A DNA stretch of 64,000 nt from Acinetobacter lwoffii. Its GTDB lineage: Bacteria; Pseudomonadota; Gammaproteobacteria; Pseudomonadales; Moraxellaceae. The position numbers and the translations under genes are program-made. Below the pieces are notes generated by a model. That model had not been told where the DNA came from and did no database searches. It saw nothing but the letters and a program-made list of their open reading frames with translations. Of this stretch, positions 1-64,000 are shown piece by piece (positions within the stretch are counted from its first letter, which is position 1; each line of letters begins with the position of its first letter). Location of the stretch: positions 2,728,001-2,792,000 of the forward strand of contig NZ_CP072549.1 in NCBI RefSeq assembly GCF_019343495.1, in the 5' to 3' direction.

Positions 1-57
1 AAAGCCTTATCTGAAATTCAGGCACTATTTGCAGCAAAATTTTATGAGGCAGATTAA
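1..57 (+). CDS. C-terminal end of an unidentified upstream gene (partial)
   Basis: Frame 1 is open from the first base to a TAA at 55-57 and encodes the last 18 residues of a protein, ending FYEAD. The next gene starts 2 bp later, so the two are probably co-transcribed. The fragment is too short to name a family. Confidence 0.6.
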   Translation, partial: KALSEIQALFAAKFYEAD

Positions 58-59
58 TC

Positions 60-593
60 GTGGCACGTCGACCGAACAGTTTAACTGAAGAAGATTTTGA
101 TTCTTTAGAGGGACGCGCAAGTAAGACCGAACAGAAAAAAGCAGTCCAGCGTATGGCTGCTTTAGGTGCGCAGCTTGCAGAGCTGAGCGCTAAACAAATT
201 AAAAACCTACCTGTAGATGAGCGTTTGATTGACGCATTGCTTGATGTGCAGGCAATTAGTTCACATGAAGCACGTCGTCGTCAATTTTCACGGATTGGTA
301 AATTATTACGCAATGAAAATGAAACGGTAATTTTGTCTTATTTAACACCGAAACAAGGTCTTAAAAAGACAGCTCAATTACAGCGTTGGGTGGATCGAAT
401 TGTCAAAGATGGAGATCCGGCCATCAATGAATTTACCAAAACCTATAATGCGACAGAGCGTCATACCTTACGTCAACATTATCTTCGGGTACACCGTGAT
501 TTAAAGAATCAAGCACCTGAAGAAGAAGTGAATGCTTCTAAATTAAAGCTGTTTAACTATGTACAGCAAGTGGCCTTGATTTCTGACAATTAA
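60..593 (+). CDS. darP: Ribosome biogenesis factor DarP (YjgA, DUF615)
   Basis: This 177-residue basic, helical protein matches the YjgA/DarP family, which associates with late 50S precursors and promotes large-subunit maturation. The family-typical features are an N-terminal stretch with paired acidic residues (TEEDFDSLEG), a central HEARRRQFSRIGKLLR segment and a C-terminal helical region with a conserved RQHYLR. The length is usual for the family. The start is a GTG at 60, two bases after the stop of the preceding gene, which suggests translational coupling. A rho-independent terminator follows directly. The assignment rests on sequence pattern alone. Confidence 0.93.
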   Translation: MARRPNSLTEEDFDSLEGRASKTEQKKAVQRMAALGAQLAELSAKQIKNLPVDERLIDALLDVQAISSHEARRRQFSRIGKLLRNENETVILSYLTPKQGLKKTAQLQRWVDRIVKDGDPAINEFTKTYNATERHTLRQHYLRVHRDLKNQAPEEEVNASKLKLFNYVQQVALISDN

Positions 594-603
594 GTAGCCA
601 TGT

Positions 604-634
604 AAAAAAGCGGTCTTTTTAGGCCGCTTTTTTT
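604..634 (+). terminator. Terminator after darP
   Basis: An A-rich strand with a GCGG arm pairs with a CCGC arm that runs into seven T residues. It begins 11 bp after the darP stop codon. Confidence 0.8.
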
Positions 635-1306
635 ATAGCTATTCTGAGCCGATTGGTTTGACGTAGACATGCATAGCCTATAAGTGATCTATCTTAATAT
701 TTCTATTCCAGCTTCTAAAACTGCACTGAGGATAAAAAACACAAAATTTTCGCAATTAATTTGTTAATGAATGTAAGTTCTTTACAATTCTCAGTGGTTT
801 TTTGGGTCTGTTTTTAGTTGAAATGCTGATATTTAAATATTTCGTAGACTGGAATTGTTAAGATAGTTTTAAAAATTAAAAAATAATTCTGAGTGTTATT
901 AGATAGATGAAACCTGATATAAAATCTGTTTTTAATCATAAGGTCAAACTATATAGTTGAAAAATCATTAGCTTTTACTTTAAATAGAGTAAAAATCGAT
1001 GGTGGGTATTTTTTATTCGGTACTGTGTTACAGTAGATACAAATAAAGATACTTATTTTAGGTGAGATAGATTAATTTCAAATACTTATGTAGGTTTTTT
1101 TAGAATAGTAAATTTTCAAGTTATTCTTAATCAATTAAATATCAGTACCTTGCAGTTAAGAATGTATCTGGATAGAAACAGGTTAACAAATCCTTTAACC
1201 TAGAGGTGGGTTTCCATCGTTGAGTAAATATAGAATCTTTGTTATTGATTGTATGAATTTGGTCGGCTGTGTTTTCTTTATTCCATAAACATTCAGAGAG
1301 GCAGAC
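635..1306. other. AT-rich intergenic region with no recognised gene
   Basis: About 670 bp of AT-rich DNA lie between the darP terminator and the histidine kinase gene. I see no open frame of useful length and only short hairpins, such as TACTG/CAGTA at 1021-1035. It presumably carries the promoter of the kinase gene. It is unusually long for this otherwise compact region. Confidence 0.6.
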
Positions 1307-2575
1307 ATGGAACTAAAACTGCTAGAGGTCGGTCAGAATACGGAGCAATTAAGCTCGTGCCGTATATCTCTCATTTTAGGTGTCTATACCTCTAACAACC
1401 TATTAGACACCTTTTGTAAGATCGCCCGTAAAGTTTTAAACGTTAAAACCAGTATTATCGGCTTCCATACGGAACCCTATATCTGGTACAGCTGTCCGCG
1501 CGGTTTCCGGGCCTTGCACGCCCCGCAGGAAGTGAATCTGCCTACATATCTGCAACAGGCAGAGGTCATTGACCAGATGCATCCTGCTTATACAGAACTG
1601 TCAAATTATGTGAAAAATCTCGGTGTAGCGCATCAGAGATTAGTCGCCTTTAATTTAAAATCAAGTAGCGGTGTGTCTTTTGGACAGGTCATTTTCTTTG
1701 ATGATCAGACTGAAGGGTTTGATCAGGATGATATTGTCACTATTAAACAATTTGCTGAAAGTTTAGTGATTCGAATTCAGCTCAATCAAGAACATACTGA
1801 ACTGAAAGAATTATATGAACAGCAATGCGCACTCAACTTCAGTAAAACCAAATTTTTCCAGATTATTGCGCATGACTTGCGTGCACCATTTCATGGTTTA
1901 CTGGGCTTTTCCGAAGTGCTAGCGCAGGAGCGTGACACTCTGGACGAATCCAGTATCCAGAGCATCGCGGATTATTTATATGATAATGCACAATCGACCT
2001 ATAACCTGCTGGAAAGCCTGCTGACTTGGGCGATGGCAGAGGGTGGACGCTTTATTTATCATCCGATTAATTATGAATTGAAACAATCCAGTAATATTGT
2101 GTGCAGTGTGCTGAAAAGTCTGGCCTTAAATAAAAAAATTGAACTGGTTGATAATATTCCTGAAGACATCAAGGTACATGCGGATATCAACATGATTACC
2201 TCTGTCTTGCAGAACCTGGTGTCGAATGCGCTTAAATTCACCCCGGTGAATCAAGGCGGTAAAGTGATTTTAGCTGCAGAAATGGAAGGCGAGCAGGTCA
2301 AGATTACGATTCAGGATACTGGCTTGGGCATGACTGAAGAGCAGATGCAGAATCTGTTTAAACCGACTTTGGGTGTGAGTGTCAGAGGCACAGCTGAAGA
2401 GAAAGGGGCAGGTTTGGGTCTGGTGCTCTGCAAGCGCTTTATTGACCTGAACCATGGTCAAATTGCTGTAGATTCCAAAGAGGGTCGGGGTACGACCTTT
2501 ACCGTGCATTTACCGATGGTCACCAATGATCATCAGGCACTGGTGCTTGAAGATGTACATATCGAGCAATCTTAA
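1307..2575 (+). CDS. Sensor histidine kinase without a neighbouring response regulator
   Basis: This 422-residue protein has no evident signal peptide or membrane helix, so it is probably cytoplasmic. Residues 25-160 look like a GAF-type sensor domain. They are followed by a HisKA dimerisation domain with the phospho-acceptor histidine at about 189 (IIAHDLRAPFHG), and then a HATPase domain with an N box at 301-311 (LQNLVSNALKF), a G1 box DTGLGM at 337-342 and a G2 box GAGLGL at 367-372. All catalytic motifs are present. The start has a GAGAGG Shine-Dalgarno sequence 5 bp upstream. No response regulator is adjacent, so its partner is elsewhere. The signal cannot be inferred. Confidence 0.9.
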   Translation: MELKLLEVGQNTEQLSSCRISLILGVYTSNNLLDTFCKIARKVLNVKTSIIGFHTEPYIWYSCPRGFRALHAPQEVNLPTYLQQAEVIDQMHPAYTELSNYVKNLGVAHQRLVAFNLKSSSGVSFGQVIFFDDQTEGFDQDDIVTIKQFAESLVIRIQLNQEHTELKELYEQQCALNFSKTKFFQIIAHDLRAPFHGLLGFSEVLAQERDTLDESSIQSIADYLYDNAQSTYNLLESLLTWAMAEGGRFIYHPINYELKQSSNIVCSVLKSLALNKKIELVDNIPEDIKVHADINMITSVLQNLVSNALKFTPVNQGGKVILAAEMEGEQVKITIQDTGLGMTEEQMQNLFKPTLGVSVRGTAEEKGAGLGLVLCKRFIDLNHGQIAVDSKEGRGTTFTVHLPMVTNDHQALVLEDVHIEQS

Positions 2576-2643
2576 AAGGTAAATTTCAAACTAAAACATT
2601 CCCACTGAGACAAAACTCCTGCTATCTTTAGTATGAAAGAGGA

Positions 2644-2666
2644 CTCCACCCAACATTAGGGTGGAG
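2644..2666 (+). repeat. Left-end hairpin of the tnpB element
   Basis: A perfect 8-bp inverted repeat, CTCCACCC and GGGTGGAG, encloses a 7-nt loop. In the IS200/IS605 group, subterminal hairpins like this are recognised by the Y1 transposase as single-stranded DNA. Confidence 0.75.
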
Positions 2667-2747
2667 GTGAATTTCACGACTTTTTTTAGTGCAATATGAT
2701 AGAATAATTTGCATTAAGTCTCTGTATCTAAATAGATTTAAGGCGAA

Positions 2748-4052
2748 ATGAAGATCAACAAAGCGTACAAATTTAGGCTTGAGCCTAATGCGGAACAGGA
2801 GCTTGTTTTAAACAAGTTGCTTGGCTCTGCACGTTTTGTTTGGAATCAAATTTTAGCTGTTTCGTTCGAGATGCTTGCTAATAATGAGCGAATCAACAAA
2901 GTTAATTTAGTCAATAAAATTCCTGAATTACGCAAAAAACCTGAATGTGCTTTTCTAGAAAACAGCTCAAATGGCGTTTCACTCCAACAAAAAGTTCGTG
3001 ATCTTGGTGATGCTTGGGGGAAGTTTTTTAACAAAAAGGAACAAGCTAAGTTAAAGCAAAAACCATTTAGAACTAAGAAGCCACAATTTTTTAAATTATC
3101 CGATGGTGGTGAAGTTCAACTTAGACCACTTATGCCACGATTCAAAAAGAAATCTGATGGTTATGATTCCATTCGTATTGTTCAATTTGGCAGATATTGT
3201 TGGGTTAAAGGCAACCAAGTTAAGTTACCTAATGACATTGGCGTTGTGAAATTCAGAAAATCACAAAATATTGTGGGTGAGATTAAGAACGTCACAATCT
3301 CAAAGCATGTCGGGAAATGGTATGTGTCATTTGGTGCTGAAAACACAGTAGAAGCACCAGTCCACCCATCAAAATCAGCCGTTGGCATTGATTTAGGTGT
3401 TAAAAAGTTAATTACAACGTCTAGTGGTCAAGTATTCGACCCGATCAATAGTTTCAAGGCCAATCAAGTAAAGTTGGCTAGGCTTCAGCGCAAGCTGAGA
3501 AAGAAAAACAAGTTCAGTCAAAATTGGAAAAAGCTGAATCTCAAGATCAATACATTACACCATCATATTGACAATATTCGGCATGACTACTTGCACAAAG
3601 TCACCACAACGCTCAGCAAAAACCACGCAATGATCGTAGTTGAGGACTTAAAAGTAGCCAATATGTCGAAGTCAGCGAAAGGCTCAATCGAGAAAAAAGG
3701 AAAGAATGTTAAAGCCAAGTCCGGCTTAAATAAATCAATCCTGGATCAAGGTTGGTCAATGCTTGTTAATATGTTGGTGTACAAACAGCAGTGGCGAGGT
3801 GGTTTACTCGTTAAAGTTGACCCTAAATATACAAGTCAGACTTGTAGTTCATGTGGTCACGTTGCAAAAGAAAATAGGCTTACTCAAGCAAACTTTAGTT
3901 GTGTCGAGTGTAGCTTTGGCGAGAATGCAGATATTAATGCTTCTCGCAATATTTTGGCGGTAGGACATACCGTTTTGTCTGTGGAGGGTGGATGCGGTAA
4001 AGGTCGCCTTGCGAAGCAGAAAGCAAGTGAAATCCGTGAGGAAGTCACCTAA
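2748..4052 (+). CDS. tnpB: RNA-guided endonuclease TnpB (IS605 OrfB family)
   Basis: This 434-residue protein has all the landmarks of an active TnpB. There is an N-terminal helix-turn-helix-like segment (KAYKFRLEPNAEQE) and a split RuvC nuclease with Asp at 215 (GIDLGVKK), Glu at 299 (VVEDLKV) and Asp at 395 (ADINASRN). A zinc ribbon with Cys pairs at 366/369 and 385/388 sits between the last two. TnpB proteins bind an omega-RNA made from the 3' end of their own element and cut DNA matching its guide next to a short TAM motif. The known biological effect is retention of the element after excision. The frame is intact. Codon use and the AAG-rich N-terminal half differ slightly from glnE next to it, consistent with acquisition. 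Confidence 0.93.
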   Translation: MKINKAYKFRLEPNAEQELVLNKLLGSARFVWNQILAVSFEMLANNERINKVNLVNKIPELRKKPECAFLENSSNGVSLQQKVRDLGDAWGKFFNKKEQAKLKQKPFRTKKPQFFKLSDGGEVQLRPLMPRFKKKSDGYDSIRIVQFGRYCWVKGNQVKLPNDIGVVKFRKSQNIVGEIKNVTISKHVGKWYVSFGAENTVEAPVHPSKSAVGIDLGVKKLITTSSGQVFDPINSFKANQVKLARLQRKLRKKNKFSQNWKKLNLKINTLHHHIDNIRHDYLHKVTTTLSKNHAMIVVEDLKVANMSKSAKGSIEKKGKNVKAKSGLNKSILDQGWSMLVNMLVYKQQWRGGLLVKVDPKYTSQTCSSCGHVAKENRLTQANFSCVECSFGENADINASRNILAVGHTVLSVEGGCGKGRLAKQKASEIREEVT

Positions 4053-4127
4053 GAGCTTTTACTTTTAGAATCCCCCACTTGAACATCGTGAAAGTGGTGG
4101 GAGTATGTCAAAACTAAGCAGAATGTT
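3950..4127 (+). ncRNA. Predicted omega-RNA of the tnpB element (approximate)
   Basis: Omega-RNAs of this family normally run from the 3' part of tnpB through the right end and continue into flanking DNA, which supplies the guide. If the right end is at 4107, the guide would be the roughly 16-20 bases from 4108. These limits are inferred from family knowledge. Only the right-end hairpin at 4071-4102 is directly visible. Confidence 0.35.
4071..4102 (+). repeat. Right-end hairpin of the tnpB element
   Basis: TCCC-CCACTT pairs with AAGTGG-(T)-GGGA around an 11-nt loop, with one bulged T. It begins 18 bp after the tnpB stop and matches the expected right-end transposase recognition hairpin, which also forms part of the omega-RNA scaffold. 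Confidence 0.7.
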
Positions 4128-4143
4128 TCAGGGGAAGAGTTGA

Positions 4144-6897
4144 GTGATGAATGCGGCACAATTGCAGAAAACCTTAAGAGCTAGCCAATATACCGAACAG
4201 GTATTGGCCAATCACCAGAGTTTACTGGAACAGGATTATGCAATTGATCAGTTTCAAGGCTCACTCAGTCGGGAATATATTGATCAGCTGGTGCAGCACT
4301 GCATCCTGAATATAAGCGATGAAGCAACGTGGATGCGCGCAATGCGTATTCTGCGGGCTCGTTTGATGTTTCGCTGGATCTGGCAGGATGCCAATCAACT
4401 CACCGATGTTATTACCCTCACTCAAGAACTCTCCGATTTTGCCGATGCCTGCATCTGTGCGGCGAAAGATTTTGCCCGTATTCCGGTCGCTGCCAAGTAT
4501 GGCCAGCCGATTGGCTATAACGGAAAAGTCCAGGATCTGATTGTCATCGCGATGGGCAAACTCGGCGCCCAAGAACTCAATCTTTCCAGTGATATCGACT
4601 TGATTTTTGCCTTCGATGAGCAGGGTGAAACCGATGGGCGCAAATGTATTGATGTGCAGCAGTTTTGCATCCTGTGGGGACAAAAATTGATTCATTTGCT
4701 GGATCAGATCACGGCGGATGGTTTTGTATTCCGGGTGGATATGCGCCTGCGTCCCTGGGGCGATGGTTCAGCGCTGGCCATTAGCCACGCGGCCTTGGAA
4801 AAATATCTGAGCCAGCATGGGCGTGAATGGGAGCGTTATGCCTGGATTAAAGCACGGATTGTCAATCCAAGCCTGGAAGGCGATGAGCTGCTGGAGATGA
4901 CTCGTCCATTTGTATTCCGCAAGTACGTCGATTACAGCGCTTTTGAAGCCATGCGCGAAATGAAAGCCATGATCGAGCGTGAAGTACAACGCCGGAATAT
5001 AGAAGATGATATCAAGCTCGGAGCTGGCGGCATTCGCGAGGTTGAATTTATCGTGCAGGTGTTTCAGCTGATTTATGGTGGAGCCAAGCTTGAATTGCAG
5101 GATCGCCAGTGTCTGGTGAATCTGAATCATCTGGATGATGCCGAGTTACTGGATGAACAGGCGGTGCAGGATCTGGAAGATGCCTATTTATTCCTGCGCC
5201 GGGTTGAGCACGCGATTCAGGCCCTAAATGACCAGCAAACGCAATCATTACCGACAGAGCCAGAGTTAAGGGCGCGTATAACGGACACACTTGGTTTTGC
5301 GGATTGGGACAGCTTTATGGCATATCTCAATGAGAAACGTGACAAAGTGATGTATCAGTTTGATCATTTAATCAAGGAAAATGGCCCAGATACCCTGGTT
5401 GAAAGTTTTTCCCAGCTGGAAAAAAAACTCAAAGAAGTATTGGATGAGAATGCGAAGAATCTCGTTCATGAGTTTTGGAATGGGCATGCCTTAAAAAAAT
5501 TACCGGCAAAGGCGGTACAACGTTTAAAAACCTTCTGGCCACATTTAATTGAAGCCATTTTACAGTCAGATGATCCGCAGACAGCACTGGTACGACTGAT
5601 GCCCCTAGTCGAATCGGTGATGCGCCGTACGGTATATCTGGTGATGTTAATTGAGAGCAAAGGGGCTTTGCAGCGACTGGTGAAGATGGCCACGGTCAGC
5701 CCCTGGATTTGTGAAGAACTGACCCATTATCCGGTGCTACTGGATGAATTCCTGTCGATGGATTTTGAATTGCCGAAACGAAAGGATCTGGAAGATTCCT
5801 TGCGCCAGCAACTGTTACGGATTGAAATTGATCAGGTCGAAGACCAGATGCGGGTTTTGCGCCTGTTTAAAAAATCTAATGTTCTGGCCGTTGCCGCCAG
5901 TGATGTACTGGCAGAAAGCCCGCTGATGAAAGTTTCCGATGCCTTGACCGATATTGCTGAAGTATCGGTGAATGCAGCGCTGCATCTGGCCTATCAGATT
6001 GTGGCAAAAAAGCATGGTTTTCCACTGGATGCAGAAGGGCAGCGCTGTTCAGTCGAGCATACGGCTTTTGCAGTCATTGGTTATGGTAAAGTCGGTGGAA
6101 TTGAATTGGGTTATGGCTCGGATCTGGATCTGGTGTTTATTCACTATATGGGTGAACAGGCCGATACCGATGGACTTAAGCCGATCAGTGGCTTTGAATT
6201 TGCCATGCGGGTTGCACAAAAGTTTATGTCACTGATGACCACGCAAACCTTGGATGGACGTGTATATGAAGTCGATACCCGATTGCGTCCATCGGGCGAA
6301 GCTGGGCTTTTGGTCACCAGTTTAAAAGCCTTTGAACAGTATCAGTTCAAGAGTGCCTGGCTATGGGAGCATCAGGCCTTGGTACGAGCCCGCCCGATTG
6401 CGGGTGAAATGAGCTTACGGAAAAAGTTTGAAGTCTTGCGCCGGGATATTTTGATTCAGCCCCGTGATGAAAATTATGTACGGGCAGAAGTACTGAAAAT
6501 GCGTCAGAAAATGAAGGAGCATCTCGGTTCTTCTAAAGAGCAAAAAAAAGATGGTATTTTTCATTTAAAACAAGATGCAGGTGGTATCGTAGACATCGAA
6601 TTTATGGCACAGTATGCGGTGTTGGCTTGGAGTGGGACGAATAAAGATCTCGCCCATTTCTCCGACAATGTACGAATTCTTGAGGATGCCGCAAAATCAG
6701 GTTGCTTATCCAGCGACGATGCGACTGCTCTGATTCAAGCTTATCTCCGTGAACGCGCCGAGAGCCATCGCTTAGCCCTTGCAAATCAATCCATGCAAGT
6801 GTCTGCAAGCGACTGGCACGATACCCGAATGACCGTTTGCAAGTTATGGCAAAGACTAATTGATCCAAGTGCAGACTTTGTACTGGATAGTGAATAA
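4144..6897 (+). CDS. glnE: Glutamine synthetase adenylyltransferase / adenylyl-removing enzyme GlnE
   Basis: GlnE covalently modifies glutamine synthetase. Its C-terminal half adds AMP when nitrogen is plentiful and its N-terminal half removes it when nitrogen is scarce, under control of PII. The 917-residue length is close to the usual 920-950. Both nucleotidyltransferase centres are visible: LSSDIDLIF near residues 148-154 and GSDLDLVF near 658-665, each followed by the conserved D.RLRP motif (DMRLRPWG and DTRLRPSG). The start is GTG at 4144 or the adjacent ATG at 4147, with GGGGAAG upstream. A tnpB element ends only a few tens of bases before the ribosome-binding site, so transcription may now start within or read through that element. 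Confidence 0.96.
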   Translation: MMNAAQLQKTLRASQYTEQVLANHQSLLEQDYAIDQFQGSLSREYIDQLVQHCILNISDEATWMRAMRILRARLMFRWIWQDANQLTDVITLTQELSDFADACICAAKDFARIPVAAKYGQPIGYNGKVQDLIVIAMGKLGAQELNLSSDIDLIFAFDEQGETDGRKCIDVQQFCILWGQKLIHLLDQITADGFVFRVDMRLRPWGDGSALAISHAALEKYLSQHGREWERYAWIKARIVNPSLEGDELLEMTRPFVFRKYVDYSAFEAMREMKAMIEREVQRRNIEDDIKLGAGGIREVEFIVQVFQLIYGGAKLELQDRQCLVNLNHLDDAELLDEQAVQDLEDAYLFLRRVEHAIQALNDQQTQSLPTEPELRARITDTLGFADWDSFMAYLNEKRDKVMYQFDHLIKENGPDTLVESFSQLEKKLKEVLDENAKNLVHEFWNGHALKKLPAKAVQRLKTFWPHLIEAILQSDDPQTALVRLMPLVESVMRRTVYLVMLIESKGALQRLVKMATVSPWICEELTHYPVLLDEFLSMDFELPKRKDLEDSLRQQLLRIEIDQVEDQMRVLRLFKKSNVLAVAASDVLAESPLMKVSDALTDIAEVSVNAALHLAYQIVAKKHGFPLDAEGQRCSVEHTAFAVIGYGKVGGIELGYGSDLDLVFIHYMGEQADTDGLKPISGFEFAMRVAQKFMSLMTTQTLDGRVYEVDTRLRPSGEAGLLVTSLKAFEQYQFKSAWLWEHQALVRARPIAGEMSLRKKFEVLRRDILIQPRDENYVRAEVLKMRQKMKEHLGSSKEQKKDGIFHLKQDAGGIVDIEFMAQYAVLAWSGTNKDLAHFSDNVRILEDAAKSGCLSSDDATALIQAYLRERAESHRLALANQSMQVSASDWHDTRMTVCKLWQRLIDPSADFVLDSE

Positions 6898-6921
6898 TTG
6901 TGAAAAATTGGAGTTTGTGGC

Positions 6922-7848
6922 ATGAATTTGGCTGATCGTGATGGTTTCATTTGGCAAGATGGACAACTAGTTGACTGGCGTGAGGCAAAAACTCACGTAT
7001 TAACACATACTTTGCATTACAGCATGGGTGTGTTTGAAGGCGTCCGAGCTTATGAAACCCCGAATGGAACGGCTATTTTCCGTCTTAAAGAACATACGAA
7101 GCGCTTGTTGAATTCTGCAAAAATTTATCAAATGAAAGTTCCATTTGATCAAGCAGCATTAGAACAGGCTCAAATTGATGTTGTTCGTGAAAACAAATTA
7201 GCGTCTTGCTATTTACGTCCAATTATTTTTATTGGTTCTGAAAAACTCGGTATCGCTGCAACTGACAATACCATTCATGCCGTAGTTGCGGCATGGAGCT
7301 GGGGTGCTTACCTTGGTGAAGAGGCGATGGCGAAGGGAATTCGCGTAAAAACGTCTTCATTTACCCACCATCATCCGAACGTGACCATGTGTAAGGCTAA
7401 AGCATCAGGTAACTACACCTTGTCGATTCTTGCGCATCAGGAAGTGGCGCATTCAGGTTATGATGAAGCAATGCTGCTCGACCCACAAGGCTATGTATGC
7501 CAAGGTTCAGGCGAAAACGTATTCCTGGTGCGTGATGGCGTGATTCATACGCCTGATATCGCAGGTGGTGCGTTGGATGGTATTACTCGCCAAACCATTA
7601 TTACCATTGCTAAAGACCTGGGTTATGACGTAATTGAACGCCGTATTACCCGTGATGAGTTCTACATCGCAGATGAAGCATTCTTTACCGGTACTGCTGC
7701 AGAAGTAACACCAATCCGTGAATATGATGACCGTCAAATTGGTGAAGGTGTACGTGGTCAAATTACCACTCAAATCCAGAAAGCATACTTTGATGCGGTT
7801 CAGGGCAAAGACCCGAAATATGCACACTGGTTAACGTATGTGAAGTAA
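6922..7848 (+). CDS. ilvE: Branched-chain amino acid aminotransferase
   Basis: IlvE is a fold-type IV PLP enzyme that transfers the amino group between glutamate and the keto acids of leucine, isoleucine and valine, the last step of their synthesis. The 308-residue sequence shows the family pattern FEGVRAY, the PLP lysine in MCKAKASGNY, the signature EAMLLDPQGYVCQGSGENVF and TGTAAEVTPI near the C-terminus. It starts 24 bp after glnE and ends at a strong terminator. In Acinetobacter this gene marks the left border of the lipooligosaccharide outer-core locus, as it does here. Confidence 0.97.
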   Translation: MNLADRDGFIWQDGQLVDWREAKTHVLTHTLHYSMGVFEGVRAYETPNGTAIFRLKEHTKRLLNSAKIYQMKVPFDQAALEQAQIDVVRENKLASCYLRPIIFIGSEKLGIAATDNTIHAVVAAWSWGAYLGEEAMAKGIRVKTSSFTHHHPNVTMCKAKASGNYTLSILAHQEVAHSGYDEAMLLDPQGYVCQGSGENVFLVRDGVIHTPDIAGGALDGITRQTIITIAKDLGYDVIERRITRDEFYIADEAFFTGTAAEVTPIREYDDRQIGEGVRGQITTQIQKAYFDAVQGKDPKYAHWLTYVK

Positions 7849-7866
7849 TTCAGAATTTACTGATTG

Positions 7867-7896
7867 AAAAAACCTCTCATTTGCGAGGTTTTTTTT
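7867..7896 (+). terminator. Terminator after ilvE
   Basis: AAAAAACCTC pairs with GAGGTTTTTT around an 8-nt loop, followed by further T residues. It separates glnE-ilvE from the outer-core glycosyltransferase genes. Confidence 0.9.
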
Positions 7897-7976
7897 AACG
7901 GATGTACTTATTCTGCTGAACTTATGTCATCATATTCAGCATCAAGAAGATTTTAAGATGAGCTTAGGCATACGCA

Positions 7977-8699
7977 ATGAGTAACATCGTTATTTGTATG
8001 AAATGGGGAACCAAATACGGTTCAGAATACGTCAATCGTTTATACAATATGGTTAAACGACATACGACAGTCGACTTTAAAATGGTCTGTCTGACGGATC
8101 GTACTGAAGGCATTGATCCTGCAGTACAATGTTTCCCTATTCCACCTTTGGCATTGCCTGAAGGTGCGCCTGAGCGTGGCTGGAACAAGCTATCTACTTT
8201 TGAGCCTGATCTGTATGGTTTGGAAGGCAATGCATTATTTCTCGATCTTGATGTAGTGATTGTCGATAATATCGATGAGTTCTTTACCTATCCGGGCGAC
8301 TTTCTGATTATCCATGACTGGAAACGGCCGTGGCGTATTACCGGTAACAGTTCGGTTTACCGGTTTAAACTGGGTGCTTTCCCAGGTCTGTTACCTTATT
8401 TCCGTGAAAACTTTGATGAAATCCGTAAAAAATTCCGTAATGAGCAAGCCTATTTGTCTTGGTACGTAGACCGTGAAGGTAAACAGACATACTGGCCAGA
8501 AAGCTGGTGCAAGAGCTATAAATATCATTGCCTGCAAAAAATCCCGATGGCTTACTTTAAGCCACCTGTGAAGCCTGAAGGGGCCAAAATCATTGTGTTT
8601 CATGGGGAGATTAATCCACCTGATGCAGTCAATGGTGGTGGTGGGAAATGGTACCGTTATGTATTGCCATCGCAGTGGATCAAGGATGCTTGGCAGTAA
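7977..8699 (+). CDS. Glycosyltransferase of the outer-core locus (GT-A fold)
   Basis: This 240-residue protein looks like a soluble GT-A glycosyltransferase. Residues 1-40 form a nucleotide-binding start (IVICMKWGTKYG), a DxD metal motif sits in ALFLDLDVVIVDN at 90-92, and a late VFHG histidine follows. These features resemble GT8-like enzymes. It is the first gene of a four-gene run. The next gene starts 2 bp after its stop, so the four are probably one operon. As the gene closest to ilvE in an outer-core locus, it probably adds a sugar to the lipid A-core. The sugar cannot be read from the sequence. Confidence 0.8.
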   Translation: MSNIVICMKWGTKYGSEYVNRLYNMVKRHTTVDFKMVCLTDRTEGIDPAVQCFPIPPLALPEGAPERGWNKLSTFEPDLYGLEGNALFLDLDVVIVDNIDEFFTYPGDFLIIHDWKRPWRITGNSSVYRFKLGAFPGLLPYFRENFDEIRKKFRNEQAYLSWYVDREGKQTYWPESWCKSYKYHCLQKIPMAYFKPPVKPEGAKIIVFHGEINPPDAVNGGGGKWYRYVLPSQWIKDAWQ

Positions 8700-8701
8700 T
8701 C

Positions 8702-10321
8702 ATGGATAAACTGAACACATTAGAACGGCCGTATCGTTTATCTGTGGTAATGATGGTTAAGAATGAAGCTAAAAATCTTGCGATTACTTTACCAGCGTTG
8801 AAAGGATGGATTGATGAGCTTATTGTTTTAGACTCGGGTAGTACAGACCAGAGTCAACAATTGGTGGAAGAAGCAGGTGGTCAATGGTATGTAAATACAG
8901 AATGGTCAGGCTTTGGTAAACAACGTCAACTTGCTCAAAGTTATGCGACAGGTGATTGGATTCTCGCCTTAGATGCAGATGAAGAAATTACTGAAGAACT
9001 CAAGACAAGCATTCTTCAGGTGATTCAGGCTAAACCTGAAAATACAGTCTATGGAATTAAGCGAATCGACTGTATTTTTGGACATGAAATTGACAATCAA
9101 TATTGGGCCGTTAAAGCACATTGGCGCCTGTACCCAAAGACGTTTCAGTATAATGACAATTTAGTACATGAATCTGTCCTGATTGATGGTGCTCAAAAAG
9201 AAACGTTAAAAGGTTTTATGCTGCACCATACAGCAGATACACCTGAGTTTTGGTTAAGTAAGCGTTTGCAATATGCACATGCCTGGGCAATAGATCGTTA
9301 TCAGCGTGGTAGAACCGTCTCGATACCGTCGGTTATCTTACATGCTTGGTGGGCATTCTTTAAGCAATATGTGGTAGATGGCCGATTTTTAAAAGGTACG
9401 TATGGCTTTATTTATTCATTATTGTTTACCCAATATACCTTTAATAAATATGCCATTTTGTATGATTTACATCATAACGAAGCTGAAAAAACATTTTTAG
9501 AGTACAAAGCTCATAATGCTGAGCTCAAACCTATTGTATTTAAAAATAAACAAGCCAGTCTATCGCTTGTGATCATTTTAAAAAATGAATCTCGTCATTT
9601 GGCAGATTGTTTAGATACGGTTCATGACCTTGTTGATGAGATTGTTATTCTTGACTCTGGAAGTACCGATAATAGCAAAGAAATTGCAGACCGTTACGGT
9701 GCAAAATGGTTTGTAAATACCGACTGGCAAGGCTTTGGTAAGCAACGCCAACTTGCTCAAACCTATGCAACAAAAGATTATGTTTTGGTCATGGATCCAG
9801 ATGAGCGTCTAGAGCAGCCTTTACGTGAGTCAATTGCGCAAATTCTAGAACAACCATTACAAACAGATAAGGTTTTCGGTTTAGCCCGAGTGAATTTATT
9901 CTGTGGTATCGAAGTGCAAAAACGTTTCTTCTATACAGATAAATTGGCACGCTTATATTCAAGAGTGCATTATCAGTATTCGGCATTAGAAGTACATGAA
10001 TCTTTGGCTCAAAAGAATGCACCAATGCAGAAGCTAGAGGGTTTTTTGCCACACTTAACCAATGATGACCTGCATCATTTCTTGCTTAAAAATGTCCGTT
10101 ATAGCCATGATTGGGCAAAAGATAAATTCAAACACGACAAAAGTGTTTCATTAATCGCATTATTATCCCGTTCGATATTTTCTTTTATTCGTGAATATAT
10201 CATTCGTGGTGACTTTGCTGGTGGAGCTTATGGTCTGTTCTTAGCATTGGCATCAATGGGTTATACATTTGATAAATATTTGATGCTTTGGCAGATGAAT
10301 AAACAAAATAAAGATCTTTAA
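8702..10321 (+). CDS. Fused tandem family 2 glycosyltransferase (two WaaE/KdtX-like domains)
   Basis: This 539-residue protein is two copies of a GT2 core glycosyltransferase joined end to end. Copy one covers about residues 12-270 (SVVMMVKNE, VLDSGSTD, GFGKQRQLAQ, DADEE at 91-95). Copy two covers about 284-539 (SLVIILKNE, ILDSGSTD, GFGKQRQLAQ, DPDER at 365-369). Single-domain relatives such as WaaE/KdtX are about 250-260 residues and transfer a hexose to the LPS inner core. Both copies keep the nucleotide and DxD motifs, so both may be active. The ATG at 8702 is preferred over an in-frame GTG at 8648 that would overlap the upstream gene by 52 bp. Confidence 0.88.
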   Translation: MDKLNTLERPYRLSVVMMVKNEAKNLAITLPALKGWIDELIVLDSGSTDQSQQLVEEAGGQWYVNTEWSGFGKQRQLAQSYATGDWILALDADEEITEELKTSILQVIQAKPENTVYGIKRIDCIFGHEIDNQYWAVKAHWRLYPKTFQYNDNLVHESVLIDGAQKETLKGFMLHHTADTPEFWLSKRLQYAHAWAIDRYQRGRTVSIPSVILHAWWAFFKQYVVDGRFLKGTYGFIYSLLFTQYTFNKYAILYDLHHNEAEKTFLEYKAHNAELKPIVFKNKQASLSLVIILKNESRHLADCLDTVHDLVDEIVILDSGSTDNSKEIADRYGAKWFVNTDWQGFGKQRQLAQTYATKDYVLVMDPDERLEQPLRESIAQILEQPLQTDKVFGLARVNLFCGIEVQKRFFYTDKLARLYSRVHYQYSALEVHESLAQKNAPMQKLEGFLPHLTNDDLHHFLLKNVRYSHDWAKDKFKHDKSVSLIALLSRSIFSFIREYIIRGDFAGGAYGLFLALASMGYTFDKYLMLWQMNKQNKDL

Positions 10322-10344
10322 AATTCAGCAAAATGGTGCTTTAA

Positions 10345-11757
10345 ATGTCAAAAAAAATTAAACCAGTGATTCTTGCGGGTGGAAGTGGAACTCGTCTTTG
10401 GCCATTATCTAGAAAACAAAGTCCTAAGCAATTTTTAAAACTTGGCTCAACGAATTACACATTATTGCAGAATACGGTATTGCGTTTAAAAAATTTAGAA
10501 TGTGATCAGCCAATTCTAATATGTAATGAAGAGCATCGTTTTATCGCTGCAGAGCAAATGCGTGAAATAGGGATCGATGCAACAATAATTTTGGAACCAG
10601 AAGGTAAAAATACAGCGCCAGCAATTGCCTTAGCTGCATTATTATTAGAGAAAACTGAGCCAAATCAAATACTGTTGATTTTAGCTGCTGATCATTTGAT
10701 AAAAGATACTGCAGTATTTGAAAATGCAATTTTAGATGCGGTGTCTTTAGCAGAAAAGAATAAATTGGTGACTTTTGGAATTGTTCCTTTGCAGCCTGAA
10801 ACAGGGTATGGATATATTGAAAAAGGTACACAATTTGAGTGTGGTTTTAAAATACAGCAATTTGTAGAAAAGCCGAATAGAGAGACAGCTGAGTTGTACT
10901 TAGAATCCAAAAAATACTTGTGGAATAGTGGGATGTTCGTTTTTAAAGCGAACCATTATTTGAATGAGTTGGAGCAGTATGGCACTGATATATTAGATAA
11001 CTGCCGACTATCAATGATTAAAACTGAATATGATAAAGATTTTATTAGAATAGATCACGATCAATTTAAAAATTGCAGGTCAGAATCAATTGATTATGCT
11101 GTGATGGAGAAAACAAGTAATGCTGTTGTAGTTGAGCTTGATGCAGGGTGGAGTGATATTGGTTCATGGTCTGCCTTATGGGAGGTTTCAGAGCAAGATC
11201 ATCAAGGTAACGTTTATCAAGGTGATGTTATTTCAAATAAATCTAGTGAGAATTATTGCTACAGTGAAAAACGCTTGGTTTCTTTGCTTGGTGTAAATAA
11301 TATGGTCATTATTGATACGCAGGATGCAATATTAATTGCTGCAAAGGACCAAGTTCAAGAAATTAAAGCGATTGTTGATGATTTAAAATCACAAGATCGA
11401 GGTGAAATATCATCGCATCGTGAAGTTTATCGTCCATGGGGTAAATATGATTGTATTGACCAATCTGAACGCTATCAGGTCAAACGTATTACTGTAAAGC
11501 CGGGTCAAAAGCTTTCTACGCAGATGCATCATCACCGTGCTGAACATTGGATTGTTGTTAGTGGTACAGCAAAAGTATCTAAGGGTGCAGAGACATTTTT
11601 ATTAACTGAAAATCAGTCAGTGTATATCCCTGTGGGTGAAGTTCATGCACTCGAAAACCCAGGTAAATTACCTTTAGAATTAATTGAAGTTCAATCAGGT
11701 AGTTACCTTGGGGAAGATGATATTATTAGATTTGATGATATTTATGGAAGAGTATAA
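10345..11757 (+). CDS. manC: Mannose-1-phosphate guanylyltransferase / mannose-6-phosphate isomerase
   Basis: This is a bifunctional type II enzyme of the ManC/CpsB/AlgA group, 470 residues. The N-terminal nucleotidyltransferase carries GGSGTRLWPLSR at 12-23 and the FVEKP motif. The C-terminal cupin isomerase domain carries RPWG, the zinc-binding QMHHHRAEHW segment and GEVHALENPG. It would make GDP-mannose from fructose-6-phosphate together with a phosphomannomutase that is not in this window. It lies between glycosyltransferase genes, 23 bp after the GT2 fusion and 3 bp before the GT32 gene, so GDP-mannose or a sugar derived from it is probably a donor for this outer core. Its base composition is more AT-rich than the flanking core genes. 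Confidence 0.95.
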   Translation: MSKKIKPVILAGGSGTRLWPLSRKQSPKQFLKLGSTNYTLLQNTVLRLKNLECDQPILICNEEHRFIAAEQMREIGIDATIILEPEGKNTAPAIALAALLLEKTEPNQILLILAADHLIKDTAVFENAILDAVSLAEKNKLVTFGIVPLQPETGYGYIEKGTQFECGFKIQQFVEKPNRETAELYLESKKYLWNSGMFVFKANHYLNELEQYGTDILDNCRLSMIKTEYDKDFIRIDHDQFKNCRSESIDYAVMEKTSNAVVVELDAGWSDIGSWSALWEVSEQDHQGNVYQGDVISNKSSENYCYSEKRLVSLLGVNNMVIIDTQDAILIAAKDQVQEIKAIVDDLKSQDRGEISSHREVYRPWGKYDCIDQSERYQVKRITVKPGQKLSTQMHHHRAEHWIVVSGTAKVSKGAETFLLTENQSVYIPVGEVHALENPGKLPLELIEVQSGSYLGEDDIIRFDDIYGRV

Positions 11758-11760
11758 ATA

Positions 11761-12588
11761 ATGGCTATACCTAAAATTATTCATCAAACTTATAGAACTG
11801 AAAAGTTACCAACAGAAATTGCTGAAATTGTAGGTCAATTAAAAACTAGAAATACAGATTGGGAATATCGATTCTATACAGATGATGATATTTATAAATA
11901 TATTCAATCTAATTTTGATGAGCGTACATTACAAGCCTATTTGAAAATTAATCCTGTTTATGGTGCTGCTAAGGCAGATTTATTTAGATACTTAGTTTTA
12001 TATAAAGAAGGTGGAGTGTACTTGGATATTAAAAGTACATGTGTTTATCCTCTAAATGAAGTTATTAAACCTAATGAACATTTTATTATTACACAATGGC
12101 AGAATGAAGAAGGGGAAGTAAATGAAGGGGCTGGATTGTTTGAAGAGTTAACACATAAATTAGGTATTAAAAATGGTGAGTATCAGCAATGGTTTATTAT
12201 TTCTGAGGCTAATTCTCCTTTCTTGAAGGAAGTGGTAAATACAGTAGTAAATAATATCTTGAGTTATCGACCATGGCATTATAAATTACATAGCTATGGG
12301 AAAAGAGGTGTGCTATTTGTAACTGGGCCTGTGGCATATACTAAAGCTATTCATAGTGTTATGGATAAATATCCTCATAGATTTGAACGTTATGATAGAG
12401 ACCTAGGTTTTGTTTATAATGCTTTAGTTGATCAATCTCATACTAAGGTGCTTTCTAACCATTATGCTAGTTATAAAGGGCCTATTGTTAGGAAAAATAA
12501 TATATCGAATTTAATATTTAATGCTTATATATTAGGTGTACGTTTGGTTAAAAATACTTTAAAAACTTTTGGTTTGTGGAGAAATTGA
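11761..12588 (+). CDS. Family 32-type glycosyltransferase
   Basis: This 275-residue protein begins with the GT32 signature IPKIIHQTYRTE and has an AAKADLFRYLVLYKEGGVYLD segment typical of the sugar-transfer domain. At the usual DxD position it reads DIK (residues 89-91), so the second acidic residue is absent or displaced. I cannot tell whether this is a subfamily trait or a loss. The gene is clearly AT-rich compared with ilvE or aspS, which suggests transfer. It is the last gene of the outer-core operon. Its TGA stop lies 2 bp from the TAA of the convergent acyltransferase, with no terminator between them. Confidence 0.85.
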   Translation: MAIPKIIHQTYRTEKLPTEIAEIVGQLKTRNTDWEYRFYTDDDIYKYIQSNFDERTLQAYLKINPVYGAAKADLFRYLVLYKEGGVYLDIKSTCVYPLNEVIKPNEHFIITQWQNEEGEVNEGAGLFEELTHKLGIKNGEYQQWFIISEANSPFLKEVVNTVVNNILSYRPWHYKLHSYGKRGVLFVTGPVAYTKAIHSVMDKYPHRFERYDRDLGFVYNALVDQSHTKVLSNHYASYKGPIVRKNNISNLIFNAYILGVRLVKNTLKTFGLWRN

Positions 12589-12590
12589 CG

Positions 12591-13457
12591 TTATATTTTA
12601 TAATAATTTTTATTACCAATCATCTTCCTAAACCTTTTATATCCCCACAAATACTGTTCTGGAGCGACATTAATCATACGCTCCATTTCTTTATTTAAGG
12701 TATCAACCGACAGTTGTAAATCTTTAGATACAATATCATTTGATAATTTAGTCACGTAAATATCGTAGCCAGACAAATCCTCTCGTCTTAAACAACTAAG
12801 CCCAACTACAGAACATTGTGTTTTAGCTGCCAGTTTGGAAAGAAGCGTAGAGGACAGCGCATTTTGACCATAAAAATAAGAATAGATTCCACCAGATTCT
12901 TTAGGAACATGATCCGGCAAAATTGCAGAAAAACCACCCTGTTTTAAATGCTTAAACACAGCACGTACCCCAGAATCATCTGTAGGGACCAGTGTTGCAT
13001 TCAGGCGTTGCCGAGCTTCAAGCATAAAGCGGTCAACATCTTGATTCTTGCTGGGCTTATACATAATCACAGGAGAAGTGTGTTGATTGACCCAGACATT
13101 CAATAGCTCCCAAGTACCAAAATGAGGCACCACCGCCAAACAGCCATGAGGATTTTGCAGAGCTTGCAGGAAAATATCTTCACCCTGCACATCTCGAATT
13201 AAAGACAGTGCATATTCAGAAGATGATCCCCAAATCTTGACTGATTCCGCATACGTCATGCACTGACTTTTCAGGCTGCGTTTAGTCAAGTCAGCCCGTT
13301 CAGATTCAGAAAGTTCAGGATAAGCAGAGGCCAGATTAATCTCGGTCACTCGGCGTGCAGAAGAATGGCTGAGATACAAAAGCGATCCAGCCAGTTGCGC
13401 AAGATTTTGAATGAATCTTAGTGGAAGCTTAGAGAAATTTTTGAGTAGGGTGTACAT
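12591..13457 (-). CDS. LpxL/HtrB-like lipid A (or lysophospholipid) acyltransferase
   Basis: This 288-residue protein belongs to the LpxL/LpxM/HtrB acyltransferase family, which adds secondary acyl chains to lipid A at the inner membrane. It has the catalytic H-x4-E motif in VVPHFGTWELLN and an N-terminal amphipathic or membrane segment (ring of hydrophobics at 12-32). The late segment with SVVGLSCLRR and the YLWGYKRFR ending are typical. Its position next to the outer-core genes fits a role in the same molecule. Which acyl chain and position it uses cannot be inferred. It lies 18 bp after a small membrane-protein gene and may share its transcript. Confidence 0.88.
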   Translation of the reverse strand: MYTLLKNFSKLPLRFIQNLAQLAGSLLYLSHSSARRVTEINLASAYPELSESERADLTKRSLKSQCMTYAESVKIWGSSSEYALSLIRDVQGEDIFLQALQNPHGCLAVVPHFGTWELLNVWVNQHTSPVIMYKPSKNQDVDRFMLEARQRLNATLVPTDDSGVRAVFKHLKQGGFSAILPDHVPKESGGIYSYFYGQNALSSTLLSKLAAKTQCSVVGLSCLRREDLSGYDIYVTKLSNDIVSKDLQLSVDTLNKEMERMINVAPEQYLWGYKRFRKMIGNKNYYKI

Positions 13458-13475
13458 GGTATCCAGATGGTCAGA

Positions 13476-13697
13476 TTATAGGTCTTTGTCCGGATTGCCC
13501 TTCAGCACCATATAAATCAAACCTACAAAAATCAGCAGGGCACCTAAAATACTGCTCAGGCAAAAATACACAATACGATCATTGGTATCGAGGTTGAACA
13601 GATTGTTGGCAAGGATATAGCGCATGAACAGCCATTGAACCACTGAAAATACAATAAGCATAATGCTGCGATTACGAACTGCAGGACGCATAGCCAT
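13476..13697 (-). CDS. Small two-helix membrane protein of unknown function
   Basis: This 73-residue protein has two predicted membrane helices (about residues 11-30 and 44-65) and a charged C-terminus. I do not recognise the family. It lies between aspS and the acyltransferase gene, in the same direction as both, and may be co-transcribed with the latter. An alternative ATG two codons downstream is possible. Confidence 0.7.
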   Translation of the reverse strand: MAMRPAVRNRSIMLIVFSVVQWLFMRYILANNLFNLDTNDRIVYFCLSSILGALLIFVGLIYMVLKGNPDKDL

Positions 13698-13764
13698 TGC
13701 TAATTACCTTAGATTAAAAACTGTGGCTATTATGCCACTGTTCCAGATACGACTCAATCACACA

Positions 13765-13796
13765 AAAAAGCCCCACACGAGGCAGGGCTTTTTCAC
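13765..13796 (-). terminator. Terminator after aspS
   Basis: AAAAAGCCC and GGGCTTTTT form a perfect 9-bp stem around an 11-nt loop. It lies 16 bp beyond the aspS stop. The A/T symmetry would allow function in either direction. Confidence 0.85.
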
Positions 13797-13811
13797 TTAA
13801 TACTTCAAGAA

Positions 13812-15596
13812 TTATTCTTGAGATTCAGCTTTTGGTTTTTCACGTAAGCGAATACCAAGGTCACGCAGTTGATTTGATTCAACTGGAGCAGGTGCTTGCG
13901 TTAACGGACATTCAGCAGTTTTGGTTTTCGGGAATGCAATTACGTCACGAATAGAAGCACCGCCAGTCATGAGCATCACAAGACGGTCAAGACCAAATGC
14001 CAAACCACCATGCGGAGGAGCACCGTAACGTAAAGCATTAAGCAAGAAGCTGAATTTCTCTTCTGCTTCTTCTTCACCAATACCAAGTGCTTCAAAGATC
14101 GCTTTTTGCATTTCAAGGTTATGAATACGCAGTGAACCACCACCGATTTCAGTACCGTTCAATACCATATCGTAAGCCACAGACAGAGCAGCACCTGGAT
14201 TGTTCTTCACTTCTTCAACGCTAGATTTTGGCAGCGTGAATGGGTGGTGAACAGAGGTCCATTTGCCATCATCAGTTTCTTCGAACATTGGGAAATCAAC
14301 AACCCAAAGTGGCGCCCACTCACAAGTTGATAATTTAAGGTCATGACCGATCTTCACACGAAGCGCGCCCATGGCATCGTTAACAACTTTCGCTTTGTCT
14401 GCACCGAAGAATACGATGTCGCCATTTTCAGCGCCAACACGTTTCAATAGATCAAGCACGATTGGCTCGATGAATTTCACTATTGGAGATTGAAGACCTT
14501 CGATACCTTTTTCAAGTTCGTTGACTTTGATGTAAGCCAAACCGCGTGCACCGTAAATGCCTACAAATTTGGTGTATTCATCAATCGCGCTACGTGGAAG
14601 TGAACCAGCACCCGGTACGCGAAGCGCAACGATACGACCTTTAGGATCTTTAGCAGGGCCTGCGAATACTTTGAACTCAACGTCTTGCATTAAGTCTGCA
14701 ACGTCAACCAATTTCAAAGGAATACGCATATCCGGTTTGTCAGATGCATAGTCACGCATTGCATCGTTGTAGGTCATGCGTGGGAATTTATCAAACTCTA
14801 CGTTTAGAAGTTCTTTGAACATCTTCACGGTTAAAGTTTCCATTAAATCCATAATGTCATCGTCACTCATGAACGATGTTTCAACGTCGATTTGGGTGAA
14901 TTCAGGCTGACGGTCAGCACGTAAGTCTTCATCACGGAAACATTTCGCGATTTGGTAGTAACGATCAATACCGCCGACCATCAACAACTGTTTGAATAGC
15001 TGTGGAGATTGTGGCAGTGCGTAGAAGCTACCGTTAGAAACACGACTTGGAACCAAATAGTCACGCGCACCTTCAGGCGTTGCACGTGTCAAAATTGGTG
15101 TTTCAACGTCTAAGAAACCATTGTCTTCGAAGTAGTTACGAATCAGGTTGGTTAACTTAGAACGGAAGCGTAAACGATCTAACATTTCTGGACGACGGAT
15201 GTCCAAGAAACGGTATTTCAAACGAATTTCTTCAGAAATATTGGTGTTTTCGTCATTCAATGGGAATGGCGGAGTTTCAGACTGAGCAAGAACTTCAATT
15301 TCTTTACCCAAGACTTCGATTTGACCGCTCACCATATTGGCATTTTCTGTGCCTTCATAACGGCGACGTACACGGCCTGTAATTTTTAATACAAATTCTG
15401 AACGTACTTTATCAGCAGTTGCGAATGCTTCAGGAGTATCTGGGTCAATAACCACTTGAACAAGACCATCACGGTCACGCATGTCAAGGAAGATTACACC
15501 ACCGTGGTCACGGCGACGGTGTACCCAACCGCATAATGTTACGGTTTGGTCAATTTGAGCTTCGGTTAAAGAACCGCAGTAATGAGTTCGCATCAT
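13812..15596 (-). CDS. aspS: Aspartate-tRNA ligase
   Basis: This is a class II aminoacyl-tRNA synthetase of bacterial type, 594 residues, close to the usual 590. An N-terminal OB-fold anticodon-binding domain ([26 protein letters not shown]) is followed by the catalytic core with motif 2 [17 protein letters not shown], a bacterial GAD insertion and motif 3 [13 protein letters not shown]. It charges tRNA-Asp. Many proteobacteria without a separate asparaginyl-tRNA synthetase use a non-discriminating form, which cannot be judged by eye. It marks the right border of the outer-core locus. The start is MMRTHYCG. Confidence 0.98.
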
Positions 15597-15759
15597 AGCG
15601 TTAGAAATCCAACTATATGGGTTAAGGTCAGCGAATACGTAAACAGCGTACCGCTTTTAAGTAAAGGTAGGATTATGCCTCTTTGGGCATGTTGTCACAA
15701 GAACTTGGGTCAAAAACAATATCATTTTAAAGTGAATAGGGGCAAAGCCAGTGCTTTGT

Positions 15760-16524
15760 TTAACCCATCCTGCGATCTCTATCTAAAAATAAAAACAATA
15801 AACAGCCCATACTAAAGGTGATCAAAAAGCCTTGACTAAATTCATTGATCGAGCGACCAGTAAAATAATAGAGGTCTGATTGCCAGACTTCAGTAGAAAT
15901 ATAGCGCGCATAATCCCAGACAGAAAATAGGCCAGTGAATATAGAAAAGAGCAATAAGCCCCAGGCAAACGATTTGATTTTTAGGCTGACTGTAAGATAT
16001 TGCTGATGAGTTTTATAATAATGCAGGCTCATCCACAGGATAAGAGGCAAGACAATCACTGAGGTGCCAATCTGTAAAATCCGATGCAGCGGATAGCTTT
16101 GTCCAAACAACTGAAAATGTTGGGCTAAGACTTCATGGAAGGCAAAAGTTCGAAAATCGACATGGGTTATTCCATCCCAGATTAAATGGGTGGCTGTACC
16201 AATGATGACTGCCAGACACATCACCAGGATGAATTTTAGTGCTGAAAGGATATTGTGAATCTTTAAATCATGCTGAATACCGATGAAACGGTAAATCACG
16301 GGCCGGTAAATCAGGTACCAGACGGCACAAAAAGCCAAACCAATCCAGAGATCTGGATGAATCAGAGAAGACCATAAATGGGTGATATTCGAATTAGTAT
16401 GAGTAAACAAGCGATGCAGATCGGGAACCATGCTCCCAATTGCCAGCGCAGCAACAGGAAGTCTATTCCCAGTCAAATATGAAATAGGTGGAGCAAGCAC
16501 AGCATGCGATAAGGTAAAGGGCAT
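15760..16524 (-). CDS. DUF4184 family integral membrane protein
   Basis: This 254-residue protein has about six hydrophobic membrane segments. It matches the DUF4184 pattern: an N-terminal MPFTLSHAVLAPP with a conserved histidine, GSMVPDLHRL, and a central THLIWDGITH motif. The conserved His and Asp residues resemble membrane-bound metal-dependent hydrolases, but no activity is known to me. It is transcribed divergently from the zinc receptor gene, with 140 bp between the two starts. Confidence 0.85.
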   Translation of the reverse strand: MPFTLSHAVLAPPISYLTGNRLPVAALAIGSMVPDLHRLFTHTNSNITHLWSSLIHPDLWIGLAFCAVWYLIYRPVIYRFIGIQHDLKIHNILSALKFILVMCLAVIIGTATHLIWDGITHVDFRTFAFHEVLAQHFQLFGQSYPLHRILQIGTSVIVLPLILWMSLHYYKTHQQYLTVSLKIKSFAWGLLLFSIFTGLFSVWDYARYISTEVWQSDLYYFTGRSINEFSQGFLITFSMGCLLFLFLDRDRRMG

Positions 16525-16600
16525 AAAGACAATGTTTTAATGTAATCAAAAGTATTCAAAGGACATTCTAATAAAATATAGCACTGATTATCGTAAAGGA

Positions 16601-16634
16601 TTGCAAAAATAATGAAATGTTATATTATAACATT
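16601..16634 (+). promoter_or_regulatory. Zur operator overlapping the znuD promoter
   Basis: A perfect 9-bp inverted repeat around one base, AATGTTATA-T-TATAACATT, occupies 16616-16634 and ends 30 bp before the receptor start codon. It matches the Zur box pattern of gammaproteobacteria (GTTATA..TATAAC core). A plausible promoter has -35 TTGCAA at 16601-16606 and -10 TATTAT at 16623-16628, so the -10 sits inside the operator. Zinc-bound Zur would therefore block transcription. The divergent DUF4184 gene could also be affected. Confidence 0.85.
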
Positions 16635-16664
16635 AATCCAAATTGCTGAATTTGAGCTTCGGTC

Positions 16665-18779
16665 ATGTCCTTTCCTAAAAATCTAATAACATTGTCAATT
16701 TTTGCTGTAGTTGCGCCTACAGTATTTGCAGAGCAATCCTCATCTTCTATCCCGGTTCAGACCATGGACACGATTCAGGTGCAAGCTCATCCATTGGTGC
16801 AGACTGCAGCAGATTTTGCAGTTGCAGATCATGTCGTGGATCAGAAAGCACTGTCTGAACGCGCCACCACCATTGGTGATGCCTTGGCAGATGAGCTTGG
16901 TGTTTATTCTAATCAATATGGTTCAGGCTCAAGCCGTCCGGTGATTCGGGGTCAAGATGGTCCACGTGTGAAAGTGTTGCAGCATGCGTCTGAAACAGCG
17001 GATGTATCCACTTTATCTCCTGACCATGCTGTCACCGTTGATCCGATTCTGGCGAAACAGGTCGAAGTGATTCGCGGTCCATCTACATTACTTTATGGCG
17101 CTGGTACAGTCGGTGGTCTGGTGAATGTCACTGATCAAAAAATTCCGACCCAGATGCCTGAAGATGGTTTGGAAGGTACAGTCGGCCTGCGTTATAACTC
17201 AGGCAGTGATGAAAAACTGGCAAGTGCTGGTGTGACAGCGGGTATTGGTGAAAACTTTGCTTTGCGTGTAGAAGGCTCAAAACGTAAAGCCAATGATTAT
17301 ATTGCACCGGATTATTTTCATGAGCATGATGACGAATTAGAAAAAGAACGTCGTGTGGGCAATACTTTTGCTGAAGGGCAAACAGTCAATATTGGCGGAT
17401 CATGGATTCATGATCGTGGTTTTGTCGGTCTGTCTTATAGCAACCGTCAGGATCAGTATGGCTTGCCAGGGCATAGTCATGAATATCATGGCTGTGTTTT
17501 ACATGGCGATCATTTTCATGGTTGTCCAACACCTGACCCAGATGCACCAGTCCATGAAGAGCATGGTGGACCATGGGTAGATTTAAAATCTGAACGCTAT
17601 GAAGTACGCACCGAACTGGAACAGCCTTTTGCCGGTGTTGAAAAACTACGTGCACATGCCAGCATTACCGATTATGAACACGATGAACTTGAAGAAAATG
17701 AAGTGATCAGTAACTTTAAAAGCAAAGGTTATGACGGTCGTTTAGAGTTGGTGCACGTGCCAGTTGCAGGTTGGGAAGGGGTGATCGGAACCCAGATTTC
17801 ACAGCAAAAAATTAATCTTGCCGCATCAGAGCATGACCATCATGAAGATGGCGATGAGGACGATGAAGAACATCATGTTCATGGTTCAGGGGTCGTGATG
17901 CCGGACACAAAAACTGACAAATTCAGTCTTTTTGCTTTAGAACATAAGCAACTTGGCGATGTGCATGTTGAACTTGGTGCGCGTGTCGATCATCAAAAAG
18001 TGAAAGTAGATTCGGATCAGAAAGATTATTCGGGGACTGGTGTCTCTGCATCCGCTGCTGCCAACTGGGAATTTGCACCGAACTACAAACTTTCTGTGGT
18101 GGGATCTCATCAGCAGCGTTTGCCTTTAGCTCAAGAACTCTATGCTGATGGCTTGCATTTTGCGACCAATACCTATGAACTCGGTAATCCTGATCTCGAT
18201 AAAGAAACTTCAAATAATCTCGAGTTAGGTCTGCATTATGAAGGGGATAAACTGGATTACCATGTGCATGTCTATCACAACTGGTTTGATGATTATATCT
18301 ATGACGAAACGGTAGCGCAGAAAGGTAATTTACGTGGCGTGCAATATACCCAAGACAAAGCTAGATTTTATGGTACAGAAGCACAAGCCGGTTATCAGAT
18401 CAATGATATGTATAAAGTCAGCGTCTTTGGGGACTATGTGCGTGGCAAGATTGAAGCTGAGAATGCACCACGTGTACCTGCAGGTCGCTTAGGCACCAAA
18501 GTAGAAGCAGACTTTGCCGATGGCTGGTCAGGTTTGGCTGAGTATTATCATGTCTTTAATCAGGACAAGATCGCCAGCTATGAAGATGAAACCCAAGGCT
18601 ACAATATGGTGAATGTTGGCCTGAGTTATGCCAATAGCATTGCAGATAACAATGCTTATCGAGTTTATTTCAAGGCCAACAACCTGCTCGATGATCAGGT
18701 GTATTCACATACTTCATTCCTGTCTAATATTCCGCAGGTGGGTCGCAACTTTACTGTCGGCGTGCAGTATGATTTCTAA
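16665..18779 (+). CDS. znuD: Zinc-responsive TonB-dependent outer membrane receptor ZnuD
   Basis: This 704-residue outer membrane receptor has a signal peptide (about 1-22), a plug domain (PVIRGQDGPRVKVL, EVIRGPSTLLYG) and a beta-barrel ending in F. Three loops are rich in His, Asp and Glu, near residues 214-223, 265-302 and 387-408. The second contains paired HGC motifs. Such loops capture zinc in the meningococcal receptor ZnuD. Together with the Zur operator just upstream, they support zinc import across the outer membrane rather than iron or haem uptake. Uptake needs TonB-ExbBD and a periplasmic zinc ABC system encoded elsewhere. A terminator follows at 18846. Confidence 0.93.
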   Translation: MSFPKNLITLSIFAVVAPTVFAEQSSSSIPVQTMDTIQVQAHPLVQTAADFAVADHVVDQKALSERATTIGDALADELGVYSNQYGSGSSRPVIRGQDGPRVKVLQHASETADVSTLSPDHAVTVDPILAKQVEVIRGPSTLLYGAGTVGGLVNVTDQKIPTQMPEDGLEGTVGLRYNSGSDEKLASAGVTAGIGENFALRVEGSKRKANDYIAPDYFHEHDDELEKERRVGNTFAEGQTVNIGGSWIHDRGFVGLSYSNRQDQYGLPGHSHEYHGCVLHGDHFHGCPTPDPDAPVHEEHGGPWVDLKSERYEVRTELEQPFAGVEKLRAHASITDYEHDELEENEVISNFKSKGYDGRLELVHVPVAGWEGVIGTQISQQKINLAASEHDHHEDGDEDDEEHHVHGSGVVMPDTKTDKFSLFALEHKQLGDVHVELGARVDHQKVKVDSDQKDYSGTGVSASAAANWEFAPNYKLSVVGSHQQRLPLAQELYADGLHFATNTYELGNPDLDKETSNNLELGLHYEGDKLDYHVHVYHNWFDDYIYDETVAQKGNLRGVQYTQDKARFYGTEAQAGYQINDMYKVSVFGDYVRGKIEAENAPRVPAGRLGTKVEADFADGWSGLAEYYHVFNQDKIASYEDETQGYNMVNVGLSYANSIADNNAYRVYFKANNLLDDQVYSHTSFLSNIPQVGRNFTVGVQYDF

Positions 18780-18845
18780 CAGGTCTACTGAAATAATCGA
18801 CCAAATCATCTAGATCTCACTGAAATCTACTTGAAAAATCATAAG

Positions 18846-18882
18846 ATAAAACCTAGCCTGAGTATATTGGGTTAGGTTTTTT
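18846..18882 (+). terminator. Terminator after znuD, abutting the next start codon
   Basis: AAAACCTAGCC pairs with GGTTAGGTTTT (one G-T wobble) around a short loop, and six T residues follow. The tract ends only 3 bp before the ATG of the next gene, and the AGG in the 3' arm is the only candidate Shine-Dalgarno sequence for that ATG. Confidence 0.8.
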
Positions 18883-18885
18883 CTT

Positions 18886-20349
18886 ATGCGTATCTTTCAA
18901 CGAATTCACAATAAATTGAACTGGTCGAATCGCCGTTATGCGACTTTGATCATCAGTATGCTGGCCGTGGGTTATCTGGCTTCGGCGATCTACCACACGT
19001 ATAAGCCTTTGCCAGAAGGTTTGAATTACACGGGCAAGCTGCGTCATGCCGAAGTCAAGTTTCTGGCCGATCAGACTTATCTGGATGCAGAAGGAAAACA
19101 GCATTTAGATCATCGCATTTTTAATGAAATGCTGAAGATGATTGCGGAGGCCAAATCGCTGATTGTGCTGGACATGTTTTTATTTAATCAGCAAACCGGT
19201 GCATCTATGCAGCAGCATCGGGCATTAAGTCAACAACTGAGCGATGCTTTAATCAGTAAGCGCCTGTTGCAGCCTGAGGTGGAAATCAAATTTATTACCG
19301 ATCCGATCAATTCAGTTTATGGTGGGATTAGAACCGAGCAGTATCGGGAATTACGTCAGCACGGTATTGATGTCATTGAAACCAATCTGACGCCATTGCG
19401 GGCTTCCAATCCAAGCTGGTCGGGCTTCTGGTATATCTGTTGCCAGGGCATTGGCAATAATCCGGAAACAGGCTGGTTGCCGAATCCGTTTGGAACAGAA
19501 AAAATTACCCTGCGCAGTTATTTTGATTTGTTTAACTTTAAAGCCAATCATCGCAAAACCATGGTGGTGGATACTGATCAAGGCTGGAAAGCACTGGTCA
19601 CGTCCATGAACCCGCATGATGGCAGTTCACAGCATTCCAATATTGGTTTATTGGTCTGGGGGAGCACAGCTGTGGATATTTTGAAAACAGAACTGTCTGT
19701 GGGCATGATGTCACAAGCGAATATGCCAGCCATTGTCGCTGGGGATTTTCAGGCAGATAGTAGCCAGCCACAAGCTCAGGTGCTGACTGAAAAAGCCATT
19801 TATGATGCGATTCTGAATCTGATTCAGACCGCGAAAGCCAGTGAACAGATTGATCTGGCAATGTTTTATCTGTCTGAGCGAAAAATTATCAAAAGTCTGA
19901 TAGCGGCCCATGAACGTGGTGTCAAAGTCCGGATTTTACTCGACCCAAATAAAGATGCCTTTGGCCGTGAAAAGAATGGAATTCCAAATCGGCAGGTGGC
20001 TTCAGAATTGCACGAAGCGGGTATAAATGTACGTTGGTGTCATACTCAGGGTGAGCAATGTCATAGCAAGATCCTAATGAAGCGCAATGCTCAGCAAGCT
20101 GAAATGATTTTAGGTTCGGCCAATTTTACGGTACGCAATTTGAAAAACTATAATCTGGAAACTAATATGCGCGTGGTGGGTCAGCCTCAGGCCGAAGTCT
20201 TCCGGGATGCCCAGCAATATTTTGAGGGTGCATGGTCAAATCTAAATGGCCGTTCGATGAGCGTAGATTACACTCAATATGCAGAAAACTCATTCTTTAA
20301 ATATTGGCTGTATCGTTTTATGGAATGGAGCGGCTGGTCGACGTTTTAA
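18886..20349 (+). CDS. Phospholipase D family protein (cardiolipin synthase-like)
   Basis: This 487-residue protein has one N-terminal membrane helix (about residues 19-37) followed by two phospholipase D domains. The first HKD motif, NHRKTMVVDTD, is complete. The second, CHSKILMKRN, keeps His and Lys but has Arg where the Asp is usual. Each is followed by the supporting motif (TSMNPHDGSS and GSANFTVRNL). Enzymes of this type make or exchange phospholipid head groups, for example cardiolipin synthases ClsB/ClsC, or cleave phosphodiesters. The exact substrate is unknown. The start codon lies directly after the znuD terminator, so there is no room for a promoter outside that hairpin. The next in-frame ATG would cut the membrane helix. 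Confidence 0.85.
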   Translation: MRIFQRIHNKLNWSNRRYATLIISMLAVGYLASAIYHTYKPLPEGLNYTGKLRHAEVKFLADQTYLDAEGKQHLDHRIFNEMLKMIAEAKSLIVLDMFLFNQQTGASMQQHRALSQQLSDALISKRLLQPEVEIKFITDPINSVYGGIRTEQYRELRQHGIDVIETNLTPLRASNPSWSGFWYICCQGIGNNPETGWLPNPFGTEKITLRSYFDLFNFKANHRKTMVVDTDQGWKALVTSMNPHDGSSQHSNIGLLVWGSTAVDILKTELSVGMMSQANMPAIVAGDFQADSSQPQAQVLTEKAIYDAILNLIQTAKASEQIDLAMFYLSERKIIKSLIAAHERGVKVRILLDPNKDAFGREKNGIPNRQVASELHEAGINVRWCHTQGEQCHSKILMKRNAQQAEMILGSANFTVRNLKNYNLETNMRVVGQPQAEVFRDAQQYFEGAWSNLNGRSMSVDYTQYAENSFFKYWLYRFMEWSGWSTF

Positions 20350-20352
20350 TTT

Positions 20353-20430
20353 TAAATCCCTCCTGACCTCCCTTTTTAAAAAGGGAGGAAAGTCCCTCTT
20401 TGAAAAAGAGGGAGTTAGGGAGATTTTTTA
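20353..20430. repeat. Compound palindromic repeat (AATCCCTCC...GGGAGATT type)
   Basis: The unit has two inner hairpins, CCTCCCTTTTT/AAAAAGGGAGG at 20367-20388 and TCCCTCTT/AAGAGGGA at 20393-20413, framed by an outer pair (TCCCTCC.. and ..TTAGGGAGATT). Left and right halves are imperfect inverted copies of each other. A related unit occurs at 54984-55079. It lies between the convergent PLD-family and 155-residue genes and may act as a bidirectional terminator. Confidence 0.75.
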
Positions 20431-20433
20431 TTA

Positions 20434-20901
20434 TCAGCTTTTTGATTCTGGATTCGGCGGAACCAGCTGATCCAGCTCTTTATCCGTTAATTCATCCAGC
20501 TCAGAAATATCGGTTTTAATTTTCCATTGCGCTTCATCATCAACCGGATTTGGTAAACGCGCTTCTAACCAGTCACAAACTACATCGGGTGGGAAATCTG
20601 CGTGATTACACTGGATCACCCAAGACAGGAAATCTTTGGCTACACCATTCATATATGGCGGTGGCGAAACTGGAAGGAACTGAGTTGGGAGACGTTCATT
20701 TTTAGAAATATAATTCAGGACATGACCTAATTCTTGCACAGTTTGCCAAGCCAGCGGATGATCGACATTGATCTGAAACTTAAACCACCATGCCTGTTTG
20801 CCATCTGAACCATAGCTATCAATCCGTTCTTTCTGAACACTCGGCACTTTAGAAAAATATTCATGTAAACGATCGAAATTTAAATCAGACACAGTATTCA
20901 A
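20434..20901 (-). CDS. Conserved hypothetical protein, 155 residues
   Basis: This is a soluble, acidic protein with no signal peptide or membrane segment. It is rich in Trp (WWFKFQINVDHPLAW) and has a proline-rich centre (FLPVSPPPYM). The C-terminus is an acidic, Asp/Glu-rich tail (ISELDELTDKELDQL). I do not recognise the family and infer no function. It stands alone between convergent and divergent neighbours. Confidence 0.75.
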   Translation of the reverse strand: MNTVSDLNFDRLHEYFSKVPSVQKERIDSYGSDGKQAWWFKFQINVDHPLAWQTVQELGHVLNYISKNERLPTQFLPVSPPPYMNGVAKDFLSWVIQCNHADFPPDVVCDWLEARLPNPVDDEAQWKIKTDISELDELTDKELDQLVPPNPESKS

Positions 20902-21072
20902 CTCGAAACATTAAAAAAAGTAATTTTAGCATAAAGCAGTAGCTTGCCGACGTGCCTGTCAGATTGAAAATAGGCAAGCGCATTACAAAAAATTGCAGCT
21001 CCAACGAGCTTATCCATATTTTCTGCATCTATTTTGTTTAAAATATAAGCAGATTATTCGGAGGAAGCTCAA

Positions 21073-21525
21073 ATGAGAATCGTACTATCGAGTGCAATAT
21101 TCGCTGCTTTGCTATTGGGGGCTTCTGCACAGACGATGGCTGGCAATGCCTGGGTGGGTTATGGTGGTGTAGACCGATCTGTACCGAATTATCGCAGCGC
21201 ACCACGATCTTATGATCCACCACGGCAGCATTATCCGCAACGTCCACTGCCACCGCGACCACATTACCCGCAACGACCACCACATTGGGGTTATCCGCCT
21301 GCGCAGAGTCAAAGTGGATTAAATATTCAGTATCAGGCACCGACCACCATTTATCAAAATTCGAATAGTTATAGGTGGGTCAATGGTGATCCGAATGTTG
21401 CCCGGATTGAAAGTTCGAGATATACGGTAATTACCGATTGGCAGCGTTTAGGACTACCAGCACCGCCACGTGGCAGCTACTGGATTTATGAAAACGGACG
21501 CTATGTACTGATGCCGAATCGTTAA
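21073..21525 (+). CDS. Secreted Pro/Arg-rich protein with RcnB-like C-terminus
   Basis: This 150-residue protein has a signal peptide ending in ASAQTMA (about residue 23), then a low-complexity segment rich in Pro, Arg, His and Tyr (about 38-80). The C-terminal segment (DWQRLGLPAPPRGSYWIYENGRYVLM) fits the RcnB family of periplasmic proteins. RcnB in Escherichia coli helps nickel and cobalt homeostasis. Many relatives only share the fold, so a metal role here is uncertain. The start has GGAGGAAG 5-10 bp upstream. Confidence 0.75.
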   Translation: MRIVLSSAIFAALLLGASAQTMAGNAWVGYGGVDRSVPNYRSAPRSYDPPRQHYPQRPLPPRPHYPQRPPHWGYPPAQSQSGLNIQYQAPTTIYQNSNSYRWVNGDPNVARIESSRYTVITDWQRLGLPAPPRGSYWIYENGRYVLMPNR

Positions 21526-21587
21526 ACTGCTTTAAATTCTGAACGAATAATTCAGTAATAAGCGTAAATAACTAAAAAGACCAAAAT

Positions 21588-21616
21588 AGTTCCCTCTCCT
21601 GTGAGGAGATGAGATA
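21588..21616. repeat. REP-like palindrome next to the IS110 element
   Basis: CCCTCTCCT and AGGAGATGAG form an imperfect palindrome resembling other CCTCTCC/GGAGAGG repeats of this window (41002-41020 and 54934-54957). It lies close to the 3' side of the IS110 transposase gene. Confidence 0.5.
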
Positions 21617-21645
21617 CCGTCTTGGTAGTCAATCAGGTTTTGAGA

Positions 21646-22632
21646 TTATTCGACCAATAAATAATCTCTTTGATAGGCAGTCTGATGTTTTAAAACGCCA
21701 TAACACAGATGTATAAGCTTGCGCATTGCAGCACCTAAAGCACACATTTTATTTTTACCCTGGCTTAATAATCGTTGATATAAAGCTTCAATGTGTGGAT
21801 TATATTTAATCGCTGTTAATGCTGACATATACAATACTGAGCGTATTTTACTGTCACCTGCTTTTGATAAGTGACTTTGCTTGTTGACTGAACTGCCAGA
21901 CAACTGATGTACTGGAACCAAACCTACATATGCAGCAGCTTGACTTGCTTTTTCAAACTTGTGCGAATGAAATAACCCCAACAGTAATAAGCCTGATCGT
22001 TCACCGATTGAAGGAATAGTTTGCAGTAATTTCAAATCCTGTTTCAATGTTGGATCTTGATCTATGTGATTATTTATTAACTTATCAATATGTTCAAGTT
22101 GCTGATTTAAATACTCAATATTCTCTTCAAGTAATTTAATCACAACAACGGAGGTATGAGTGGACTGCGCCTTTTCAAGTCGATTCTTTTCCTGCAATAG
22201 ACTACCTAGATAGACATCTCGTCTGCCTAGTAAAGCTTTTAATAATCTGACATTTTCAGGTTCAGGCTGCCATATGATTAACTTTGCGGTGTAACCATAA
22301 CGTGAAAGAGCTTCACTATCAGCTTTATCCGTTTTATTTAGCATGGACATGCCTTTGGCAAAGGCTCTTACTCGTGAAGGATTAGCCACACAAACCTTTA
22401 CACCTGCATCATATAGATAATATCCCAAATTCTCATGATAAACCGAAGTCGCTTCCATGATTGCTGTCACTTGATCAGGTTCAATTTTAAGAGTGATGAG
22501 CCATTTGAGCAGACTGCCAAAGCCACTTTCTGTATTAGTAAATATTTTATTTTTTCTTTTTCCAGTCAAACCTTGAGGGAAAATGCAACAATCTATTTTG
22601 GTTTTACTGACATCAATACCTAGCATAATCAT
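21646..22632 (-). CDS. IS110-family transposase (bridge-RNA-type recombinase)
   Basis: This 328-residue protein has the two IS110 domains. The N-terminal RuvC-like DEDD domain shows MLGIDVSKTKID, IMEATSVYHENL and NKTDKADSEALSR. The C-terminal Tnp_20 domain shows LLQTIPSIGERSGLLLL, AAYVGLVPVHQLSGSS and the catalytic-serine region SHLSKAGDSKIRSVLYMSA. A coiled-coil linker lies between them (about 150-195). The length is normal and the frame intact, so it may be active. IS110 recombinases are guided by a structured bridge RNA from the element's own non-coding end. The start has AAGGA 8 bp upstream. Confidence 0.95.
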   Translation of the reverse strand: MIMLGIDVSKTKIDCCIFPQGLTGKRKNKIFTNTESGFGSLLKWLITLKIEPDQVTAIMEATSVYHENLGYYLYDAGVKVCVANPSRVRAFAKGMSMLNKTDKADSEALSRYGYTAKLIIWQPEPENVRLLKALLGRRDVYLGSLLQEKNRLEKAQSTHTSVVVIKLLEENIEYLNQQLEHIDKLINNHIDQDPTLKQDLKLLQTIPSIGERSGLLLLGLFHSHKFEKASQAAAYVGLVPVHQLSGSSVNKQSHLSKAGDSKIRSVLYMSALTAIKYNPHIEALYQRLLSQGKNKMCALGAAMRKLIHLCYGVLKHQTAYQRDYLLVE

Positions 22633-22639
22633 GGTGATA

Positions 22640-22920
22640 TTCCTTGAGTTTAAGCTATGATTTTTATCCCATTAACCATCATCTTACCTTGTGAATACAG
22701 CATCAAACTGCTTAGTTACCGTTCAGAGTTGTATGAGGGATAAGGGCAAATTGTAGGTTTTATCTCAGGTTCAAATTTAAGATTTTAGCAGCACTCCAAA
22801 CTCTACAATTTGCGTATAGTGGTAGCTAATCACTATATCAATCAAGATACAAGTAGCACTGCTACGCAAGGGAGAGGTTGCTTGAGATAAATAGTCCTAA
22901 ACCCTGAACGAGGCTTAAGT
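22640..22920 (-). ncRNA. Candidate IS110 bridge RNA in the left-end non-coding region
   Basis: The region upstream of the transposase contains several perfect inverted repeats. GCAAATTGTAG/CTACAATTTGC at 22746-22756 and 22803-22813 is 11 bp and encloses a 46-nt loop. TATAGTG/CACTATA at 22815-22837 has a 9-nt loop. GTAGC/GCTAC lies at 22853-22865. A long stem with a large internal loop is what bridge RNAs use for target or donor pairing. Limits, strand and loop assignment are inferred from IS110 family knowledge. Confidence 0.45.
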
Positions 22921-22963
22921 ATTACTTTAAGCTGAAGTGCAAAAAAAAAGAGGGCTTAAAAGA

Positions 22964-23461
22964 CTAGGCCAATTCATCATCTTCTGGGCGCGGTGTTTTA
23001 CCGAGTGGCAATGGCTTTTCACTATGTTTGTCACGGATCACGGATGGATAGGTCCATGAGGCATAGCGCACCACTAATATCGCAAAGGCCAGAATCAGAA
23101 TCGAACCGGTAATAATCACCAGATCCATGCTGGCTTTATGCGTGTGTTGAATATCTGCAATCAGCAAACGGGTCAGTGCAGTAATGGCAATATAAATCAG
23201 GAAACGTACTGGCATATGGTTGGTTTTAAAATAGATGCCGACCATGGCACCCAGTTCCAGATAAATAAACAACAGAAGAATGTCGTCAATGGTGGCGAAC
23301 TGTTTGACGGTCAGAATGTCGATGACCGTATGGCCAGCAGACCAGATCACCATACAGCCAATAATAAACAGCGCAATATAATGAAAGCTTTCTACAGCAA
23401 GATTACCAAGACGGTCGAGGAGCGCTTCAAATTTTTCAATTTTCGGACGTGATTTAGACAT
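22964..23461 (-). CDS. psiE: PsiE family membrane protein
   Basis: This 165-residue protein has four predicted membrane helices and matches the phosphate-starvation-inducible PsiE family. Typical segments are ESFHYIALFIIG, LLLFIYLELGAMVGIYF and the central MPVRFLIYIAITALTRLL. PsiE is induced by phosphate limitation in Escherichia coli, but its biochemical role is not known. The ATG at 23461 is chosen because AGGAGG sits 6 bp upstream. A longer frame starting 21 bp earlier would include that Shine-Dalgarno sequence inside the gene. Confidence 0.9.
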   Translation of the reverse strand: MSKSRPKIEKFEALLDRLGNLAVESFHYIALFIIGCMVIWSAGHTVIDILTVKQFATIDDILLLFIYLELGAMVGIYFKTNHMPVRFLIYIAITALTRLLIADIQHTHKASMDLVIITGSILILAFAILVVRYASWTYPSVIRDKHSEKPLPLGKTPRPEDDELA

Positions 23462-23634
23462 ATTATCCTCCTGATTTTTCATGTGAAATAAAGATAGTTA
23501 CAGAATAGCGTGCAAAGATCATGCACAGAATGATTGAATGAAAAATAAAGATTAAATTATTTGAACTTTTGCGCTTATTTTAGACTAAATTGCTATATTG
23601 TATGGGTGGTACATTGAATAAATAGGAGAAAAAA

Positions 23635-23841
23635 GTGTTAGATAAAATTCAAACAAAAATTAGCCAATTAGAAGCCGGAAAAAAATTAATCCTCGGCGTA
23701 GGCATTAAGGCTGAAGATATGCAAAAGGTGGTGGAGCTCTGCGAGTCTTTAGAGTCAGAGGGGAATATCAAAATTGTGAATAAACATTCGAATCCGAAAA
23801 GCAATAATCAGACGGATACCTTGCTAATTCAAAAAGTTTAA
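23635..23841 (+). CDS. Small conserved hypothetical protein, 68 residues
   Basis: This is a small soluble protein starting with GTG, with AGGAGA 5 bp upstream. It is mostly helical, with Lys and Glu clusters (KISQLEAGKKLILGVGIKAEDMQKVVELCESLE), and has no cysteine pair or membrane segment. The good Shine-Dalgarno sequence, coding-like composition and a terminator 15 bp after the stop support a real gene. I do not recognise a family. Confidence 0.75.
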   Translation: MLDKIQTKISQLEAGKKLILGVGIKAEDMQKVVELCESLESEGNIKIVNKHSNPKSNNQTDTLLIQKV

Positions 23842-23856
23842 TTGTTGCATTTTCAT

Positions 23857-23885
23857 AAAAAACGCCTGCTGATGCAGGCGTTTTT
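23857..23885. terminator. Bidirectional terminator between the small ORF and the acyl-CoA dehydrogenase
   Basis: A perfect stem, AACGCCTGC with GCAGGCGTT, is flanked by A and T runs. It can serve both convergent genes. Confidence 0.9.
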
Positions 23886-23901
23886 ATTGCAGATTTTTAG
23901 C

Positions 23902-25683
23902 TTAAGCTTGAGTCGTGAAATAATCTTCAGAGAAGTTCATGATGACGTCAGAACCTGATTTCACTTTAGTAATGCGTAATGCCAGTTCAGGCAGAATGCG
24001 TTGTACAAAGTAACGTGCCAGAGCGATTTTATTTTGATAGAACTCACCGTCTTTATTTTTCGCTGCATTGGTAATGCGCGCGAACATATAAGAGAAGCTC
24101 AACAGACCTACAGCGTGCAGATAGTCAACTGCGGTTGCATTCGGGAAGTCATGGCTTTCTCGTGCTGCTTCCAGAATGTACTGAGTCACCGATTCAACTT
24201 CAGTTGCTGCATCCAGTGTGGCATCTTTAATAAAGTTTAGATCCGCATCCAGACTATTGGCAAAGTCACGGATTTCAGAGATATATTCAGAGATATATTC
24301 GCCGCCACATTTAATGGTTTTGCGGCCGATCAAGTCTTGTGACTGTACACCGTTGGTGCCTTCATAGATCTGGGAAATACGTAGGTCACGGATACATTGC
24401 TCCAAGCCCCATTCACGGATATAGCCATGACCACCGAAGACCATTTGTGCATCTAGGGTCGCCTGGAATGCGGTATCCGTTAAATACGCTTTCGCGATTG
24501 GTGTTAATAGCGCAACACGGTCATTGGCTTTTTTCACCGCTTCAGGATCAGTAGAGAATTTGGTGATATCCAACTGTTGACCTACATACACGGCGAATGC
24601 ACGTGAAGCTTCATTATTGGCACGTACATTCAGCAGCATACGGCGTACATCACCATGCACTAGAATACTGTCCGCAGGTTTGTTTGGTGATTGAACGCCA
24701 GCCGCGCTGCGACCCTGTAAACGGTCTGTCGCATATTGCGCAGCGTTTTGATAAGCGAATTCAGAAGCACCTAGGCCTTGGATACCCATCGACAGACGTT
24801 CATAGTTCATCATCACGAACATTGCAGCGAGACCTTCATTTTCTTTACCAACGAGGTAACCTTTCGCACCGTCAAAGTTCATTACACAGGTTGCTGATGC
24901 CTTGATTCCCATCTTGTGTTCGATTGAACCTGGGCCGACCGGATTACGCTCGCCGATAGAACCATCTTCATTGACCAAGAATTTCGGTACGATGAACAGG
25001 GAAATACCACGAGAGCCAGCAGGGGCATCTGGGGTTTTCGCTAGAACGAGGTGAATAATATTTTCCGCCAGGTCATGATCACCACCCGTGATGAAAATCT
25101 TGGTGCCGCTGATGCTATAAGTGCCGTCTTCGTTACGTTCAGCTTTGGTTTTGATAATACCCAGATCAGTACCGGCATGTGGTTCGGTTAAGCACATGGT
25201 GCCTGACCACTCACCTGAATAAATTTTAGGTAAATAGGTTTCTTTTTGTGCTTGTGAAGCATAGCTGTTCAGCGCCATGCCCGCACCAACAGAAAGCAAT
25301 GGATACAGCATGAAAGACGGGTTGGTGGCAAACAGCATTTCATCAGAAAGTACCGTTAGCATTTTCGGCATTTCCTGGCCGCCCCATTCCATATCTGCGC
25401 CCAGACCAATCCAGCCACCTTCTGCATATTGTTTGAACGCTTCTTTAAAGCCAGCAGGTGTGGTCACATTACCATTTTCAATTTTTGCGCCTTCTTCATC
25501 GCCGGTACGGTTCAGAGGAAGCATGACGTTTTGAGAAAATTTTGCCATTTCTTCAAGAATCGCTTCTGCTGTCGCAGCATCCAGATGCGCTAGATTTTCA
25601 TTGGCCTGCCAGAACTGTTCTGCATTGAAGACATCGTTCAGGATGAATTTCATATCGGCAAGTGGCGCGTTATAAATTGGCAT
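23902..25683 (-). CDS. Acyl-CoA dehydrogenase (long form, C-terminal extension)
   Basis: This FAD-dependent enzyme of 593 residues catalyses the first oxidation of acyl-CoA in beta-oxidation-type pathways, passing electrons to ETF. Domain markers are an N-terminal helical domain, MCLTEPHAGTDLG, GTKIFITGGDHD, the core with MGIKASATCVMNFDGAKG, and the C-terminal helical core with QMVFGGHGYIREWGLEQCIRDLRISQIYEGTNGVQ. The last of these supplies the region of the catalytic Glu. An extra C-terminal domain of about 130 residues makes this the long subclass often annotated as FadE-like or DmdC-like. It lies beside a second gene of the same type. The substrate chain length is unknown. Confidence 0.93.
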   Translation of the reverse strand: MPIYNAPLADMKFILNDVFNAEQFWQANENLAHLDAATAEAILEEMAKFSQNVMLPLNRTGDEEGAKIENGNVTTPAGFKEAFKQYAEGGWIGLGADMEWGGQEMPKMLTVLSDEMLFATNPSFMLYPLLSVGAGMALNSYASQAQKETYLPKIYSGEWSGTMCLTEPHAGTDLGIIKTKAERNEDGTYSISGTKIFITGGDHDLAENIIHLVLAKTPDAPAGSRGISLFIVPKFLVNEDGSIGERNPVGPGSIEHKMGIKASATCVMNFDGAKGYLVGKENEGLAAMFVMMNYERLSMGIQGLGASEFAYQNAAQYATDRLQGRSAAGVQSPNKPADSILVHGDVRRMLLNVRANNEASRAFAVYVGQQLDITKFSTDPEAVKKANDRVALLTPIAKAYLTDTAFQATLDAQMVFGGHGYIREWGLEQCIRDLRISQIYEGTNGVQSQDLIGRKTIKCGGEYISEYISEIRDFANSLDADLNFIKDATLDAATEVESVTQYILEAARESHDFPNATAVDYLHAVGLLSFSYMFARITNAAKNKDGEFYQNKIALARYFVQRILPELALRITKVKSGSDVIMNFSEDYFTTQA

Positions 25684-25790
25684 GGTGTGTCACCTGTTTA
25701 TTGTTTGATTAAATGAGTTTTAATCAGTCTAAAACACTCAAAATCTGAATGTTAGACGACTAAAGGTTAATTCTGTAACTCTTTATAAAG

Positions 25791-25825
25791 AAAAAGGACT
25801 GCCTGTTGATTGACCGTCCTTTTTC
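25791..25825 (-). terminator. Terminator between the two acyl-CoA dehydrogenase genes
   Basis: AAAAAGGAC pairs with GTCCTTTTT in a 9-bp stem. It lies just beyond the stop of the upstream dehydrogenase gene (25852), so the two paralogs are probably separate transcripts. Confidence 0.75.
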
Positions 25826-25851
25826 TATAATGCAGTTAGAATGACACTAAC

Positions 25852-27654
25852 TTAGAATGCAAAGTGTTCCGCATCCAGGTTCATTAGTGGATCTAAACCT
25901 GTTGCGATCACGTCAACATGTGAACGAACGCGTGGCAGGATCTTCTTGAAGTAGAAACGTGCTGTGGTCACTTTGGCATTGTAGAAATCAACCTCAGTGG
26001 TGCCCGCAGCCAGTTGCTCTTGAGCAACCAATGCCATACGTGCCCATAGGAAAGCAAGCGTTACATAACCAGAGAAGTACAGGTAATCGACTGCAGCCGC
26101 ACCCACTTCTTCAGGGTTTTGCATCGCGCGCATACCAATCTGCATGGTCAGGTCGCCCCATTCTTTGTTCAAGGCAGCCAATGGTTCAACGAATTCTTTC
26201 ATTGCAGCATTGTCTTTGTGCGCTTCAGCAAATTTATGGATGATCTTGGTGAAGTCTTTCAACATTGCACCTTGCGTACCCAATACTTTACGGCCTAACA
26301 AGTCTAGTGCCTGAATTTCAGTGGTACCTTCGTACAAGCAGGCAATACGTGTATCACGTACGATTTGCTCCATGCCGTGCTCAGAAATAAAGCCGTGACC
26401 ACCAAATACCTGTACACCGTGTTTCGCAGCTTCAGAACCGGTTTCAGTCAGGAACGCTTTTGCGATTGGTGTTAGCAATGACAGGATGTTGTCTGCAAAT
26501 TTACGGTCAGCTTCTTCTGCAGCATGTTCAACCACGTCAGCATATTGTGCTAACAGGTAAACCAGTGCACGACCACCTTCTGCATATGCTTTTTGAGTTA
26601 AAAGCATGTTACGTACCGCAGGATGCACAATAATTGGATCTGCTTCTTTTTCAGGTGCTTTAGGACCACTTAAAGAACGCATTGCCAGACGGTCTTTTGC
26701 GTATGCGAGTGCACCTTGGAATGAACCTTCAGATGCTGCAAGACCTTGAACTGCTGTACCGATACGTGCTGTGTTCATGAACGTGAACATGCAGTTCAGG
26801 CCGCGGTTTTCAGGTCCAATCAGGAAGCCTTTAGCATTGTCAAAGTTGATGACACAAGTCGCGTTACCGTGGATACCCATCTTATGTTCGATCGAACCAC
26901 AACGTACACCGTTACGCTCGCCAATCGAACCGTCAGCATTCAGATTGAATTTTGGCACGATGAATAATGAGATACCTTTGGTACCTTTCGGTGCACCTGG
27001 CAGACGAGCAAGTACGATATGGATAATGTTCTCTGCCATGTCGTGTTCACCAGCAGAGATAAAGATCTTCTCGCCAGAGATTGCGTAGCTACCGTCCGCT
27101 TGTGGTTCAGCTTTAGTACGGATAATACCCAAGTCAGAACCCGCATGAGATTCAGTTAAGCACATGGTACCCGTCCATTCACCTGAAACCAGTTTAGGCA
27201 GGTAAGCGTCTTTTTGTTCAGCTGAACCATGATGTTCTAAAGTACGAACCGCACCGTGAGACAGGCCAGGGTACATGCCCCATGCCCAGTTCGCAGTACC
27301 CACCATTTCAGAAATCGCGATACCTAAAGAGTTCGGTAAGCCTTGACCGCCGTATTGTTCTTCAGCAGAAAGAGAAGGGAAGCCAAGCTCGATGTATTTT
27401 TGGTACGCTTCTTTAAAGCCAGTCGGAGTCGTAACAACGCCGTCATTCCAGGTACAGCCTTCACGGTCACCGGTCTGGTTGATCGGAGACAATTCGTTTT
27501 CACAGAAGTCGGCCGCAGCTTCTAAGTACTGATCTACTAGCTCACGGCTTACGTTTTCTTGGAATGCAGGGAGATTTGCATAGTGTTGTTCAGCATTTAA
27601 TAATTCATGCAACACAAATTGCATATCACGTAAAGGCGCTTTGTATTGTGGCAT
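25852..27654 (-). CDS. Acyl-CoA dehydrogenase (long form), second paralog
   Basis: This 600-residue FAD enzyme has the same architecture as its neighbour. The markers are MCLTESHAGSDLG, GEKIFISAGEHD, GIHGNATCVINFDNAKG, VFGGHGFISEHGMEQIVRDTRIACLYEGTTEIQ and the C-terminal extension. The two proteins open with nearly the same residues (MPxYxAPLxDMxFxL) and are clearly ancient paralogs, not a recent duplication. The surrounding region has no electron-transfer flavoprotein or thiolase genes, so pathway assignment beyond fatty or branched acyl-CoA oxidation is open. Confidence 0.93.
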   Translation of the reverse strand: MPQYKAPLRDMQFVLHELLNAEQHYANLPAFQENVSRELVDQYLEAAADFCENELSPINQTGDREGCTWNDGVVTTPTGFKEAYQKYIELGFPSLSAEEQYGGQGLPNSLGIAISEMVGTANWAWGMYPGLSHGAVRTLEHHGSAEQKDAYLPKLVSGEWTGTMCLTESHAGSDLGIIRTKAEPQADGSYAISGEKIFISAGEHDMAENIIHIVLARLPGAPKGTKGISLFIVPKFNLNADGSIGERNGVRCGSIEHKMGIHGNATCVINFDNAKGFLIGPENRGLNCMFTFMNTARIGTAVQGLAASEGSFQGALAYAKDRLAMRSLSGPKAPEKEADPIIVHPAVRNMLLTQKAYAEGGRALVYLLAQYADVVEHAAEEADRKFADNILSLLTPIAKAFLTETGSEAAKHGVQVFGGHGFISEHGMEQIVRDTRIACLYEGTTEIQALDLLGRKVLGTQGAMLKDFTKIIHKFAEAHKDNAAMKEFVEPLAALNKEWGDLTMQIGMRAMQNPEEVGAAAVDYLYFSGYVTLAFLWARMALVAQEQLAAGTTEVDFYNAKVTTARFYFKKILPRVRSHVDVIATGLDPLMNLDAEHFAF

Positions 27655-27908
27655 ATCGGTTTCCTCAATACTGGTTGAACCAGCGTTATAATCTTAGATG
27701 AACTAAAACCTGTCTTCACTGACACGGTTTGGAATGATCTAATCGTGCAACAACTTCCCCTGCGGTACAAGCTTTTCGGGGTGTTTTCTTGGTGACTGTA
27801 AAGTCAAAGATTAATCTGCATGACGCATTAAAGGTCTTGAGTATAAAGACTTTAGCCATATTCTGCAGGAAACGAATAGTCAACTGTATGCATGAAAGAG
27901 CACGCAAT
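27655..27908. other. Intergenic region upstream of the second acyl-CoA dehydrogenase
   Basis: About 250 bp separate the dehydrogenase start from the terminator of the lipoprotein gene. The region should hold the dehydrogenase promoter. I see no gene and no strong operator in it. Confidence 0.5.
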
Positions 27909-27931
27909 AAAAAAGCACCCGAAGGTGCTAG
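27909..27931 (-). terminator. Terminator after the Spy-like lipoprotein gene
   Basis: Read on the minus strand, AGCACC, a UUCG tetraloop and GGTGCT are followed by six T residues. It lies 27 bp after the stop codon at 27956. Confidence 0.85.
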
Positions 27932-27955
27932 TCGTGAAGCCTTGATTCCTATGCA

Positions 27956-28561
27956 TTAATAGGTAGAGGCTGTGGGCTGGAAACGGACATGACATTTGCC
28001 ATTGATAGTTTGTTCGCTCATCTTGATCTGTGCAGCAGTCCCGTCTTTTTTGCCTTGACAGGCTTGCAGCATGGCTCGTTGATGTGCCTGATGTTGAGCG
28101 AGGCGCTGATCAAACTGTTTGGTTAATTCTGCACGTTTGGCATCCGTCAAGACTTCACCGTGCATCATGCCTCTACGCATATCGGCACGCATTGGATGAT
28201 GTTCAGCTTTCATGCCACGATGTTCATCGCGATGGCTTTTCATCTCTTTACGATCTGCTTTAAAGACCATCTTGCAGGTGCCGTCTATAGTCTTGTCACC
28301 AGTCTTGATTTGAACGGCCGAGCCCACAGCTTTATTGTCGCAGGCTTGTTGAAGCTGTTTAGCAAACTGCATGCGTTCTGCACGTTTTGCCTTTAACTGT
28401 TCACGCTGTTCGGGAGTTAGATGCTGTTTTTTGCCTTCATGATGTTTCATCATGTGGGAATGATCATTGTTTGGGACATTGCTGGTGGATTGACAGGCAG
28501 TCAACGCACCCATTGATAAAACACTTGCACTGATTAAAGCTATTTTTGTCATGGCTTGCAT
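27956..28561 (-). CDS. His/Lys-rich lipoprotein with a duplicated C...C module, Spy/CpxP-like
   Basis: This 201-residue protein has a lipoprotein signal with lipobox LTAC (Cys 23). A His- and Met-rich linker (NDHSHMMKHHEGKKQHL) precedes two copies of a module. Each copy has a charged helix followed by C-x(10)-AxQIK-x(6)-I-x-G-x-C, near residues 73-96 and 168-191, with a second His/Met-rich linker between them. The LTPEQREQLKAKRAERM start of the first helix resembles Spy/CpxP periplasmic chaperones. It is divergent from baeS. In enterobacteria BaeSR induces spy, so a role in envelope stress is a reasonable inference. Each repeat's Cys pair could form a disulphide. Overall family assignment is uncertain. 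Confidence 0.75.
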   Translation of the reverse strand: MQAMTKIALISASVLSMGALTACQSTSNVPNNDHSHMMKHHEGKKQHLTPEQREQLKAKRAERMQFAKQLQQACDNKAVGSAVQIKTGDKTIDGTCKMVFKADRKEMKSHRDEHRGMKAEHHPMRADMRRGMMHGEVLTDAKRAELTKQFDQRLAQHQAHQRAMLQACQGKKDGTAAQIKMSEQTINGKCHVRFQPTASTY

Positions 28562-28695
28562 TGTATTTATCCTGTCAAGAAGCTGATTCTATGTTAGATA
28601 AAGATTAAACAATAAAGATGAAGAAACAATGAAGAGTTTTTTGCTTCGGTGTTCGCTACAATAATGAATATAGAAGAAAAATTGAGATTTTAGTT

Positions 28696-30348
28696 TTGAA
28701 CATTCGCCGTATTCCCATTGCATTACGTCTATTTTTGACCGTGCTGTTGACCACGCTGGTCATTACCACGGTGAGCCTAGGTGTATTGCATCTGAATATG
28801 CAGCGTAATTTCGCCCGCTATGTCGCTGATGTCGAAATGCAGAAGCTGGATTATGTGATTGAAAATCTGGCAGATGTCTATGCAGTTTATCAGGACTGGG
28901 GCAATGCGATTCAGGCACAGATTCTCCAGATGGAAGGTGAAGCCGCACCAGATGATTATGACCGATTATCACGCTGGTGGCTGCGCCGTCAGTATGATAT
29001 TGCCTTGCAGCAGCGTTATTTTCAAGAACAGACCCTGGCTCAAGTGGCACCGAGTATGGTGGATCCACAGTTGCCACAACGTCAGGTCAATGAAGAAGAA
29101 TTACGTTTGCTGGCCTCTAATTTGCCCTCCCAGTTTCAGCCTTTTGAAGGCTTGAAATTCCCGCTCAGTTCTAATCAGAATCTGTTTAGAACTGATCGCA
29201 AAAATGGTGAGCAGCCAGCACAGCAACCGACTGGCAAGAAACAGTTTATCCAGATGCCGGACCGTCTTGGTCTCAGTTCACGTCTCTCCCTGTATGATGC
29301 AAAACGTCGTTTCGTAGTGGGTGAGGCTTCAGATGAACAGATTTCTTATCGCCCGATTATGGTGAATAATCAGATTGTCGGCTATTTGGGCTTAAAACCG
29401 GTTCTGGATCAGGATGATGCCTTAAGTATCAATTTCTTTAGTAACCAGAAGCGTTATTTATTTCTGGTCTATGCACTCAGTATTTTGGCGAGTCTGATTG
29501 CTTCCCTGTTATTGGCAACTTATTTCAAAAAGCCGATTCAACGTCTGCTCAATGGTACACGTGCCTTGACTCAGGGGAATTATCAGTATCAGGTTAAAGT
29601 AAACCGGAATGATGAACTAGGTGATTTATCCAATGAATTAAATGCATTGGCGGTGATTCTGGATCAGCATGAAACCTCGCGCCGTCAGTGGGTGGCAGAT
29701 ACTTCGCATGAGTTGAAAACGCCACTAGCAGTCTTACAGGCACAGATTGAAGCGATGCAGGACGGGATTCGTAAACCAACGCCTGAACATTTTGCGTCCA
29801 TGCTGGCGCAGGTAAACAGCCTGAAAAAACTGACCCAAGATCTGGCCGCGCTGGCACAGGTCGATGCCCAGCAATTGCAATTTTATTTCTCCTCGGTAAA
29901 TCCGTGGGAGGTGGTGCAGCAGGAACTCATCAACTTCCAGCCGAAATTTGAGCAAGCTGAATTGACGGTTACTGCAGATGGCGAAGGGACTGAGTTAAAT
30001 CTGGATCTGGATCGTTTTAAACAGATTGTGGCGAACTTGCTCAGTAACAGTATTCGCTATACTGAAGCAGGCGGGCAGGTGCATATTCACACCACGCAAG
30101 ATGATAAAGAATGGACCTTATATATCGATGATAGTCCATTTGGCCTGACTGATGAACAACTGGCGCGTATTGGTGAACGTTTCTACCGTGTCGATGATTC
30201 GCGTACCCGGGCGACTGGCGGAACCGGACTGGGTTTGGCATTATCATGTAAAATTACGCAGGCGCTGGGCGGCAGCTTAAGCTTTGCACATTCACCACTG
30301 GGTGGTTTACGATGCAAGCTGAGCTTTCCTAAACAAGTGAAACCATAA
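28696..30348 (+). CDS. baeS: Envelope-stress sensor histidine kinase BaeS
   Basis: This 550-residue membrane kinase has a helix at about 10-31, a periplasmic domain, a second helix at about 253-276, HAMP, HisKA with the acceptor His at 338 (DTSHELKTPLAVL) and an ATPase domain (NLLSNSIRY; FYRVDDSRTRATGGTGLGL). The G1 region reads DDSPFGL instead of the usual DxGxG, as in Escherichia coli BaeS, which supports the name. The periplasmic part is longer than in Escherichia coli, with a Gln-rich stretch. No in-frame ATG exists near the start, so TTG at 28696 is chosen. In A. baumannii BaeSR affects efflux pumps and the response to envelope damage. Confidence 0.88.
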   Translation: MNIRRIPIALRLFLTVLLTTLVITTVSLGVLHLNMQRNFARYVADVEMQKLDYVIENLADVYAVYQDWGNAIQAQILQMEGEAAPDDYDRLSRWWLRRQYDIALQQRYFQEQTLAQVAPSMVDPQLPQRQVNEEELRLLASNLPSQFQPFEGLKFPLSSNQNLFRTDRKNGEQPAQQPTGKKQFIQMPDRLGLSSRLSLYDAKRRFVVGEASDEQISYRPIMVNNQIVGYLGLKPVLDQDDALSINFFSNQKRYLFLVYALSILASLIASLLLATYFKKPIQRLLNGTRALTQGNYQYQVKVNRNDELGDLSNELNALAVILDQHETSRRQWVADTSHELKTPLAVLQAQIEAMQDGIRKPTPEHFASMLAQVNSLKKLTQDLAALAQVDAQQLQFYFSSVNPWEVVQQELINFQPKFEQAELTVTADGEGTELNLDLDRFKQIVANLLSNSIRYTEAGGQVHIHTTQDDKEWTLYIDDSPFGLTDEQLARIGERFYRVDDSRTRATGGTGLGLALSCKITQALGGSLSFAHSPLGGLRCKLSFPKQVKP

Positions 30349-30361
30349 AGGAAATATATTG

Positions 30362-31048
30362 ATGAAACATGTCATGCTGGTTGAAGATGAAATCGAACTT
30401 GCACAGTTGGTGCGAGACTATCTGGAAGCTGCTGGTTTTGAGGTCAGTATGTTTCATGATGGGCAGGAAGCATATAACAGTTTTACCCAGCGTAAACCGA
30501 GTCTGATGATTCTGGACTTGATGGTGCCGCGTATGGACGGCCTGACCATTTGCCGTAAAGTACGTGAACAGTCGGATTTACCGATTATTATGGTGACTGC
30601 ACGTACTGAAGAAATTGACCGGGTATTGGGTCTGAATATGGGTGCAGATGATTATCTCTGTAAACCGTTTAGCCCGAAGGAACTGGTCGCGCGTGTACAG
30701 GCTGTGTTACGTCGTCTGGATCGTAAATCAGAACCGGAAAGCAATGATTTATTCCGCATGGACAAATCACAACAGCGCATCTGGTACCAGCAAAAAGCCT
30801 TGAATTTAACGCCAACTGAATTCCGTTTGCTGGAGTTATTCCTGGAACATGTCGGACAGGTATATTCACGTGCGCAATTGCTGGATCATATTAATCCGGA
30901 TAGTTTTGATGTGGCTGACCGTGTGATTGACAGTCATATCAAGAATTTACGCCGCAAGATTTCAGATGCGGCTGAAACCGGTAACCGTCATGAGTGGATT
31001 CAGGCGGTGTATGGGGTCGGTTACCGTTTTGAATATCCTGAAGACTGA
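30362..31048 (+). CDS. baeR: Response regulator BaeR (OmpR/PhoB type)
   Basis: This 228-residue regulator has a receiver domain (acidic pocket in VEDEIE, phospho-acceptor Asp at about 52 in MILDLMVPRMDG, Lys in CKPFSPKEL) and a C-terminal winged helix (LTPTEFRLLELFLEH, DRVIDSHIKNLRRKI, VYGVGYRFE). It follows baeS by 13 bp. The ATG at 30362 has AAGGA 9-10 bp upstream and is preferred over the TTG one codon earlier. It would bind promoters of efflux and envelope genes when phosphorylated by BaeS. The divergent lipoprotein gene is a likely target. A terminator follows. Confidence 0.92.
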   Translation: MKHVMLVEDEIELAQLVRDYLEAAGFEVSMFHDGQEAYNSFTQRKPSLMILDLMVPRMDGLTICRKVREQSDLPIIMVTARTEEIDRVLGLNMGADDYLCKPFSPKELVARVQAVLRRLDRKSEPESNDLFRMDKSQQRIWYQQKALNLTPTEFRLLELFLEHVGQVYSRAQLLDHINPDSFDVADRVIDSHIKNLRRKISDAAETGNRHEWIQAVYGVGYRFEYPED

Positions 31049-31070
31049 TTAAGTTTTTAATGTTTAAGAG

Positions 31071-31104
31071 AAGCGAATAGGTGAGAACTTATTCGCTTTT
31101 TTTA
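31071..31104 (+). terminator. Terminator after baeR
   Basis: AAGCGAATA pairs with TATTCGCTT, followed by a run of T residues. This hairpin rules out translation starts proposed inside it for the next gene. Confidence 0.88.
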
Positions 31105-31140
31105 TATCTGAAAATGATAAATATAAGAGGGCTAAAAATA

Positions 31141-31647
31141 ATGAATATCATGATTCGAGACGAGCAAATAAATGACATTCAGGCAATTGAAGAATTAACA
31201 AAAGCCGCTTTTAAAAACATTGAATATTCAAGTCATACTGAACATTTTATTATCAATGTATTAAGGGAAAATCATCAATTGACATTATCGTTAGTCGCTC
31301 TTGAAAATAATATTGTTGTTGGGCATATTGCCGTGTCTCCCGTATCAATGTCTTCGGGTGCAGCAGGGTGGTTTGGATTAGGCCCTATTTCAGTTTTGCC
31401 TCATTATCAAGGTTTAGGCATTGGTTCAAGGCTTATACATGCAGCATTGGACAGACTGAAAGCATTGAATGCAAAAGGCTGTGTGCTATTAGGCGATCCT
31501 AAGTATTATGCTCGTTTTGGTTTTCAACCCATTGCCGATTTAATTTTGGAAAATGTACTAGCTGAATATTTTCAAGCGATCAGTTTTGATGGGGCTTTTC
31601 CGAAAGCCCAGGTATTTTATGATGAAGCATTTAATGCAACTAAATAA
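31141..31647 (+). CDS. GNAT family N-acetyltransferase (YhbS-like)
   Basis: This 168-residue GCN5-related acetyltransferase shows the acetyl-CoA binding region VLPHYQGLGIGSRLIHAAL and the following GCVLLGDPKYYARFGFQP segment, which is characteristic of the YhbS group. Members transfer acetyl groups to small molecules or proteins, but the substrate here is unknown. The ATG at 31141 is chosen, with GAGGG 9 bp upstream, because an earlier in-frame GTG lies inside the baeR terminator. It is AT-richer than baeSR and stands alone. Confidence 0.88.
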   Translation: MNIMIRDEQINDIQAIEELTKAAFKNIEYSSHTEHFIINVLRENHQLTLSLVALENNIVVGHIAVSPVSMSSGAAGWFGLGPISVLPHYQGLGIGSRLIHAALDRLKALNAKGCVLLGDPKYYARFGFQPIADLILENVLAEYFQAISFDGAFPKAQVFYDEAFNATK

Positions 31648-31724
31648 CTGACGATATATTGAATAATTCTGATAATGGATCTTAAAATTTTTATATACAT
31701 CATTCCTATAAACAAGGTAAAAAC

Positions 31725-32096
31725 CTATCGTACTGTTTTAAGTAGCTCAATTCGCTGCCGATCGACTTTTTTTAACTTTAATAGTATTAACTCATAAGAA
31801 TTCAGCACTAAATCTTCAATCAAAGCTTCGTCCAGATTTTCATCCTCATAAACTGAAACCCAGTGCTGTTTATTCATATGCCAACCAGCACGAATATAGG
31901 GATAAATATCCCGCAGCATTGCACCGTGATCAGGCTCAACTTTTAAATTAATGACAGCTTTGCCTTGCAAATGAAAAGTCAGCATAAAGACTTTATCCAT
32001 AACTTTAAATACATCACAACCCTCACCAAAAGGCTGAGTGACAGTGACCTCAGGCAGTTTTAAAGCAGCTTGGGCAGCAAGAGTATGTAAGGTCAT
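31725..32096 (-). CDS. MmcQ/YjbR family protein
   Basis: This 123-residue protein matches the MmcQ/YjbR fold, which resembles DNA-binding CyaY-like folds. Typical elements are LPEVTVTQPFGEGCDVFKVMDKVFML, INLKVEPDHGAMLRDIYP and GWHMNKQHWVSVYEDENL. The cellular role of the family is not established. It lies about 75 bp downstream of selO in the same direction, so the two may share a transcript. Confidence 0.88.
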   Translation of the reverse strand: MTLHTLAAQAALKLPEVTVTQPFGEGCDVFKVMDKVFMLTFHLQGKAVINLKVEPDHGAMLRDIYPYIRAGWHMNKQHWVSVYEDENLDEALIEDLVLNSYELILLKLKKVDRQRIELLKTVR

Positions 32097-32172
32097 AAGC
32101 TATGGATAAATCATCATAAAACTGTGAATAATGTTTAAATTATCCACAGTTTTTATTTTGGATGTGAATAAA

Positions 32173-33618
32173 TTAAGAAGAACAGCTGACCATTACTTCT
32201 GGCACGTCACTTGGCAATGGTGCTAAATCTTCAGGCTGTTCCAGATCTGGCTGTTTCTGATAAGGCTGACTCAATAATTTAAACAGGCGGTCTACTTCAG
32301 AAAAATCATCCCGCTCTGCTAGTTCAATGGCTTTCTGTGCCATATGATTCCGCAGAATATAATGCGGATTGGCCAATTGCATGGCGGCATCCAATTCTTC
32401 TATATCCTGGTGTTCACGGATAGATCCATATTGCGCCAGGAATGCTTCAAACTGGCGTCGGTCCAGACAATCATCTTTAATGGCTTCATAGTCTTTATTT
32501 TGCAGACGGATAAAACTCTGGGTGTAGTCCAGTTGTTCACTTTGCAAAATTCGCAGAAAGGCCATTGCGCAGTCAAAACTGTCTTTATGGAAACTTGGCA
32601 AGCCCATTTTCTGGTTTAAACCATGTTTATAATGTTCCAAGAAGGTTGGCTCATAGTGCTCCAGACATGCAGCTAAATCCTGTTTCCATTGTTCTTTGTC
32701 ATAATCGGTAGGGCAGAGCGGCACCAGATTATTTAACCATTGCCATAAATTCCAATGCCCAATACTCGGCTGCTGCTGATAGGTATAACGACCTTGATAA
32801 TCCGAGTGGTTATTGATCCAATTCGGACGGAAGCGCTCCATAAAGCCATAAGGACCAAAGTCCAAAGTTGAACCGGTAATATTCAGGTTGTCGGTATTCA
32901 TCACGCCATGTGCAAAACCAACCAGTTGCCATTTGGCAATCATCACCGCAGTGCGCTGAATAACTTTTGTGGCAAAGCTCAGAATCGGCTGTTCGGCTTG
33001 CAGGCATTCTGGATAATGCCATTCGATACATTTCTGGGTAAATTCAGCTAGTAGATCTGGCTGATACTGATTGATCCATTCAAAATGGCCGAAACGGATA
33101 TGACAGTCTGAAGTACGCAACATCATCGCGCCCGGCTCTAGCTTCTCACGCTGAATACCTTGGATTGATGAAGTAAAACCAACTGCATTACTGGATGCTA
33201 CACCTAAAGCATTTAAGGCATGACCTGCCAGATACTCACGAATGACTGAACGCAGTACTGCACGACCATCGCCCATGCGTGAATAAGGGGTTGCACCAGC
33301 ACCTTTTAAATGCAGGTCAATGGTCTGATTATTTTTATCCAGAATTTGCGCAATCAACAACCCGCGACCATCTCCCAACTGTCCTGCCCATTGTCCAAAC
33401 TGATGACCTGCATAGGCCATAGCTAAAGGTTCAAACTCAGCAAAGACTTTCTGACCGCTACAAATCTCGACCCATTGCGCCTTGTCTTCGTCCGACCATT
33501 GCAGCTGTTCTGCCAATGCTGCATTAAAATGTCCGGCTTTTGCACCTTTTAATGGAAGCGGAATTTGATGGTGATAGAGGCGAGCAGGTAGTGTTTGATA
33601 GCGAGAGTTAAAATACAT
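32173..33618 (-). CDS. selO: Protein adenylyltransferase SelO (YdiU)
   Basis: SelO is a pseudokinase-fold enzyme that transfers AMP to protein hydroxyls and is linked to redox stress. The 481-residue sequence has the family landmarks AYAGHQFGQWAGQLGDGRG, HLKGAGATPYSRMGDGRAVLRS and GVMNTDNLNITGSTLDFGPYGFM. The last of these holds the metal-binding Asn and Asp. It ends in SCSS, matching the conserved C-terminal Cys position that is selenocysteine in some eukaryotes. Length and motifs indicate a functional protein. Confidence 0.95.
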   Translation of the reverse strand: MYFNSRYQTLPARLYHHQIPLPLKGAKAGHFNAALAEQLQWSDEDKAQWVEICSGQKVFAEFEPLAMAYAGHQFGQWAGQLGDGRGLLIAQILDKNNQTIDLHLKGAGATPYSRMGDGRAVLRSVIREYLAGHALNALGVASSNAVGFTSSIQGIQREKLEPGAMMLRTSDCHIRFGHFEWINQYQPDLLAEFTQKCIEWHYPECLQAEQPILSFATKVIQRTAVMIAKWQLVGFAHGVMNTDNLNITGSTLDFGPYGFMERFRPNWINNHSDYQGRYTYQQQPSIGHWNLWQWLNNLVPLCPTDYDKEQWKQDLAACLEHYEPTFLEHYKHGLNQKMGLPSFHKDSFDCAMAFLRILQSEQLDYTQSFIRLQNKDYEAIKDDCLDRRQFEAFLAQYGSIREHQDIEELDAAMQLANPHYILRNHMAQKAIELAERDDFSEVDRLFKLLSQPYQKQPDLEQPEDLAPLPSDVPEVMVSCSS

Positions 33619-33711
33619 GGCATCGGTACAGGATTGGAATAAATTTACTATAACAAAGATAGATGTATAAAACTGTTGTATAAGCGAGAGTTCACGTTAT
33701 CTTTCGGGCAT

Positions 33712-33738
33712 AAAAAAAGCCCCAATCGGGGCTTTAAT
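33712..33738 (-). terminator. Terminator after the desaturase gene
   Basis: GCCCC and GGGGC with flanking AAA/TTT arms form a stem. Read on the minus strand it ends in a T-rich tract. It lies 13 bp after the stop at 33751. Confidence 0.85.
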
Positions 33739-33750
33739 GTTCAACAGCTT

Positions 33751-34917
33751 TTATTGAGAAACTGCAGATTTTTTCAGATTACGAACCAGTAGATTCAAGG
33801 TTTGACGATGATGGGAAAGACGCTGTTCAACCAGCTGGAATTCAACTTTCAGCTTGTCATCCATCTGATGGATTTTTTCAGCCATCGATGCTTTCTTGAC
33901 CTGAATTTCCTGTTCTTTCAGCTTTGCCCAGTCATTTAAAGTTTGGGTAAATGCATCATATTCCTGTGCAATCTTGGTTTTTACCGCCGAGATGTCTTCA
34001 GAAACATCATGACCATACACCGCAAGATCCTGCTCAGCATATTTAAACTTCATTGCCAATTCCGCTTTTTTGATATTAAAGCTAGGAATACGGCGCAAGT
34101 TTTTAGCTAAACCAAGCTTAGAACAAGTCCAGATCAACCATTTGGTTGGATCGTATTGCCACCATTTCACGCCGTTACGGTAATCGTATTGGAAAATGTG
34201 GTGATAGTTATGATAACCCTCACCCCAAGTTGCAACCGCGAGTACGAAGTTGTCACGTGCAGTATTTTCGTCGGTATAAGGACGATTTCCCCACATGTGG
34301 CACAATGAGTTAATGAAGAAGGTCACATGATGGCTCAGGATTAAACGCATTAATCCACCCAACAGCAATACGCCCCAGACATCGCCGACTGCCCAGCCAA
34401 TTGGCAATAAAATCGCGGCATGAACAGCAATCACTAAAGGAACGTAGTATTTGTCCTGAAACATCACTACTTTGTCTTTTAACAGATCTGGCGCATTTTT
34501 ATAGTTGGCTGCACCTGATGGATAATCACGTAACATCCAGCCAATATGTGCATACCAGAAACCTCTATTGATCGAGTACGGATCTTGATCAACATCATCG
34601 ACATGACGGTGATGGGTACGGTGACCAGATGCCCAGAATAAAATACTATTCTGTACAGCAAATGTACCCATAATCATCAAGATGATTTTCAATGGTAAAG
34701 TGGCTTCATAAGCACGATGTGCCCACAGGCGATGGTATCCTGCTGTAATGCCGAGGCTGCTTACGCCCAGTAAAACAAACATACTGATCCAAGCGGCAGC
34801 GCTAAAATCATGGTGATACGCATACAACGGAATCGCGATCAGGGCTACAATCGGTAAAAATACCAATGCAAACACAGCAATCCAGTTGATGGGGGCTTTG
34901 GGTAAGGGAGCATTCAT
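33751..34917 (-). CDS. Acyl-CoA / fatty acid delta-9 desaturase with a helical C-terminal extension
   Basis: This 388-residue membrane di-iron desaturase introduces a double bond into saturated acyl chains, which helps membrane fluidity. All three histidine boxes are present: HRLWAH, HRTHHRH and EGYHNYHH, with four membrane helices between them. After the catalytic domain (about residue 280) there is a highly charged, predicted coiled-coil tail of about 100 residues. The ATG at 34917 is preferred. An upstream in-frame GTG at 34929 directly follows AGGAG, too close for use. The gene is monocistronic. Confidence 0.9.
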   Translation of the reverse strand: MNAPLPKAPINWIAVFALVFLPIVALIAIPLYAYHHDFSAAAWISMFVLLGVSSLGITAGYHRLWAHRAYEATLPLKIILMIMGTFAVQNSILFWASGHRTHHRHVDDVDQDPYSINRGFWYAHIGWMLRDYPSGAANYKNAPDLLKDKVVMFQDKYYVPLVIAVHAAILLPIGWAVGDVWGVLLLGGLMRLILSHHVTFFINSLCHMWGNRPYTDENTARDNFVLAVATWGEGYHNYHHIFQYDYRNGVKWWQYDPTKWLIWTCSKLGLAKNLRRIPSFNIKKAELAMKFKYAEQDLAVYGHDVSEDISAVKTKIAQEYDAFTQTLNDWAKLKEQEIQVKKASMAEKIHQMDDKLKVEFQLVEQRLSHHRQTLNLLVRNLKKSAVSQ

Positions 34918-34929
34918 CTCCAACAGCAC

Positions 34930-35358
34930 TCCTAGAACCTCGGAAGGTATAACAAAAAGCAGAAACTACTGTTGGTTTTAACAGCAGCCTATCTTGTCCA
35001 TATTAGCATGTGCCCTAAGGCATCACTAGCATTATTGTACGGTTGTATTGTACTTGTCGGTAACAGAATAAGTAGGGCAGAAGTGACCATTTTGCGAGCG
35101 TAGACGGGTTCTGATTTCCGACTAAGTGACTGAGGATTATCACTCTTTCAGAAAATGGAAACCGAATGAATCAGAGGAAAATAGTTGTTCATAATTTCTA
35201 CAATATTATCAGGAAATTTGCAGAATATAGAGGTTGGGCAACTTAATTTCACTTTCAAATAAAATCTGATTAAGGAAGATTCACACTTTCATTATTGCGT
35301 TATCGACATGGACTGGATCAAGAAATACCTAGATCAATCAAGGCTAAGAGAGGTTGTC
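34930..35358. other. Intergenic region upstream of the desaturase gene
   Basis: About 430 bp carry no convincing gene. On the minus strand a possible desaturase promoter is TTACCG with TACAAT 18 bp downstream, in a stretch where GTACAAT occurs twice (plus-strand positions about 35035-35055). A 21-codon ATG frame at 35308 has no ribosome-binding site. Confidence 0.45.
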
Positions 35359-36072
35359 TTAGAGTTGTTGTAGCATCAGTTTTGGATAATCGGTAATCAG
35401 TCCCTGAATGCCCCAGTCTCGCAGCTGTTTGGCACGGGTGACATCATTGACTGTCCAGACACTGATATTCAACTCGGCAGCCTGCGTGGCTTGAATCAGG
35501 TCTTTACTGGCCAGTTCATCCATCCAGCCAATATGACAGCACCCAAGTTCCAGCGCCTGATCAATGGCTTGATGTTTGACATCGGTTTCAATCAATAAAC
35601 CGCGTTTTAAACGTGAGTTATGCTGTTTGAAAGCATCCAGAATTTTGGCATCAAAGCTGGTAATAATGGCTGCCTGCTCATAACCTTGTAACTGCTGTTC
35701 GACTTCAAACGCGATTTTTTCAGCTGCTGCTTCAGAGTCAACACTTTTAATTTCGACTTCAATATGCTCAAAATTTCGAATGACATTTAAGGTTTGATCG
35801 AGCAGTGGGGTCGCTTCGATTTTATTCCATTCTGACCAGGCCATTGCGTGATTATATTGGGTAAGATCTTGACGGTTACACTCGTATAGATGCTTCTGCA
35901 AACCGGTGGTACGCACAAAGTTGTCATCATGCATGATGATTAAGGCATTGTCTTTGAGTTGACGGACATCAAACTCAACGGCGCGAATGCCGATCTCCTG
36001 AATATATTGAAAACCGCCCAAGGTATTTTCAGGGGCTTCGCCACGTGCACCACGATGACCAATTATGCGCAT
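35359..36072 (-). CDS. ugpQ: Glycerophosphodiester phosphodiesterase
   Basis: This 237-residue GDPD-family enzyme hydrolyses glycerophosphodiesters from phospholipid turnover to glycerol-3-phosphate and an alcohol. Catalytic landmarks are IIGHRGARGEAPENTL (His and Arg-Gly-Ala), VEFDVRQLKDNALIIMHDD (metal-binding Glu and Asp, second His) and late ISVWTVND. No signal peptide is present, so it acts in the cytoplasm. It stands apart from the adenosyltransferase gene upstream by about 140 bp. Confidence 0.93.
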   Translation of the reverse strand: MRIIGHRGARGEAPENTLGGFQYIQEIGIRAVEFDVRQLKDNALIIMHDDNFVRTTGLQKHLYECNRQDLTQYNHAMAWSEWNKIEATPLLDQTLNVIRNFEHIEVEIKSVDSEAAAEKIAFEVEQQLQGYEQAAIITSFDAKILDAFKQHNSRLKRGLLIETDVKHQAIDQALELGCCHIGWMDELASKDLIQATQAAELNISVWTVNDVTRAKQLRDWGIQGLITDYPKLMLQQL

Positions 36073-36214
36073 AAGATGCTCATGAGTGGGAAAGTTAAGT
36101 TCATTTTGCGAGGGCTACGTGACAGAAGGATGACACTTTCTATTTTCGTCAGATGCTCTGTAAAATCAAGAGACATCTGATGGGTATTTTCAGATGCTAA
36201 CTTGAAACATAATT

Positions 36215-36799
36215 TTACTTTTCGATGCTGTCATTGATATTTTTTTGCCACAGCACTTCGGAACCGCCCTCGCTTCGTTGCAGGGTGCGTGATGCTACAA
36301 ATAACCAGTCCGATAAACGGTTAAGTAGTTGCAGTGACGCTGCCTGAATATTTTGGTCACGGTGATGAACTGACATTACGCTGCGTTCTGCACGACGGCA
36401 AACAGCGCGGGCCTGATGGGCAAAGCTGCACACCAACGTTCCAGCAGGCAGAATAAAGTCTTTGAGCATCGGCAAAGCTTCATTCATGCGGTCGATATCA
36501 TTTTCCAGAAACTCAATCGATACCGGTTGCACCAGATTAAAACCCGGAATACAGACTTCACCGCCTAGATCAAATAACCAGTGCTGGATCAGGCTTAAAG
36601 ATTTATCCCAAGCGGCTTGATCTTCAATGTTGCTTGCTGAAATTTGTGCGCGTAATACGCCAATCACGGCATTCAGTTCATCGACATCACCGAGTGCTGT
36701 GATACGCAAATCATCTTTGGCAACACGTGAGCCATCACCGAGTCCTGTGGTACCTGAATCGCCTGTGCGCGTGTAAATTTTACTTAAACGGTGGCCCAT
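36215..36799 (-). CDS. Cob(I)alamin adenosyltransferase, PduO type
   Basis: This 194-residue enzyme adds the 5'-deoxyadenosyl group from ATP to reduced cobalamin, forming coenzyme B12. PduO-type motifs are the N-terminal YTRTGDSGTTGLGDGSRVAK ATP loop, DDLRITALGDVDELNAVIG, and the C-terminal CRRAERSVMS and LLNRLSDWLFVASR. It lies 103 bp downstream of btuB on the same strand, so import and activation of cobalamin are probably expressed together under the riboswitch upstream of btuB. Confidence 0.95.
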   Translation of the reverse strand: MGHRLSKIYTRTGDSGTTGLGDGSRVAKDDLRITALGDVDELNAVIGVLRAQISASNIEDQAAWDKSLSLIQHWLFDLGGEVCIPGFNLVQPVSIEFLENDIDRMNEALPMLKDFILPAGTLVCSFAHQARAVCRRAERSVMSVHHRDQNIQAASLQLLNRLSDWLFVASRTLQRSEGGSEVLWQKNINDSIEK

Positions 36800-36901
36800 A
36801 TGTGTTCCTTGAATTTTTAATGAAGATAATAAAAAAGGATAATGTCGGTCATAACATTATCCATAAACTGCGCTGTTTTAAAGTTTTTTGCTGTTTAGAG
36901 C

Positions 36902-38725
36902 TTAGTATTTAAAAGTGATTCCAATAGAAGCGAGGCGGTCACTGGCAATGTAATAAGATGTGGCATCATTAAATGCTGTTTTGTAATTGGTATCACCTAG
37001 GTTACGAATATTCACAAAGGTTTTTAAGTGAGGATTCACTTGCCAATAGGCATTCATATCAATGACTGCATAGCCTGGAATAAGGCCTTTATCCTCCTTA
37101 GATTTACCTTTAGCTACTAAAGACGTGGACGCACCATACTGACCATTATCCCAACCCAAGGTTAGGTTGAAGTTTTGGCGTGGGCGATTTGGCAAATCTT
37201 TATCTTTATCATCGTTCTTAGCTTGAATATACGCATATTCAGCATTGGCATAGAAGTCATCTTGTGTCAATTTTAAACCCAATTCAGCACCATTAAAGGT
37301 GGCGCTGTCCATATTTTCAAATACCCAGTTGGTATCTCCGTTAGAGACCATAATATTGTCGACTTGGGTTTGAAAAGCAGAACCGTATAATGTCATTGAT
37401 GGGGTGATTAGATGATCAAAACCAATTTCATAAGATACACTTTCTTCTGGTTGTAGGTCAGGATTACCGCCCCACCAAGCGGGTTCACTAATAATTTGCC
37501 CGACAACTGGGGCACGAAATGCTGTTCCGACATTGGCATAAATACTTGATGTATGGCTTAGGGTATGTCGAACAGCGAGTTGTCCTACACTATGTGTACC
37601 AAATTGCTGATTGTCTTCAACTCGAATACCCGCTTGGGTGCTGATGACATCATTTTGATATTGGTGCTGTAAATAATAGCCAGTGCTATCATTTTCATCT
37701 TTAAAGGTGTTTAAACTTTCAGCTTCTGTCTTATTGTAATGTACACCCGCAAGAAGTTTATGCTCGGCGTTGATTTGCCATTGAATATTGGAATCTATTT
37801 CTTGTTGTTCAGTGATTACAGTCGATGGATAAGCGCTTTGTACAATTACGTATTCATCTTCAAATTCTGATAGGCGAGTTTCCCACACTAAATTTGGATT
37901 AAGCTTAAAATAACCTTTAATATTATAAAGGCGATTGGTGAAATCATAAGCTTCTGGTGCACCATAAGAGAAGTAGTCGCCGTGACCTTCATTTTCTTTA
38001 AATTCCGCTGACAATCCAAAGTTGTCTTGATCAACGCCTAATTTCGCTGAATAGCCTTTTTGATCGAAACCTGCTTTTTTAGATTGATTGCTAATAATTT
38101 GGTCACCATCTGTTTCTAGGCGTTGCCCACGAATTTGGGCGTAATAGCCATTTTCAGCAGCATCAATACCGACAAGTGATTTGTAGGTACTTTTTTCACC
38201 GACTTCGACCGTTGTAAACGCACTATTTTCTGTCGGTGTTTTGGAAATGAGTTGAATTACACCTCCAATTGCATCAGTACCGTATTGTACCGATGCAGGG
38301 CCTTTTAGAATTTCAATTTGCTTAATGTCTGTCGTATCAATTAAATGTAAATTTGTACCTGCAACAGTTGCGGTATTGGAGCGCATACCATCTTGTAAAA
38401 TTAAGGTATGTGCGGCATTGCTGCCACGTAAGAAAATTGAAGCTGGTTGACCATAGCCACCCACTTGTTTGACTGATAGCGCTGCTTCTTTCGTTAATAA
38501 AGAAGGTAAGTCAGCAATAGGAGATTGTTGAATCGTTTTTTCATCAAGCACATTTAGACGCATCGGCACATTTTCAATATTTTGTTCGCTGCGTGATGCC
38601 GTGACCACAATGGTATCTAAAGATGCTTTCGCAACTTCTTGCTCGTTAGCAAAAACAGATGAAGTGGTACCCAACGCAAGTGCGATCGCACCTACCAAGG
38701 CAGTAGGTTGACAATGAAGTGACAT
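36902..38725 (-). CDS. btuB: Cobalamin outer membrane receptor BtuB
   Basis: This 607-residue TonB-dependent receptor has a signal peptide ending in SSVFA. It has a TonB box region (LDTIVVTASRSEQ), a plug domain (SIFLRGSNAAHTLILQDGMRS, IEILKGPASVQYGTDAIGGVI) and a barrel ending in ITFKY. The cobalamin riboswitch immediately upstream and the adenosyltransferase downstream support corrinoid transport as its job. The ATG at 38725 has GGGAG 8-9 bp upstream. A longer in-frame start at 38845 would translate through the riboswitch and is rejected. It depends on TonB energy and periplasmic binding proteins encoded elsewhere. Confidence 0.95.
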   Translation of the reverse strand: MSLHCQPTALVGAIALALGTTSSVFANEQEVAKASLDTIVVTASRSEQNIENVPMRLNVLDEKTIQQSPIADLPSLLTKEAALSVKQVGGYGQPASIFLRGSNAAHTLILQDGMRSNTATVAGTNLHLIDTTDIKQIEILKGPASVQYGTDAIGGVIQLISKTPTENSAFTTVEVGEKSTYKSLVGIDAAENGYYAQIRGQRLETDGDQIISNQSKKAGFDQKGYSAKLGVDQDNFGLSAEFKENEGHGDYFSYGAPEAYDFTNRLYNIKGYFKLNPNLVWETRLSEFEDEYVIVQSAYPSTVITEQQEIDSNIQWQINAEHKLLAGVHYNKTEAESLNTFKDENDSTGYYLQHQYQNDVISTQAGIRVEDNQQFGTHSVGQLAVRHTLSHTSSIYANVGTAFRAPVVGQIISEPAWWGGNPDLQPEESVSYEIGFDHLITPSMTLYGSAFQTQVDNIMVSNGDTNWVFENMDSATFNGAELGLKLTQDDFYANAEYAYIQAKNDDKDKDLPNRPRQNFNLTLGWDNGQYGASTSLVAKGKSKEDKGLIPGYAVIDMNAYWQVNPHLKTFVNIRNLGDTNYKTAFNDATSYYIASDRLASIGITFKY

Positions 38726-38739
38726 GTTAAAGCTCCCTA

Positions 38740-38759
38740 CATTCACTTCCCCGTGAATG
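38740..38759 (-). promoter_or_regulatory. Hairpin in the btuB riboswitch expression platform
   Basis: A perfect CATTCAC/GTGAATG stem with a 6-nt loop lies between the riboswitch aptamer and the btuB Shine-Dalgarno sequence. No U tract follows, so control is more likely at translation start than by termination. Confidence 0.6.
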
Positions 38760-38775
38760 ATTGAGTTATAGAACA

Positions 38776-38961
38776 CAACAAGCAGGTTTCCGGACTTAAA
38801 TGTGCAAAGCAGCGACTTTGCTGTATATCCACCTTCCCACATCAAGATGCAGTGGTGTAAACCGAAGAGTTTAAATTGATAGACGTTTCATTTTTTACCG
38901 TTGCGGGGGCAGTGCTGGATTTACACCAGCTTCCCTAAAGCCTGAAGGCTTGGACTTGCTG
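38776..38961 (-). promoter_or_regulatory. Cobalamin riboswitch controlling btuB
   Basis: Read on the minus strand, the region contains the B12-box-type sequence GGGAAGCTGGTGTAAATCC followed by CTGCCCCCGCAACGGTAA and, further on, CCGGAAACCTGC. The outer P1 stem is CAGCAAG at 38955-38961 with CTTGTTG at 38776-38782. These are conserved aptamer elements. Binding of adenosylcobalamin would lower expression of btuB and probably of the adenosyltransferase gene. Confidence 0.93.
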
Positions 38962-39119
38962 CAAAGTGAGCGCAGTATAAAGTCAGTATGAGTTATATAC
39001 AATCTGCATAGAGAATAATCCGGATGAACTTTTACGCAAGTCAGAAAAATTGCATTACAATGATTTGCCCCAATCTTACAGATTGTTCAATACATTGGTA
39101 GATCTAGAGCCAACATAAT

Positions 39120-39764
39120 ATGCGAACCCGTGCCAAAATTTGTGGAATCACCCGAGTTGAAGATGTACATGCCGTAGTCAATGCTGGCTGTGATGCGATA
39201 GGGTTTGTGTTTTATCCACCGAGTCCACGACATGTTACTTTAGAGCAGGCTGAAATCCTGATCCGGGCGGTTCCGGCTTATGTGCAGGCCGTAGGTTTAT
39301 TTGTAAATAGTCGCGCAGATGAAATTCAGCATATTCTTAAAACCGTTCCGCTCGATATTTTGCAATTTCATGGCGATGAAACACCTGAACAATGTCAGGC
39401 CATCGCCCAGCAGGTCGGACGCCGCTGGTATAAAGCCATTCAGGTGCAACCTGATCTGGATGTGGTTGCAGAAATTCAAGGTTATCAAGATGCAGGCGCA
39501 AGCGCAGTGCTATTAGATGCATGGCATCCTGATCTGAAAGGTGGCACAGGGCACAGCTTCGATTGGGACACATTTCCCAAACTCAATATTCCCTTGATCT
39601 TGGCAGGCGGTTTAAATCCTGACAATATTGAACAGGCAATTCTCACCACACAGGCGTATGCCGTCGATGTGAGTGGCGGTGTCGAGTCCGCAAAAGGTAT
39701 TAAAGACCAACAACTCATAGAACGCTTTATGCAAGGAGTCCATCGTGGATCAGCAAAGTACTAG
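39120..39764 (+). CDS. trpF: Phosphoribosylanthranilate isomerase
   Basis: TrpF converts N-(5-phosphoribosyl)anthranilate to CdRP in tryptophan synthesis. The 214-residue TIM-barrel sequence shows [11 protein letters not shown] (catalytic Cys), [40 protein letters not shown] and the phosphate-binding [10 protein letters not shown] and [14 protein letters not shown]. All expected motifs are present. It overlaps trpB by 20 bp, implying coupled translation. It is divergent from btuB. Confidence 0.97.
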
Positions 39765-40989
39765 CCAGAACAGTCAGGCAGTTGACTATACCCAATTCCC
39801 GGATGAACGCGGGCATTTCGGTATTCATGGCGGACGTTTTGTGTCAGAAACACTCATGGCGGCTTTAGAAGACTTGGAAAAGCTCTATTTCCGTATGAAA
39901 GATGATGCGCAGTTTTTGGCAGAATTTGACCGTGACATGGCGTTTTACGTCGGTCGTCCGAGTCCTTTATATCATGCTAAACGATGGTCGAAAGAGTTGG
40001 GTGGCGCACAGATTTACCTGAAACGTGAAGACCTGAACCATACCGGTTCGCACAAAGTAAATAATACAATCGGTCAGGCTTTGCTGGCGAAGCTTTCCGG
40101 CAAGAAACGTATTATTGCCGAAACAGGGGCAGGCCAGCACGGTGTAGCAACGGCAACGATTGCAGCACGTTTAGGTCTTGAATGCGTAGTATTTATGGGC
40201 GCAGACGATGTAAAACGTCAGGCGATGAACGTCTACCGTATGCGTTTATTAGGTGCGACGGTTGTGCCGGTAGAAAGTGGCTCTAAAACCTTAAAAGATG
40301 CCATGAATGAAGCCATGCGTGATTGGGTGACCAATGTTGATTCAACCTATTATGTGATTGGTACTGTGGCAGGTCCACACCCATATCCACAGTTGGTTCG
40401 TGATTTCCAGTCGATCATTGGTCGTGAAGCACGCCGTCAGATTCTGGAACAGGCTGGCCGTCTGCCAGATGCACTGGTAGCATGTGTCGGTGGTGGATCC
40501 AATGCAATGGGCTTGTTCTATCCATTCCTGAACGATCAAGACGTGAAAATGTACGGCGTTGAAGCAGCAGGTCATGGGATTGAATCAGGCAAGCACTCTG
40601 CGCCGTTGAATGCCGGTCATATCGGTGTCCTGCATGGTAACCGAACTTACCTGATGTCGGATGCACAAGGCCAGATCATCGAAACCCATTCAATTTCTGC
40701 AGGTCTGGATTATCCGGGTGTGGGTCCGGAACATAGTTTCCTGAAAGATATGGATCGCGTGAAATACGTACCAATCAATGACCAGGAAGCTTTACAGGGT
40801 TTCCGCGACTTGACCAAGATTGAAGGCATTATTCCGGCGTTAGAAAGCGCACATGCTATGGCTTATGTCACTAAACTTGCACCGACCATGGATAAAGATC
40901 AAATTATTATTGCGACGGTTTCAGGTCGTGGTGATAAAGATTTGATGACTGTTGCCCGTATTGATGGCGTGGAAATGGTAGAGATGTAA
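39745..40989 (+). CDS. trpB: Tryptophan synthase beta subunit
   Basis: TrpB is the PLP subunit that joins indole and serine to give tryptophan. The 414-residue protein has the PLP lysine in [25 protein letters not shown], the glycine-rich phosphate loop VGGGSNAMG and [14 protein letters not shown]. The GTG start at 39745 lies inside trpF, with AAGGAG upstream. trpA is not immediately downstream: the next gene is convergent, with a terminator and a REP-like palindrome between. Confidence 0.97.
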
Positions 40990-41001
40990 GCTCCTTAAAG
41001 T

Positions 41002-41020
41002 CCTCTCCTTATAGGAGAGG
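41002..41020. repeat. REP-like palindrome after trpB
   Basis: CCTCTCCT and AGGAGAGG form a perfect 8-bp inverted repeat with a 3-nt loop, followed by GTTGGATGAGG. It resembles the repeats at 21588 and 54934. Confidence 0.7.
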
Positions 41021-41054
41021 GTTGGATGAGGTTAAATCTCACAAAAGGATAAGT

Positions 41055-41092
41055 TAAAAAATCGTGCTAATAAAAATTAGCACGATTTTTTA
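41055..41092. terminator. Terminator between trpB and the acyl-CoA synthetase gene
   Basis: A 14-bp stem, AAAAATCGTGCTAA with TTAGCACGATTTTT, has a short A-rich loop. It is symmetric and suits both convergent genes. Confidence 0.92.
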
Positions 41093-41127
41093 TTGAGTAG
41101 ATTTTGAAAAAACATGCCTGTATGGAA

Positions 41128-42768
41128 TTAAGAAAATTCACCTTGCGCGCGCTCTTTGGCCCATTCACGTAAAACAAATTTCTGCAATTTTCCGGTCGAA
41201 GTTTTTGGAATTTCGGTAATCACCACATCCTTAGGCACTTTAAAACGGGCCAGATGCTCACGGCAGAATTCCATAATTTCTTCTTCTGTGGCTTTTTTTC
41301 CTTCTTTGAGTTCGATAAAGGCACAAGGAACTTCCTGCCAGCGTGGATCAGGCTTGGCGACTACCGCCGCAGTCAGCACCGCCGGATGCTGATACAGCAC
41401 TTCCTCCACTTCAAGTGAAGAAATATTTTCTCCGCCGGAAATAATCACGTCTTTAGAGCGGTCGGTAATTTTGGCATAGCCATCCGGTTGGCAAACTGCC
41501 AGATCTCCTGTATGGAACCAGCCACCGGCAAAGGCTTCAGCGGTCGCCTCAGGATTTTTCAGATAACCTTTCATCACGATATTGCCACGGAACATGATTT
41601 CACCCATGGTCTGACCATCATGTGGCACTTCCTGCATGGTATCCGGATCAAGCACTTTCATGCCATCTTGCAATGGATAAGGTACGCCTTGGCGGGAGTG
41701 CAACTGTGCTTGTTCCTGAATAGATAAATCACTCCAGCCGGCTTGGGATGCGCACAGTGCAGAAGGACCGTAGGTTTCTGTCAGGCCGTAGACATGGGTC
41801 ACGTTAATGCCAATATTGCGCATGCCTTCAATGATTGCTGCTGGAGGTGCGGCACCCGCCACCATCACTTCGACACGGTGATCAATTTTGGTCTTTTTCT
41901 CTTCAGGTGTGTTAATCAGCATCGACAGGACAATCGGTGCCCCACAGAAGTAATCGACTTTATGTTCGGCAATCAGTTTAAAGATCAGTTCAGCATCGAC
42001 TTTACGCAAGCAAACGTTGGTTCCGCCGTTGGCTGCCATGGTCCAGGCAAAGCACCAACCATTACAGTGGAATAGCGGCAGTGTCCATAAATAGGTGGCA
42101 CGTGGTGTCATGCCACAGGCAATAATATTACTGGCTGCGTTAATGTAGGCACCGCGATGATGATAGACCACGCCTTTCGGGTTGCCTGTGGTTCCAGAGG
42201 TATAGCTTAAGCTGATGGCATCCCATTCATCTTGTGGTAGATGCCATTCAAAGTTTGCATCGCCTTGCGCAATCCATTCTTCATATTCAATTTGACCAAT
42301 ACGTTGATCTTCACCTTCAAACTCTACATCGGCCACATCAATGACATAAATGTCTTGTGAAACTAGAGCAAGTGCTTCAGTCGCAAGTGCGGTAAATTCA
42401 GGATCGACCAATAACACTTTACTTTCAGCATGTTCTAGCATGAAAGCAAGGGTCTTGGCATCCAGACGGGTATTTAAGGTATTCAGAACTGCGCCTGCCA
42501 TCGGCACAGCAAAATGCGCTTCGATCATGGCAGGGACGTTAGGCAGTAGAACAGACACAGTATCATTTTTACCGATGCCTAATTTTTGGAGTTGGTTGGC
42601 AAACTGACGACAACGGTTGTATTTTTCACGCCAAGTGATCCGGCGCTTACCGTGAATAATCGCGTTCTGATTTGGATAGATATAAGCTGCACGATCAAGA
42701 TAGCGTAAAGGCGATAAGGCTACAAAATTCGCGGGGGTACGCGGTAATTCATCATATGCGCTAACCAT
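41128..42768 (-). CDS. Acyl-CoA synthetase (AMP-forming, medium/long chain)
   Basis: This 546-residue ANL-superfamily ligase activates a carboxylic acid as acyl-AMP and then acyl-CoA. The P-loop-like SYTSGTTGNPKGVVYHHRG, GAAPP, YGLTETYGP, the adenine-binding GWFHTGDLA, and the C-terminal hinge DRSKDVIISGGENIS with catalytic Lys in PKTSTGKLQK are all present. It resembles the AlkK/DmdB branch. The substrate is unproven. The ATG at 42768 has ACGGAG 7 bp upstream. An in-frame ATG 30 bp earlier is less likely. It may feed the acyl-CoA dehydrogenases at 24-27 kb, though they are not adjacent. Confidence 0.93.
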   Translation of the reverse strand: MVSAYDELPRTPANFVALSPLRYLDRAAYIYPNQNAIIHGKRRITWREKYNRCRQFANQLQKLGIGKNDTVSVLLPNVPAMIEAHFAVPMAGAVLNTLNTRLDAKTLAFMLEHAESKVLLVDPEFTALATEALALVSQDIYVIDVADVEFEGEDQRIGQIEYEEWIAQGDANFEWHLPQDEWDAISLSYTSGTTGNPKGVVYHHRGAYINAASNIIACGMTPRATYLWTLPLFHCNGWCFAWTMAANGGTNVCLRKVDAELIFKLIAEHKVDYFCGAPIVLSMLINTPEEKKTKIDHRVEVMVAGAAPPAAIIEGMRNIGINVTHVYGLTETYGPSALCASQAGWSDLSIQEQAQLHSRQGVPYPLQDGMKVLDPDTMQEVPHDGQTMGEIMFRGNIVMKGYLKNPEATAEAFAGGWFHTGDLAVCQPDGYAKITDRSKDVIISGGENISSLEVEEVLYQHPAVLTAAVVAKPDPRWQEVPCAFIELKEGKKATEEEIMEFCREHLARFKVPKDVVITEIPKTSTGKLQKFVLREWAKERAQGEFS

Positions 42769-43001
42769 TGTAAAACTCCGTTCTATATTTATTTTCATAT
42801 CCTGTTGAAAAGATATGTATTTCTCAGAAATCTTGCATTTATGCTTTAGTCGAGTACGATTTTACAAATTTTAAGTATTTGAATAGTAGTAAAAATATTT
42901 CACCCTGCTTAAATGTTTTGAACGCATGGGTTCCCAAGTTTGATTTTTTAGGTATTTTACTCTAGTTGAATCATTAAAATAATATGAGCCAGAGAATAAT
43001 A

Positions 43002-44288
43002 ATGAAAATACAACAGGCGAATGACGTATGGCGAAACTGGTCGGGGAGCCAGTTCAGTGCCGCTCGGATTGTTCAGCCCAGCCAGATCAGTGAATTACAA
43101 AGTTTAGTGAAGACCCATGCACACATTCGTGCAGTGGGTGCAGGACATTCATTTAGCCCATTGGCCAAAACAGATGAGGTGTTGCTTAATCTCGATTTGT
43201 TAAAAGGTATCGTTGCCTTTGATCAAGAGAAAACCCAATGCACCGTGCGGGCCGGGACGCGTTTATATGATTTGGGGAAAGATCTGGTACCGATCAATCA
43301 GGCCTTAATCAATCAGGGCGATATAGACCAGCAAAGTCTGGCCGGAGCGATTTCTACCGGAACGCATGGCACGGGCATCGATTTACCTTGCATCTCTGCT
43401 TTCGTGGAAGGCTTTGAATTACTGACCGCGGATGGAGAGCTGTTGCAATGTCATCGTGAGCAGAATGCTGAGATATTTCAGGCTGGACGGGTGGCATTGG
43501 GCAGCTTGGGTGTATTGACCCAAATCACCCTGCAAAATCGGCCACGATATAAACTAAAAGAACAGATTCGGCTCTGTTCATTAAAAGACATATTTACCCA
43601 TATTGATCAATGGAAACATCAGCGCCGGCATATTGAATTTTGGGCTTTTTTACATGCCGATCAAGTGATGCTGAAAACTCTGGATGAAACGGATGCAACC
43701 ATTCAGCCGAGAACAGAGAGCTGGCCTCCGGAAGATATTTTATTGACTCTATGTTCGGAATTGACGCGACTCTTCCCAAAGACAAATCCCTATCTGCAAA
43801 AACTGCTCGGCGTATTTGTCAAACCGACTCGTTATGTAGACTGTTCATCCAGAATTTTTCCAACTCCGCGTAAGACCAGATTTAATGAAATGGAATATCA
43901 GCTTCCGGTTGAGTTTGGCTTGCAGTGTCTGGACGAGATTCTGCATATTTTACGTAAACATCAGGTGCCGATGTTTTTCCCGATCGAGTTCCGTTATGTC
44001 AAAGGCGATGAGATCTGGCTGAGTCCTTTTTATCAGCGTGATTCAGTTTCTATTTCCATCCATCAGTTTTATAAACAGGATTACCATGCCGTATTTGATT
44101 TGGTCGAACCTATTTTGCAGAAATATCAGGGACGGCCACATTGGGGGAAATTGCATTCCATGAGCGCAGCTTCACTTCGGAATTTATACCCGAAATGGGA
44201 CGATTTTATGACGCTGCGTCAGCAACTGGATCCCAAGCAAAAATGGCTAAATCCGTACTTAAAGCAGCTTTTTTTGCCTGAAAATTAG
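43002..44288 (+). CDS. FAD-linked sugar-lactone oxidase (gulonolactone/arabinonolactone oxidase-like)
   Basis: This 428-residue protein of the vanillyl-alcohol oxidase superfamily has an N-terminal FAD domain (RAVGAGHSFSPLA, GAISTGTHGTG, ALGSLGVLTQITL) and a C-terminal ALO-type domain with the HWGK motif (RPHWGKLHSM). Related enzymes oxidise D-arabinono-1,4-lactone or L-gulono-1,4-lactone. The bacterial substrate is not certain. The ATG at 43002 has AGAG 7 bp upstream. An ATG 18 bp earlier lacks a ribosome-binding site but cannot be excluded. It is followed 9 bp later by a PLP enzyme gene, probably in one operon. Confidence 0.88.
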   Translation: MKIQQANDVWRNWSGSQFSAARIVQPSQISELQSLVKTHAHIRAVGAGHSFSPLAKTDEVLLNLDLLKGIVAFDQEKTQCTVRAGTRLYDLGKDLVPINQALINQGDIDQQSLAGAISTGTHGTGIDLPCISAFVEGFELLTADGELLQCHREQNAEIFQAGRVALGSLGVLTQITLQNRPRYKLKEQIRLCSLKDIFTHIDQWKHQRRHIEFWAFLHADQVMLKTLDETDATIQPRTESWPPEDILLTLCSELTRLFPKTNPYLQKLLGVFVKPTRYVDCSSRIFPTPRKTRFNEMEYQLPVEFGLQCLDEILHILRKHQVPMFFPIEFRYVKGDEIWLSPFYQRDSVSISIHQFYKQDYHAVFDLVEPILQKYQGRPHWGKLHSMSAASLRNLYPKWDDFMTLRQQLDPKQKWLNPYLKQLFLPEN

Positions 44289-44297
44289 GAAATGGCG

Positions 44298-45452
44298 ATG
44301 CAACCGAATTATTTTCAGCAATTAACCCAGGATTTAAAACAGCAGGGAACAGGCACGCCGCAACTGATTTTAGATGTAAAAACTTATCAATATAATTTGG
44401 ACTATGTACAGTCAAAATTACCTACGCAGTTAAAACCACGCTTGGTGGTGAAATCCTTGGCCAATATGCAGTTGCTTAAACTGGCTAGTGAAAAACTGAA
44501 TACTCAGCGTTTTATGCTGTTTCATCTTCCGCATCTCGCAGAGATTATCCAAGCCTTTGAACAAGCCGATATTTTGCTGGGTAAGTCTATGCCGATCCGG
44601 GCAGTAGAACTGTTTTATCAAAGCAATGGTCAACACGATATTTATATTCAATGGCTGATTGATGATCTGGGGCGATTACAACAATATCTGCAGCTCGCTC
44701 AACAACTCGACATCAGTTTGAATGTAAATATTGAAATTGATGTCGGTTTGCATCGTGGTGGAGTACAAAATTCGCAGCAATTTGTGGCATTGCTTAAGCT
44801 GATTCAACAACATTCAAAGCATTTAAAACTATCAGGTTTGATGGGCTATGACGCGCATGTCGCAAAGTTACCAAAAATCATAACAAGTCCTGAAAAAAGT
44901 TATCAACAATCGCAACACACTTATCAACACTACAAAGCCATTCTTCAGCAGCAATTCCCGGATTTATGGCATGAGGGTCTGTGCTTTAACGGAGGTGGAA
45001 GTCCGACCTTTATGCAGCATTGCCAGCAGAGCGAATGCAATGATCTGGCTTTTGGTTCCATGTTGGTCAAGCCGAGTGATTTTGATTTGGATCATTTATC
45101 GGAACTCAAATGTGCACTCTGGATTGCCACTCCAGTATTGAAAGTTTTGCCCTATAGCCAATTGCCCGGTTTGGAGCTACTGAATCATCTTCCACATAAA
45201 TATAAAGCTTTGTTTGTGTATGGTGGTTATTGGCGAGCAGATTATATTTATTCTGAAAAAAGCCGGCCGCATGTGTTGTATGGCCGCAGCAGCAATCAGG
45301 AAATGCTTCAGGTGCCTAAACCGTGTGACATTGCAGTGGATGATTATGTGTTTTTAAGGCCGACTCAGAGTGAAGCGATTATTCCGCAATTCGCTCAGCT
45401 TTATGCTTACATACAGAGCAAATTCGAAATATGGGATAGCTTTAGAGAATAA
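44298..45452 (+). CDS. PLP-dependent alanine racemase/D-threonine aldolase-like (DSD1-type) enzyme
   Basis: This 384-residue fold-type III PLP enzyme has the PLP lysine in RLVVKSLANMQLL (about 52), the barrel segments NIEIDVGLHRGGV and LSGLMGYDAHV, the phosphate region CFNGGGSPTF and a C-terminal beta domain (VDDYVFLRPTQSEAI). Relatives cleave D-3-hydroxy amino acids or dehydrate D-serine. The C-terminal Cys/His zinc site is less clear than in D-serine dehydratase. It is coupled to the lactone oxidase gene. The ATG at 44298 has TAGGA 7-8 bp upstream. Confidence 0.85.
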   Translation: MQPNYFQQLTQDLKQQGTGTPQLILDVKTYQYNLDYVQSKLPTQLKPRLVVKSLANMQLLKLASEKLNTQRFMLFHLPHLAEIIQAFEQADILLGKSMPIRAVELFYQSNGQHDIYIQWLIDDLGRLQQYLQLAQQLDISLNVNIEIDVGLHRGGVQNSQQFVALLKLIQQHSKHLKLSGLMGYDAHVAKLPKIITSPEKSYQQSQHTYQHYKAILQQQFPDLWHEGLCFNGGGSPTFMQHCQQSECNDLAFGSMLVKPSDFDLDHLSELKCALWIATPVLKVLPYSQLPGLELLNHLPHKYKALFVYGGYWRADYIYSEKSRPHVLYGRSSNQEMLQVPKPCDIAVDDYVFLRPTQSEAIIPQFAQLYAYIQSKFEIWDSFRE

Positions 45453-45640
45453 AAACAAAGCCGAAAATTTCCTGATCTGAGTAAAGGCAAAGTATTGGCA
45501 AATAAATTCAAAATGAGCCAAATCGCGAATTTTCTAGGTGAAAAGGTTTAATCCCGTGGCTAAGACGTGTAAAATTCAAGTCGATTTTTATTTATCCACC
45601 GTTTTTATCTTTTGAGGTTCTCCTCGATCATAATCTCGCG
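45453..45640. other. Upstream part of the thrS leader and promoter region
   Basis: This AT-rich region before thrS holds a possible -10 TAAAAT at 45570-45575 and a small hairpin GAGG/CCTC at 45614-45625. The notable structure is the hairpin immediately downstream, listed separately. Confidence 0.45.
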
Positions 45641-45669
45641 GTGATATGCCCCATGGTACGGGGCATCAC
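45641..45669 (+). promoter_or_regulatory. thrS leader hairpin mimicking the tRNA-Thr anticodon arm
   Basis: The sequence ATGCCCC-ATGGTAC-GGGGCAT at 45646-45666 forms a 7-bp stem with a 7-nt loop, extended by GTG/CAC across a 2-nt bulge. In anticodon-loop numbering the loop has U33, G34-G35-U36 and A37. That gives the tRNA-Thr anticodon GGU on a CCCC/GGGG stem. It ends 20 bp before the thrS ATG, next to the TAAGGA ribosome-binding site. In Escherichia coli threonyl-tRNA synthetase represses its own translation by binding a tRNA-like operator at this position. Confidence 0.75.
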
Positions 45670-45686
45670 TCCTTAAGGATTTTCTT

Positions 45687-47609
45687 ATGCCAATTATCAC
45701 TTTACCCAATGGCGATCAAAAACAATTTGATCACGCCGTATCTGTGATGGACGTTGCGCTTAGCATCGGACCTGGTCTTGCAAAAAATACAGTGGCAGGT
45801 CGTGTAAACGATCGTCTTGTTGACGCGTCTGACTTGATTACTGAAGATGCAACCTTACAAATTATCACGCCTAAAGACGAAGCAGGCGTGGAAATTATCC
45901 GTCACTCTTGCGCGCATTTGGTCGGTCATGCTGTTAAGCAATTGTTCCCAGAAGCGAAAATGGTAATTGGTCCTGTCATTGAAGAAGGTTTCTACTATGA
46001 CATCTGGATGCCACGTCCATTCACATTAGACGACATGGCAGCGATTGAAGAGCGTATGAAAAAGCTCATCGATCAAGACTATGAAGTTGTGAAAAAAATG
46101 ACTCCTCGTGATGAAGTGATTGCAGAATTCACAGCACGTGGCGAAGAATACAAATTACGCTTGATTGCAGACATGCCTGAAGAAACTCAAATGGGCTTGT
46201 ACTACCATCAGGATTATTTGGATATGTGTCGTGGTCCGCACGTTCCAAACACTAAATTCTTAAAATCATTCAAGCTAACTAAAATCTCTGGCGCTTACTG
46301 GCGCGGTGATGCGAAAAACGAACAGTTACAACGTATTTACGGTACCGCTTGGGCAGACAAGAAACAGCTTGCAGCGTATGTAAAACGTATTGAAGAAGCA
46401 GAAAAACGCGATCACCGTAAAATTGGTAAAGCGCTTGATTTGTTCCATATGCAAGAAGAAGCACCCGGTATGGTGTTCTGGCATCCAAATGGCTGGACCA
46501 TTTATCAAGTGCTTGAACAATACATGCGTAAAGTTCAGCAAGACAATGGCTACGAAGAAATCCGTACCCCTCAGGTGGTTGATTTCACGCTCTGGGAAAA
46601 ATCAGGACATGCTGCAAACTATGCAGACAACATGTTCACCACACATTCTGAAAATCGCAACTATGCGGTGAAGCCAATGAACTGTCCTTGTCACGTGCAA
46701 GTGTTCAACCAAGGCTTGAAGTCATACCGTGATCTTCCTATACGTTTGGCAGAGTTTGGTTCATGTCATCGTAACGAACCATCAGGTTCTTTACATGGCA
46801 TTATGCGTGTGCGTGGCTTTACTCAGGATGACGCGCATATTTTCTGTACCAAAGAACAGATTGGTCCTGAAGTTGCAGACTTTATCAAATTGACACTGGA
46901 TGTATACAAAGATTTTGGCTTCGAAGAAGTACAAATGAAGTTGTCGACGCGTCCTGAAAAACGTGTGGGTGATGACAAACTTTGGGATATGGCAGAAAAA
47001 TCTTTGGCAGATGCTTTAGATGCTGCAGGTCTTGAGTGGGAACTTCAACCAGGCGAAGGCGCATTCTACGGTCCGAAGATTGAATTCTCTCTGAAAGACT
47101 GCTTAGGTCGTGTCTGGCAGTGTGGTACCATTCAGTGTGACTTTAACTTGCCAGAACGTCTAGATGCTTCTTATGTCACTGAAGATAATGACCGCGATCA
47201 GCCAGTAATGTTACATCGTGCAATTCTTGGCAGTTTCGAGCGTTTTATTGGTATACTGATCGAACACTACGCAGGCTTCATGCCACCTTGGTTGGCACCA
47301 ATGCAAGCGTGTGTGATGAACATTACCGATTCTCAAGCTGAGGCATGTGAGTCAGTCGTCGCAAAACTTAAAGAAAACGGTATCCGTGCAATTTCTGACT
47401 TGAGAAATGAGAAAATCGGCTTTAAGATTCGTGAACGTACATTAGAGCGTATTCCTTACTTACTGGTACTTGGGGACCGTGAAGTAGAGGAAGGTACCGT
47501 AAACGTGCGTACCCGCTCAGGAACAAATTTGGGTACTATGTCAATCGATGCTTTCGTTGACCTAGTAAAAGCAGCCGTAGCCGAACGCGGCCGGTACATT
47601 GTGGAGTAA
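45687..47609 (+). CDS. thrS: Threonine-tRNA ligase
   Basis: This class II synthetase, 640 residues, charges tRNA-Thr and edits serine. It has an N-terminal TGS domain (1-60) and an editing domain with [20 protein letters not shown]. The zinc-binding catalytic core shows [12 protein letters not shown], motif 2 [31 protein letters not shown] and motif 3 [21 protein letters not shown]. An anticodon-binding domain completes it. The stop overlaps the infC ribosome-binding site, so thrS and infC are coupled. The leader hairpin suggests translational self-repression. Confidence 0.98.
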
Positions 47610-47614
47610 CAGCG

Positions 47615-48166
47615 ATTAAACAGCCTGACCGTAATCAACAGGGCGGTAACAAATCAAACCGTCCTGCCTTGAATGATGAAATTCGTGCGAAAGAAGTCCG
47701 TCTTGTCGACGAAAATGGTGAGCAGAAAGGGATTGTAAGCTTAGCTGACGCCCTGCGCGCAGCAGAAAGTGTTGAGCTTGATCTTGTAGAGATCGTAGCA
47801 AACGCTGAGCCACCAGTATGTAAGATCATGGACTTCAACAAGCATTTGTTTGATCTTAAGCAAAAGCAGAAAGAAGCGAAGAAAAAACAACATCAAGTCC
47901 AGGTGAAAGAAATCAAGCTACGCCCGGGTACTGATGTTGGCGATTACAACGTAAAACTACGTGCAATCATCAAGTTCCTTGAAGAAGGTAACAAGGTGAA
48001 AATCACGCTTCGTTTCCGTGGTCGTGAAATGGCGCACCAACAGTTGGGTCTAGCTCAATTGCAAAAAATTGAAGCTGACGTGGCTGAATTCGGTACTGTT
48101 GAGCAGATGCCGAAAATGGAAGGCCGTCAAATGGGTATGTTACTTGGTCCTAAAAAGAAAAAGTAA
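47615..48166 (+). CDS. infC: Translation initiation factor IF-3 (AUU start)
   Basis: IF-3 keeps ribosomal subunits apart and checks the start codon and initiator tRNA. The 183-residue protein starts at ATT 47615, read as Met, with GGAG 9 bp upstream inside the end of thrS. The residues that follow ([23 protein letters not shown]) complete the N-domain. The first ATG or TTG start in frame would remove 18 residues, so it is too short. The linker [24 protein letters not shown] and the C-domain [13 protein letters not shown] are typical. AUU starts make infC self-regulated because IF-3 rejects non-standard codons. A terminator follows, so rpmI is not in this transcript. Confidence 0.96.
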
Positions 48167-48180
48167 GCACTCATTAAGCG

Positions 48181-48211
48181 AAAAAAGCCCTGCATATGCA
48201 GGGCTTTTTTT
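48181..48211 (+). terminator. Strong terminator after infC
   Basis: AAAAAAGCCCTGCA and TGCAGGGCTTTTTT form a near-perfect palindrome with a very short loop. It separates infC from rpmI-rplT and may also serve the convergent gene at 48210. Confidence 0.93.
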
Positions 48212-48761
48212 ATGCTCTAAAGTTCCAGGCACTTTGTATGGCCTGCATAATCTGTTGAGCTTGCGGGCGGGAAAACATCGACAGCTGAATCCGGAAAAAT
48301 CCAAGACAAATTTGATTTATTAGACCGGATTGATGCAATTTAAAATCCAAAGTGCCATCACGTTGACTAATCACATGCGCTGGCATGTTATAGAGCCAGC
48401 TTTTGAGATGTGCTTTGAGAGAAGCATAGCGCGGATTCAGAAAACTATACTGTACTGAATGTCGTTTTAAGCACAGGCTGATGCGGAAACCGGCCAAAGT
48501 ATAATAAATAGCTTGTGAGGTGATTTTCAGTTTAGTTCCCAGCATAAGCAGCGAAAGACCAAGAAAGCCGCCAATATAAATATAAAAGTCAGGAGACTCC
48601 TGCCATAAAAATAATAGTCCTTGGAAAAAACTGGAATTGCTACGCACACTGCTGAAATAAAAAATGCTGAATATTCCGACCGGATAACAAAACAGTAAAT
48701 ATCCCATAGCGCGCATGATCGGGCTAGCTTGATGAAACAGGATGTTTTCTGGCACATTCAT
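48210..48761 (-). CDS. Hypothetical membrane protein, 183 residues
   Basis: This protein has two hydrophobic segments (about 16-36 and 58-77) followed by a soluble C-terminal half rich in basic and aromatic residues. It may be a PH-like membrane protein (KITSQAIYYTLAGFRISL), but I cannot support this firmly. It is transcribed against infC and lies between infC and the small heat-shock gene. Confidence 0.7.
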   Translation of the reverse strand: MNVPENILFHQASPIMRAMGYLLFCYPVGIFSIFYFSSVRSNSSFFQGLLFLWQESPDFYIYIGGFLGLSLLMLGTKLKITSQAIYYTLAGFRISLCLKRHSVQYSFLNPRYASLKAHLKSWLYNMPAHVISQRDGTLDFKLHQSGLINQICLGFFRIQLSMFSRPQAQQIMQAIQSAWNFRA

Positions 48762-48816
48762 GGTTTATTTTTATGATCAGAAAGCGTATTGCCTCAATGA
48801 GCTTAAGGAATCTGTA

Positions 48817-48848
48817 GCCAAAAAGAAAGGTCCTTGCGGACCTTCCTT
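48817..48848 (-). terminator. Terminator after the small heat-shock gene
   Basis: AAGGTCC and GGACCTT form a 7-bp stem with a 4-nt loop. On the minus strand a T-rich tract follows. It lies 18 bp after the stop at 48866. Confidence 0.8.
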
Positions 48849-48865
48849 TGCGTACTTAATCGAGC

Positions 48866-49321
48866 TTATTCCACTGATTTTTCATCATTTGCAATAAGCA
48901 GTTTATTGCCAATCGGGATTTGACGCGGCAATTTTTCTTCTGGAATAATGCGCTGCAAGTCGATGATCAATAAACCATTTTCATAGTCTGCCTGTTGTAC
49001 TTCAATATATTCATCCAGACGTAAAGATAATTTAAATGCACGTCGCGCAATGCCTTTGTGCAGGAATTCAATACTGTCATTGCTCTGGTTTTCAGGCTTA
49101 CCCAAGATGGTCAGCAACTTATTTTCCAGACGAATGTCGAGTTCTTCCTGACGAAAACCCGCAGTTGCCACCACGATACGGTAATTATTCTCACCATGCT
49201 TTTCGATATTATACGGTGGATAATTTGGCGCATCGCTTTGCATGGCGTAATCAATAAAGTCATTCAAGCGATCAAAACCAATACTACGACGAAATAATGG
49301 ATGAAGATTTAAGTTACTCAT
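48866..49321 (-). CDS. Small heat-shock protein (Hsp20/IbpA family)
   Basis: This 151-residue protein binds unfolding proteins and holds them for refolding by DnaK and ClpB. The N-terminal arm (PLFRRSIGFDRLNDFIDYA) resembles IbpA. It is followed by the alpha-crystallin domain from about 42 (YRIVVATAGFRQEELDIRLENKLLTILG, FLHKGIARRAFKLSLRLDEYIEV, ADYENGLLIIDLQR) and the I-x-I tail motif (RQIPIG). The ribosome-binding site is GAGAAGG. I found no clear heat-shock promoter, though a weak hairpin could cover the ribosome-binding site. Confidence 0.94.
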   Translation of the reverse strand: MSNLNLHPLFRRSIGFDRLNDFIDYAMQSDAPNYPPYNIEKHGENNYRIVVATAGFRQEELDIRLENKLLTILGKPENQSNDSIEFLHKGIARRAFKLSLRLDEYIEVQQADYENGLLIIDLQRIIPEEKLPRQIPIGNKLLIANDEKSVE

Positions 49322-49604
49322 GATTAGAACCTTCTCACTTAAGCAAAGTTATAAAAACAAGAAAATAAGATCTGTCATGTCAGACATCGACAGGGCATAA
49401 GATTGACGCAATCCTTATGCAGAAATAAATATGTGTTTGGGGTTGAAATTTTCAAGATTAAAAATAAAAAATTATATAATTTTTTAATAACATTTTGATA
49501 TTTATTGAAAAATAATTTTTAAATGCAGACTTGTTGTTTCTTTCTAAATCCTCTATGTTGAGTACATCATCGCACAGCAAAAGTGAAGGGAGTATTAAAA
49601 GAAA

Positions 49605-50225
49605 ATGATCGATTTATATTATTGGAGCACCCCCAACGGCCATAAAATTAGTATTGCTCTAGAAGAAATGGGGCTGGAATATCAAATTATTCCCATCAAT
49701 ATTCTGGAAAATGACCAGTTCCAGTCCGATTTTCTGGCTATTTCTCCCAATAATAAAATCCCGGCAATTGTTGATCAGGATGGGCCACATGGCCGCGCCA
49801 TTTCAATTTTTGAGTCAGGTGCGATTTTGCAATATCTAGGTCGCAAAACAGGTCTGTTTTATCCAACTGATGAAGTGAAGCGTATTCAGGTTGAACAGTG
49901 GCTGATGTGGCAAATGGGCGGTTTGGGGCCGATGCTCGGGCAAAATCATCACTTTAGCCGTTTTGCACCTGAGCGGATTGCTTATGCCACAGAGCGCTAT
50001 GTCAATGAAAGCAAGCGTTTATATGGGGTGTTGAATAAGCAGCTGGTCGGGCAGGATTATGTTGCCGGCGAATACTCGATTGCTGATATGGCGATATTTC
50101 CGTGGTTATTGCGACACGACTGGCAGCAGATCAATCTGGAAGATTATCCTGAAGTTTCCAAATATATTGATCGCTTGAATGCTCGTCCTGCGGTTCAGAA
50201 AGCGCTGGCGATACAGGTCAGTTAA
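49605..50225 (+). CDS. Glutathione S-transferase family protein (YfcG/Nu-class-like)
   Basis: This 206-residue protein has the thioredoxin-like N-domain with STPNGHKISIALEE, NNKIPAIVD (cis-proline) and ESGAILQYLGRKTG, then a helical C-domain with VAGEYSIADMAIFPWL. The TPNGHK motif is characteristic of YfcG/YghU disulphide-bond reductases that use glutathione disulphide rather than transferring glutathione. That activity is inferred. A terminator follows. Confidence 0.92.
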   Translation: MIDLYYWSTPNGHKISIALEEMGLEYQIIPINILENDQFQSDFLAISPNNKIPAIVDQDGPHGRAISIFESGAILQYLGRKTGLFYPTDEVKRIQVEQWLMWQMGGLGPMLGQNHHFSRFAPERIAYATERYVNESKRLYGVLNKQLVGQDYVAGEYSIADMAIFPWLLRHDWQQINLEDYPEVSKYIDRLNARPAVQKALAIQVS

Positions 50226-50261
50226 GCATCTGCCTTTATGCTAAAATAGCCTTAAGCAAAT

Positions 50262-50287
50262 AAAGCCACCCTTACGGTGGTTTTTTA
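50262..50287 (+). terminator. Terminator after the GST gene
   Basis: CCACC and GGTGG with a 5-nt loop are preceded by A residues and followed by six T residues. Confidence 0.8.
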
Positions 50288-50299
50288 TTGGATGGATAT

Positions 50300-50590
50300 A
50301 TGAACGATTTTCTTCTGAACTTTACCAAGATTGTTGAAAGTAATACCCGAATTTACTGGAGCATTCTTTTCGGCATTGCTGCATGTTTAGTGCTGTATGT
50401 TGCTGAAATTGTGCATATCGATCAGGTGATTGCTGCCCTAAATACCAAAGATCAGCAGATTTTACGTGCTGCAATTGCACCGCTCAATGAGCAGTATAAA
50501 TGGGCGCGGATCATGGCGATGGTGACTGCAGTCGTTTGGTCCAGTTGGGAATATAGTAAAGCCAAGAAAAAAATGGGCTTGAGCCGTTAA
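50300..50590 (+). CDS. Small membrane protein of unknown function, 96 residues
   Basis: This protein has two hydrophobic segments (about 18-38 and 72-86) separated by a charged loop and ends in a basic tail (SKAKKKMGLSR). The ATG at 50300 is chosen, with GGATGG upstream. An in-frame TTG at 50288 overlaps the preceding terminator. It is followed 7 bp later by the YqaA-like gene, so the two form a likely pair. I do not recognise a family. Confidence 0.7.
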   Translation: MNDFLLNFTKIVESNTRIYWSILFGIAACLVLYVAEIVHIDQVIAALNTKDQQILRAAIAPLNEQYKWARIMAMVTAVVWSSWEYSKAKKKMGLSR

Positions 50591-50597
50591 TGCTGTA

Positions 50598-51020
50598 ATG
50601 AGCCTGTTTTTACTGTTTCTATCTGCCTTTGGTGCAGCGACCTTACTGCCTTTACAGTCTGAAGCTGTGCTACTGGGGCTTTTAGTGCAGGGTGAGCAGA
50701 GTGAGGTACTGTTAATTGCGGTGGCCAGTTTGGGGAATATACTGGGTTCTTGTGTGAACTGGTATCTGGGACTCAAGATTGAGCATTATAAAAATAAAAA
50801 GTGGTTTCCGGTTTCAGCAGATAAGATGCTCAAGGCGCAAAAGACCTATCAGAAATATGGTTACTGGTCTTTACTGCTGAGCTGGGTGCCTATCATTGGT
50901 GATCCGATTACCCTGATTGCGGGACTATTAAAAGAAAACCTCGTCCGTTTTCTGCTGATGGTCAGCATCGCTAAAATTGGACGTTATCTGTTTGTCTATG
51001 CGGCCTTTGCCATGTTCTAA
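50598..51020 (+). CDS. YqaA family (DedA/SNARE-associated-like) membrane protein
   Basis: This 140-residue integral membrane protein matches the YqaA group, distantly related to DedA. It shows SAFGAATLLPLQSEAVL, SLGNILGSCVNWYLG, YQKYGYWSLLLSWVPIIGDPITLIAGLLKENLVRF and IAKIGRYLFVY. The G-x-PI-x-GD-P motif is typical. DedA relatives are linked to lipid carrier transport and membrane homeostasis. YqaA itself has no established function. It is translated just after the 96-residue membrane protein. Confidence 0.88.
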   Translation: MSLFLLFLSAFGAATLLPLQSEAVLLGLLVQGEQSEVLLIAVASLGNILGSCVNWYLGLKIEHYKNKKWFPVSADKMLKAQKTYQKYGYWSLLLSWVPIIGDPITLIAGLLKENLVRFLLMVSIAKIGRYLFVYAAFAMF

Positions 51021-51146
51021 ACTTGAAAATAATTTTCCTGATCCAGTCTTGGATATTATTTCAGAGCGAAATCATTCTTTAAATTCGCTTATTGGGTGAA
51101 GATGCTTTTGTTTTAAACAAAGATGCTTTAGAATACTCGCTCCCTT

Positions 51147-51189
51147 ACCTGCAGGTCGTTTTGTAATGGTGCAAACGAGCCGAACAGGT
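51147..51189 (+). promoter_or_regulatory. Structured rpmI leader, possible L20 control element
   Basis: ACCTG at 51147-51151 can pair with CAGGT at 51185-51189, enclosing an inner stem TCGTTT/AAACGA (51156-51161 and 51173-51178). It lies 18 bp upstream of rpmI. In Escherichia coli ribosomal protein L20 represses its own operon by binding leader structures. That this hairpin does the same is inferred only from its position. Confidence 0.4.
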
Positions 51190-51206
51190 GTTCAAAAGAG
51201 GTTGTT

Positions 51207-51401
51207 ATGCCTAAGATGAAAACTCGCCGTGGTGCAGCTAAACGCTTTAAAGCGACTGCTAACGGTTTTAAGCGTAAACAAGCGTTCAAACGCCACATTT
51301 TGACCAAAAAATCTGCTAAGCGTATTCGTCAATTGCGCGGCTGTGTAATGGTTCACGTAAGTGACGTTGCTTCAGTTCGTCGTATGTGCCCGTACATCTA
51401 A
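51207..51401 (+). CDS. rpmI: Ribosomal protein bL35
   Basis: This 64-residue, strongly basic protein of the large subunit has the family sequence [15 protein letters not shown] followed by [18 protein letters not shown]. The length is standard. AGAGG lies 7 bp before the ATG. rplT follows 11 bp after the stop. The gene is about 3 kb away from infC, to which it is usually joined. Confidence 0.98.
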
Positions 51402-51412
51402 GGAGATTATAA

Positions 51413-51772
51413 ATGGCTCGTGTAAAACGTGGTGTACAGGCTCATCGCCGTCACAAAAAAATTCTTGCTCGCGCTAAAGGTTACTATGGTGCTCGTTCAC
51501 GCGTTTACCGCGTAGCGTTCCAAGCGGTAATCAAAGCTGGTCAATATGCTTACCGTGACCGTCGTCAAAAGAAACGTCAATTCCGCGCTTTGTGGATTGC
51601 ACGTATCAACGCTGGTGCTCGTCAAAATGGTTTGTCATACAGCCGTATGATTGCTGGCTTGAAAAAAGCTCAAGTGATTATCGACCGTCGCGTACTTGCT
51701 GACATCGCTATGCATGACGCAGTTGCGTTTGCTGCTTTAGCTTCTAAAGCTAAAGATGCATTGGCTGCATAA
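51413..51772 (+). CDS. rplT: Ribosomal protein bL20
   Basis: This 119-residue basic 23S rRNA-binding protein is needed early in 50S assembly and is known in Escherichia coli as the translational repressor of its own operon. Characteristic segments are [32 protein letters not shown] and [23 protein letters not shown]. The Shine-Dalgarno sequence is AAGGAG. A terminator follows directly. Confidence 0.98.
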
Positions 51773-51786
51773 GTCTTTATGACTTG

Positions 51787-51813
51787 AAAAGACCGCTTTT
51801 AGCGGTCTTTTTT
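51787..51813 (+). terminator. Terminator after rplT
   Basis: AAAAGACCGC and GCGGTCTTTT form a perfect stem with a TTTTA loop, and more T residues follow. Confidence 0.92.
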
Positions 51814-51923
51814 ATGCTTAAATAAAAGTAGTCATTTTAAATATTATTTAAAAATCAATATTGTAAATCCTATATTTTTTAGTCATTGTTAAATTACATA
51901 ATCAAAAATAAGGCTTAAAAATA

Positions 51924-52406
51924 ATGATTCGACTTGCCACCCAACACGATGTCCTGCCGATTGCCCAAGTGCACGTACAAAGCTGGCGTGAAAGCTATAA
52001 AAACATCATCAAACAAGAAATTTTAGATGCATTGTGTGTAGAACAAAGAGCCGCCTTGTAGCGTTCTGTGCTTGAACAGGAAAATCGACAGGTATTTGTC
52101 TATGAAGAAAATGCTCAGGTGCTCGGATTTGCTGCCTTTAATTTTCCAGTGGATGCACCAATTAGTGAATTGAGAGCACTTTATTTGCTTCAAAATATTC
52201 AAGGTCGCGGCATTGGACGTGATTTGGTTCAATTGGGTCTGGGTTTAAGTCGAGAAAAATCCTACCAGTATATGCAGTGCAGCGTATTGAACCTGAATTC
52301 CAGTCGTTATTTTTATGAAAAGACCGGCGCCTATTTTGTCAGTGAAGGAGATGCCAGCGATCTGGGCGAGAATCTTAAAGACTTATGTTATCAGTGGGAC
52401 ATTTAA
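51924..52406 (+). pseudogene. GNAT acetyltransferase interrupted by one amber codon
   Basis: A single frame from ATG 51924 to the stop at 52406 encodes a typical GNAT protein of about 160 residues, except for an in-frame TAG at 52059-52061 (codon 46). Before the stop the protein reads MIRLATQHDVLPIAQVHVQSW, the family N-terminus. After it come FVYEENAQVLGFAAF and the acetyl-CoA site LYLLQNIQGRGIGRDLVQLGL, ending with SSRYFYEKTGAYF. Relatives commonly have Trp at this point, so TGG changed to TAG is the likely event. No frameshift is present. It may be a recent pseudogene or a sequencing error. The distal part could only be translated from GTG 52068. Confidence 0.85.
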
Positions 52407-52755
52407 TTTTTGAATACTCTGGCCCAGCTGGCTCAACGTAGAAAAATCTAAAACCTGGGAAAAGACGATAGAAAATAAATCAGCCCTTAGAAATGTATGG
52501 CTGATTTATCTTTTTATCTCAATATCTCCACCGGTCAATTAAGAGAGCATTTCCGGCCGATCAGCAAATGACAGCTTCGGCTCATTCAAATAATGCTGAA
52601 ATTTTAAGACAGATACTCAGTCGTGATTCCATCATCTGATGGATGATGAAAACCATCACAAAATCGTCAGCATTATTTCAAGTTGATGCCTGCTCATGAA
52701 TATCAAAATATCCATTGAATTCTGCCCGTGATGTTCAAGCTTTTCTGGCAAAATG
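52407..52755. other. Intergenic region with terminator and a long inverted repeat
   Basis: The first part holds a terminator (52475-52515). The second part contains an 11-bp perfect inverted repeat, AAATAATGCTG at 52588-52598 and CAGCATTATTT at 52668-52678, enclosing an inner hairpin ATCATC/GATGAT near 52631-52647. No gene is visible. Confidence 0.55.
52475..52515 (+). terminator. Terminator after the interrupted GNAT gene
   Basis: ATAAATCAGCC and GGCTGATTTAT form a perfect 11-bp stem, followed by CTTTTTAT. Confidence 0.85.
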
Positions 52756-53781
52756 TTAAAGGCCGAAATAGTAGCCAATCAGACAGATAATCACAGTGAT
52801 CACAATTAAGGTCAGCACATTTGCAGATGAACTGGATTTGCCTGGGTCCTGAGGTTTTTCTGCTTTAGAAATTTTTGGTGAGCGGTCTTCGGTACTCATA
52901 CCGACAAATGGGTCAGGTGCAACTTTTGGTGTTAGCTGTGCAGTTTTATAGTGATTGGCGACTTTGCTGATGAATTTAGCACTTAAATCATCAATTTTTT
53001 GCGAAAAATGTCGCAGGTTAAGTTGCTGCTCCGGGCTGAGTACTTCGCCATCTGCACGATAGGGATGCTGGATTTTCGTTTGAATAAAGTCATTTAAGGC
53101 GTCTAGGCGGTACAAAGTCTGGTGAGCATAATCCGCTGAATAGTCAGTGGGAATTAAGGCCAAATGACTTTCGCTATCGGCTTGAATGGCAGGCATGGTG
53201 CCGTAATAAGGCAAATTGGTATATGCAGGTTCGGTAAAATCTTGGGCAAGGCTACTTTCAAACAGTTCATGATCGGTATAGGCCTGAATATCATCCCAGT
53301 TTGGGGCTTCCAGATCGACATCAATGCGCTTGGCCAGTTTAGGATTCAGCTCATAACACCAGAATGTTTCATGGCGTAAAGGAGATTGCTGTGATTTAGG
53401 CGCTTCGTAATCATTGTCTGCGCTGTACCATTCAGGGAGTTCTTTGCCAATGATCCAGGCGGTTTTGGCTTTGGCACCATGACTGACAATAAAATGTGCC
53501 AGTGGCAGTAGCTCGACATTGGCATTCGGATTTTTTTCATCAACCAGTAAATCAGAGCGATGCAAGCTAAGGCGACGCACGCCTTGTTTTTTCAGGCCTT
53601 CCAGCCAGATCTGAAAATGCTGAGCCAGCAGGTGTTGTGACATCAGATCCCGAAAGGCAAACTGATGCTGATTAAAAATGGAATGTTGAATCCAACGATT
53701 GAAACTCAGGTCTTGAGTCAAATACTCATTGCCGTAAGTGACGAGGGTTAGTTGCTGTTTCCAAATTTGATCGAGTGCCAT
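52756..53781 (-). CDS. Hypothetical tail-anchored protein, 341 residues
   Basis: This is a large soluble domain without a signal peptide (residues 1-290), rich in Trp, Tyr and His. A Pro/Ser/Lys-rich linker (about 291-320) leads to a single C-terminal membrane helix (NVLTLIVITVIICLIGYYFGL). This layout indicates a cytoplasmic protein anchored in the inner membrane by its tail. I do not recognise the family or any catalytic motif. It stands alone between the GNAT remnant and the divergent pheS. Confidence 0.75.
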   Translation of the reverse strand: MALDQIWKQQLTLVTYGNEYLTQDLSFNRWIQHSIFNQHQFAFRDLMSQHLLAQHFQIWLEGLKKQGVRRLSLHRSDLLVDEKNPNANVELLPLAHFIVSHGAKAKTAWIIGKELPEWYSADNDYEAPKSQQSPLRHETFWCYELNPKLAKRIDVDLEAPNWDDIQAYTDHELFESSLAQDFTEPAYTNLPYYGTMPAIQADSESHLALIPTDYSADYAHQTLYRLDALNDFIQTKIQHPYRADGEVLSPEQQLNLRHFSQKIDDLSAKFISKVANHYKTAQLTPKVAPDPFVGMSTEDRSPKISKAEKPQDPGKSSSSANVLTLIVITVIICLIGYYFGL

Positions 53782-53919
53782 AGTGATTTGATCTGATTGA
53801 TATTGTGTTTATCTTATACTTTTTATATTTAATCATGCCAATCTAATTTTCCTTAAAACGCATCTTCATCAAAGTGTCTAAAAACTGTTAGAATGTGGGG
53901 TTTTTAAAATATTTTTTAA

Positions 53920-54921
<1,002 letters not shown>

Positions 54922-54931
54922 AACTTTTTAA

Positions 54932-54960
54932 TCCTCTCCCTGAGATTGGGTGAGGGGAAA
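54932..54960. repeat. REP-like palindrome after pheS
   Basis: CCTCTCCCT is followed by GGGTGAGGGG, an imperfect inverted repeat related to those at 21588 and 41002. Confidence 0.5.
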
Positions 54961-54983
54961 ATAGATTATTTTTAGATTTTAAA

Positions 54984-55079
54984 AATCTCCCCTAAATCCC
55001 CTGAGTGAGTTTTAAAGCACTGCTTTTAAAACTCACGCAAGAAAGGGGGAACTGTTGAAATTAATAGTTTGGGGAGATT
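54984..55079. repeat. Compound palindromic repeat between pheS and pheT
   Basis: Outer arms AATCTCCCC (54984-54992) and GGGGAGATT (55071-55079) frame an inner stem, GTGAGTTTTAAA (55005-55016) with TTTAAAACTCAC (55025-55036). The layout matches the unit at 20353-20430. It ends 14 bp before the pheT start, within what should be a pheST transcript, and could influence RNA processing or the ratio of the subunits. Confidence 0.75.
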
Positions 55080-55093
55080 AAGGAAATGAATGT

Positions 55094-57475
55094 ATGAAAA
55101 TTAGCGAAAATTGGCTACGCACATGGGTTAACCCAGCCATCGATAGCGAAAAACTTTCTGATCAACTGACCATGTTGGGTCTGGAAGTCGATGAACTTGC
55201 GCCTGCAGCTAAACCCTTTACTGGTGTAGTGGTGGGGGAAGTCCTGACAGTAGAACAGCATCCGGATGCTGACCGTTTACGTGTGACCACTGTCAATATC
55301 GGTTCTGGTGAGCCTCTACAAATTGTATGTGGTGCGCCAAACGTACGTGCCGGCATGAAAGCGCCAGTTGCGATCATTGGTGCAGTACTGCCAGGTGATT
55401 TCAAAATCAAAAAAGGCAAGCTACGTGGTATCGAGTCACAAGGCATGCTGTGCGGCGCTTCAGAAATCGATCTGGAAGATAAAATCGACGGTCTTTTAGA
55501 GCTGCCTGCAGATGCACCAGTAGGTATGAACATTCGTGAATATCTGGATCTTGATGACAATGTGATTGACATCAGCATTACGCCTAACCGTGGGGACTGC
55601 TTCAGTATTCGCGGGATCGCGCGTGAAATTGGTGTGATCAACCAATTGCCAGTGACTGCCCCTGAAATTAAAGAAGTAGCTGCGACTATTAGCGACGAAA
55701 AGAAAGTCGTTGTGTCGACTGAAGGCTGCCCACGTTACTTGGGTCGTGTCATCAAGAACGTCAATACCAAGGCTGTGACTCCTGTATGGATGGAGCGTGC
55801 ATTGGCGCGTTCAGGTATCCGTCAGCACAGCATTCTGGTCGATATTACCAACTATGTATTAATCGAGCTTGGTCAACCGCTACACGCATTTGATGGCGGT
55901 AAAGTTCAAGGTGCGGTACATGTACGTCAAGCGACGGAAGCTGAAAAGTTAGTTTTGCTCAATGAACAAGAAGTTGAACTCAACGAAAAAGTGATGGTGA
56001 TTGCAGATGATGAAAAAGCATTAGCCATTGCCGGTATTATGGGCGGCTTGTCTTCAGCAGTCAGCGATGCAACCACTGAAATTTTCCTGGAATCTGCATT
56101 CTTCGCGCCACTGCATATTGCGGGTCGTGCACGTAGCTTTGGCTTGCATACCGATGCTTCTCAGCGTTATGAACGTGGTGTCGATTTTGAATTGCCATTG
56201 ATCGCTATGCACCGCGCATCACAATTGATTGCTGAACTTGCGGGCGGTGAGTTCGGACCAATTACAGTTGCCGAAAATGCGGCTCTATTGCCAACACGTG
56301 ACGCAATTGAATTGAATCAAGCCCAAGTCGATCAACTGCTAGGTTATAGTGTTGACTCAGCGTTCATTACTGATGCTTTAACCCGTTTAGGTTGTGAAGT
56401 TACAGTAAAAGCAGAAGGTGAGTGGTCTGTAGTGCCGCCATCACATCGTTATGACATGGTGATCTATCAAGATTTGATTGAAGAAGTGGCACGTATTCAC
56501 GGTTATGACAATATTCAAATCAGTCTGCCTGTGATTGATGTGAAATTGGCGAAATACCAAGATCAATTTGAGTTGGGCCAACTCCGTCAAACTGCCGTAA
56601 CTTTAGGTTACCAAGAAGCGATCAGCTTTAGCTTCTCAGACCTAAAACTTGAAAAGCAACTTAATTCCAGTGTGAATCCATTAGCATTAGCTAATCCAAT
56701 TTCAAGTGATTTGGCAGTGATGCGTTCAACCTTGCTATCTAGCCTGATTCCTTGTGTTCAGTACAATGTCAACCGCCAGCAAAGCCGTGTACGTTTCTTT
56801 GAGCTCGGTCTGCGTTTCGACTATCAAGAAGCCAGCAGCATCCATGATTTAAAACAGATTCCAACTTTTGCATTGATTGCGACTGGTTTACGTCATGCTG
56901 AGTCTTGGCATGGTAAGGCACAGCCAATGGACTTCTTTGACTTTAAGGGTGATGTAGAAGAAATTCTGGCTGCTGGTCGTGTCAAAGTAGAATATGTGCG
57001 TTCAGAGCGTAGCTGGTTGCATCCAGGACAATCCGCAGAAATTCTCGTGAATGGTCAATCAATTGGTTACTTGGGGCGTTTACATCCCTCACTTGAAGAC
57101 GAACTTGATCTGGCAACCACATGGGTAGCAGAATTGGATCAAGCGGCTGTTTTGCAAACTTATGTATCTAATTTTACAGAATTATCACGTTTTCCATCGG
57201 TTCGACGTGATATTGCGCTTTTAATTAATGATAAGATTAATGTTAGCGAAATTCAGGGACTTATCGAAAAAACAGGCGGAGAGCTTTTAGACTCAACTTG
57301 GTTGTTCGATGTGTACACTGGACAAGGAGTAGAAGAAGGGAAACGCTCACTGGCATTTGCACTTCTCTGGCAGCATCCAAGCCGTACACTGGAAGATGCT
57401 GAAATTAAATCAGGTATGGATAATATCCTTCAAGTGTTAGAAAACACTTACCAAGCGACATTGAGGGCTTCATGA
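55094..57475 (+). CDS. pheT: Phenylalanine-tRNA ligase beta subunit
   Basis: This 793-residue beta subunit has an N-terminal tRNA-binding EMAP-like domain ([25 protein letters not shown]), B3/B4 editing domain ([23 protein letters not shown]), B5 domain, catalytic-like core and a C-terminal ferredoxin-fold anticodon-binding domain ([20 protein letters not shown]). The full set of domains is present. It overlaps ihfA by 4 bp (ATGA), the normal arrangement in gammaproteobacteria. Confidence 0.98.
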
Positions 57476-57768
57476 CAGCACTAACTAAAGCAGAAATGGC
57501 TGATCATTTAAGTGAGCTCACGAGTTTAAACCGTCGTGAAGCAAAACAAATGGTTGAGTTGTTCTTCGATGAGATTAGCCAGGCGCTCATCTCAGGCGAG
57601 CAAGTAAAACTTTCGGGTTTTGGTAATTTCGAGTTGCGTGATAAGCGTCAACGTCCGGGCCGTAACCCGAAAACGGGTGAAGAGATTCCGATTTCTGCAC
57701 GCCGCGTGGTCACCTTCCGTGCCGGACAGAAGTTCCGTCAACGTGTTGGAAATGAGCAGGTCAACTGA
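57472..57768 (+). CDS. ihfA: Integration host factor alpha subunit
   Basis: This 98-residue HU-family DNA-bending protein pairs with IhfB. Characteristic features are the N-terminal TKAEMADHL, helix [17 protein letters not shown] and the beta-arm signature [26 protein letters not shown] with the intercalating proline. It is translated by overlap with the pheT stop. It functions in transcription, recombination and replication of many loci. A terminator follows. Confidence 0.98.
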
Positions 57769-57825
57769 TCTGCTCTGCTTTTTTAAAACTGGAATCTAAT
57801 ATTTTTAAATTTCAGTATTTAAAAT

Positions 57826-57856
57826 AAAAAAAGAGAGCCAAAGGCTCTCTTTTTTT
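57826..57856. terminator. Bidirectional terminator after ihfA
   Basis: AAAAAAAGAGAGCC and GGCTCTCTTTTTTT form a long perfect stem with a 3-nt loop. It can also terminate the convergent lipoprotein gene. Confidence 0.93.
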
Positions 57857-57876
57857 GTACTGAATAATCTAAAAGA

Positions 57877-58164
57877 TTATTGAGCAGCAGCTTCAGAAGC
57901 AGCAGTAGCAGTAGCAGCAGCATCAGTAGCAACTGCAGCAGCAGCGTCAGCTTGAGCAGCAGCAGCAGTTTCAGAAGCAGCAACTTCAGAAGTAGCTTCT
58001 ACAGCAGCAGCATCAGCAGCAGCTTCAGCTTCAGAAGCAGCTTCTACAGCTTCAGAAGCTGCTTGGTTAGCGTCAGTAGCAGCTTCGTCAGCTTTTTTAG
58101 CACAACCAACGAAAGCTAGAGTAGTAGCAACTGCAGCAGCAATAGCGATTTTTTTGAATAACAT
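57877..58164 (-). CDS. Alanine-rich small lipoprotein
   Basis: This 95-residue protein has a signal peptide with a likely lipidated Cys at 21 (LAFVGCAKK). The mature part is more than half Ala, with regularly spaced Ser, Thr, Glu and Asp (SEAVEAASEAEAAADAAA). Such a composition predicts one long amphipathic or coiled-coil helix standing off the membrane, loosely like Lpp. It lacks a C-terminal Lys for peptidoglycan attachment. The DNA is a run of GCA/GCT-type triplets as a result. It has its own promoter region. No family is recognised. Confidence 0.8.
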   Translation of the reverse strand: MLFKKIAIAAAVATTLAFVGCAKKADEAATDANQAASEAVEAASEAEAAADAAAVEATSEVAASETAAAAQADAAAAVATDAAATATAASEAAAQ

Positions 58165-58527
58165 GGCATCACTCTCTAAAAATTGAGATTAAAAAAAACC
58201 AAAGTTAGTCTGTTAAGTGCTTTTATTGTTCCTAATTGTGTTAGGGACTAACAACGCAGGAGCAGTCTAACTGGTCTGCAAATATGCTATCACTGCGCAT
58301 TTTTAATTGCTACTGGCAATGATCAAAAAAGTACGGAAAAACGATAAAAAATAAGAAGTTTTTAACAGAAAATAACAATGGAATGAAAGATTTAGATTGG
58401 AGAAAGGCTTGTTAAACACTTAAAAGTTATACAATTTTTAATCTGAATATTTTATTAATCAAAAACTTAAAAATAAGTTTACATAAATCAGGCTCGATTG
58501 TTTCATTCTGTAATTTATGTCAACCTA
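58165..58527. other. AT-rich intergenic region upstream of the Ala-rich lipoprotein
   Basis: About 360 bp contain no visible gene. A 6-bp palindrome TGTTAG/CTAACA lies at 58239-58253, upstream of the lipoprotein start. The promoter of the lipoprotein gene should be here. Confidence 0.5.
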
Positions 58528-58556
58528 AAAAAGGCCACCGCTTAGGTGACCTTTCA
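58528..58556 (-). terminator. Terminator after rho
   Basis: On the minus strand AAAGGTCACC pairs with GGTGGCCTTT (one mismatch) and runs into T residues. It lies 10 bp beyond the rho stop codon. Confidence 0.8.
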
Positions 58557-58565
58557 TTTGAAATT

Positions 58566-59834
58566 TTAATTTGAAGCTTTGCGTTTCATCTGATCAAAGA
58601 AATCATCATTGGTCTTGGTTTCTTTCATACGATCTAGTAAGAATTCCATTGCCGCCAATTCGTCTTGAGTATGCAGCAGCTTACGCAGAATCCAGACTTT
58701 ACGCAGATTATCTTCTGACATCAGGCGTTCTTCACGACGAGTACCAGATTTCTTGATGTTCATTGCAGGGAACACGCGTTTTTCAGCAATACGACGATCA
58801 AGGGTAATTTCCTGGTTACCTGTACCTTTGAATTCTTCGTAAATCACTTCATCCATTTTACTACCGGTTTCAATCAGGGCAGTAGAAATGATGGTCAGTG
58901 AACCACCTTCTTCGATATTACGTGCAGCACCAAAGAAACGTTTAGGACGTTCTAAGGCATGCGCATCTACACCACCGGTTAATACCTTGCCTGATGAAGG
59001 AATCACGGTGTTATAGGCACGCGCCAAACGGGTAATCGAGTCAAGCAAAATCACCACATCTTTCTTGTGTTCAACCAGACGTTTTGCTTTTTCAATTACC
59101 ATTTCAGCAACTTGAACGTGACGTGCAGGAGATTCATCAAAGGTAGAAGCCACGACTTCACCACGAACCGTACGTTCCATTTCGGTCACTTCTTCTGGAC
59201 GTTCATCAATCAGGAGAACGATCAGAATAACTTCAGGATTATTGCGAACGATGGACTGTGCAATGCTTTGCAGCAGCATGGTTTTACCCGCTTTCGGCGG
59301 AGCCACAATAATTGAACGCTGGCCTTTACCAATCGGGGCCACCAAGTCGATCACACGGGTGGTTAAATCTTCAGTGGTACCATTGCCTAACTCCATCACC
59401 AACTGTTCAGTCGGGAATAATGGCGTCAGGTTTTCAAACAGAATCTTGTTACGTGAATTTTCAGGTGTGTCGTAGTTAATTTGATTGACTTTAAGTAAAG
59501 CAAAATAACGTTCGCCTTCTTTCGGCGGGCGAATGGTGCCAGTAATGGTGTCGCCAGTACGGAGGTTAAAACGACGAATTTGAGAAGGGCTGACATAGAT
59601 ATCGTCAGGACCTGCTAAATAAGAACCTGCGGCTGAGCGTAAAAAGCCAAAACCATCTGACAAAATTTCTAGAACGCCATCACCAAAAATCTCTTCGCCA
59701 TTCATTGCATGACGTTTTAAGATGGCAAAAATAATGTCTTGCTTACGGTTACGAGCCATACCTTCGAGGCCCATAAACTCGGCAATCTTGATGAGTTCGC
59801 CAATCGGTTTTTTCTTGAGTTCGGTTAAATTCAT
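58566..59834 (-). CDS. rho: Transcription termination factor Rho
   Basis: Rho is a hexameric RNA helicase that ends transcription. The 422-residue sequence has the N-terminal helical and OB-fold RNA-binding domains ([41 protein letters not shown]), Walker [13 protein letters not shown], Walker B region [17 protein letters not shown], the Q-loop/R-loop [20 protein letters not shown] and the [11 protein letters not shown] segment. The length is typical. A consensus promoter lies about 230 bp upstream, leaving a long leader, as in Escherichia coli, where Rho controls its own synthesis. Confidence 0.98.
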
Positions 59835-60067
59835 AGGTGGTCAGATAGAATCAAAGTTCTGAGGTACAGGTTAGAAAGGGAGTAACATTCGGCCGCATAC
59901 CAGCATTCAAACGAAAGCAATTGAATTTGCAAAAGAACAATTCAGAGATCTGTTTGAGTGTTTCAAAGAAAAATGTGGAAAACAATTTCTATTGCCGAGC
60001 GGCATCTTATGTAATGTGTCTTGTAAGAAATTGACAGGATTTAGGATCCTTTATCTCTTGAGTAGCG

Positions 60068-60096
60068 AATATAAGAGAAAATGCCAGGTTTGTCAA
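60068..60096 (-). promoter_or_regulatory. Sigma-70 promoter for rho
   Basis: On the minus strand, -35 TTGACA (60091-60096) and -10 TATATT (60068-60073) are separated by exactly 17 bp. It lies just after the trxA terminator and faces rho. The predicted 5' leader is about 225 nt long, room enough for Rho-dependent attenuation. Confidence 0.85.
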
Positions 60097-60108
60097 TTTA
60101 TAGCCGAA

Positions 60109-60139
60109 AAAAATACGCGAGCATGAGTCGCGTATTTTT
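60109..60139 (-). terminator. Terminator after trxA
   Basis: A perfect 12-bp stem, AAAAATACGCGA with TCGCGTATTTTT, has a 7-nt loop and lies 16 bp beyond the trxA stop. Confidence 0.93.
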
Positions 60140-60155
60140 ACTAAAAATGCTGTGC

Positions 60156-60482
60156 TTAGATATTGTCATCAATAAATGCAGTCAGTTTAGATTTTGGTGC
60201 AGCACCGACTTGAGTCGCAACAACTTCACCATTTTTGAACATCAACAAAGCCGGGATGTTACGGATGTTGAAATTCACAGCAGTTTGTTCGCAAGAAGTT
60301 ACGTCAACTTTCACGATTTTAACTTTACCTTGGTATTCATCAGCAAGCACTTCAAGTACAGGTGCAATTGCTTTACATGGTGCACACCAGCCTGCCCAAA
60401 AGTCCACCAGTACAGGAACGTCTGATTGAAGAACGTCTGCTTCGAAGTTTGCGTCAGTAGTGTTTACGATGTTGCCAGACAT
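60156..60482 (-). CDS. trxA: Thioredoxin 1 with a WCAPC active site
   Basis: Thioredoxin reduces protein disulphides using electrons from thioredoxin reductase. The 108-residue protein has the expected fold markers: VLVDFWAGWCAPCKAIAPVLEVLA, KVDVTSCEQTAVNFNIRNIPALLMFKNGE (cis-proline) and a C-terminal helix. The active site is Cys33-Ala-Pro-Cys36 rather than the standard Cys-Gly-Pro-Cys. The Gly to Ala change is found in some other thioredoxins and may shift redox potential or partner choice. An extra Cys sits in the central helix region. It is a single-gene transcript upstream of rho. Confidence 0.95.
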   Translation of the reverse strand: MSGNIVNTTDANFEADVLQSDVPVLVDFWAGWCAPCKAIAPVLEVLADEYQGKVKIVKVDVTSCEQTAVNFNIRNIPALLMFKNGEVVATQVGAAPKSKLTAFIDDNI

Positions 60483-60742
60483 GGAATGTGCTCCAGATTA
60501 ATATTTTAAAGATAACTAATTATTAGTATTACATAGCCATCTTTAACAATGTAGGGGAATCTGTAAATTTTCAATGCTTAATGTTATTTTGTCTAATGGA
60601 TGATCACGATAGTGATGATCGTGTCTCACTATTATTCCCGATACAAAAAAGAATAAGGCATTAAATTGTCGCTACAAATGGCTTTTAAATTGCATGCATG
60701 TGAATTACTCTAAGCACAATTCGTTAAAGGTTTATTTCTGGA

Positions 60743-62263
60743 ATGTCTGACTTTTTGATTGATGAAGAATTACTTGCCGCCATCGATATGGGATCAAACA
60801 GCTTTCATTTGGCCATCGCCCGTGTAGATCATGGTGAAGTGAAGAAAGTGGCATCAATGTCAGAAAAAGTTCAGCTTGCCGCAGGACTAGACGAAAATAA
60901 AAATTTAACCGAAGCCGCACAGCAACGCGGTTTGGCCTGTCTGGCCCGTTTTGTAGGTCGTTTAGGTGCAGTTCAGCCGAACCGATTACGGATTGTGGCG
61001 ACGAATGCGTTGCGTCAAGCCAAAAACGGCCATGAATTTATTCAGAAAGCCGCAGAAATTTTACCGAAACCGATCGAAATTATTGCCGGTCGTGAAGAAG
61101 CCCGTCTGATTTATCTGGGTGTATCGCATACCATGGCCAACAGCGGTCGTCGTTTGGTGGTTGACATCGGTGGCGGTTCAACTGAGCTGATTATCGGTGA
61201 AGAATTCGAGCCGATTCATACCGAATCGGTACAAATGGGCTGTGTAGCCTTTACCAAGGCCTATTTTCAGGATGGGGAAATCAGCGCCAAAGCTTTTGAT
61301 AAAGCAGTCACTGCGGCGCGTAAAGAAATTTCCGGAATTGCCAATACTTATAAAGAAGCCGGTTGGGATGCTGTCGTTGGCTCGAGTGGTACCATTAAAG
61401 CCTGCCGCCAGATTTGCGTCAATATGGGCTGGAGCAATGATCGCGAACAGTTGACGCGTGAAGGTTTGGAAAAGCTTAAAGACAAACTACTTAAATATAA
61501 ATATGTCTCGGACATGGAATTCGAAGGTCTGAAAGATGACCGTCGTGCCGTCTTGCCTGCTGGTATTGCTATTCTCTATGCTGTCTTTGATGTATTGGGA
61601 ATTGATCATTTGGTCTATTCCGATGGTGCACTACGTGAAGGCGTGATGTATGACTTGCTTGGCCGTTTCAAGCATGAAGATATCCGTGATCGTTCCGTCC
61701 ATGCCCTGATTGGTCGTTATAATGCCGATGCCAAACAGGCCGAGCGTGTGGTCCAGACTGCACAAAAACTGTTTAATGACGTGGCCAGTGAACTCGGGTT
61801 GAGTGTTGAAGATAGTGACCTGTTACGTCGTGCCGCCTATCTGCATGAGATTGGTTTGGCCATCAGTCACAGTGGCTATCATCGTCATGGCGCGTATTTA
61901 TTACAACATTCGGATATTGCCGGTTTCTCGCAGGTTGATCAAAATCATTTGTCACATTTGGTCGCGCACCATCGGCGTAAATTGCGCGCTGATGCCAAGA
62001 TTGATGTGATGAAAGTCGGTGGATCTAAACTTTTATGGTTATGTTTGCTGCTTCGTCTGTCGGTTTTGGTCAATCACAGTCGTAGCGATGAGATGCTTCC
62101 TGCCATTGAACTCAAGGTTGAAAATGCGCAACAATGGCAACTCAGCGTGTCTGGTGATGCCAAGCAATGGCCATTGCTGGTCGCTGAACTGCATGATGAA
62201 CAGCAGCAATTTAAAAATTGGGAGATTGAACTCTCGATTCAATCCGAACAGTTTGTTAATTAA
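60743..62263 (+). CDS. ppx: Exopolyphosphatase (Ppx/GppA family)
   Basis: This 506-residue enzyme of the ASKHA fold releases phosphate from polyphosphate or hydrolyses pppGpp. Domain I shows AAIDMGSNSFHLAIARV and ATNALRQAKNG. Domain II shows IIAGREEARLIYLG, VVDIGGGSTELIIG and VVGSSGTIKA. The C-terminal HD-like domain shows AAYLHEIGLAISHSGYHRHGAYLL. The presence of the long C-terminal domain favours Ppx. It is divergent from trxA and followed 30 bp later by accA. Confidence 0.95.
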   Translation: MSDFLIDEELLAAIDMGSNSFHLAIARVDHGEVKKVASMSEKVQLAAGLDENKNLTEAAQQRGLACLARFVGRLGAVQPNRLRIVATNALRQAKNGHEFIQKAAEILPKPIEIIAGREEARLIYLGVSHTMANSGRRLVVDIGGGSTELIIGEEFEPIHTESVQMGCVAFTKAYFQDGEISAKAFDKAVTAARKEISGIANTYKEAGWDAVVGSSGTIKACRQICVNMGWSNDREQLTREGLEKLKDKLLKYKYVSDMEFEGLKDDRRAVLPAGIAILYAVFDVLGIDHLVYSDGALREGVMYDLLGRFKHEDIRDRSVHALIGRYNADAKQAERVVQTAQKLFNDVASELGLSVEDSDLLRRAAYLHEIGLAISHSGYHRHGAYLLQHSDIAGFSQVDQNHLSHLVAHHRRKLRADAKIDVMKVGGSKLLWLCLLLRLSVLVNHSRSDEMLPAIELKVENAQQWQLSVSGDAKQWPLLVAELHDEQQQFKNWEIELSIQSEQFVN

Positions 62264-62293
62264 TACCTTTATAGGGATGAAAACGGTTAACCT

Positions 62294-63118
62294 ATGAAAA
62301 ATAAAGCAACTCCATCAAAAGCATGGGCGACAGTGCAGATTGCACGTCATCCAGAACGTCCACAATTCCTGGACTATGTGGGTGAAATATTCACTGAATT
62401 TGATGCTTTACATGGTGACCGCCTATATGGTGATGATGGCGCGATGATCGGTGGTCTGGCTCGTTTCGATGGTCAACCGGTGATGATCGTTGGTCAGCAT
62501 CGTGGTCGTAGCACCCGTGAAAAATTACAGCATAATTTTGGCATGAGTAACCCGGAAGGTTATCGTAAGGCACAGCGTCTGCTAGACATGGCAGAGCGTT
62601 TTAACCTGCCAGTCTTTACTTTTATTGACACTATGGGCGCTTATCCGGGTGTCGGTGCAGAAGAACGTGGTCAGGCTGAAGCAATTGCCACCAGTCTGGC
62701 TCAGCTTTCCAATTTGAAAGTACCGGTAATTGCAACTGTACTGGGTGAAGGCGGTTCAGGTGGTGCGCTGGGTATTGGGGTAGCAGACCGTGTGGTGATG
62801 CTCTCTCACAGTATTTATTCGGTCATTTCACCGGAAGGCTGTGCCTCAATTCTTTGGAAAACTGCTGAAAAAGCTGAACAGGCCAGTGAAGCCTTGGCTC
62901 TGACTGCAGAAAAATTGCAGAAAATGGGTATTGTAGAATATGTGGTGGATGAAGGTGAGGGTGCTCATTTAAACTCGGATCAGGTCATGAACAGCTTGAA
63001 AGCAGTGCTGAAAGAAGCTTTGAATGAACTGCAACCAATGGAAGCGCAAGCACGATGCGAAGCACGTTACCAACGTTTGATGAAGTTTGGCAGCGACAAT
63101 TTAGGTCTGGTTTCTTAA
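62294..63118 (+). CDS. accA: Acetyl-CoA carboxylase carboxyltransferase subunit alpha
   Basis: AccA with AccD transfers CO2 from carboxybiotin to acetyl-CoA, the first committed step of fatty acid synthesis. The 274-residue protein is shorter than Escherichia coli AccA (319) because it lacks the N-terminal helices, which I believe is usual in Acinetobacter. The crotonase-like core motifs are intact: [56 protein letters not shown] and [14 protein letters not shown]. Its 3' end overlaps tilS by 64 bp. Confidence 0.97.
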
Positions 63119-64000
63119 AACAGCTGCAGGATTTTCCTGCAGAGACAAAATTTCTCATCGGATGCAGTGGCGGCGTAGATTCTATGCTGTTGCTGCATCT
63201 GATGTTTTTTTTATGCCCGGAAAAAGTTCGGGCGATTTATGTCGATCATCAGTTACAAGCACTCAGCGCAGATTGGGGTAAGTTCGTTGCAGATCAATGT
63301 CAGCAATTGAATATTCCCTGCATCATTCAGCCAGTCAATGTCGCCAGTGGCAATTTGGAACAGCAAGCGCGCAATTCACGTTATCAGGCCTATCTGCAAC
63401 ATTTGCAAGCGGATGAAATGTTGGTGTTAGCGCATCATCAGCAGGATCAGGCGGAAACCCTGATGTTGCGTTTATTGTCTGGTGCCGGCGTTGACGGTTT
63501 AGCAGCCATGAAACAGATCGATGTACGTGAAAATCTCACGATTTGGCGGCCATTGCTGGATATTTCCCGTGAGCAGATTTGCCAATGGGCATCAGACCTG
63601 AATGTTCAGAATATTGAAGATCCGACCAATGCTGATACCCATTATGACCGAGCCTGGGCACGCCAGACCCTGTGGCCAGTATTAAGCGAACGCTATCCTA
63701 AAATGCAAGCTGCCTTGGTGCGAACCAGTGAGTTAATGCAGGATGCTCAAGACATTTTACAAGAAGTGCTGCAACAGGATTTAGCATATTGTGGAACTGA
63801 AACGCAGCTCGATCTTGGTAAATTTTTACAGCTTTCAAAATCACGACAACGTCAATTACTCTCTGCCTGGATGAAAGGTAAACAACAGTATCGTCCATCC
63901 TTAGATATGGTGGAGCGTTTGCAACGCGAAGTGATTTATGCCAAGCAAGATGCTCAGGCGGCACTACATTGGCAAAGCTTTTACTATGTGCGCTATCAGC
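63055..64000 (+). CDS. tilS: tRNA(Ile)-lysidine synthetase (3' end beyond window)
   Basis: TilS attaches lysine to C34 of tRNA-Ile with anticodon CAU so that it reads AUA. The N-terminal ATP-pyrophosphatase motif [16 protein letters not shown] is present. It is followed by [12 protein letters not shown], the [21 protein letters not shown] segment typical of TilS, and [13 protein letters not shown]. The ATG at 63055 gives the N-terminus [17 protein letters not shown]. It lies inside accA, so the two genes overlap by 64 bp in different frames. The first 315 codons are in the window. Confidence 0.93.

Follow-up and report, generated by a model that had tools for sequence, protein, structure and literature searches.

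The thrS operator of Escherichia coli is a classic example of an mRNA that imitates a tRNA. In the K-12 leader, a hairpin (GTGATCT-TTCGTGT-GGGTCAC-CACT), which we take to be operator "domain 2", where binding of threonyl-tRNA synthetase (ThrRS) blocks the ribosome, is found at the same place as the element described below, and domain 4 is a second ThrRS-binding arm. ThrRS must accept all threonine isoacceptors; it therefore recognizes G35 and U36 and is indifferent to the base at position 34. T-box leaders of Gram-positive aminoacyl-tRNA synthetase genes also place a synthetase gene under the control of a stand-in for its tRNA; however, they base-pair with tRNA, whereas the leader RNA considered here imitates it. 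We analyzed a 64,000-nt stretch of Acinetobacter lwoffii DNA (NZ_CP072549.1, positions 2,728,001 to 2,792,000 of the forward strand; referred to as the window), in whose thrS leader an earlier note, made from the letters alone, had proposed a copy of the tRNA-Thr(GGU) anticodon arm.

The thrS gene (45687..47609; plus strand, as are all features of its leader) is an ORF of 640 amino acids that matches threonyl-tRNA synthetase chains in PDB. The hairpin ATGCCCC-ATGGTAC-GGGGCAT, read directly from the letters at 45646-45666, consists of a 5' arm (ATGCCCC, 45646..45652; pair probabilities of 0.66-1.0), an anticodon-like loop of 7 nt (ATGGTAC, 45653..45659; A32, U33, G34, G35, U36, A37, and C38 in tRNA numbering), and a 3' arm (GGGGCAT, 45660..45666; from the sequence read and the stem comparison). 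The 7-bp stem, the loop AUGGUAC, and the distance of 20 nt between the stem and the thrS ATG (45687) were thus as previously described; AAGGA at 45675-45679, 8 nt from the stem end, is likely the ribosome-binding site of thrS. The complete conserved operator element (45643..45671) adds the outer pairs G45643-C45671 and A45644-U45670 and a 1x3 internal loop, in which 45645 is opposite CAC (45667-45669); CAC and the T (U) after it occupy 45667..45670. The region originally singled out contained CAC and the flanking A-U pair, neither of which was named in its description. Downstream of thrS, infC appears by eye to start at ATT 47615-47617 (ATTAAACAG...), as in E. coli IF3, while the ORF lister placed the start at TTG 47669. 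Elsewhere in the window, a cobalamin riboswitch was found at 38764-38974 on the minus strand (87.6 bits).

The Rfam tRNA search of the own genome gave 86 matches at 30 loci, and Thr(UGU) and Thr(GGU) were present among the 10 that were typed; a pattern search of the same genome for tRNA-Thr found none. The anticodon arms are CTCCC-TTGGTAA-GGGAG for tRNA-Thr(GGU) and ACTGA-CTTGTAA-TCAGT for tRNA-Thr(UGU), and the mimic loop agrees with them at U33, G35, U36, and A37. The loop letters U33, GGU, and A37 were assigned correctly in the earlier note, and the folding of the RNA into an arm like that of the tRNA-Thr anticodon is supported by comparison.

The element shares with E. coli domain 2 the gene, the site beside the ribosome-binding site, the 7-bp stem, the 7-nt xGU loop with a purine at position 37, CAC on the 3' side, the A and U flanks, and a conserved receptor protein. 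It differs in the loop (AUGGUAC; UUCGUGU in E. coli) and in the outer helix, which is 2 bp in Acinetobacter and 6 bp in E. coli; furthermore, in the predicted window fold, G45643 pairs upstream and not with C45671. The element at 45643-45671 is very probably the Acinetobacter copy of the core of the E. coli thrS operator, at which ThrRS would bind the arm and block the ribosome; the proposal of a tRNA-Thr mimic beside the thrS ribosome-binding site was supported in this respect. Since domain 4 has no clear mimic counterpart in Acinetobacter, control may be of another strength or stoichiometry than in E. coli. The ThrRS itself has 400 of the 642 E. coli residues identical and is 98% identical (best segment) to the enzyme of Acinetobacter sp. 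ANC 3781 over residues 1-640. In the anticodon-binding domain, 55 of 108 residues are common with E. coli, including D549, N575, K577, R583, R589, E600, and R609.

By analogy, free ThrRS, in excess over tRNA-Thr, would use its anticodon-binding domain to bind the loop, recognizing G35 and U36 but not position 34. The bound enzyme would cover the mRNA from approximately -44 to -16 and exclude the 30S subunit from the Shine-Dalgarno sequence (-12 to -8), and thrS translation would fall; tRNA-Thr would displace ThrRS and relieve the repression, as in the E. coli system. The invariant CAC and its A-U neighbor probably present the arm or are gripped by the enzyme.

The shape of the hairpin by itself is unremarkable: hairpins of 7 bp with a 7-nt loop numbered 105 on the plus strand and 85 on the minus strand of the window. 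A UxGUA loop was found in two of the former (at 6076 and 45646), and order-1 Markov sequences of 64 kb gave a mean of 0.2 such hairpins on the plus strand (60 trials). When 6 of 7 pairs, UxGUA, and a following CAC were required, there was one other plus-strand site, at 36973, in which the next base was C, not T. A chance hairpin was ruled out by conservation across leaders: position and conservation, with the element before thrS in all 33 Acinetobacter leaders examined, make it more than chance.

Conservation was assessed in 212 thrS leaders, consisting of 110 from the first collections, E. coli K-12, one further Acinetobacter leader (L248, see below), and 100 places of a class sample, drawn from 150 listed thrS places (274 genomes; 62 model-matched and 38 unmatched); the set is enriched for model matches and includes close relatives (96 distinct 24-mers, and 122 distinct elements with flanks). 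Using a shape rule that ignores the loop letters (at least 6 of 7 pairs, a 7-nt loop, CAC directly after, and at most 80 nt from the start), the element was found in 173 of them. Although this selection was blind to the loop, G35-U36 was present in 173/173. Position 34, on the other hand, was G in 86, C in 60, U in 18, and A in 9; U33 was found in 163/173, and position 37 was A in 154, G in 14, and U in 5. Such a pattern (G35-U36 fixed, position 34 free, mostly a purine at 37) is as expected of a ligand of ThrRS, and thus supports reading by this enzyme. A hairpin that merely shapes ribosome access, as a standby site or through mRNA stability, with no ThrRS binding, would also directly adjoin the ribosome-binding site, and structure near starts is generally common; however, pure structure needs no fixed G35-U36 beside a free position 34 and gives no reason for such regular placement before thrS, and we regard this explanation as unlikely.

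The remaining 39 leaders had no element under the shape rule, among them one of Moraxella (L038) and one from a Psychrobacter MAG (L055), in which, as in L107, none was visible by eye; to judge from these leaders, the operator element is dispensable in some lineages. Seven of the 39 keep a looser hairpin with GU in register, a number to be read beside up to five for other dinucleotides. Five other Psychrobacter leaders read ATGATTG-ATGGTTG-CAATCAT (four) or a UGU form (one), all with U37. Its presence before thrS of E. coli K-12 shows that the element is not peculiar to Acinetobacter.

Within Acinetobacter, the anticodon-like triplet was GGU in 14, UGU in 11, and CGU in 8 of the 33 leaders; G35 and U36 were found in all 33, U33 in 31, A37 in 29, and G37 in 4. 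The earlier suggestion that the hairpin copies specifically the GGU isoacceptor, in contrast to CGU in E. coli, was consequently not upheld: position 34 varies, so that GGU versus CGU is no difference in logic. In the family sample, the model matched 148 of 199 genomes. A hand count gave 65 Acinetobacter rows with a match, and a single genus member without one (G409) appeared among the 20 of the 51 non-matches that were listed; since the list is ordered by kinship, the other 31 presumably contain no Acinetobacter genome. The leader of G409 (L248) nonetheless has the element, ATGCACT-AATGTAG-GGTGCAT, with an altered yet paired stem: one pair is swapped to A-U, a within-genus change that preserves the arm. 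Among other Moraxellaceae leaders with no model match, L249 reads by eye ATATTTG-ATTGTAA-CAAATAT-CACT before thrS, and no element was seen by eye in L250-L253.

Covariation was computed on 45 distinct elements, picked by a rule that included GT and CAC, in which 96.5% of the stem pair cells were standard. Two-sided changes were found in 5 of the 7 stem pairs; the cells showing them numbered 53, whereas shuffles gave 20.9 (0/500 reached 53) and slid controls 0-7. The covariation score of 0.495 exceeded those of all 500 shuffles (mean 0.255) and of the slid controls (maximum 0.141); additional kinds of stem pair were no more numerous than in shuffles (10 and 10.3, respectively). The stem is therefore conserved through base pairing, beyond sequence alone. 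Among the features that the earlier note expected from an alignment of leaders, compensatory changes in the stem were thus present, whereas U33-GGU-A37 was not invariant and only G35-U36 was.

The same data bear on two other explanations. The arms form an inverted repeat, as would be expected if a transcription factor bound the site as a DNA palindrome; however, G-U pairs in the stem of 29/33 Acinetobacter leaders (141/173 overall) make the repeat imperfect as DNA, and the site would be downstream of the likely promoter, so that we consider a DNA operator extremely improbable. A short upstream ORF, translated from the ATG or GTG of the stem and controlling thrS, would fit the stem starting with one of these triplets in 153/173 elements and the stop (CACCACTGA or CACCACTAG) at the ninth triplet of the stem frame in 88/173, none of them in Acinetobacter; this stop probably just follows from the fixed CACU. 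However, the frame is open up to the thrS start in 32/33 Acinetobacter leaders (that of L248 stops at the third triplet), GCG is the first triplet in 19/173, and stem changes track base pairing, all of which make control by such an ORF very unlikely.

Conservation of the ThrRS-binding arm proposed above extends beyond the stem. CAC was part of the selection rule; the U after it was not selected for and is present in 173/173, as is an A at the second position upstream of the stem. Since these flanking bases never vary, there is no covariation evidence for their pairing. The next outward pair was standard in 113 of the 122 distinct elements (C-G in 83, G-C, which is the Acinetobacter form, in 20, U-G in 9, and U-A in 1) and missing in 9, mainly Pseudomonas types. 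The mean length of the outer helix was 2.51, compared with 2.09 in shuffles, and the helix is weak beyond two pairs; in Acinetobacter, G45643 can pair upstream instead. From these comparisons, the conserved unit spans 45643-45671 (approximately 29 nt) and is predicted to contain a 1x3 internal loop.

The model of this element was specific for the site in the own genome, scoring 35.2 bits against 14.1 for the next best. Among the 274 class-sample genomes, 118 had a match at E 0.05 or better. Of the 75 matches with at least 23 bits, 65 were located 9-22 nt before thrS and 5 elsewhere, among the 70 checked: 57 lay before a listed thrS and 2 elsewhere, and the 16 without a listed place comprised 8 before thrS, 3 not before it, and 5 unchecked. 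When weaker matches were also counted, a match upstream of thrS was present in 63 of the 150 genomes for which a thrS place was listed, so that many Gammaproteobacteria are without the element or have diverged forms; real copies missed by the model were L248 and, by eye, L249. Among 36 model matches that were fetched, 9 were 10-21 nt before thrS and 27 had no thrS within about 2 kb (tblastn). A stop-free frame was no discriminator, most of the 9 true sites also sitting in one. For 19 of the 27 off-target matches (all but L324 and L340-L346), the overlying frames were compared with Pfam, families being assigned per frame, not per match position: 15 contained a known family belonging to an unrelated gene, and 4 (L315, L317, L318, and L321) contained none. 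Given these 15/19, the off-target matches were taken as chance, and a wider ThrRS regulon was rejected. In the phylum sample (200 genomes), the out-of-class maximum of 27.3 bits (L269) was in a dihydroxy-acid dehydratase frame; this typing covers L269 alone, and 11 other out-of-class genomes also have matches.

Rfam appears to have no curated entry for the motif: no family matched the leader (45500-45720) up to E 5, and with Rfam 15 the E. coli thrS leader gave none above threshold, snoU13 being below its gathering score. In Gram-positive bacteria, thrS is among the genes controlled by T-boxes; however, the leader had no Rfam match, the window had no T-box at gathering score (the cobalamin riboswitch was its sole match at that level), and a terminator scan of 45400-45720 was empty, so that there is next to no likelihood of either a T-box riboswitch or a terminator/attenuator of transcription.

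Around the proposed operator, the leader carries further structure. The region 45560-45720 had a fold z of -2.34, with 5/200 shuffles equally good or better. TGTAAAAT at 45568..45575 could be an extended -10 element of the thrS promoter, recurring in many Acinetobacter leaders (by eye, uncounted); a sigma-70 promoter scan of 45400-45720 gave no match. TCCTTAAGGA (45670..45679), a palindrome with the Shine-Dalgarno sequence AAGGA, is identical in 33/33 Acinetobacter leaders and may fold as a weak 3-bp hairpin, the probability of its UCC/GGA pairing being just 0.16-0.19 in the window fold. By eye, the other genera of the set read differently in this stretch. Upstream, MFE and RNAalifold predicted a domain (45597..45643) closed by CACCG (45597-45601) and CGGTG (45639-45643), which encloses a hairpin (45612-45617/45622-45627) with a TTCT loop and no threonine-like loop. 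Among 30 aligned leaders, each pair of the outer stem is retained in 29 or 30; however, because there are almost no two-sided changes, and because by eye L020 has a different hairpin in its place and L248 has no evident counterpart, this domain is a weaker feature. Both it and TCCTTAAGGA are features of Acinetobacter, unlike E. coli.

The number of mimics varies among lineages. Using a strict rule, a second upstream mimic was found in 0/33 Acinetobacter, 0/5 Psychrobacter, 39/41 Pseudomonas-type (Pseudomonas, Stutzerimonas, and Halopseudomonas), 2/28 other, and 6/65 class-sample leaders; these counts are lower bounds, xGUA hairpins missed by the rule being seen by eye, e.g., in L158, L181, and L228, and all mimic rules are blind to 8-nt loops such as that in the fold of E. 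coli's own upstream hairpin. A loose rule gave 3/33 in Acinetobacter (L002, L008, and L022; GCTGTGC in a 5-bp stem), which is background, other loop dinucleotides also reaching 3/33. Looser rules gave 39-40/41 in the Pseudomonas types (other dinucleotides at most 3) and 8 and 9/65 in the class sample, where another dinucleotide stood at 28-32, hence no enrichment. Pseudomonas two-mimic leaders have the same proximal element, e.g., GTGACCT-TTGGTAG-GGGTCAC-CACT, and differ from Acinetobacter in the extra upstream mimic; such leaders of Pseudomonas and relatives are not known to have been described before. The upstream hairpin in this group (L041-L088) reads, e.g., CCTGCC-ACTGTGA-GGCAGG, with xGUR in register in 39/41. 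One class-sample leader (L219, from genome G073) has three tandem anticodon-arm mimics before thrS: TGGCCC-CTCGTAT-CGGTCA, GCGGCCT-TTGGTAG-TGGTCGC, and GCGCTCC-AACGTAT-GGATCGC.

In Acinetobacter, the leader apparently relies on one mimic, accompanied upstream by a hairpin that is not a mimic. The previous description of one clear hairpin as a simplified operator holds as far as no second mimic was found; on the other hand, the non-mimic hairpin lies upstream, and 57-59 of the 65 class-sample leaders are also without a second mimic, so that the one-mimic state is common there and no special simplification. A true single-site operator is conceivable, in which the sole mimic would be taken up by one subunit of the ThrRS dimer, and a second recognition determinant, formed by the invariant CACU and the A opposite it, would make another mimic unnecessary; we put this forward tentatively as the less probable reading.

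This kind of element is already known, well supported, and wider than the earlier note supposed; interest remains in the varying number of mimics and in why CACU and the A opposite it are invariant. The comparison separates the fixed parts (G35, U36, CACU, and the facing A) from the free ones (position 34, the stem sequence, and the mimic number), and fixed versus free parts tell what the enzyme must read. The question of one or two mimics becomes testable in Acinetobacter baylyi ADP1, a laboratory strain. If the single-site reading were true, the number of mimics (one, two, or, in L219, three) would be an evolved dial of feedback strength in Gammaproteobacteria.
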